The notes under the pieces are model-generated. The model made no database searches and had not been told where the DNA came from. It worked only from the letters and a program-made list of their open reading frames with translations. Positions 1-20,165 of a stretch of DNA of 20,165 nt are shown here, in pieces (position 1 is the stretch's first letter; every line of letters begins with the position of its first letter). The stretch is from a virus. Made by a program: the position numbers and the translations under genes. The stretch is from IMG/VR virus record IMGVR_UViG_3300009705_003114, positions 1 through 20,165 of that record, one strand, 5' to 3'.

Positions 1-1740
1 ACAACGCCCCTCGAACATGCCGTGACGGTTCTTGAGAACCTCAACAATGACGTCACTCTTTTTGACCCATTCTTCATCAGGGATGGCGCCGGTCTGCTTA
101 CAGATGTTCAGATGTTCAGCCTTCGCTTTGTTCTTCCAAACGCTCATAAACCCGTCAGCTAAATCAGTAATGGCGCCAGAACCTTTGACGTCGAATTTAC
201 CTGGAGCCTTCGCTTCGCTCTCACCCTTACGGGCGTGAGTTACTAGGAATAGGGTGGTCTTGAATGCCAGCTTGAAGTTGACCAGCTTCTCCATTAGGAC
301 TTGCTGACCTTGGTAGTCATCATGGCGAACCAGGTTAGTCATGCTGTCGATAATGAAAACGTCAATGCCGTATCGACGGTATGCATATTCAAATACTTTT
401 AGAAGGTCATCCGGTTTCGGGGTAAGCGTGTCAACGAACAACCAGAGGTTTGGTGATAACCAATCTAGCGTCTTGCCGCGATGTTCTTTTGCCGGTATCC
501 GTTGAGCTGTTGCTTGCCGCATCATTCGCCCGAGCGTGTAGCGCGGTGTCATTTCCATACTGGCGATGAGTACTTTCTTTCCCTGGTTAATGGCGTTGAG
601 CGAGAGCTGGTTTAGCCACATCGATTTACCAGATCCGTTGATGCCTGAGACGCCCCACAATTCGCCTGATCGAAAACGAATATCCTCTTCATCGATCTTG
701 TCCCAACCACTGGCGAATCCGGTCAGTTCACCTTCTGCTGCATCAAAAAAAGCATCGACCTCATCAGCAAAATTCCCTACGTTCTGAAGAGACGAGGGGT
801 CGGTCCACTTAGCGTTTTCGTAGGCATCCTTTAAGATGCTTTTCGCAACGTCCATGCCGTGGTCGATCAGTAGATCGTTGATATCCTTCGCTGGGAAATT
901 GATTCTCATGCATCGTTCGCCCAATCGTTTGGCGATGGTGTCTGCACACTTGTGTCCGGCGTCATCTTGATCGGTCGCTATCACTATCTCAGTGAACAGC
1001 TCTAGATTCTCCCATTCGGTATCAATCCAGTTCATCCCGTTACTTCCCATTGGAAGGGAAAGGGCAGGGAACCCCAGCTCTGTCGCGGCGATATAGTCCA
1101 TCTCACCTTCGACCAGCCAGAGTGTTCGAGAATTCATGGGAAATGTGTGCCAGCCCAGTAGGATCTGCTTTAAATCTTTTTGATGGCATGTCCCAGGATG
1201 GGACTCATAGTTGAGCGGTTTGTTTTTTACAAAAGTCAGCTTTCGGTCTTGGTCAAAGAATCTAAAAACGCAATCAACTCCAGCTCCAAGATCCTCCGTC
1301 TCTAGAATTTTGTACTTCGCGCAGATTTCACCAACGTCTCTGAACCCTCTCTTCTCTAAAAACTTATGAAGCTCACCGGTATTCGATTGCGATGGCACCG
1401 TTGGTTCGTTAACGTTTTTCTGCTTTAAAACTTTGCTGATCTGCCGTGGCGTGTCATCCTTAATTCCGTACCGGCGCTTCAGCCACTCCATCGAATCCTT
1501 GATGGGAATTCCAAGATGCTTACTCACTAAGTCAATGAGGTCTCCACCGTCACCCGACTCGAAGTCTTTCCATTCCCCCGCTTGGGGACCGTCTAAACGA
1601 ATAGACATGCTCTTGCCTTTGTCGCCGTACACATCTCCTATTCGGTAGTTGTTCCCTTCGATGGTGCCGTCCGGTAAAAGCTCGCGGCAAAGTGATCGGG
1701 CATGTTGAGCAACGAGGGTGCTGAGAGTTGCGATTTCCAT
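1..1740 (-). CDS. Phage DNA primase-helicase (Toprim + RecA/DnaB-type helicase), 3' end cut by window edge
   Basis: My reading of the minus strand is open without a stop from the ATG at 1740 to the window edge (580 codons). The N-terminus has the motif WKDF..G.GGDL (57-68), common in phage primases, but no Cys4 zinc finger. The Toprim core shows EGEMD (211-215) and TDQDDAG (256-262), the acidic residues expected to bind Mg2+. The helicase half has Walker A GINGSGKS (366-373), a Walker B-like VFIIDS (461-466), a THARKG loop (501-506) and KNRHGMFEG (570-578), which resembles the arginine-finger region of T7 gp4/DnaB proteins. It should prime and unwind at the phage fork. Its ATG overlaps the upstream stop as TAATG, implying translational coupling to the replication organiser. 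A T7 gp4-like bifunctional protein is the best reading; primase activity without a zinc domain is uncertain. Confidence 0.9.
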   Translation of the reverse strand, partial: MEIATLSTLVAQHARSLCRELLPDGTIEGNNYRIGDVYGDKGKSMSIRLDGPQAGEWKDFESGDGGDLIDLVSKHLGIPIKDSMEWLKRRYGIKDDTPRQISKVLKQKNVNEPTVPSQSNTGELHKFLEKRGFRDVGEICAKYKILETEDLGAGVDCVFRFFDQDRKLTFVKNKPLNYESHPGTCHQKDLKQILLGWHTFPMNSRTLWLVEGEMDYIAATELGFPALSLPMGSNGMNWIDTEWENLELFTEIVIATDQDDAGHKCADTIAKRLGERCMRINFPAKDINDLLIDHGMDVAKSILKDAYENAKWTDPSSLQNVGNFADEVDAFFDAAEGELTGFASGWDKIDEEDIRFRSGELWGVSGINGSGKSMWLNQLSLNAINQGKKVLIASMEMTPRYTLGRMMRQATAQRIPAKEHRGKTLDWLSPNLWLFVDTLTPKPDDLLKVFEYAYRRYGIDVFIIDSMTNLVRHDDYQGQQVLMEKLVNFKLAFKTTLFLVTHARKGESEAKAPGKFDVKGSGAITDLADGFMSVWKNKAKAEHLNICKQTGAIPDEEWVKKSDVIVEVLKNRHGMFEGRC

Positions 1741-2477
1741 TACTTAACACCCTCTTCGTAGGTGCTGGCACTGATCAGGTTTTTGATCTGCTCCCAGTGG
1801 GGTTGGATACTTTTCCAATCCTTGCTGTTTGCAATCGCGACTGCTTGCTCGAAGTTTTTAAGACCGGCGTCTCTCAGGATCTGGAATTGTGCGTGGGCAT
1901 TTTTGACTTGCCGCGAGGAGATTTTCTTAGTCGTTGTCTTGCCGGTAAGCCAATCGGTCCACGGCTTTAGAGGAACCCTATCAGGGCAAAGGGTTACTGC
2001 GTCAGACAGGTTGATGTAACCCGTGATATCGGCGATGTCCTTTTTTCTTTCTTTAGTCTTTAGTTTTTCTTTTAAAGATTTAGTACTTCTTTGGTCACAA
2101 GATTTGCGATCCTTGTTTTTGCGATCTTCAAAAATGCGATCCCTAATTTTGCGATCTTCACCGAAGTCATGTGGTGTATCGGTCACGATCCAATCCCAAA
2201 TGTGACCACGATCTTTCCTATAAACACGCTTGAGATAACCTTCGCTTTCAAGCAGGGTGGTGATCTTGGTAACCTTGTTGGGTGATATGGACCAGTGCGC
2301 TGCCATCTGCTTTCCACAGACTTGCCAATCCTCTTGATGGCTCAGTAGATAGGCTAAGATGCCCAGCCCTTCTGCTGTGAGGTTGTCTGCTCGACTGTTC
2401 GGATCGGTGCTGTTACCTCGAATGAGGTTGTTCGGAAGTACGGTGAAATCACGTTTGTGGTTGCTTTTAAAAATCAT
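1740..2477 (-). CDS. Winged-helix phage replication organiser / DnaT- or O-like protein
   Basis: This 245-residue protein has an N-terminal winged-helix region (about 30-100) of the kind found in phage replication initiators: an F..LPNNLIR start, then GLGILAYLLSHQEDW, a recognition-helix segment and a wing ending WDWIVTD. A very basic middle (105-145) contains D-R pairs every five residues, encoded by the iterons at 2103-2160. The C-terminal third (about 165-235) resembles the DnaT/helicase-loader tail found in such proteins. The start has CAAGGAG at 2484-2490, six bases upstream. It probably binds the origin within its own gene and loads the primase-helicase, whose start codon overlaps its stop. 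By analogy with lambda O, initiator and origin travel together. The family is recognised by pattern only, so the exact name is uncertain. Confidence 0.75.
   Translation of the reverse strand: MIFKSNHKRDFTVLPNNLIRGNSTDPNSRADNLTAEGLGILAYLLSHQEDWQVCGKQMAAHWSISPNKVTKITTLLESEGYLKRVYRKDRGHIWDWIVTDTPHDFGEDRKIRDRIFEDRKNKDRKSCDQRSTKSLKEKLKTKERKKDIADITGYINLSDAVTLCPDRVPLKPWTDWLTGKTTTKKISSRQVKNAHAQFQILRDAGLKNFEQAVAIANSKDWKSIQPHWEQIKNLISASTYEEGVK
2040..2160. other. Candidate replication origin: four 15-bp iterons plus T-rich tract inside the initiator gene
   Basis: The hexamer GCGATC occurs at 2106, 2121, 2136 and 2151, exactly 15 bp apart, usually after TTTT or AAAAT. Each copy contains a GATC Dam site. 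Directly beside them, at about 2040-2092, lies a strongly T-rich, easily melted tract on the plus strand. Iterons within the initiator gene next to an AT-rich block is the lambda O/ori arrangement. The spacing also equals five codons, so a protein-level repeat could contribute. Calling it an origin is inference. Confidence 0.5.
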
Positions 2478-2654
2478 TCATCACTCCTTGATAAGACCAA
2501 CTGTGTCAGATGATCTAGTTCAATGCAAGCAACGCAACCAAAAGATTGAGTTAGCGTCAATCTGTCGAAAAAATAGGAGGTTTATCCGAAAAGAGTGTTA
2601 AATCGAGTTACATAGTGCTAGTTTTCGCAAGGATACAAAAACAAGGAGGTGTGT
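2478..2654. promoter_or_regulatory. Divergent control region with operator-like dyad
   Basis: This spacer separates the minus-strand replication genes from the plus-strand repressor operon. It contains the perfect dyad AGATTGA-7 nt-TCAATCT at 2543-2563. A possible plus-strand promoter overlaps it (TTGAGT at 2546-2551, 17-bp spacer, AAAAAT at 2569-2574; a weak -10). A run of GCAA repeats lies at 2524-2538. The dyad is placed to let a dimeric repressor control its own transcription and possibly the divergent operon. No convincing minus-strand -10 was found. An AGGAGG at 2575-2580 has no start codon at a usable distance. Confidence 0.45.
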
Positions 2655-3149
2655 ATGAACACAACAGGAGGATCTAACGCGACCAACGACGTAAAGAAGC
2701 GTCGAGCGAAGTGGTTAGACCAAAAGCTTACTGATCATGGTTACCAGCGGTATGGACGAGCCACAGAAATCAGTAAAACTTTGAGCTGTGGGATGTCATC
2801 AATACAAGGCTGGATGCGTGGAAGTTTGCCGCGAGACCTTGAGCTGGCTCACAAATTCTGCAAACAGTACAAGCTCGATTTAGTTGAGTGGATTAGCCTA
2901 GAGCAAAGCGAATTCGGAAGTAACTCTCCAAAATTGGAGGAGATGCAGACTGTCGTTGACGCCGTTCTTCAGTCAAAAGAATTTGAGGAATCACTAACCA
3001 CTTTAGAGCGACCGCATCCGCTAAACTCAGTTACGTTTGTGAAAGTATTTCAAATAATTCTTAAAAGTTTAAGAGAACCTGGCTCTAGCGCAGTGGATAG
3101 TCTTGATTTTATCCACAGCTACGTCGAATCGGAAAGGGCTATAAATTAA
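2655..3149 (+). CDS. HTH transcriptional regulator, candidate phage repressor
   Basis: This 164-residue protein has a basic N-terminus and a helix-turn-helix-like segment at about 36-66 (RATEISKTLSCGMSSIQGWM followed by a basic turn and AHKFCKQY), resembling XRE/Cro-CI-type DNA-binding helices. The C-terminal half is acidic and helical. I see no S24 LexA-type Ser/Lys protease domain, so RecA-stimulated self-cleavage is not expected. I chose the ATG at 2655: AAGGAGG at 2643-2649 lies five bases upstream, whereas the in-frame GTG at 2649 falls inside that Shine-Dalgarno. It is first in the plus-strand operon and its promoter region carries a dyad operator. It is probably the lysogeny repressor, but it could equally be a Cro-like or CII-like switch protein. 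Confidence 0.6.
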   Translation: MNTTGGSNATNDVKKRRAKWLDQKLTDHGYQRYGRATEISKTLSCGMSSIQGWMRGSLPRDLELAHKFCKQYKLDLVEWISLEQSEFGSNSPKLEEMQTVVDAVLQSKEFEESLTTLERPHPLNSVTFVKVFQIILKSLREPGSSAVDSLDFIHSYVESERAIN

Positions 3150-3161
3150 TGGAGTAATCTA

Positions 3162-3830
3162 ATGTCAGAAGTTGGTGAAGGCGCTTTGTCAGACAGTATC
3201 ATCCTTGAAAAATTACAAGAATTTCTCGGGAATCAAGAGGCAGAAACCAGTAAGAACATTCAAGAGGAGACCATAACGATATTTGAAAGCATTAATAACT
3301 CTCTAGCAACAGGCTGGAGCCTTCTCGATGACGATTTCGAGATATGCATGATGTCCTCCAACGCCAAAGACAAGTTTACGAAGAGTTTTCCTGGCATAGA
3401 TTTTAATAACGTAGAAAACATGTCAATGAACACGTTTCAGTTTGCGGACCCTCGCCTGTTGAAAATTTACAAGGCTCAGTGGGGCAAGGTCAGAGCTACC
3501 GGCAATCAAACTTATTGTCGATTCTCGCACAAAGGAGTTGAGCTTTTCTCACACATGTTTCCCTTTAATTGGCACGTTTTCCCCGAAGGTACTCGCACTA
3601 AGGAATTTACTGATAGCATCAATCGCCTCAACGCAGCGTTTGATGAGGTTGGCTTTGTCAGATACGGAAGAAACACCCATTTAAAATATGGCGACCGAAT
3701 GGAGAAATGCGTCATGCACTCTGTCTCTAGGCACCCCACTTTGGGGATAAACGAAGAGGGACTCAATAAAAGCTCACATGAAGTACTCTCGCGTCGAAAT
3801 GTACCTGACAGGACTAACGTAGTCGCCTAG
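3162..3830 (+). CDS. Unknown protein with possible PAS-like sensor fold
   Basis: This 222-residue protein follows the repressor-like gene by 12 bases, with GGAG at 3151-3154 before the ATG, so the two are probably co-transcribed. Residues about 1-45 look coiled-coil-forming. Residues about 48-140 run as ATGWSLLDDDFEICMMSSNA, then helices, then a second strand region ending HKGVELFSHMFPFNWH, which loosely follows the strand-helix-strand order of PAS domains. No HTH, kinase or cyclase output domain is visible. If it is a PAS protein it could modulate the repressor, but that is inference from pattern and position. The 3' flank (3843-3866) holds an imperfect AACC/GGTT dyad without a T-run, so I do not call a terminator. 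Confidence 0.5.
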   Translation: MSEVGEGALSDSIILEKLQEFLGNQEAETSKNIQEETITIFESINNSLATGWSLLDDDFEICMMSSNAKDKFTKSFPGIDFNNVENMSMNTFQFADPRLLKIYKAQWGKVRATGNQTYCRFSHKGVELFSHMFPFNWHVFPEGTRTKEFTDSINRLNAAFDEVGFVRYGRNTHLKYGDRMEKCVMHSVSRHPTLGINEEGLNKSSHEVLSRRNVPDRTNVVA

Positions 3831-3868
3831 ATGAAATGAATCTTTTAACCCAAAGTGGTTTAAAGATG

Positions 3869-3897
3869 TTGTCAAGGCGTTAAAAGCATGAGATAGT
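3869..3897 (+). promoter_or_regulatory. Candidate promoter for the recombination genes
   Basis: TTGTCA at 3869-3874 and GATAGT at 3892-3897 are separated by exactly 17 bp (5/6 and 4/6 matches to sigma70 consensus), 26 bp before the Sak-like start codon. This lies in the only sizeable gap (93 bp) within the operon, so an internal promoter is plausible. AAGGAG at 3908-3913 serves the ATG at 3924. Confidence 0.4.
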
Positions 3898-3923
3898 CAC
3901 TCTACTCAAGGAGAGACTGTTAA

Positions 3924-4607
3924 ATGAACGATAAAACTATATCAAAGTCCCAACTCTGGGCTATCTACGACAAAGTAAAAATTCCTGCGAAGCTAGAAAC
4001 TGAAGGCGACATCCAATACGTCAATTGGATGGATACTTTCGTGACCGCACAAAACCCTAATGCCAAAACCACTCTCGACATCAACTGGGAATACATCACA
4101 GATGATCAGGGCAGTGATGCTTGGTTCTTTCCAGATGGCACGGCGGAAGTAAAACTGCACATCAACGTGTCCGGTATAACTCACCAAGCTTCGTTACCTG
4201 TGATGAATAGTCAGTACGAGGCTATCGTTAATCCAAATGCGACCGATATCAACAAATCTAAAATGCGAGTTAGGTGCAAAGCACTGGGCGAACTTGGTTT
4301 GTTCTGGAGACTGTGGTCGCAGGAGTATCAACAAAGCAAACCAACGAACAACGTTGTCTCTCTGGTCCCCGCGAACGATGAAGTAGTTGTCGAATTAACT
4401 GACGCTGAAAAGCTAAAAGCCTACATGGAAGGGGTTCTCGCAGCGGCAAAGGCAGACCCTCCACTGACTTGGAACGGGCTTGAAGTGAAGATTACGAAGA
4501 TTCAAAAGGGCTTGGAGAATCGCGGTCTCGTTGATAAAAACTTTAAGCGGCGAATGGACAAGTTTCGCAAAGACATGGCTCCACTCATGGAGGCTAAAAA
4601 TGTTTAA
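3924..4607 (+). CDS. Sak-family (DUF1071-type) single-strand annealing protein
   Basis: This 227-residue protein matches the layout of the DUF1071/Sak single-strand annealing family. It shows a VNWMDTF segment (33-39), a central sheet region including GITHQASLPVMNSQYEAI, then NPNATDINKSKMRVRCKAL and a hydrophobic helix ending LFWRLWSQEY (about 103-137). These phage recombinases anneal complementary single strands bound by SSB, as Red-beta, Erf and RecT do. A 5'-3' exonuclease overlapping its stop codon and an SSB-like gene downstream complete a recombination cassette. The C-terminal 70 residues are basic and helical and may contact DNA or SSB. The annotation rests on family pattern and gene order, both of which agree. 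Confidence 0.75.
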   Translation: MNDKTISKSQLWAIYDKVKIPAKLETEGDIQYVNWMDTFVTAQNPNAKTTLDINWEYITDDQGSDAWFFPDGTAEVKLHINVSGITHQASLPVMNSQYEAIVNPNATDINKSKMRVRCKALGELGLFWRLWSQEYQQSKPTNNVVSLVPANDEVVVELTDAEKLKAYMEGVLAAAKADPPLTWNGLEVKITKIQKGLENRGLVDKNFKRRMDKFRKDMAPLMEAKNV

Positions 4608-5133
4608 GCAAGGCGAACCAGGTTGGCTCATTGAACGAGCCGGTAAAATTAACTCTTCAAACTGCGCTGCGTTCGAACGTCAGCATAAGTTTTCCAAGCC
4701 ACTGGATGTGGTGCGAGAATCAGTACGCGCATTGTCTGGCGCCGAATCCGAATTTAAGGGCAACCAGTTCACCGATTGGGGAACGAAGCACGAACCTATC
4801 GCTATCGACAGATTCGAGCGACTCACAGGCTTAGTGGTTGAGCCTACTGGTTCAATAGCACATCCAGATTACCCCTTCCTTCGAGCCTCACCTGACGGGC
4901 TGATAGGTCTAGACGCCTGTATCGAAATCAAGTGTCCCTTCAACGGTCACGGAAAAGGAAAGACTTACAGTATCAAAGATCCAGCTAAGACCATGTACCT
5001 CTGGCAAATCAGGATGCAGCTAGAGGTCTTGGACCTCGATGTCTGTCACTACTTTTGCTACATCAGTGAAGACGTCTTTAAGCACGAAGAGGTTGTTCGC
5101 GGCGAGTATTTTTCTCACGAAATTCAAGGATAA
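4600..5133 (+). CDS. YqaJ/lambda-type viral recombinase exonuclease
   Basis: This 177-residue nuclease is of the YqaJ/lambda-exo branch of the PD-(D/E)XK superfamily. GTKHEP (61-66) holds the conserved Glu65. SPDG (98-101) supplies Asp99, and EIK at 109-111 is the E-x-K catalytic pair. Q136 and Q140 in WQIRMQLEV match the conserved motif-IV Gln pattern. It should resect duplex ends to make 3' single strands for the annealing protein. I start it at the ATG at 4600: GGAGG precedes it at 4589-4593 and it overlaps the Sak-like stop by 8 nt, typical of coupling. An in-frame ATG at 4531 would lie deep inside the upstream gene. The protein is shorter than lambda exonuclease (226), mainly at the ends, and the catalytic set looks complete. 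Confidence 0.88.
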   Translation: MFKQGEPGWLIERAGKINSSNCAAFERQHKFSKPLDVVRESVRALSGAESEFKGNQFTDWGTKHEPIAIDRFERLTGLVVEPTGSIAHPDYPFLRASPDGLIGLDACIEIKCPFNGHGKGKTYSIKDPAKTMYLWQIRMQLEVLDLDVCHYFCYISEDVFKHEEVVRGEYFSHEIQG

Positions 5134-5136
5134 GAA

Positions 5137-5433
5137 ATGAAACATGTTTATGGAGCAAAACGTTTGCGCGTTTTTCATGCAGCACAACAAGCGATTGATC
5201 ACGATCAACCAGAATCTTTAAGCGGTCAGCTAATGGTGATTGGTGTATTAGTTGCTAACACAGAGGAGGTGGAAGGACATCTTATTATGCACCCCAAATT
5301 GAAGAATAGTGGGGCGACGATAGGCTTAGATTTCGTTGACGTAATGAAAGATGTCTCACAGCTTGTTGAAAAAAAGTACGACGATGCGGTGCGCTCATGG
5401 AAAAAATCTGTGGCGTCAGGATACGCAAGTTGA
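5137..5433 (+). CDS. Small hypothetical protein in the recombination cassette
   Basis: This 98-residue protein starts three bases after the exonuclease stop, with AAGGA at 5126-5130 six bases before the ATG. It has a basic N-terminus, a hydrophobic stretch LMVIGVLVAN (about 32-41) too short and too mixed for a clear membrane span, and a charged helical C-terminus. I do not recognise the family. Its last 37 bases overlap the next reading frame, and a run of A's (5401-5406) lies in the overlap. Its place in a tightly packed operon supports its being real; a role accessory to recombination or host takeover is only a guess. Confidence 0.6.
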   Translation: MKHVYGAKRLRVFHAAQQAIDHDQPESLSGQLMVIGVLVANTEEVEGHLIMHPKLKNSGATIGLDFVDVMKDVSQLVEKKYDDAVRSWKKSVASGYAS

Positions 5434-5951
5434 GCTGGCTTCATCAAAAAGTGTCTGGTTCTTTCTTGCCCCAGCCCCGCGATGGTGAGATCCGTCGTGT
5501 CGATCTATTTCAAGCGTGGCACAACTTCATTCACTCCGAGCATCAGGATCCTGAGCTTAGAAAAAAATACTTAGATCCCAAGGATCATTGTCACAGAGTT
5601 GATGGTGATGCTGCTCTTGATGAGCTGTACACCAAATGGAAACGAAAGGCTGCACTCGAAGCCGATATCGAAGAAAAGAGCGGGACGCAGATTCAAGGAT
5701 TGGAAACAGTCACCAAAGAGATCAGCGATCTAAAAAATAAACTGAAAGCGAATCACAGCAAAAACATTACCAATGGCAAGTTGAAGGTACACATCGCCAT
5801 CAACAAACCGTCATTCGATTTCAAGGCTGCGTTCGAAGCCATTGGCGGTAAAGAACGGATTAAAGATTTGGGGTTGGACGCAACAAAGTTCGACAAAAAA
5901 AGTGTGAAGCAAGTAACGAAAATTGAATTGGAGGAAATAACGAATGGCTAA
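5397..5951 (+). CDS. Hypothetical charged helical protein, start uncertain
   Basis: This frame encodes up to 184 residues. About 85-125 is a heptad-like charged segment (coiled coil likely), followed by a compact C-terminal part (HIAINKPSFDFKAAFEAIGG onward). No family is recognised. The ATG at 5397 has no good ribosome binding site and lies inside the previous gene. A TTG at 5430 that overlaps the previous stop has AGGA eight bases upstream, and a GTG lies at 5451. I keep the longest form but regard 5430 as equally likely. Its end overlaps the SSB-like start by 8 bases. A -1 frameshift joining it to the previous frame is possible but unproven. Confidence 0.6.
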   Translation: MEKICGVRIRKLSWLHQKVSGSFLPQPRDGEIRRVDLFQAWHNFIHSEHQDPELRKKYLDPKDHCHRVDGDAALDELYTKWKRKAALEADIEEKSGTQIQGLETVTKEISDLKNKLKANHSKNITNGKLKVHIAINKPSFDFKAAFEAIGGKERIKDLGLDATKFDKKSVKQVTKIELEEITNG

Positions 5952-6360
5952 TTTTGAAATACATGGTGGCAACGGTCGGTTATACCCTATCACTCCTGCT
6001 GACAAGGCAAAGGAGAAAGCTAGGATGGAAGCTAAGGGCGCTGAGATTGGTGCTGATTGGCTACAAACTCAAGCGGCGCCTGACTACGATGGTTATTTTA
6101 ACGTCGATGCAACCTTCATCGAATACCTGAGCCAGGGTGTCGCTGTAAGCGAGTCAGGTGTAGCTCGAATGAACGTCAAGGGGTACAAGTCTAAGAAGTT
6201 GGACGGTACTCCACAGTTGAACGTACAGGAACACTGGATAAAAGAAGTCGGCACTTATAAGAAATTCAAAGACACTAATCAGACCGTCACATCGGCGCCA
6301 GAAAGTTTTGGTGAGGCACCAGCCGATCCATTTGAAGATGATGAAGACATTCCATTCTAA
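5944..6360 (+). CDS. Phage single-stranded DNA-binding protein (SSB-like)
   Basis: This 138-residue protein ends in the acidic tip DPFEDDEDIPF, an excellent match to the SSB C-terminal peptide that recruits replication and repair partners. Residues about 50-110 (YFNVDATFIEYL, then VARMNVKGYKSKKLDG, then LNVQEHWIKEVGTYK) fit an OB-fold-like strand pattern. The N-terminal 40 residues are charged and helical, unlike standard SSB, so it may be a divergent phage SSB. GGAGG at 5930-5934 precedes the ATG, which overlaps the previous gene's end by 8 bases. It would coat single strands made by the exonuclease and supply substrate for the Sak-like annealer. Confidence 0.75.
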   Translation: MANFEIHGGNGRLYPITPADKAKEKARMEAKGAEIGADWLQTQAAPDYDGYFNVDATFIEYLSQGVAVSESGVARMNVKGYKSKKLDGTPQLNVQEHWIKEVGTYKKFKDTNQTVTSAPESFGEAPADPFEDDEDIPF

Positions 6361-6369
6361 AGGAGCTAG

Positions 6370-6762
6370 ATGAGCTTACGAATAACCCGAGCAGCGAATA
6401 CCCGAATCTATCTAGGGGAACATCTTGACCGAGCTGATATGGAAGCGACAGCTACCGACACAGTTTGGGTTCGAAAGGTGGAGAACCTGGAGCGACAAAG
6501 CGCACTAATCAACATAAGAAATATCGAAGGGGTGACCGAGGCAAGCATCGGGATCGAAGAGACGCTGGAAATCAGAGATGGCGTAAGCGTAAAGCTAAAA
6601 GGGATCAGTGAATCGTGGGCTACGGCAGTGCCGTACTGCAACCTCTGCCAACGAGGTGATCGATCACAAAAGAAACGGTTGATAGCTCAAGCAAAAGTAG
6701 AGATATCAGCTCCGAAAAATGTGCAGATATTTAGGGATGACATCATCTCAACTAAAAAATAA
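6370..6762 (+). CDS. Expanded CsrA/RsmA-like RNA-binding protein
   Basis: This 130-residue protein carries both halves of a CsrA signature. Residues 63-79 (EETLEIRDGVSVKLKGI) follow CsrA GETLMIGDEVTVTVLGV almost position by position. Residues 110-125 (VEISAPKNVQIFRDDI) match CsrA VRIGVNAPKEVAVHREEI, and R122 sits where the RNA-contacting Arg44 lies. The two halves are split by about 29 residues (81-109) containing a CxxC (C90, C93). A second strand-like start, LRITRAANTRIYLG (3-16), resembles CsrA LILTRRVGETLMIG, so an internal duplication is possible. Canonical CsrA is about 60 residues. AGGAG at 6361-6365 precedes the ATG. CsrA binds GGA at ribosome sites and controls translation; here it may act on phage or host mRNAs. 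The homology call is mine by eye. Confidence 0.6.
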   Translation: MSLRITRAANTRIYLGEHLDRADMEATATDTVWVRKVENLERQSALINIRNIEGVTEASIGIEETLEIRDGVSVKLKGISESWATAVPYCNLCQRGDRSQKKRLIAQAKVEISAPKNVQIFRDDIISTKK

Positions 6763-6894
6763 AAGGGGCAACACCCTCCTCGCTAGGCTGGGCTGGCGGT
6801 GCTATGGCACGAACGATACTTGAGAGTTGCCCCGAGGAGATGTGAACTCCTTGCATTTGTCTCTTGTATCGACCCAGACCAACAAGGAGCCGTT
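6763..6894 (+). promoter_or_regulatory. Structured RNA leader with Shine-Dalgarno sequestration
   Basis: The transcript can form an outer 8-bp stem (GGGGCAAC 6765-6772 with GTTGCCCC 6826-6833). It encloses CGCTAG/CTGGCG (6781-6786 with 6793-6798, one G-U) and GTGC/GCAC (6799-6802 with 6807-6810), a three-way-junction shape. Downstream, CTCCTTG (6847-6853) can pair perfectly with CAAGGAG (6883-6889), the ribosome site of the next gene. GGAG at 6836-6839 can instead pair with the same CTCC and free it. CGATAC (6814-6819) and GTATCG (6866-6871) form a further pairing that competes with closing of the outer stem. This looks like a switchable leader; no known riboswitch class is recognised. Confidence 0.45.
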
Positions 6895-7083
6895 GTGAGC
6901 AAGTGTAGAAAATGTGACGAGACAGACCCAGAGCAATTCACTCCAAGTTACCAAAATCTTTGCAAGAATTGCCGGATGGTCATGGAGTTCCCAGAGCGGG
7001 AAGCCGATAAAGAAACCAAGAAACTAGGGGGTTTGGCGAATAAGTACTGGATCCCGCGCATATATTTCGACAAGGAAGAATGA
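6895..7083 (+). CDS. Small Cys4 zinc-ribbon protein
   Basis: From the GTG at 6895 the product is 62 residues with C4-x2-C7 and C23-x2-C26, a compact zinc-ribbon pattern, followed by a charged C-terminal tail. AAGGAG at 6884-6889, five bases upstream, decides this start. The frame is open back to 6799, but that part runs through the structured leader and lacks a ribosome site. The stop overlaps the integrase ATG as ATGA, so the two are translationally coupled. It could be an excisionase-like recombination directionality factor, a transcription factor or a nuclease accessory. Nothing beyond the zinc motif and position favours one. Its ribosome site can be hidden by pairing with 6847-6853, suggesting controlled translation of this gene and integrase. 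Confidence 0.65.
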   Translation: MSKCRKCDETDPEQFTPSYQNLCKNCRMVMEFPEREADKETKKLGGLANKYWIPRIYFDKEE

Positions 7084-8087
7084 AAATGATAGATTTGGAA
7101 TTGCGTCAAATCTCTGTGAGTGCAAATCACCATGGAGAGGTTATGAGAAATAGAAAAGGTAATACTACTTTTGCGTTTGCTGTAAACCAATGGCTAGAAA
7201 CGCCATCGAGAAACGGTAGAGACAAAGGTAAAAAGGATCACGGGTACGGAGAATTTTTTAAAAAAGCTTGGGGAAACAAGCAGATTGAAGATGTCAAAGA
7301 GCGCGATGTTGACAAGATGATCAGTAGTCTAAGATCAAAAACTGTAAAGAACGGCAGAAGAATGTCAGAGGGAGGCGTTAACAACTATGCCTCTGTCTAT
7401 AATGCCGTAATGAACTTTTCGGTGAATGAGCTAAAGATAGTAAGAAATTTCCCCAAGTGGTCAAAGCGTAAAGAAAGACGAAGAGAGTATTTTCCTCAAC
7501 CAGAGGTGATTAGTCGAATGCATGACGAATTAAAATCAATGGGTGGGCAAAACCCTCTTCGAGCAGAAATGCTTCTTCTTTGCTGGCATACGCAACTGCG
7601 TAATACGAATGTGACTAATCTGAAAATATCACAGGTTTCTGGTGATCTAAGCTTTATCACTATTGAGTCACATCACATGAAGAACGGTTTGCCATTTGAG
7701 AGACCGTTAAATTCTGATGCTAGAGCAGTCATTGAAAGAAACATTGAACGTGGTTACGCCTTGCAGCAAAAGTTCTCCTGGTTAGATCCTGTTGAATACG
7801 TTTTTGTGCAGGATGCCGGTAGATATATTGGGAAGCCTTTTGGTCGATCTGGTTTGGTTAATAGGCAATGGAGACTTGCGCGAGAACGTGCAGGAATACC
7901 TAGCGAATTTGTTTTCCATTCTATTCGACACGGAGCGGCATCAACATTAAGAAGAGAGGGCGTAAGTTTACCGGTGATCAGTACTTTGATGGGTCATTCC
8001 GATATGAAATCTACGCTCATTTATCAACATGTAACGAGTAACGAAAGCAGGGAAGCTTCGGATATTACAGCTTCGTTTAGTATTTAA
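7080..8087 (+). CDS. int: Tyrosine-family site-specific integrase
   Basis: This 335-residue protein has an N-terminal arm/SAM-like DNA-binding part (about 30-125) and a C-terminal catalytic domain with the full tyrosine recombinase set: R174 (in TQLRNTNVTNL), K201, H280-x-x-R283 (HSIRHG), H306 (GHSDMKST) and nucleophile Y315 (LIYQHV). It cuts and rejoins DNA between phage attP and a host tRNA-Gly gene. The tRNA-derived core lies 112 bp past its stop. The ATG overlaps the preceding stop; AAGGAA at 7073-7078 lies just upstream, and an in-frame ATG at 7086 is an alternative. Being last in the repressor-led operon suggests it is made with the lysogeny and recombination genes. A GCTGTAT/ATACAGC hairpin follows at 8092-8109, without a T-run. 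Confidence 0.95.
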   Translation: MKMIDLELRQISVSANHHGEVMRNRKGNTTFAFAVNQWLETPSRNGRDKGKKDHGYGEFFKKAWGNKQIEDVKERDVDKMISSLRSKTVKNGRRMSEGGVNNYASVYNAVMNFSVNELKIVRNFPKWSKRKERRREYFPQPEVISRMHDELKSMGGQNPLRAEMLLLCWHTQLRNTNVTNLKISQVSGDLSFITIESHHMKNGLPFERPLNSDARAVIERNIERGYALQQKFSWLDPVEYVFVQDAGRYIGKPFGRSGLVNRQWRLARERAGIPSEFVFHSIRHGAASTLRREGVSLPVISTLMGHSDMKSTLIYQHVTSNESREASDITASFSI

Positions 8088-8115
8088 AATAGCTGTATGT
8101 GTATACAGCGAAAAG

Positions 8116-8125
8116 GGGAAAAAGT
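8116..8125 (+). repeat. Left-arm GGGAAAAAGT direct repeat
   Basis: Same 10-mer and orientation as 8379-8388 on the other side of the core. This is a candidate arm-type integrase site by position, abutting the left 13-bp repeat. Confidence 0.45.
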
Positions 8126-8138
8126 TAGACCGCGACCT
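8126..8138 (+). repeat. Left copy of 13-bp inverted repeat flanking attP core
   Basis: TAGACCGCGACCT here is the exact reverse complement of 8316-8328. Its inner nine bases (CCGCGACCT) also match the anticodon arm of the core in inverted orientation. It lies 93 bp left of the core dyad. Confidence 0.7.
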
Positions 8139-8198
8139 CATTTTTTTAGCTAGGGTCCAGATTTCTGGAAAATAAAAACTCTATATAAATCAAAGAAT

Positions 8199-8248
8199 TG
8201 GAGCGGGTAACGAGATTCGAACTCGTGGCCTCGACCTTGGCAAGGTCG
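8199..8248 (-). other. attP: attP core: 3' half of tRNA-Gly(GCC)
   Basis: Read on the minus strand, 8248 to 8199 gives an anticodon arm CGACC-TTGCCAA-GGTCG (anticodon GCC), variable loop AGGCC, T-arm ACGAG-TTCGAAT-CTCGT, acceptor strand TACCCGC, discriminator T and CCA. The acceptor 5' strand, D-arm and tRNA start are absent: the sequence before the anticodon stem, GAGCCG, has one base too many for a D-stem end and then diverges. So this is not a working tRNA but the identity segment that rebuilds the host gene's 3' end on integration. The anticodon arm (8232-8248) is a perfect 8-bp dyad about one G, suited to integrase core binding. Confidence 0.85.
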
Positions 8249-8315
8249 CGGCTCACTAACATTTTTCTCTTTTAAAACATGCACTTGCAAGATTTGACGC
8301 CACTAATTTTGCCCA

Positions 8316-8328
8316 AGGTCGCGGTCTA
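8316..8328 (-). repeat. Right copy of 13-bp inverted repeat flanking attP core
   Basis: AGGTCGCGGTCTA pairs perfectly with 8126-8138. Together with the two preceding bases it gives CAAGGTCGCGG (8314-8324), an 11-bp direct copy of the sequence at 8241-8251 in the core. Likely an extra integrase or accessory-factor site. Confidence 0.7.
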
Positions 8329-8378
8329 GATAGACAGTTTAAGAAAAGTTTAAGGGGCGTTCGAGCGTCTCTGGGAGA

Positions 8379-8388
8379 GGGAAAAAGT
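8379..8388 (+). repeat. Right-arm GGGAAAAAGT direct repeat
   Basis: Second copy of the 10-mer at 8116-8125. The AGTTTAAG pair at 8336-8354, spaced one helical turn, lies between it and the core and may bind an excision factor. Confidence 0.45.
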
Positions 8389-8494
8389 ATAAAAGTTTGG
8401 CTTTGGGTGTCCTTACCTTGGGGGCTAAACCCGAAATCTTTTTCTTGTTGTGAATTAGCTTGATGCACTAAATCCCAAAACGCATCAAACCTAA

Positions 8495-8719
8495 TCAATC
8501 GTAAATTTCGACATCGTCTGAAACGTATACCGGCTTGCAGTACGCCGTGATATTTACCTGAGAATTATTACGCAATCTCCAGCGATTGTGAGGGCGTGTA
8601 AGACCTTTCTCTGTAGCCTCACTAAACTCATTACACCGGTAGATAGACCTCCAGTGAGAGACGTCAGGCTGCTCTACGCCATCAACTATTATGATTAACG
8701 CGAAGACCAGTTTCAGCAT
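8495..8719 (-). CDS. Small secreted or membrane-anchored protein of the late operon
   Basis: From the ATG at 8719 the product is 74 residues beginning MLKLVFALIIIVDGVEQ, which reads as a short signal peptide or membrane anchor. Two later Cys (in IYRCNE and AYCKP) could form a periplasmic disulphide. The start overlaps the end of the upstream gene by seven bases, implying coupling; an upstream in-frame GTG at 8734 would remove the N-terminal hydrophobic start. It is the last gene of the minus-strand operon before attP. Position after a holin candidate and a one-TM protein makes a lysis role (for example spanin-like) possible, but no lipobox or coiled coil supports it. Confidence 0.6.
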   Translation of the reverse strand: MLKLVFALIIIVDGVEQPDVSHWRSIYRCNEFSEATEKGLTRPHNRWRLRNNSQVNITAYCKPVYVSDDVEIYD

Positions 8720-9264
8720 TTGGTGTAGCCACACCGCCGGATGTTTCGCATGATTTCACGGTTTTCTTTTAAATCGTTTAACCTGGAGTTGGTGTTCGCT
8801 TGTTGCCATCCCTGATACACGATGTATCCACCCCATCCTAAGAACACTAGTGACGCCACGAAGAACAGGGTCAGCCCTATGCCCTGTATTTTTTCCCTAC
8901 GTTTTCTTCTTTTAACGGCAACATCTTTTAGCCAGACTCTCTGGTCCAGCTCACTATTTTTCCGGATTCGCTCGGCATCGTTGTAGACGTCCATGCAACC
9001 CGCCATTAAGCACAGGTCTTTTAATTGGCGCATTGTGTTGGCGGTGTTCCGTCGAGCTATTGATAAATCCATCGCTTCGGCGGGAGTGAGGGGTCTTCGA
9101 AGTTTCTTCTTTCGCTCGAACTCGTCAAGCTTTCCGTTGGCAGCACCAAACTTTCCGATCAGGCGCCCGACATCGGCAGCGTTAGCTTTACCTTCTTTGA
9201 GTGTGTTGATGGCTCCATTTATCGCTGAAATGGTTCCTACTATTGCGCTTAATTCGGCGAACAT
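8713..9264 (-). CDS. Single-TM protein of the late operon, unknown function
   Basis: This 183-residue protein has a hydrophobic but polar-interrupted N-terminus (about 1-22), a charged helical region (30-125) with paired Cys85/Cys90, a very basic patch VKRRKRREK just before one clear transmembrane helix (GIGLTLFFVASLVFLGWGGYIVYQG, about 128-152, interrupted here only by notation), and a short C-terminal tail with Cys178 and Cys183. The basic patch before the span predicts a cytoplasmic N-terminal part and an outside tail. It starts 7 bases after the EF-hand gene and overlaps the next gene. I do not recognise the family; a virion-ejected or lysis-associated membrane protein is a positional inference. 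Confidence 0.7.
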   Translation of the reverse strand: MFAELSAIVGTISAINGAINTLKEGKANAADVGRLIGKFGAANGKLDEFERKKKLRRPLTPAEAMDLSIARRNTANTMRQLKDLCLMAGCMDVYNDAERIRKNSELDQRVWLKDVAVKRRKRREKIQGIGLTLFFVASLVFLGWGGYIVYQGWQQANTNSRLNDLKENREIMRNIRRCGYTKC

Positions 9265-9271
9265 TCATGCG

Positions 9272-9589
9272 CTACTTTTTCGACATCCAACTTGAAACTC
9301 CCATATAACCGCCGACGATTGAGGCGCAGGATATGTAGAACAAACCAAACAATTCACTTAATGCAGTGACTCGGTCAACGGCTACCATCGGGGTGAAAAG
9401 TACGGCAGTGAAAAAGACTATGGAAGCCATCGCCGCTGAAGCCATTCTTCTATGCGCTGTACTCTTTTCTTCAGACAGCTCCATATCGATAATCCTTTGA
9501 GCTTGATCCATCTCCAAGCTTGTGACATTCCCGTCATTATCTGTGTCAATACTTTTTGCATAGCTTTGAATCCTTTCTTCAATTGTCAT
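9272..9589 (-). CDS. Two-TM protein with EF-hand loop, holin candidate
   Basis: This 105-residue protein has a textbook EF-hand calcium loop at 15-26 (DTDNDGNVTSLE: Asp at 1, 3 and 5, Gly at 6, Val at 8, Glu at 12), flanked by helices. Two hydrophobic helices follow, at about 49-70 and 78-98, and the C-terminus is SKK. Size and two close spans fit class II-like holins. The ATG overlaps the stop of the giant gene as ATGA, so it is translated with the virion operon. Calcium-binding holins are not a family I can name with certainty. It might instead be a membrane protein ejected with the genome. Confidence 0.7.
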   Translation of the reverse strand: MTIEERIQSYAKSIDTDNDGNVTSLEMDQAQRIIDMELSEEKSTAHRRMASAAMASIVFFTAVLFTPMVAVDRVTALSELFGLFYISCASIVGGYMGVSSWMSKK

Positions 9590-12500
9590 TTTAACTGGCG
9601 ATATCGCTTGTTGAATCTGTCATAGAGAAGCTCGTTGTCGGTCTTTAGTTTTTTCTTTCTCTCTAGCAACCTTGCAGCGTAGTCTCCTGTCGCTGTATCA
9701 ATTGCAGATTCAACAGCCCTAATTTCCTTCCGGTTCTTCTTTAGCTTTTTGTCGGTCGCTTTTCGGTTGGCGTTCAGTTGAGTGTAGTACTGGCGAGAAC
9801 GATTCTTTGTTAGAGTTTCTCTACTCTGACTGTTCGCTGCGTCCCAACCATCCATCTCCTGACCCAGCTCCCTGCGATTATCGTAGTACTCGAACTGATC
9901 CTTGTATTCACTGGGGTTGTAATAAAAGCGACTCCATATTGGTATGTCAGTACCTTTCAATTCCTCACCTTTTGGAATCGCGGTCTTCTGAATAGTGTCT
10001 GCCACATCAGTACCAAACCGACCAAGACCTCCCAGAGCAAAATCAAAGATGTGCTGCAACCTATCGGGAGACATGTCGATAGCTCCGCTAACCTGTTGGG
10101 AGCCGCCAGTTAAAGAGTTGATAGCCTTAGCGAAACTCTTAAACCCTTCCATCGTGCTTCGCTTTGAGGCACCGTCAGAGCTTGATGGTTGGTCCGTATA
10201 AGGGGTGGGCATTACTATTGGTGAACCAAAGAAGTTTACGTTTCCTACTTGCTCTATGAAGAACGCTCCAACGTCAGGCGTTAATGTAATCGCTGCTTGG
10301 AAAGTATTACCTAGACTATCTGTATCGTCTTTAACGGCATGAAAGCCTCTAGGAGAGAAGTGGTGAAGAGTGACATTAAGTGCCTCAACAGCGGCTTGCT
10401 CTGGCTCTTTGGCACCCATTAGCTGCTCACCAATAAGGCGCCCCATGTTGTCAGCCCAACCCCATCCGTAAGGCAGGGGTACACCGAATGCCCAATCGCC
10501 ACCCATAAATGTTGCTGAAGTCTGGAGCTGGTAGGGGTTGTAATCGTTGTATTTGGATTCACCGTCTTCATCTTCATCAGCGAACATGAAGTTCATTATC
10601 GTCCTACTGATACCGAAGGCGACTAGCCCGAAGAACAATCGCCTGGTTGCCGCAATTCCCAAGAGCTTCGCTTTGTCTCCTGGTGCAGCGGCGCCTACCA
10701 GGGCGTCTTTAAGGTTGACGTTTCCTTGTATCGCGGCATTAAAGAACAAGTAGAGTGAATCAATCTGGCTGGAGTACTCTCCCTTTCGGTTGAAGTTAGT
10801 GGTTAAGTCTTTCGCGAGAGTAGCGGCTTCCTGTCGAGCTATACCGGCTTTTCTTGCCTCCATATAAGTAGACAGGCGTATTGCGTTTTCTGATGATTGG
10901 TTGAACGCCTCTACCCAATCAGTCGCAGCATCAAAGTACTTTCCGAATTTGACTCTCGTGTCGATAGCCGAAGGTATATTCAAGTTACCAATCTTTATAG
11001 GCTGTGGACCCAGCTCCTTCTCAAAGTCTTTTCTAAGCTCCTCCAGATCCTTGATAGTTGCCAAACCCGTAGGCGCACCATCAGCGATGTATTCGTCTAT
11101 GTATTTGAATATCTCTTTTTGCTTTTCGCTGTTTGGTTCTTTATTTCGCTCATGGTCGTAGTAAGCTTTGAACGAAGCTTTAAATCCTAAGAACACATTG
11201 GCGACTAAGTCCTTATCCTTAACCCTGCCACCGACTTTGTTTTGTTCAGCCAAGAGGAAAGCTAACCCTGTTTCGACATCCCTCATTGGGTTAACTAAAC
11301 CCCAGCTAGGGTTGTAATTAATGATCATCTTTCTTCTGAAGTTGTTAATCGCTCTTCCGGTTTTAAATATTCCGTCCAATACTTCGTTTCCGCTATTCAA
11401 TGTCATCGAATTAGCGTCATGTAGTTGGGCGTTTAAAACGGGGTCTCTAAACTCAATAAAGAAGGTCTGACCACCACGCTTAACTTGAACGAATCTTGGA
11501 AGGTTGGGGTACTCCAACATCTTGGCGTTTTGCATGTCTCTCAGAGGCATAGTCTCCCCTAACAGGTCTTCCTTAGACCCCTTGGGATACGGCGCTCTAA
11601 ACTTATTGTTGTATACCGTCCAACCCGTCCTCTGGTCTGTTGAGTCAAACCGCTCTACTAACTTTAGAAGGCGTTGGGCGACTACATTTTTTTCCGCTCG
11701 AATTATTTTTTCACCGGCATTCTTAAACGCCATTAGAAGGGGGTTCTCTGGTAGCGAGAGCCGACCTCTAGCCTTCATCGACTCTGGACCGGTGATGCTG
11801 AAACCTTTAGCCCCGCTTCCTCCAGGTACTATTGAATCTGCTGGCTCTCTAAACCCTCTAAGAGGAACATAGAACTCATAGGTTTCCTCCCAATCCCTTT
11901 TGGACTCTTCGTCCAACAGACCCTTATCGACCATGTTCTGTCGCATGTCATCGAGCATCTTGTAGACTTGTGTCGCTATCTCTTCGAACTGGCTTGCAGT
12001 ACCCGCTTCTTCTGCTGCGCTTAGAAGTTCCGCTGCCTCGGTATTTGATACACCGGATCCGTTATCTTGAAACCTTAACGGCGCCTCCTCAAGGATCTCT
12101 AACTTACCTTCAAGAGTTGTTGTGGTTGCTATGGATTCCGACTCTTCAATCGCTTTCTGAAGAGCTGCAATTGCAACCTCTCTTTTTTCCAGCTCTTGCT
12201 TTTTAATCTCAGCGTTACGCTCTGGAGCGTGTTTGGCTAAGAGATAAGCGCCAATTTGATCCGCGCTCAAACCATACTCTTTGGCTAAATCGGCAAGAGG
12301 TGTAATGTACTCTTCGCCAAAATCTTCCAACATCTTTTGAAGCTTGGAGTGCATTAGATTTTCTTGGTCTCTGAATGACTCTTCAGCACCCAACTTATCT
12401 TTACCAAGAGTTGCCGCCATCGAATTCTCTACGGTCTCCCACCTTTCAAACTTATCCTGTACGGCAGCTATAAGCTTTCTAGGGAAATACTTGGTTAGCC

Positions 12501-15500
12501 AGGTTGATGTCTGTCTTTCGGCTAAAACCTCATCGTTGAGATTGAAAGCAATTCCTGGCGTGTGCCTACCTTCAAGCTTCATGTAAAGGAAGTCATCAAC
12601 TTCGGGAAGGTTAGCCTTGTTCACGTTCTTTGCGATAACAAAGTTGCCGACTTGAATTACATCTTCAAAGGTTACAACTGGGTACTGGTCATCAAGCCTA
12701 TAGAAGTGGCTGTGCTTTCTAGGGTTCATAGATACCTGAGTCCACTCTGGATCATCTATGGCGTCTAAGAATGCCGCGAGGTTCTCTTCGTTAGTAGCTG
12801 GAACATAACCACCTTCTATCGTTGCAAATGTGGTCTTACTTTTTTTACCGGTGCCGACTCCAGCCGCTGCTTTTTGATTAACCCCAAAAACACCATTGGT
12901 CATCCTCAAGGTCTTGGCGTAACCCAGCCTTGTCCCAGCCGCTCCAGCGTTAGGGTTTACTCTGGGTTCATGGATAGTGACAACACTGGTTTTTTCGTCT
13001 GCTGATAACTGGTTGTTGTCGGGGTTGTTTGCCGGTATGTCTAGACGACCAGCAACCCTTTGACCAGGAGAAAGGTCAGCCGCATTGAAGAAGGTTTCTT
13101 TGCTAGGCTTTCCTGTCTTTTCTCTGCTTGTCTTTCTTAATGCGTTTATAGATTTCGCATCAGACGGGAGGGTGATTATTTTTTCAGCTTGCTCTCTGGT
13201 CAGAGACTGAACGAATCTGCCTTTCTCGGCTTGTATTTCGTTTAATTCTTGCGCGGTGATTTGGCGATCTATACGGGCTTGGACCGCGTTTTGTAGGTCC
13301 GGTTCTGGTGCTTGGGACGGTCTTGTTAACTGAGCTGGAGAAACTCCGGTATCATCTGTTCCTCTTCCGGCATCAGTAACTGTGTTGGGTCCAGAACCCT
13401 GTCGGGGTACGCCATTTCCAGATACGTCTCCCTGTCGATTTTTTTGTCTTTGAGAATCATATAGTCGAGTGTTGGGTCCATCCCAGGTTGGTGGTTGAAT
13501 CCTTTCGGCATGCTCATAGACTAGACTCCTTGCCTTGCTGATATCTATTTTGTTGTTTCGGTATTGCATCCATACCGATTCGACATAGTTTACGTTTTCT
13601 TCGTTGCTTTTGTAAGCAGGGCTGAACAATCCTCTAACAGCTTCCCACGTTATGCTTTGCATTTCTCTCGGCAAAACCTTTCGATCCTTAGCTGCTCGTC
13701 TGTAAGCCTCTTCGTAAATAGAGTACGTTCCGTTATGTCCCGTGACTGAACTATTTGAGGCTCCAGGTTGACCCTTTTCGTGTTGACCTCCAAAGTTATG
13801 CGCTACTTCTAAGGAGTTACCGGAAAGGGGCTTGAGTAATGAGGCAGCTACAGCGTGAGTGTCTATCGTCACAAATCCTGACTGTGACTTGGGATCAAAT
13901 ATATTGTTGTAAAAGTTTCTTACTTTATTAGCCGCACCCAGAGAAGTTGTTATGTTATCTTGAGCGCCGTTCCTAAGAACAGATACCGCCTTGGAAATCT
14001 CGTTCAAAGAACCCCACGCGACCTTTGAGTTAGAACCGTCAATGTTCTGAGCGTTCTTCAGCATTTTCCCTTCTGGGGATACAATTGGGTAGGAGCGGTC
14101 GTTATAAGTTTCGTCGTATGTCCTGATCCAAAATGCTGTTAAGCGGTTTTTTTCGATGTCATTGAGACTTTGGTCAATCCAGATTTCTTCCATTGACCTT
14201 GTGCCTATAGTTGCAAGCATCTCCTTGTTTTCTTTTTTAGCTTTAGCAGACCCTGAGAAGTAAATCTGTTTCGCTTTGGCTGACATCGATGCATCAAAGT
14301 CTTGATCAAATTTGTCGTGATAAACCTCCATCACTCTTCGACCAAGGTCTGCATTCATGTACCAATCTTTTTGCGGAGACAGGTTTGCTAGGACCGCTGA
14401 AGTTTGAGCTAGAGTTACTTGCTCGTTGCCGCGAGAATACTTTTTCGCCAAGTCATTAGCGATCTTATTGGCGCCAACGTACCAGAGCTTTGATCTTGCC
14501 CTAGTCTTTTTTGGGACTAGGTCGAACAAGTATAGGAGGTTTGCTTTTGCATGCTCGATAAGAGCTTCTGCCGCATCCGTGTCTTTCTTTATCGATTCCT
14601 GCTTTGTTAAGTTGGTGTACTTCTTAACTAGGATCATGTTCTTTGAGAACACAGGAGAGTCCACAAACGAATCGTAACTATTTACTAGAGTGTTGTTGAC
14701 AGGATCTTCGGTATTTCTGACGGCGGTAGGAAACCGAGTGCTAACCACCATCGATAAAAGGTCAGGCTCTCCGTTCATTTCTGAATTGATTTCAGCTATC
14801 AACTCAGGATTTGTGTGCCAATTCTCCCACGCTACACGATCTGCCTTCAGACCGTCGATAACAGCTTTAAGAGCATTGGCATCTTTGACGTCAACGCCGT
14901 ATTTGGACGCAACTTCTGGCTTCTTAGAAGCGCCTGTAATTGCGCTCAAATCTGCTGTTATCTCACGCTGTTTCTTGCTGACGATCTTCGACATCGCTGT
15001 GGCTGTCTGCATTGCGGAGTCATCAAATGCAAACATACTGTCTTGCTGACCGGCGCCTCCAGCATTCGGGTCAACAGCCTCGATAGCCTTCATCACGTTT
15101 ACAGCTTCGATAGCCTTAGAGCCGTCTATTAAAGCCTTTAGTCCGGCAGCTTGTAGTGCTGTGTTTCCTGGAGCGTTAAGGGCTACTGCTTCCGCTTCGG
15201 CGTCTGTGATTTGATCGTTACGATGGGCGGTAATGAGTTCATCCGATCCACCAGTTGCGATTGCGTAAGCCCGTTTGCCCGTTGCTCTTGCCAAAAGTCC
15301 TCGACTGTTTGCTTCTTCTTTGGAGAATTTTGTTGCTTTGAAGTAGTTGACATAATCTTTTACCTGCCCCTGTTCATCACGCAGATTTAATTCCGCATCC
15401 ATGATCTGTGCATCTTGTACGTTGAATCCATCAGCTTCTCGAAATACTTGGCTGAGAATAGTTTTTTCACCGCTCCGTTTTGCCAACTCGAATCTGTGGC

Positions 15501-18500
15501 GACCTGATATAATCTCTTTTCTACCGTCGTTACGCTCCCATACGAGAATGGGACCAACGCCTGTGCTGTCAAACGTCCCACCTAGACGCTCAACTACACC
15601 CTGATCGTTAGCTCCTGTCTTAAACTGTGGAACATCCTGAGAAAGTGACAGCTCATCAACGGGTAGTTGAATCGGCTGCAATCCCTCAACGCTGCTTTGA
15701 GTTTCCCGTACCGTTTCTTCTTCACTAGAGCCGTCTTCTTTGGTATCTGCTATCTGTTGCTCTAACTCTCTCTTTTGTTGTTCAGCATTTGCCTCAGTTT
15801 CATCGTCTGCCAAACCTTCATTAGCGCGAGAAGTGTTAGGTCCATCAACGCGACTATCATTGGGCGGTATCTCATCAAGCCCTTGTTGGTTCTCGAACTG
15901 TTCTTTTACTGATAAAGTTCGTCCATCACCGTCCCCGTCTTGGTTGTCGCCCTGTCCCGCCACTCCGGTATCGGTTCCCCCTTGTCCACCGCCTTCTTCG
16001 CTATCGCGTCCAGATTCTCCGGTGTCAGATGCTTCATCGCCTCTATCGACGGTAGGTGGTTGAACGTCTCCTTGTACTTCTGCACGTTCTCCGTCAGCGG
16101 CGTCCTTGCTTTGAGTGTTACTTGCATTTCTTCTCTCCGTTAAAGACCTTGAATCTGCATGAATATCTTGCATCATCTTATAGGTTTGAGGCGCGAATTT
16201 CTTGAGCAGCTTCGGGTTGTTCGTGAATACGGCGCCAGCTTGCGCGAACAATTCTATCCGCATCATTTTCGCCCCAGCCTCTAAGTTACCACCTACTTGG
16301 TTCTCTAGGTAATTGGCGAGAGTGTCGAAAGGGTACTTAAAAACCTTCCCAAGATCATTGTCAGCGGCATAGGCGCCATACATCTCGCCTGTAAGAGAGT
16401 CTAGGTCCATCCTTATCTCGCCATCAACCCTAGTTAGCTCAACCCGCATGCCAAGCATTTCAGTGCTAAATTGTTTAGCTGCGTCAAGAGCGTGGTACAG
16501 TTCGTGGGTTACCGCAAACAGGAGCTGTTTTTTAGCCACAGGGTTGGTCGCTGCTTCTCGGATAAAAGCCTTGTTAACAACGACTGTGTTGGTGCTGTTG
16601 CTGTAAGCCGCCGGTACATAAGTCGGGTTGCCTTCAGCCGGAAGTCCGTCAAAGCCATAGAACCCGCTCACCGAATCTAGTGCCGCTCTTGGAAGTCCTC
16701 TGCGTATAGCTTCAACTAGCACTGATGTGAAAGTTTTTAATTCGGGAGAGTTCTCCACATCGGTGGCGCCAAATGACTCTACAATACTTAGTAAGTCATC
16801 ATCGCTTTGCTTGCCTCCAACAGTGTCTTTGGGTGCTGTCGATCCGACTCCAGAGAGTTTTTGTACTAACGCTCCAAATGTCGGCATTCCTTGCTGAGTA
16901 ATGCTGTCATCGCCGTTTGGCTGCGGTGTCGGTCCTGCCGTCTGGTTGTTTATATCAGCCACTTGCTGATCAATAGGGGCGTCTGTTGGGTCGAAATCAC
17001 CAGCAACAGGTAAGGTAGAAGTGAGGTCTCCAGGGCTTTGATTAACGATCCCAGACGCAGCTACATCTAACCCATCCGTAGGTTCGTTGAATCTTGCCAG
17101 CTCTTTTTCTAGTCCGGTAAGATCGGCGAATCGGTCTTCTACCACAGGGCTGCTTGCTTGCTCTTGGGGAGCGTCCTGTTGAACTAGCTCGTAAGTAGCA
17201 ACCTCTCCTGTTCGGTCAACAATAATTCTGCCTTCCTCTTCCAGAACCTCTAAAATTTCTAGCTGCTCTCCTCTATCTATACCGTTAGCTTCCGCTAAGT
17301 TTTCTAAGGATTTTTCTCCTGTTACGAACGGCATATTTTCTACCGTGTTCTGAAGCTTAATTTCCATAGCTTCCGGCAGAGGTTCTCTCCCTGGGTTATT
17401 CTGTGCGTCTTCGTAAGCTTCAGATGCCCTTTGCCTTTGCTCTAATATTATCCGCTCCCTCTCTCTCTCCTGCTCTACGCTGAAAGTTGGGGTTTCTGGA
17501 TCAGTAGGTGGAGCTGTGGCATCAGGGGGTGGAGCTGTGCCATCAGTAGGTGGAGCTGTGGGAGGACCATCTCCCTCATCGTCATCTTCCGCAATCAAAG
17601 GGTTTTCGCGAAGTACTGTAGGACCGGCAGCGGCACCTGTAATGCCTCCCATGAAAGTCCCGCCGACAGCTCCTGCTGCCATTGCATGGATATAGGAAGA
17701 GATAGCATCTTCGCCAAACATGTATCCCTCAAACTTTTCCTGGTCCTCTTCTGAGAGATTTTTGGACGCCCACTTAACGCCTAGACGAGACAGCCCCTCT
17801 TGGGCTACTTCTGTAACGCCTTCCAGTACTCCTGATTTAAGAGCCTCTGAACCCACTGCTTGAAGTCTTGTTTCTGGGGTAATAACACGGTCAAACATTT
17901 TCCTGATTGTGCTGCGCTCATTCAGAGCTTCCTCTGCTAGGTCGTTTCTGATTGCGTCCAAAGATTCGTCAGGAAACATTTTTCTAAATGCCCTAAACGG
18001 AACACCGATAAGGTCCATCGCACCCATAGCGATGCCAGCACTAAAAGCTGTCGCAGGGTCTTCTAGTCCTGTTTCTTCAACAATGCGACCGAAGCTTTCA
18101 CCGACTCCAGCTCCTGCGCTAAAGGCAGCACCTCCCGTTACAGTGCCTATCTTGCTGTATTTTTTAGCAACAAGACCAACGTAACGCTTTTGAGACTCTC
18201 TCAGAACCTGATTCTCGGCTACGCCTTGAGCAGCGTCTTGCATCCTGTCTCTCATGGATTTCTTTATCGCGGCAGTAACCGCTACTTTTGCAGTTACCCC
18301 TGCAGCAGCTCCTCCAAATCCCCCTGTTCCGATCATCCCAACCATGCTGGGAACCAGGTTACCCGCAGTAAAAGACAGCCAATCAGTAAAGTCGGTGAAC
18401 TGGTCAACCCACCCGTCTTCTCCCCACTCATCTTCAAAGGCTGTTCTTGGTGCGTACTGGGAAGCTTCATCCATTTGCTGACGGTAATAATCTAAGCCGT

Positions 18501-18729
18501 CATCGACCCATTCTCTATTACCTACAGCGGAACCGACCGCTGCTTTTAGTCCACCAGCGAGAGCTTGCGTCTGATCAACGCCAGACTTGATGCCTTTAAC
18601 AAACTCGAAACTGTCATCCTCTTCCTCTTCGGGGAGAGTGAAGTCTCTGGGTTCGCTGCTTTTCTTGTAGAACGGATCTGTATCGTATGGTTCTGGGCTT
18701 AGATCGTTTTTGCTGTTAAAAAATGCCAT
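9586..18729 (-). CDS. Giant multidomain polyvalent protein (zincin, ParB-like, glycosylase-like, LPD domains), probably ejected with the genome
   Basis: This protein has 3047 residues. The acidic N-terminus is followed by Gly/Ala-rich hydrophobic segments (about 120-155, 195-245, 345-370), a Pro/Thr/Asp linker (385-415) and a possible winged helix (465-520). A zincin metallopeptidase has HELYH at 742-746 and candidate third ligand E826. A ParB/sulfiredoxin-like domain has GRHRFELAKR at 1076-1085. A DUF7178-like, possibly HhH-glycosylase-like, domain has LSPQKDW at 1450-1456 and TIDTHA with D1623. Then come an LPD-type motif (KHSHFY, 2005-2010), an LPD38-like region around W2476 and a basic coiled-coil tail (2970-3047). 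This assembly matches phage 'polyvalent proteins' thought to be packaged and delivered with DNA to counter host defences. Two disordered linkers (868-942, 1738-1802) contain probable nested genes. Domain names are by motif recognition. Confidence 0.85.
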   Translation of the reverse strand: MAFFNSKNDLSPEPYDTDPFYKKSSEPRDFTLPEEEEDDSFEFVKGIKSGVDQTQALAGGLKAAVGSAVGNREWVDDGLDYYRQQMDEASQYAPRTAFEDEWGEDGWVDQFTDFTDWLSFTAGNLVPSMVGMIGTGGFGGAAAGVTAKVAVTAAIKKSMRDRMQDAAQGVAENQVLRESQKRYVGLVAKKYSKIGTVTGGAAFSAGAGVGESFGRIVEETGLEDPATAFSAGIAMGAMDLIGVPFRAFRKMFPDESLDAIRNDLAEEALNERSTIRKMFDRVITPETRLQAVGSEALKSGVLEGVTEVAQEGLSRLGVKWASKNLSEEDQEKFEGYMFGEDAISSYIHAMAAGAVGGTFMGGITGAAAGPTVLRENPLIAEDDDEGDGPPTAPPTDGTAPPPDATAPPTDPETPTFSVEQERERERIILEQRQRASEAYEDAQNNPGREPLPEAMEIKLQNTVENMPFVTGEKSLENLAEANGIDRGEQLEILEVLEEEGRIIVDRTGEVATYELVQQDAPQEQASSPVVEDRFADLTGLEKELARFNEPTDGLDVAASGIVNQSPGDLTSTLPVAGDFDPTDAPIDQQVADINNQTAGPTPQPNGDDSITQQGMPTFGALVQKLSGVGSTAPKDTVGGKQSDDDLLSIVESFGATDVENSPELKTFTSVLVEAIRRGLPRAALDSVSGFYGFDGLPAEGNPTYVPAAYSNSTNTVVVNKAFIREAATNPVAKKQLLFAVTHELYHALDAAKQFSTEMLGMRVELTRVDGEIRMDLDSLTGEMYGAYAADNDLGKVFKYPFDTLANYLENQVGGNLEAGAKMMRIELFAQAGAVFTNNPKLLKKFAPQTYKMMQDIHADSRSLTERRNASNTQSKDAADGERAEVQGDVQPPTVDRGDEASDTGESGRDSEEGGGQGGTDTGVAGQGDNQDGDGDGRTLSVKEQFENQQGLDEIPPNDSRVDGPNTSRANEGLADDETEANAEQQKRELEQQIADTKEDGSSEEETVRETQSSVEGLQPIQLPVDELSLSQDVPQFKTGANDQGVVERLGGTFDSTGVGPILVWERNDGRKEIISGRHRFELAKRSGEKTILSQVFREADGFNVQDAQIMDAELNLRDEQGQVKDYVNYFKATKFSKEEANSRGLLARATGKRAYAIATGGSDELITAHRNDQITDAEAEAVALNAPGNTALQAAGLKALIDGSKAIEAVNVMKAIEAVDPNAGGAGQQDSMFAFDDSAMQTATAMSKIVSKKQREITADLSAITGASKKPEVASKYGVDVKDANALKAVIDGLKADRVAWENWHTNPELIAEINSEMNGEPDLLSMVVSTRFPTAVRNTEDPVNNTLVNSYDSFVDSPVFSKNMILVKKYTNLTKQESIKKDTDAAEALIEHAKANLLYLFDLVPKKTRARSKLWYVGANKIANDLAKKYSRGNEQVTLAQTSAVLANLSPQKDWYMNADLGRRVMEVYHDKFDQDFDASMSAKAKQIYFSGSAKAKKENKEMLATIGTRSMEEIWIDQSLNDIEKNRLTAFWIRTYDETYNDRSYPIVSPEGKMLKNAQNIDGSNSKVAWGSLNEISKAVSVLRNGAQDNITTSLGAANKVRNFYNNIFDPKSQSGFVTIDTHAVAASLLKPLSGNSLEVAHNFGGQHEKGQPGASNSSVTGHNGTYSIYEEAYRRAAKDRKVLPREMQSITWEAVRGLFSPAYKSNEENVNYVESVWMQYRNNKIDISKARSLVYEHAERIQPPTWDGPNTRLYDSQRQKNRQGDVSGNGVPRQGSGPNTVTDAGRGTDDTGVSPAQLTRPSQAPEPDLQNAVQARIDRQITAQELNEIQAEKGRFVQSLTREQAEKIITLPSDAKSINALRKTSREKTGKPSKETFFNAADLSPGQRVAGRLDIPANNPDNNQLSADEKTSVVTIHEPRVNPNAGAAGTRLGYAKTLRMTNGVFGVNQKAAAGVGTGKKSKTTFATIEGGYVPATNEENLAAFLDAIDDPEWTQVSMNPRKHSHFYRLDDQYPVVTFEDVIQVGNFVIAKNVNKANLPEVDDFLYMKLEGRHTPGIAFNLNDEVLAERQTSTWLTKYFPRKLIAAVQDKFERWETVENSMAATLGKDKLGAEESFRDQENLMHSKLQKMLEDFGEEYITPLADLAKEYGLSADQIGAYLLAKHAPERNAEIKKQELEKREVAIAALQKAIEESESIATTTTLEGKLEILEEAPLRFQDNGSGVSNTEAAELLSAAEEAGTASQFEEIATQVYKMLDDMRQNMVDKGLLDEESKRDWEETYEFYVPLRGFREPADSIVPGGSGAKGFSITGPESMKARGRLSLPENPLLMAFKNAGEKIIRAEKNVVAQRLLKLVERFDSTDQRTGWTVYNNKFRAPYPKGSKEDLLGETMPLRDMQNAKMLEYPNLPRFVQVKRGGQTFFIEFRDPVLNAQLHDANSMTLNSGNEVLDGIFKTGRAINNFRRKMIINYNPSWGLVNPMRDVETGLAFLLAEQNKVGGRVKDKDLVANVFLGFKASFKAYYDHERNKEPNSEKQKEIFKYIDEYIADGAPTGLATIKDLEELRKDFEKELGPQPIKIGNLNIPSAIDTRVKFGKYFDAATDWVEAFNQSSENAIRLSTYMEARKAGIARQEAATLAKDLTTNFNRKGEYSSQIDSLYLFFNAAIQGNVNLKDALVGAAAPGDKAKLLGIAATRRLFFGLVAFGISRTIMNFMFADEDEDGESKYNDYNPYQLQTSATFMGGDWAFGVPLPYGWGWADNMGRLIGEQLMGAKEPEQAAVEALNVTLHHFSPRGFHAVKDDTDSLGNTFQAAITLTPDVGAFFIEQVGNVNFFGSPIVMPTPYTDQPSSSDGASKRSTMEGFKSFAKAINSLTGGSQQVSGAIDMSPDRLQHIFDFALGGLGRFGTDVADTIQKTAIPKGEELKGTDIPIWSRFYYNPSEYKDQFEYYDNRRELGQEMDGWDAANSQSRETLTKNRSRQYYTQLNANRKATDKKLKKNRKEIRAVESAIDTATGDYAARLLERKKKLKTDNELLYDRFNKRYRQLK
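13326..13517 (-). CDS. Probable gene nested in +1 frame inside the giant gene (1)
   Basis: A 63-residue frame begins MSMPKGFNHQPGMDPTLDY and reads like a folded small phage protein, with balanced hydrophobic, charged and aromatic residues throughout (MILKDKK, TYLEMAYPDRVL, EEEQMIPEFLQL). AAGGAG at 13526-13531 is eight bases before the ATG, an optimal ribosome site. In the giant frame the same DNA (residues 1738-1802) encodes Gly/Thr/Asp/Gln-rich, disorder-type sequence and starts right where the DUF7178-like domain ends. Codon meaning therefore looks invested in the nested frame. Function is unknown; an early-evolved structural accessory is possible. Translation is not proven. Confidence 0.55.
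   Translation of the reverse strand: MSMPKGFNHQPGMDPTLDYMILKDKKIDRETYLEMAYPDRVLDPTQLLMPEEEQMIPEFLQLS
15906..16127 (-). CDS. Probable gene nested in +1 frame inside the giant gene (2)
   Basis: A 73-residue frame starts MQVTLKARTPLTENVQKYKE and continues as a plausible helical protein (LPSIEAMKHLTPENLDAIAKKA in part, then EPIPEWRDR and a VMDELYQ end). GGAG at 16135-16138 lies seven bases before the ATG. The overlapped giant-frame stretch (868-942) is a Gly/Asp/Glu/Gln run between the zincin and ParB-like domains. Same +1 offset, same linker context and equally good ribosome site as the other nested frame, which makes chance less likely. No family is recognised. Confidence 0.5.
   Translation of the reverse strand: MQVTLKARTPLTENVQKYKETFNHLPSIEAMKHLTPENLDAIAKKAVDKGEPIPEWRDRATTKTGTVMDELYQ
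17501..17563 (-). repeat. Three tandem 21-bp repeats in the giant gene
   Basis: Units at 17501-17521, 17522-17542 and 17543-17563 share TCAGnnGGTGGAGCTGTG with few differences. On the coding strand they give a seven-residue Pro/Thr/Asp/Ala repeat (TAPPTDG-like) in a flexible linker after the last hydrophobic N-terminal segment. A typical in-frame slippage repeat. Confidence 0.85.
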
Positions 18730-18731
18730 CG

Positions 18732-20165
18732 CTATTGACCACTCCCACCAAGAGGGTTGGGCGCTTTATATGTTGGTAATCTGGTTTCTTTTTCTTGAGT
18801 CCCCAAGTAAGCCAATAACTTGTCTACGTTATCCCCGCTGATATGACCGTCATCATCAGCCAGCTCACCAATGCTCAATTTTTGCGTCAGAGAAAGATCA
18901 TCTATTCCGAGAGTAAGAAGCGAGTCTATTGAATCGATCCCTTTCCGACCTATCCTGTTAGGACCGCCGCCTCTAGAATCGTATGTAATCTTAGGGAAAT
19001 CGCGTTCAACGCCTTCGAAAAACGCCTTCGCTCGTTCACCGCCGGACCTTTTTGATGGTCCGTATAATGCGTTTTGAACTACCTTTGCTCTAACATCTTG
19101 TCTGTTTTTTAAAGCATCGCCTACGGTTCCCTCAAACCCCATTGACTTTAGGTTTCCTGGTAAGTTGTTGTCTTTTTCCATTCCTTCAACTTGTTTGTAA
19201 ATCGCGGCTAATTCCTTAGCAACGAACGCCTCGAATTTTTCTGGACTGCCAAAATTTCTTTCTTTCATATATTCTTCTGTAGCGGTTTTAATCAAAGGGT
19301 TCTTCTGCATAAACTGTGATATCTGCACCATCCCTGCCATGCCTTGTCCCGCTTGACCGAAGTCCATATCTTGCTCGGTTACTTCTCCCTGGTTGCCGCC
19401 TTTAGTTATAGATGCTGGATAAAATGCGGAGTTACCATCACCTCTATCAACTTCCACCCACGCTTGTGCGCCGACCGTTGGTTTCTTCGTCTTTTCACCA
19501 TTGGCATCTGTTACCTCAGTCATTCTTGAGTTAAGGCTATGAACGCCGCTGTCTATAATTCTAAACCCTTGGTCTCTATACATTTGAGGTGCATTTACGA
19601 AGGAAGAGTCAAGCCTTTGACCGACAAATTGTTTTCTGTTTTGCATTAACATCACAGAAGCTGCTGCCTTCGACGCTGGGCTAACCTCTTCAAGATTTTC
19701 GCCCGCTGCAATGCTCTGAAAGTCTTTCAGTAAACCGGCAAAATTGTCATTAGTGTCTGGGTTTAGAAGGTCAGGCAAATGAAGGTGGGATTTGGTATTA
19801 AAAATATCATCACCAAAATTTGTCAGATATTCCTGCATAGAAGCAAAATCCCCGCTATCTGCTAGGCTAGAGAGTCGCGTAAAGTGACCCCCGTTTCTTA
19901 GGTTAAGCTCATCTACCGCTACTTTTTCCGCTGCTAGTTCTTGGGCTGTTAATTTTCCTTTGGCTACCTCATCCTGTCTAGCTAATGCGGCAAGCCTTGC
20001 TGTGTTGTACGTTTTATCTGCAAGCCTACTGGCAAGTCTTTCTTTCTTTGCTATCTCGCGATCATCGTCTCGGTTCGCTTGTGCTTTTTTATCGATGGCT
20101 AAGTTGTCTCTCCGAAAGTTTCTTTCTTCCCGTCTGTACTTAGTCTGTAAAAGATCCTGTTCTGC
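18732..20165 (-). CDS. Virion/structural-type protein of unknown family, 5' end cut by window edge
   Basis: The frame is open from the right edge (20165) to the stop at 18732: 477 residues visible, so a start at the internal ATG at 19838 would be wrong or at best secondary. Residues about 1-75 of the visible part are highly charged and Arg/Lys/Glu/Ala-rich, a likely long coiled coil. Then come a helical middle, a beta-like segment (GAQAWVEVDRGDGNSAFYPA) and a helical C-terminal domain ending in a Pro/Gly-rich tail (PLGGSGQ). It lies two bases upstream of the giant gene on the same strand. Position next to a polyvalent protein suggests an internal virion or ejected core protein; I recognise no family. 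Confidence 0.75.
   Translation of the reverse strand, partial: AEQDLLQTKYRREERNFRRDNLAIDKKAQANRDDDREIAKKERLASRLADKTYNTARLAALARQDEVAKGKLTAQELAAEKVAVDELNLRNGGHFTRLSSLADSGDFASMQEYLTNFGDDIFNTKSHLHLPDLLNPDTNDNFAGLLKDFQSIAAGENLEEVSPASKAAASVMLMQNRKQFVGQRLDSSFVNAPQMYRDQGFRIIDSGVHSLNSRMTEVTDANGEKTKKPTVGAQAWVEVDRGDGNSAFYPASITKGGNQGEVTEQDMDFGQAGQGMAGMVQISQFMQKNPLIKTATEEYMKERNFGSPEKFEAFVAKELAAIYKQVEGMEKDNNLPGNLKSMGFEGTVGDALKNRQDVRAKVVQNALYGPSKRSGGERAKAFFEGVERDFPKITYDSRGGGPNRIGRKGIDSIDSLLTLGIDDLSLTQKLSIGELADDDGHISGDNVDKLLAYLGTQEKETRLPTYKAPNPLGGSGQ

Follow-up and report, generated by a model that had tools for sequence, protein, structure and literature searches.

Comparative evidence for a small gene nested in giant phage genes beside a DUF7178-like domain

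Nested phage genes and effector-immunity pairs are both already known. In the Rz/Rz1 pair of phage lambda, a small gene lies within another gene in a different frame and has its own ribosome site, and the two products act as a pair; the locus described here resembles this system. Its outer gene recalls the polyvalent proteins, giant multidomain phage proteins that are presumed to be packaged and injected and that carry the LPD38 domain (PMC5512222); a search of its text turned up no mention of overlap. There are two further likenesses. The MuF polymorphic toxins of temperate phages, with their immunity genes (PMC5576092), pair an effector-type protein associated with the virion with a small, cognate-like gene that travels alongside the effector domain, and the phage DNA-glycosylase inhibitors Ugi and p56 (PMC3794593) are proteins of about the size of the small protein reported here that block a DNA glycosylase.

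The nested frame, its host gene, and the extended DUF7178 domain

We analyzed a stretch of 20,165 nucleotides from a virus (IMG/VR record IMGVR_UViG_3300009705_003114, positions 1 to 20,165), here called the window. A sequence-only reading of the window had pointed to a 63-codon open reading frame (ORF) in the +1 frame of a giant gene, with AAGGAG eight bases before its ATG, and all of these elements were confirmed in the places that it gave (Table 1). The ORF begins with the ATG at 13517 and encodes the small protein MSMPKGFNHQPGMDPTLDYMILKDKKIDRETYLEMAYPDRVLDPTQLLMPEEEQMIPEFLQLS. Over the same bases the giant frame, which had been described as disorder type, does read as a linker of low complexity (YEHAERIQPPTWDGPNTRLYDSQRQKNRQGDVSGNGVPRQGSGPNTVTDAGRGTDD...). 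The ORF had also been said to begin exactly where the DUF7178-like domain ends. This is roughly right: the nested ATG corresponds to giant residue 1738, which is position 379 in the domain model of 401 residues, and the extended DUF7178 domain thus has its last conserved residues within the overlap.

Profile matches place DUF7178 (PF23802) in the middle of the giant protein and LPD38 near its C terminus (E 2e-27), and the host thus satisfies the definition of a polyvalent protein as a giant multidomain phage protein with LPD-type domains. By eye, a metallopeptidase-like HExxH motif (THELYHALD) and a ParB-like motif (ISGRHRFELAKRSG) were also noticed at giant residues ~690-780 and ~1030-1100 (ORF 9586-18729); motifs of both kinds are typical of polyvalent proteins.

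Table 1. Positions of the nested gene and of its host gene in the window
Feature	Position	Strand	Basis
Small-protein gene (63 residues), nested in the giant gene's +1 frame	13326..13517	-	Family profile match E 3e-11 (clade held out); nested-frame pN/pS 0.24
Ribosome-binding site AAGGAG, 8 nt 5' of the nested ATG	13526..13531	-	Read from the sequence; sites commoner at family starts than background
Giant polyvalent-type host gene encoding 3047 residues, with DUF7178 and a C-terminal LPD38	9586..18729	-	Profile matches
Extended DUF7178 domain, giant residues 1360-1760 (~1361-1745 folded), 5' part of the putative cassette	13450..14652	-	Predicted mainly helical, HhH-GPD-like DNA-glycosylase fold
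Lys1602 codon of the giant gene, within the KVRNFYNN motif; candidate catalytic lysine (HhH)	13924..13926	-	Invariant in 40/40 aligned domains; catalytic role inferred from motif
Asp1623 codon of the giant gene, within the TIDTHAV motif; candidate for the catalytic aspartate	13861..13863	-	Invariant in 40/40 aligned domains; catalytic role inferred from motif

DUF7178 is a Pfam family of unknown function, whose profile matched the host domain at 75 to 85 bits (gathering cutoff, 27) and also matched 40/40 members of our domain set. The AlphaFold2 model of the domain, built from 40 relatives, is mainly helical (pLDDT 93.6, pTM 0.90). Foldseek alone found no significant match to this model. When the Foldseek candidates were re-aligned, 8-oxoguanine DNA glycosylases came out best, with Z scores of 9.2 and 8.8, which helical models can reach by chance; the top 25 re-aligned rows comprised 8-oxoguanine glycosylases, endonuclease III, an uncharacterized Pyrococcus protein, and DUF2419 queuine-salvage enzymes. 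K1602 and D1623 (in the TIDTH motif) are invariant in the 40 domains, and we take them to be what is expected of an HhH-GPD catalytic pair, without a superposition on a known active site. We regard an HhH-type fold resembling the 8-oxoguanine DNA glycosylases as likely but not proved for the extended domain. PDB sequence searches with the domain and with the small protein returned nothing. As for the genomic setting, the host gene of L068 lies in a T7-like tail/internal-virion module, between tail-tube and internal-virion genes, and that of L080 adjoins an SU10-type portal gene, which fits delivery with the virion, as has been proposed for polyvalent proteins (PMC5512222).

Relatives, selection, and starts of the nested frame

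The length of the nested ORF alone is no proof of a gene, because 41% of random synonymous recodings of the giant gene also leave the 63-codon +1 frame open. With the window and L007 held out of the profile, the window ORF had a family score of 51.7 bits versus a best of 30.0 among 5,000 recodings, and its similarity to its relatives is beyond chance. It still matched when the profile was built without any member of the window's clade (E 3.1e-11), and nothing else in the window scored credibly.

A first scan with the small protein led to L002, an otherwise different giant protein that shares only the DUF7178 domain and has a 42%-identical small protein at the same +1 position. The remaining first-round relatives were picked by domain and not by ORF; 80 viral loci, L002, and the window made up a set of 82. 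The small-protein profile found exactly one match per locus in 82/82 loci, beside the same domain and nearly always in the +1 frame, and no match to the family elsewhere among 18,281 six-frame segments. L046 and L035 at first seemed to lack the small gene; the sequence of the former ends within the ORF, and the latter has an insertion in the host gene, beyond which the small gene picks up from a new ATG. A further candidate, L003, was rejected as a relative, since it matched only by chance, through YLEMAYPD in one of its structural genes. A tblastn search of 50,697 phage records with four small-protein queries gave nothing credible.

A comparison of substitution patterns in both frames, which had been suggested with the sequence-only reading, reveals purifying selection on the nested frame but not on the linker frame of the giant. 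When the window is compared with L007, the three codon positions of the nested frame show 0.21, 0.19, and 0.48 differences, respectively, and pN/pS in this frame is 0.24, while pN/pS in the giant frame is 1.01 in the overlap and 0.19 over 150 codons upstream. The corresponding pN/pS values in 24 other hosts are 0.41 in the nested frame, 1.03 in the giant frame of the overlap, and 0.17 upstream, and in other giant pairs, such as L010/L014, L005/L006, L061/L062, and L028/L045, the constraint switch is centered on the ORF; in several giant clades it is confined to the ORF. Therefore, selection acts on the nested frame, whereas the linker of the giant can change almost freely, and frame-specific purifying selection, a criterion for a nested overlapping protein-coding gene, is met. 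The case named in advance as refuting the gene, a conserved linker with a broken nested frame, was looked for among the relatives and was not seen.

A second criterion for a nested gene, conservation of its own start codon and ribosome-binding site, is likewise met. A ribosome-site match at the proper distance precedes 67 of 76 distinct family starts, compared with 303 of 1,675 other +1-frame ATGs (18%) in the same host genes (p 9e-38). Because the position of the site differs between clades, codon choice at the conserved Arg is uninformative as a test of selection on the ribosome site.

Stand-alone homologs, for which a search had also been proposed, do exist. In L221 and L224, the small gene is in frame with the host, a few bases 3' of the host stop codon; in L253 and L257 it also comes after the host's end (in L253 beyond a stop codon and without a change of frame); in L238 it is inverted, converges on the host gene, and has a GTG start and GGAGG of its own; and in L035 it is displaced by the host insertion and has a new start beyond it. 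The L035 insertion (2399-3000) adds about 150 residues to the host in the middle of the small gene (LYHGTNQADLKKL..., ART-like by eye); the old start of the small gene is still present, and the body resumes after the insertion. The L253 and L257 contigs, which contain the domain and the small gene, were binned with the uncultured archaeon LFW-28 and are probably phage contigs, with the host unverified.

Two readings in which the nested frame would not be a separate gene can be judged on these data. The large share of recodings that keep the frame open would suit a chance shadow ORF, opened by the codon make-up of the giant and resembling its relatives merely through DNA homology. However, the family score was never reached in 5,000 recodings, selection acts in the nested frame where the giant frame is neutral, and copies exist outside the overlap, one of them inverted; frame-specific constraint together with the stand-alone copies refutes this reading. 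Alternatively, the small sequence might be a +1-frame alternative C terminus of the DUF7178 protein, reached by programmed frameshifting without any separate protein, as could be supposed from the nearly constant overlap with the domain end in the same +1 frame. We consider this very improbable in view of the conserved start codon and ribosome site and of the copies that lie in the same frame behind a stop (L221/L224 and L253), on the other strand (L238), or beyond an insertion (L035); the arrangements in L221/L224, L253/L257, and L238 exclude frameshifting as a general explanation. The comparative evidence (relatives, frame-specific constraint, ribosome sites, and copies outside the host gene) is thus strong that the nested ORF is a real gene, as the sequence-only reading had held.

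No credible profile match to the small protein was found in Pfam, PHROGs, or NCBIfam, and on sequence grounds we assign it to an undescribed family of ~60-residue phage proteins. Its structural model consists of three short helices (pLDDT 78.5), and a fold search with this model found nothing. The median pI of the family is 4.5, but some clades reach 9. We considered simple acidic DNA mimicry as a role; it is weakened by the basic members, and the variable charge argues against it.

Pairing with the domain, and domains without the small gene

A scan with the small-protein alignment yielded 79 further loci, many of whose contigs are common to the earlier scans. The domain is adjacent in 78 of them: it lies just upstream with a +1 overlap in 75 and just upstream without overlap in 2, and in 1 locus the small gene is inverted; the remaining locus lies at the edge of its contig. 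With 78/79 loci, the small gene and the domain show the tight genetic linkage required of an effector-immunity pair. That the small gene stands next to a DUF7178-like domain had been noted earlier from the window, but its place in a widespread two-part cassette had not been foreseen. The small protein was never seen fused in frame to the domain protein. In the 70 dereplicated domain rows that have the small gene, the host gene terminates within it in 14 cases and shortly downstream of it in 28, and in the other 28 it continues for hundreds to thousands of bases; at least six changes between the nested and non-nested states are needed on the tree.

The window and L007 are alike over the domain and the nested gene and then saturated at once downstream, and the host flanks among the representatives fall into 11 upstream and 9 downstream sequence clusters. 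Based on these limits of similarity, the diverse flanks, and the pairing, we read the domain and the small gene as a two-gene cassette that, as far as sequence comparison can tell, occurs in many different proteins and whose two parts move together. In the absence of expression data, we are nevertheless confident that the nested gene is real, independently translated, and paired with the domain in such a cassette.

The small gene is absent in 11 of 81 dereplicated domains, which form three to four groups (zth2-2-like, L125-like, CRP-738, and MD07). The aligned domains of these groups keep the invariant Lys and Asp; the sequence after the domain is different, and the domain is still found in giant proteins. 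The small gene was sought elsewhere in the 13 records without it and was not found, in a search that had no positive control, and scanning for frame switches in these clades detected no clear second hidden gene after the domain. In a scan of bacterial genomes with the domain as query, the copies in bacterial assemblies had the small gene in 9/13 cases and lacked it in 4/13. Sequenced strains that carry a relative include Jannaschia seohaensis DSM 25227 (L247) and Pseudofulvimonas gallinarii DSM 21944 (L245). The other criterion for an effector-immunity pair, that the effector is always accompanied by the small gene, is therefore not met, and the partner is not universally required; the clades without it are the main difficulty for the mechanism proposed below. 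After the domain of L087 (Rhodobacteraceae phage LS06-2018-MD07), positions 5070-5222 give a weak small-protein match (19 bits), which may be a degenerate or very diverged copy or may be due to chance.

Proposed role and comparison with known systems

When wholly inside the giant gene in the +1 frame, the small gene would be translated by internal initiation at its own ribosome-binding site. Where the domain is terminal in its protein, the small gene follows or partly overlaps it; where the domain belongs to a longer polyvalent protein, we suppose that the host frame was extended through and past the small gene, thereby leaving it nested in an otherwise unconstrained linker. Our leading inference is that the small protein, produced in trans from the mRNA that also encodes the domain, is the domain's cognate partner and may keep the enzyme inactive in the producing cell, with the enzyme acting only after virion delivery. 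Any action of the small protein on the domain is likewise an inference made without binding data. Inhibitor or antidote of the glycosylase domain in the producing cell is our first choice of role, as it accounts for the tight linkage, the production of a separate polypeptide, the co-transfer, and the retention despite full nesting; without neutralization data, it remains a tentative inference that we put at somewhat less than even odds. To the complete proposal, in which the nested gene serves specifically as antidote to, or inhibitor of, a DNA-glycosylase effector delivered by the virion and forms with it a mobile cassette insertable into unrelated giants, the antidote being hidden in the other frame of the effector's linker, we assign a probability of roughly 0.35.

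That the small protein acts as a chaperone in the folding or packaging of the domain protein is a weaker yet real possibility: the product is a small helical protein made beside an internal-virion-type protein and never seen fused to it in frame, but the clades without it still have the domain in giant proteins. It is also possible, though in our judgment unlikely, that the small gene is real and has a function unrelated to the domain, e.g., as a minor virion or assembly protein, and is linked to it only by conserved synteny and overlap. The location of the domain in conserved virion modules, the domain clades that do without the small gene, and the lack of direct evidence for an interaction are all compatible with this, whereas the pair is kept across unrelated upstream and downstream contexts, also when non-overlapping and when inverted, and nearly all copies found adjoin the domain. 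That the small protein serves as an activating subunit seems to us more doubtful still.

Whichever role applies, few long overlapping phage genes are backed by frame-specific selection across many lineages. The relatives provide a series of states from separate neighbor to deep nesting in a multikilobase gene and therefore can show how growing proteins swallow genes. The analysis also names a small-protein family that is missing from the searched libraries; linking this family to a single enzyme domain opens the function of both to testing. It further suggests that hidden partner genes may be sought in the linkers of other polyvalent proteins.

Compared with lambda Rz/Rz1, the host here is a multikilobase polyvalent gene, the nested gene lies in a neutral linker, and the overlap ranges from none to full across relatives. 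In contrast to the MuF toxins (PMC5576092), no MuF domain was found here, the small gene overlaps its neighbor or is nested, and toxicity and immunity are hypothetical. Ugi and p56 target uracil-DNA glycosylase (PMC3794593), whereas the presumed target here is the phage's own HhH-type domain, and the charge of the small protein is not consistently acidic. What is new here is an undescribed small-protein family that is kept hidden inside the linkers of giants and is tied to one mobile enzyme domain.

Follow-up and report, generated by a model that had tools for sequence, protein, structure and literature searches.

In a virus of the IMG/VR collection (record IMGVR_UViG_3300009705_003114; the window is the whole stretch analysed, positions 1 to 20,165 of that record), a giant gene resembling those of phage polyvalent proteins very probably harbors a genuine conserved overlapping gene, called here nested gene A, that would be initiated internally and give a separate product of 73–78 aa (Table 1). 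An overlapping gene at this place had been proposed in a preliminary description made from the letters alone, and the proposal is now supported by homologues, by suppressed synonymous change in the host frame and by a start codon with a Shine-Dalgarno sequence in all 28 distinct copies. Since dozens of related phages retain nested gene A, the same DNA appears to give two proteins, which current annotations do not show; from these comparisons we infer that it is translated. As far as searched, nested gene A is undescribed: literature searches, with many journals outside their coverage, returned no account of nested genes in polyvalent genes. On this reading, a polyvalent gene has kept a small protein within it across a diverse group of phages; genes of this kind are believed to be injected when infection occurs, and the linkers of such giants are commonly dismissed as filler.

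Table 1. Features of the giant gene and of the genes nested in it (positions in the window)
Feature	Position	Strand	Basis or remark
Host gene, giant ORF of 3047 aa, polyvalent-protein-like	9586..18729	minus	zincin HExxH, ParB-like, DUF7178, LPD38
HELYH (HExxH), zincin-like domain, 5' of nested gene A	16492..16506	minus	sequence motif
Shine-Dalgarno GGAG	16135..16138	minus	7 nt 5' of the nested gene A ATG
Nested gene A, probable overlapping ORF of 73 codons	15906..16127 (stop codon included)	minus	frame +1 of the giant ORF; homologues, synonymous suppression
ParB-like region and conserved stretch after it, giant aa 1010–1330	14740..15702	minus	downstream of the linker
Nested gene B, conserved +1-frame ORF, 56 aa (MSTTSKQQNS...)	15183..15353	minus	inside the ParB-like region

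The giant gene and the nested frame

The giant ORF has Pfam matches to DUF7178 (E 1.2e-22) and to LPD38 (E 1.7e-28), the latter an LPD domain typical of phage polyvalent proteins, and a DarB-like PHROG match. Its zincin-like assignment is by motif and position only, Pfam giving no zincin match, and its ParB label is based on the motif GRHRFELAKR; a check for a DdrB-like ParB domain found the motif ISGRHRFELAKR visible in the giant and, at E <= 0.01, no match to ParB in Pfam. The ParB-like stretch shares 44–55% identity with the retrieved loci L005–L022 and 51–52% with Vibrio and Shewanella phages. The preliminary description had placed nested gene A between zincin and ParB-like domains, in frame +1, with an ATG and a GGAG 7 nt ahead of it, and had called the giant frame across it a low-complexity run of Gly, Asp, Glu and Gln; coordinates, signals, placement and composition were all verified, the ORF lying on the minus strand after the HELYH motif and before the ParB-like region. 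Elsewhere in the window, an ORF on the plus strand (7080–8087) is tyrosine recombinase/integrase-like by eye, which suggests a temperate phage.

The length of the nested frame is not evidence of a gene. When the giant gene was recoded synonymously with its own codon usage retained, the longest +1 ORF starting with ATG averaged 84 codons and reached at least 73 codons in 70% of trials, +1 ORFs of at least 63 codons numbered 1.7 on average per recoding, and 33% of recodings left the region of nested gene A itself free of stops over 73 codons, +1 stop codons being rare there because of the linker composition. Longer antisense ORFs also occur inside the giant gene (107 aa at 15740–16063, for example). 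Length was thus dropped as an argument, longer ORFs being expected by chance, and the +1-frame figures fit a functionless frame that is open simply by the lack of +1 stops in a Gly/Asp/Glu-rich linker. It is conservation, not single-sequence statistics, that raises nested gene A above chance: protein, start and Shine-Dalgarno sequence are kept in 28 distinct relatives, synonymous change is suppressed, and similarity in the nested frame stands far above that of recoded sequences. The chance frame is refuted by these conservation tests, and the probability left to it is very small.

Relatives of nested gene A

When the nested protein was first used as a query, three matches came back, each a coincidental seed match in an unrelated gene (two of them in a capsid-like protein). 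Patterns taken from the nested protein or from adjacent stretches of the giant matched by chance or led to sequences related in the ParB-like region but carrying another linker. Neither the zincin part nor the N-terminal part of the giant, nor the gene upstream, led to any close relative, and no genome contigs containing the linker region were found. An unbiased set was picked by the C-terminal LPD38 part of the giant alone, independent of the linker: all nine of the contigs so fetched that include the zincin region encode the nested protein, at 40–51% identity, in the +1 frame of the giant that each carries, and the nine loci comprise six distinct proteins. A profile built from the LPD38-fetched loci led to further homologues in IMG/VR and on one contig of a Flavobacteriales MAG, giving a family of 28 distinct proteins of 73–78 aa. 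The search for homologues that the preliminary description had called for was thus borne out in IMG/VR and in one MAG; named phage records gave nothing or chance-level matches, so that the known relatives all come from IMG/VR contigs and the MAG contig. Among 395 bacterial genomes from the phylum to which the MAG belongs, the only match was the MAG itself.

The position of the nested gene is conserved too. It lies fully inside a homologous giant ORF, on the same strand and at an offset of +1, in all 28 distinct loci, and in 27 distinct giants it starts 122–134 codons past HExxH, the sequence of the 28th locus (L083) beginning so near the nested gene that HExxH falls outside it. Nested gene A and the zincin region are found together in 70 of 70 loci, a tally biased by retrieval since most loci from L046 on came through the nested protein. 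The copy in the window has no close relative, the nearest showing 45% identity over the full length.

Evidence for coding and for internal initiation

The alignment of the nested proteins is nearly gapless, with invariant residues M1, Y18, H24, E29, A43, A46, P52, W56, R59 and D69. Similarity was compared with a null in which the proteins of both giants were held fixed and synonymous codons were redrawn (14 pairs, 300 nulls each): the nested frame was more similar than the null in 14 of 14 pairs, with z values of 8–13 that are not probabilities because the pairs share ancestry and are not independent, and none of the 300 nulls attained the observed score. Between the window and its relatives, nested identity is 34–45% against 12–14% under host-synonymous recoding (z 7.8–9.7), and identity in the giant frame over the same stretch is just 21–29%. 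Additionally, the ratio of observed to expected synonymous change in the giant frame drops to 0.13 within nested gene A, compared to 0.85 upstream and 0.81 downstream, in line with the reduced synonymous variation that the preliminary description had named as a check. None of the outcomes listed there as refuting the gene was observed. A scan of the whole gene across 26 giants has its sole windows below 0.5 at 15946–16125, in one deep dip.

Synonymous suppression by itself fits coding and a nucleotide element alike, and a conserved RNA or DNA element (a structure or a binding site) might have kept the nested frame as a by-product. The pattern of variation speaks against this. In the flanking sequence, differences at giant codon positions 1, 2 and 3 number 114, 67 and 296, the third being the most variable, whereas within the overlap they number 980, 704 and 532, the first being the most variable and the third the least. 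This is the codon periodicity of the nested gene itself, whose own third position is the one that varies most. Identity of the nested amino acids is far over the null, the dip is bounded by the nested start, its Shine-Dalgarno sequence and the nested stop, and the RNA stability of the window sequence is like that of shuffles (z -0.47), no RNA structure having been found. A nucleotide element as the cause is extremely improbable.

A separate start was weighed against a programmed +1 frameshift, which would yield a truncated giant that ends after the zincin domain and carries the nested sequence as a tail. The nested frame is indeed the +1 frame of the host, and Shine-Dalgarno-like sequences are able to stimulate +1 shifts, as in prfB. 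However, all 28 distinct homologues have kept an initiator codon (24 ATG and 4 GTG), each with a Shine-Dalgarno sequence at 5–10 nt, against a background of 284 in 3708 (7.7%) for the other +1-frame ATG and GTG codons of the same giants. In several relatives (L050–L052), moreover, a stop in the nested frame lies two codons ahead of the ATG and thus leaves almost no space for a shift site. The frameshift is accordingly highly improbable, and internal initiation is retained as the reading of the start signals.

Both frames are under constraint across the overlap, since the giant frame, too, is conserved beyond what the nested protein would lead one to expect (z 4–9). The two frames differ in how they tolerate recoding: when the nested gene is recoded synonymously the giant frame stays open in 0–1% of cases, and when the giant is recoded the nested frame stays open in 14–40%. 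This asymmetry would fit overprinting of a pre-existing linker (overprinting is reviewed in PMC8227390).

The product and its possible role

The product of nested gene A is predicted to be helical. The AlphaFold2 models, built on 17 sequences (pLDDT 71.9) and on 27 (pLDDT 77.4), have four or five short helices. Searches of Pfam, NCBIfam and PHROG gave isolated weak matches, none common to more than two of 27 members, and structure and fold searches of PDB and BFVD gave no credible relative. Two identities were considered and rejected: phrog_10510 (69 aa, unknown function), which matches the copy in the window weakly (E 0.0078 over 17 residues) and only one of the 27 members, and an Rz1-like lysis lipoprotein, as no aligned member has a cysteine and thus a lipobox.

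With no credible family or fold relative, the function of the product is read from position only. In the proposed mechanism, ribosomes would start internally on the giant mRNA at the nested ATG or GTG with its own Shine-Dalgarno sequence and make a separate helical protein of 73–78 aa in frame +1, and in the giant frame these bases would encode a disordered linker that follows the zincin-like protease domain. A zincin-like domain has been proposed to process polyvalent proteins (Iyer et al., 2017; PMC5512222). The nested product might then act with the polyvalent protein, for instance by chaperoning or inhibiting the neighboring zincin-like protease prior to packaging into the virion, and the overlap would keep partner and module co-inherited. 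That the product is such a working partner of the surrounding protein is a tentative suggestion, the one favored here though at less than even chances; the tie could be to the zincin domain specifically or to the whole backbone of the giant gene.

An independent protein for host takeover or counter-defence, with the linker as mere storage space and no relation to the domains of the giant, is no less probable than a chaperone or inhibitor, and we regard it as a serious possibility, if somewhat short of even chances. Small phage proteins frequently act on the host, and no family, fold or gene neighbor indicates a partner role. On the other hand, an independent effector ought to be freely mobile, whereas every one of the 28 homologues is nested, 27 of them demonstrably at the same spot, and phage records and IMG/VR matches contain no stand-alone homologue.

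Other alternative-frame candidates

Nested gene B, about 550 bases downstream of nested gene A, makes a good case on sequence grounds for a second conserved nested gene. Homologues are present in L005–L022, in Vibrio phages 1.211.A and 1.183.O and in Shewanella phage X14, the three named phages carrying it unannotated. Its similarity exceeds the null with z 4.8–8.2, and the observed-to-expected synonymous ratio is 0.33–0.63 over host codons 0–50, compared to mostly 0.8–1.0 in the near flanks. The case is less clean than that of nested gene A because host identity over nested gene B is high (46–72%). By contrast, the first nested ORF of the preliminary description (13326–13517, minus strand), said there to follow an identical logic, has no homologue among the fetched loci and no synonymous dip (0.81–0.96, with thin homologous coverage), and the parallel is unsupported.

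An all-against-all comparison covered 518 alternative-frame ORFs. A third candidate cluster of conserved +1-frame ORFs occurs in ten relatives (for example L024:8340–8474, L030:8022–8180 and L069:8101–8358) and not in the window; it lies close to where the C-terminal region begins, with a nested identity of 0.52, a host identity of 0.44 and a synonymous ratio of 0.34. In the window, the giant gene also shows a mild synonymous drop at 14146–14385 (minus strand; 0.57–0.68), which may come from misaligned heterogeneous segments, and a weaker one at 11626–11745 (minus strand; 0.67–0.69).

A broader and more speculative idea, which we consider rather improbable, is that module-linked nested genes are a rule in injected polyvalent giants (nested gene A with the zincin linker, nested gene B with the ParB-like region, and probably others), each encoding in cis a partner of its own module such as a chaperone, an inhibitor or an immunity factor. 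If true, domain shuffling between phages would carry effector and partner together. As nested gene B is present in cultured Vibrio and Shewanella phages, the general question is open to bench testing now.

Comparison with known systems

Nested overlapping genes are known from phages, as in Rz1 within Rz of lambda and E within D of phiX174, and few well-supported ones are known in large dsDNA phages. Gene callers reject overlaps that large, and such genes are therefore easily overlooked. Nested gene A resembles Rz1/Rz and E/D in that a small protein would be encoded on the same strand, in an alternative frame, fully inside another gene and with its own start, the pair being co-conserved. Unlike in those pairs, the host here is a polyvalent gene of 2400–3100 codons and the overlap falls in a disordered linker between domains; the lipoprotein feature of Rz1 is likewise absent from the product. 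The giant itself is similar to the polyvalent proteins described by Iyer et al. (2017; PMC5512222) in joining several domains in a single giant polypeptide, among them a zincin-like metallopeptidase, LPD38 and a putative ParB-like region. A text search of that article gave no occurrence of 'overlap', and, unlike the polyvalent proteins treated there, nested gene A would add to the giant a separate protein, read in another frame.
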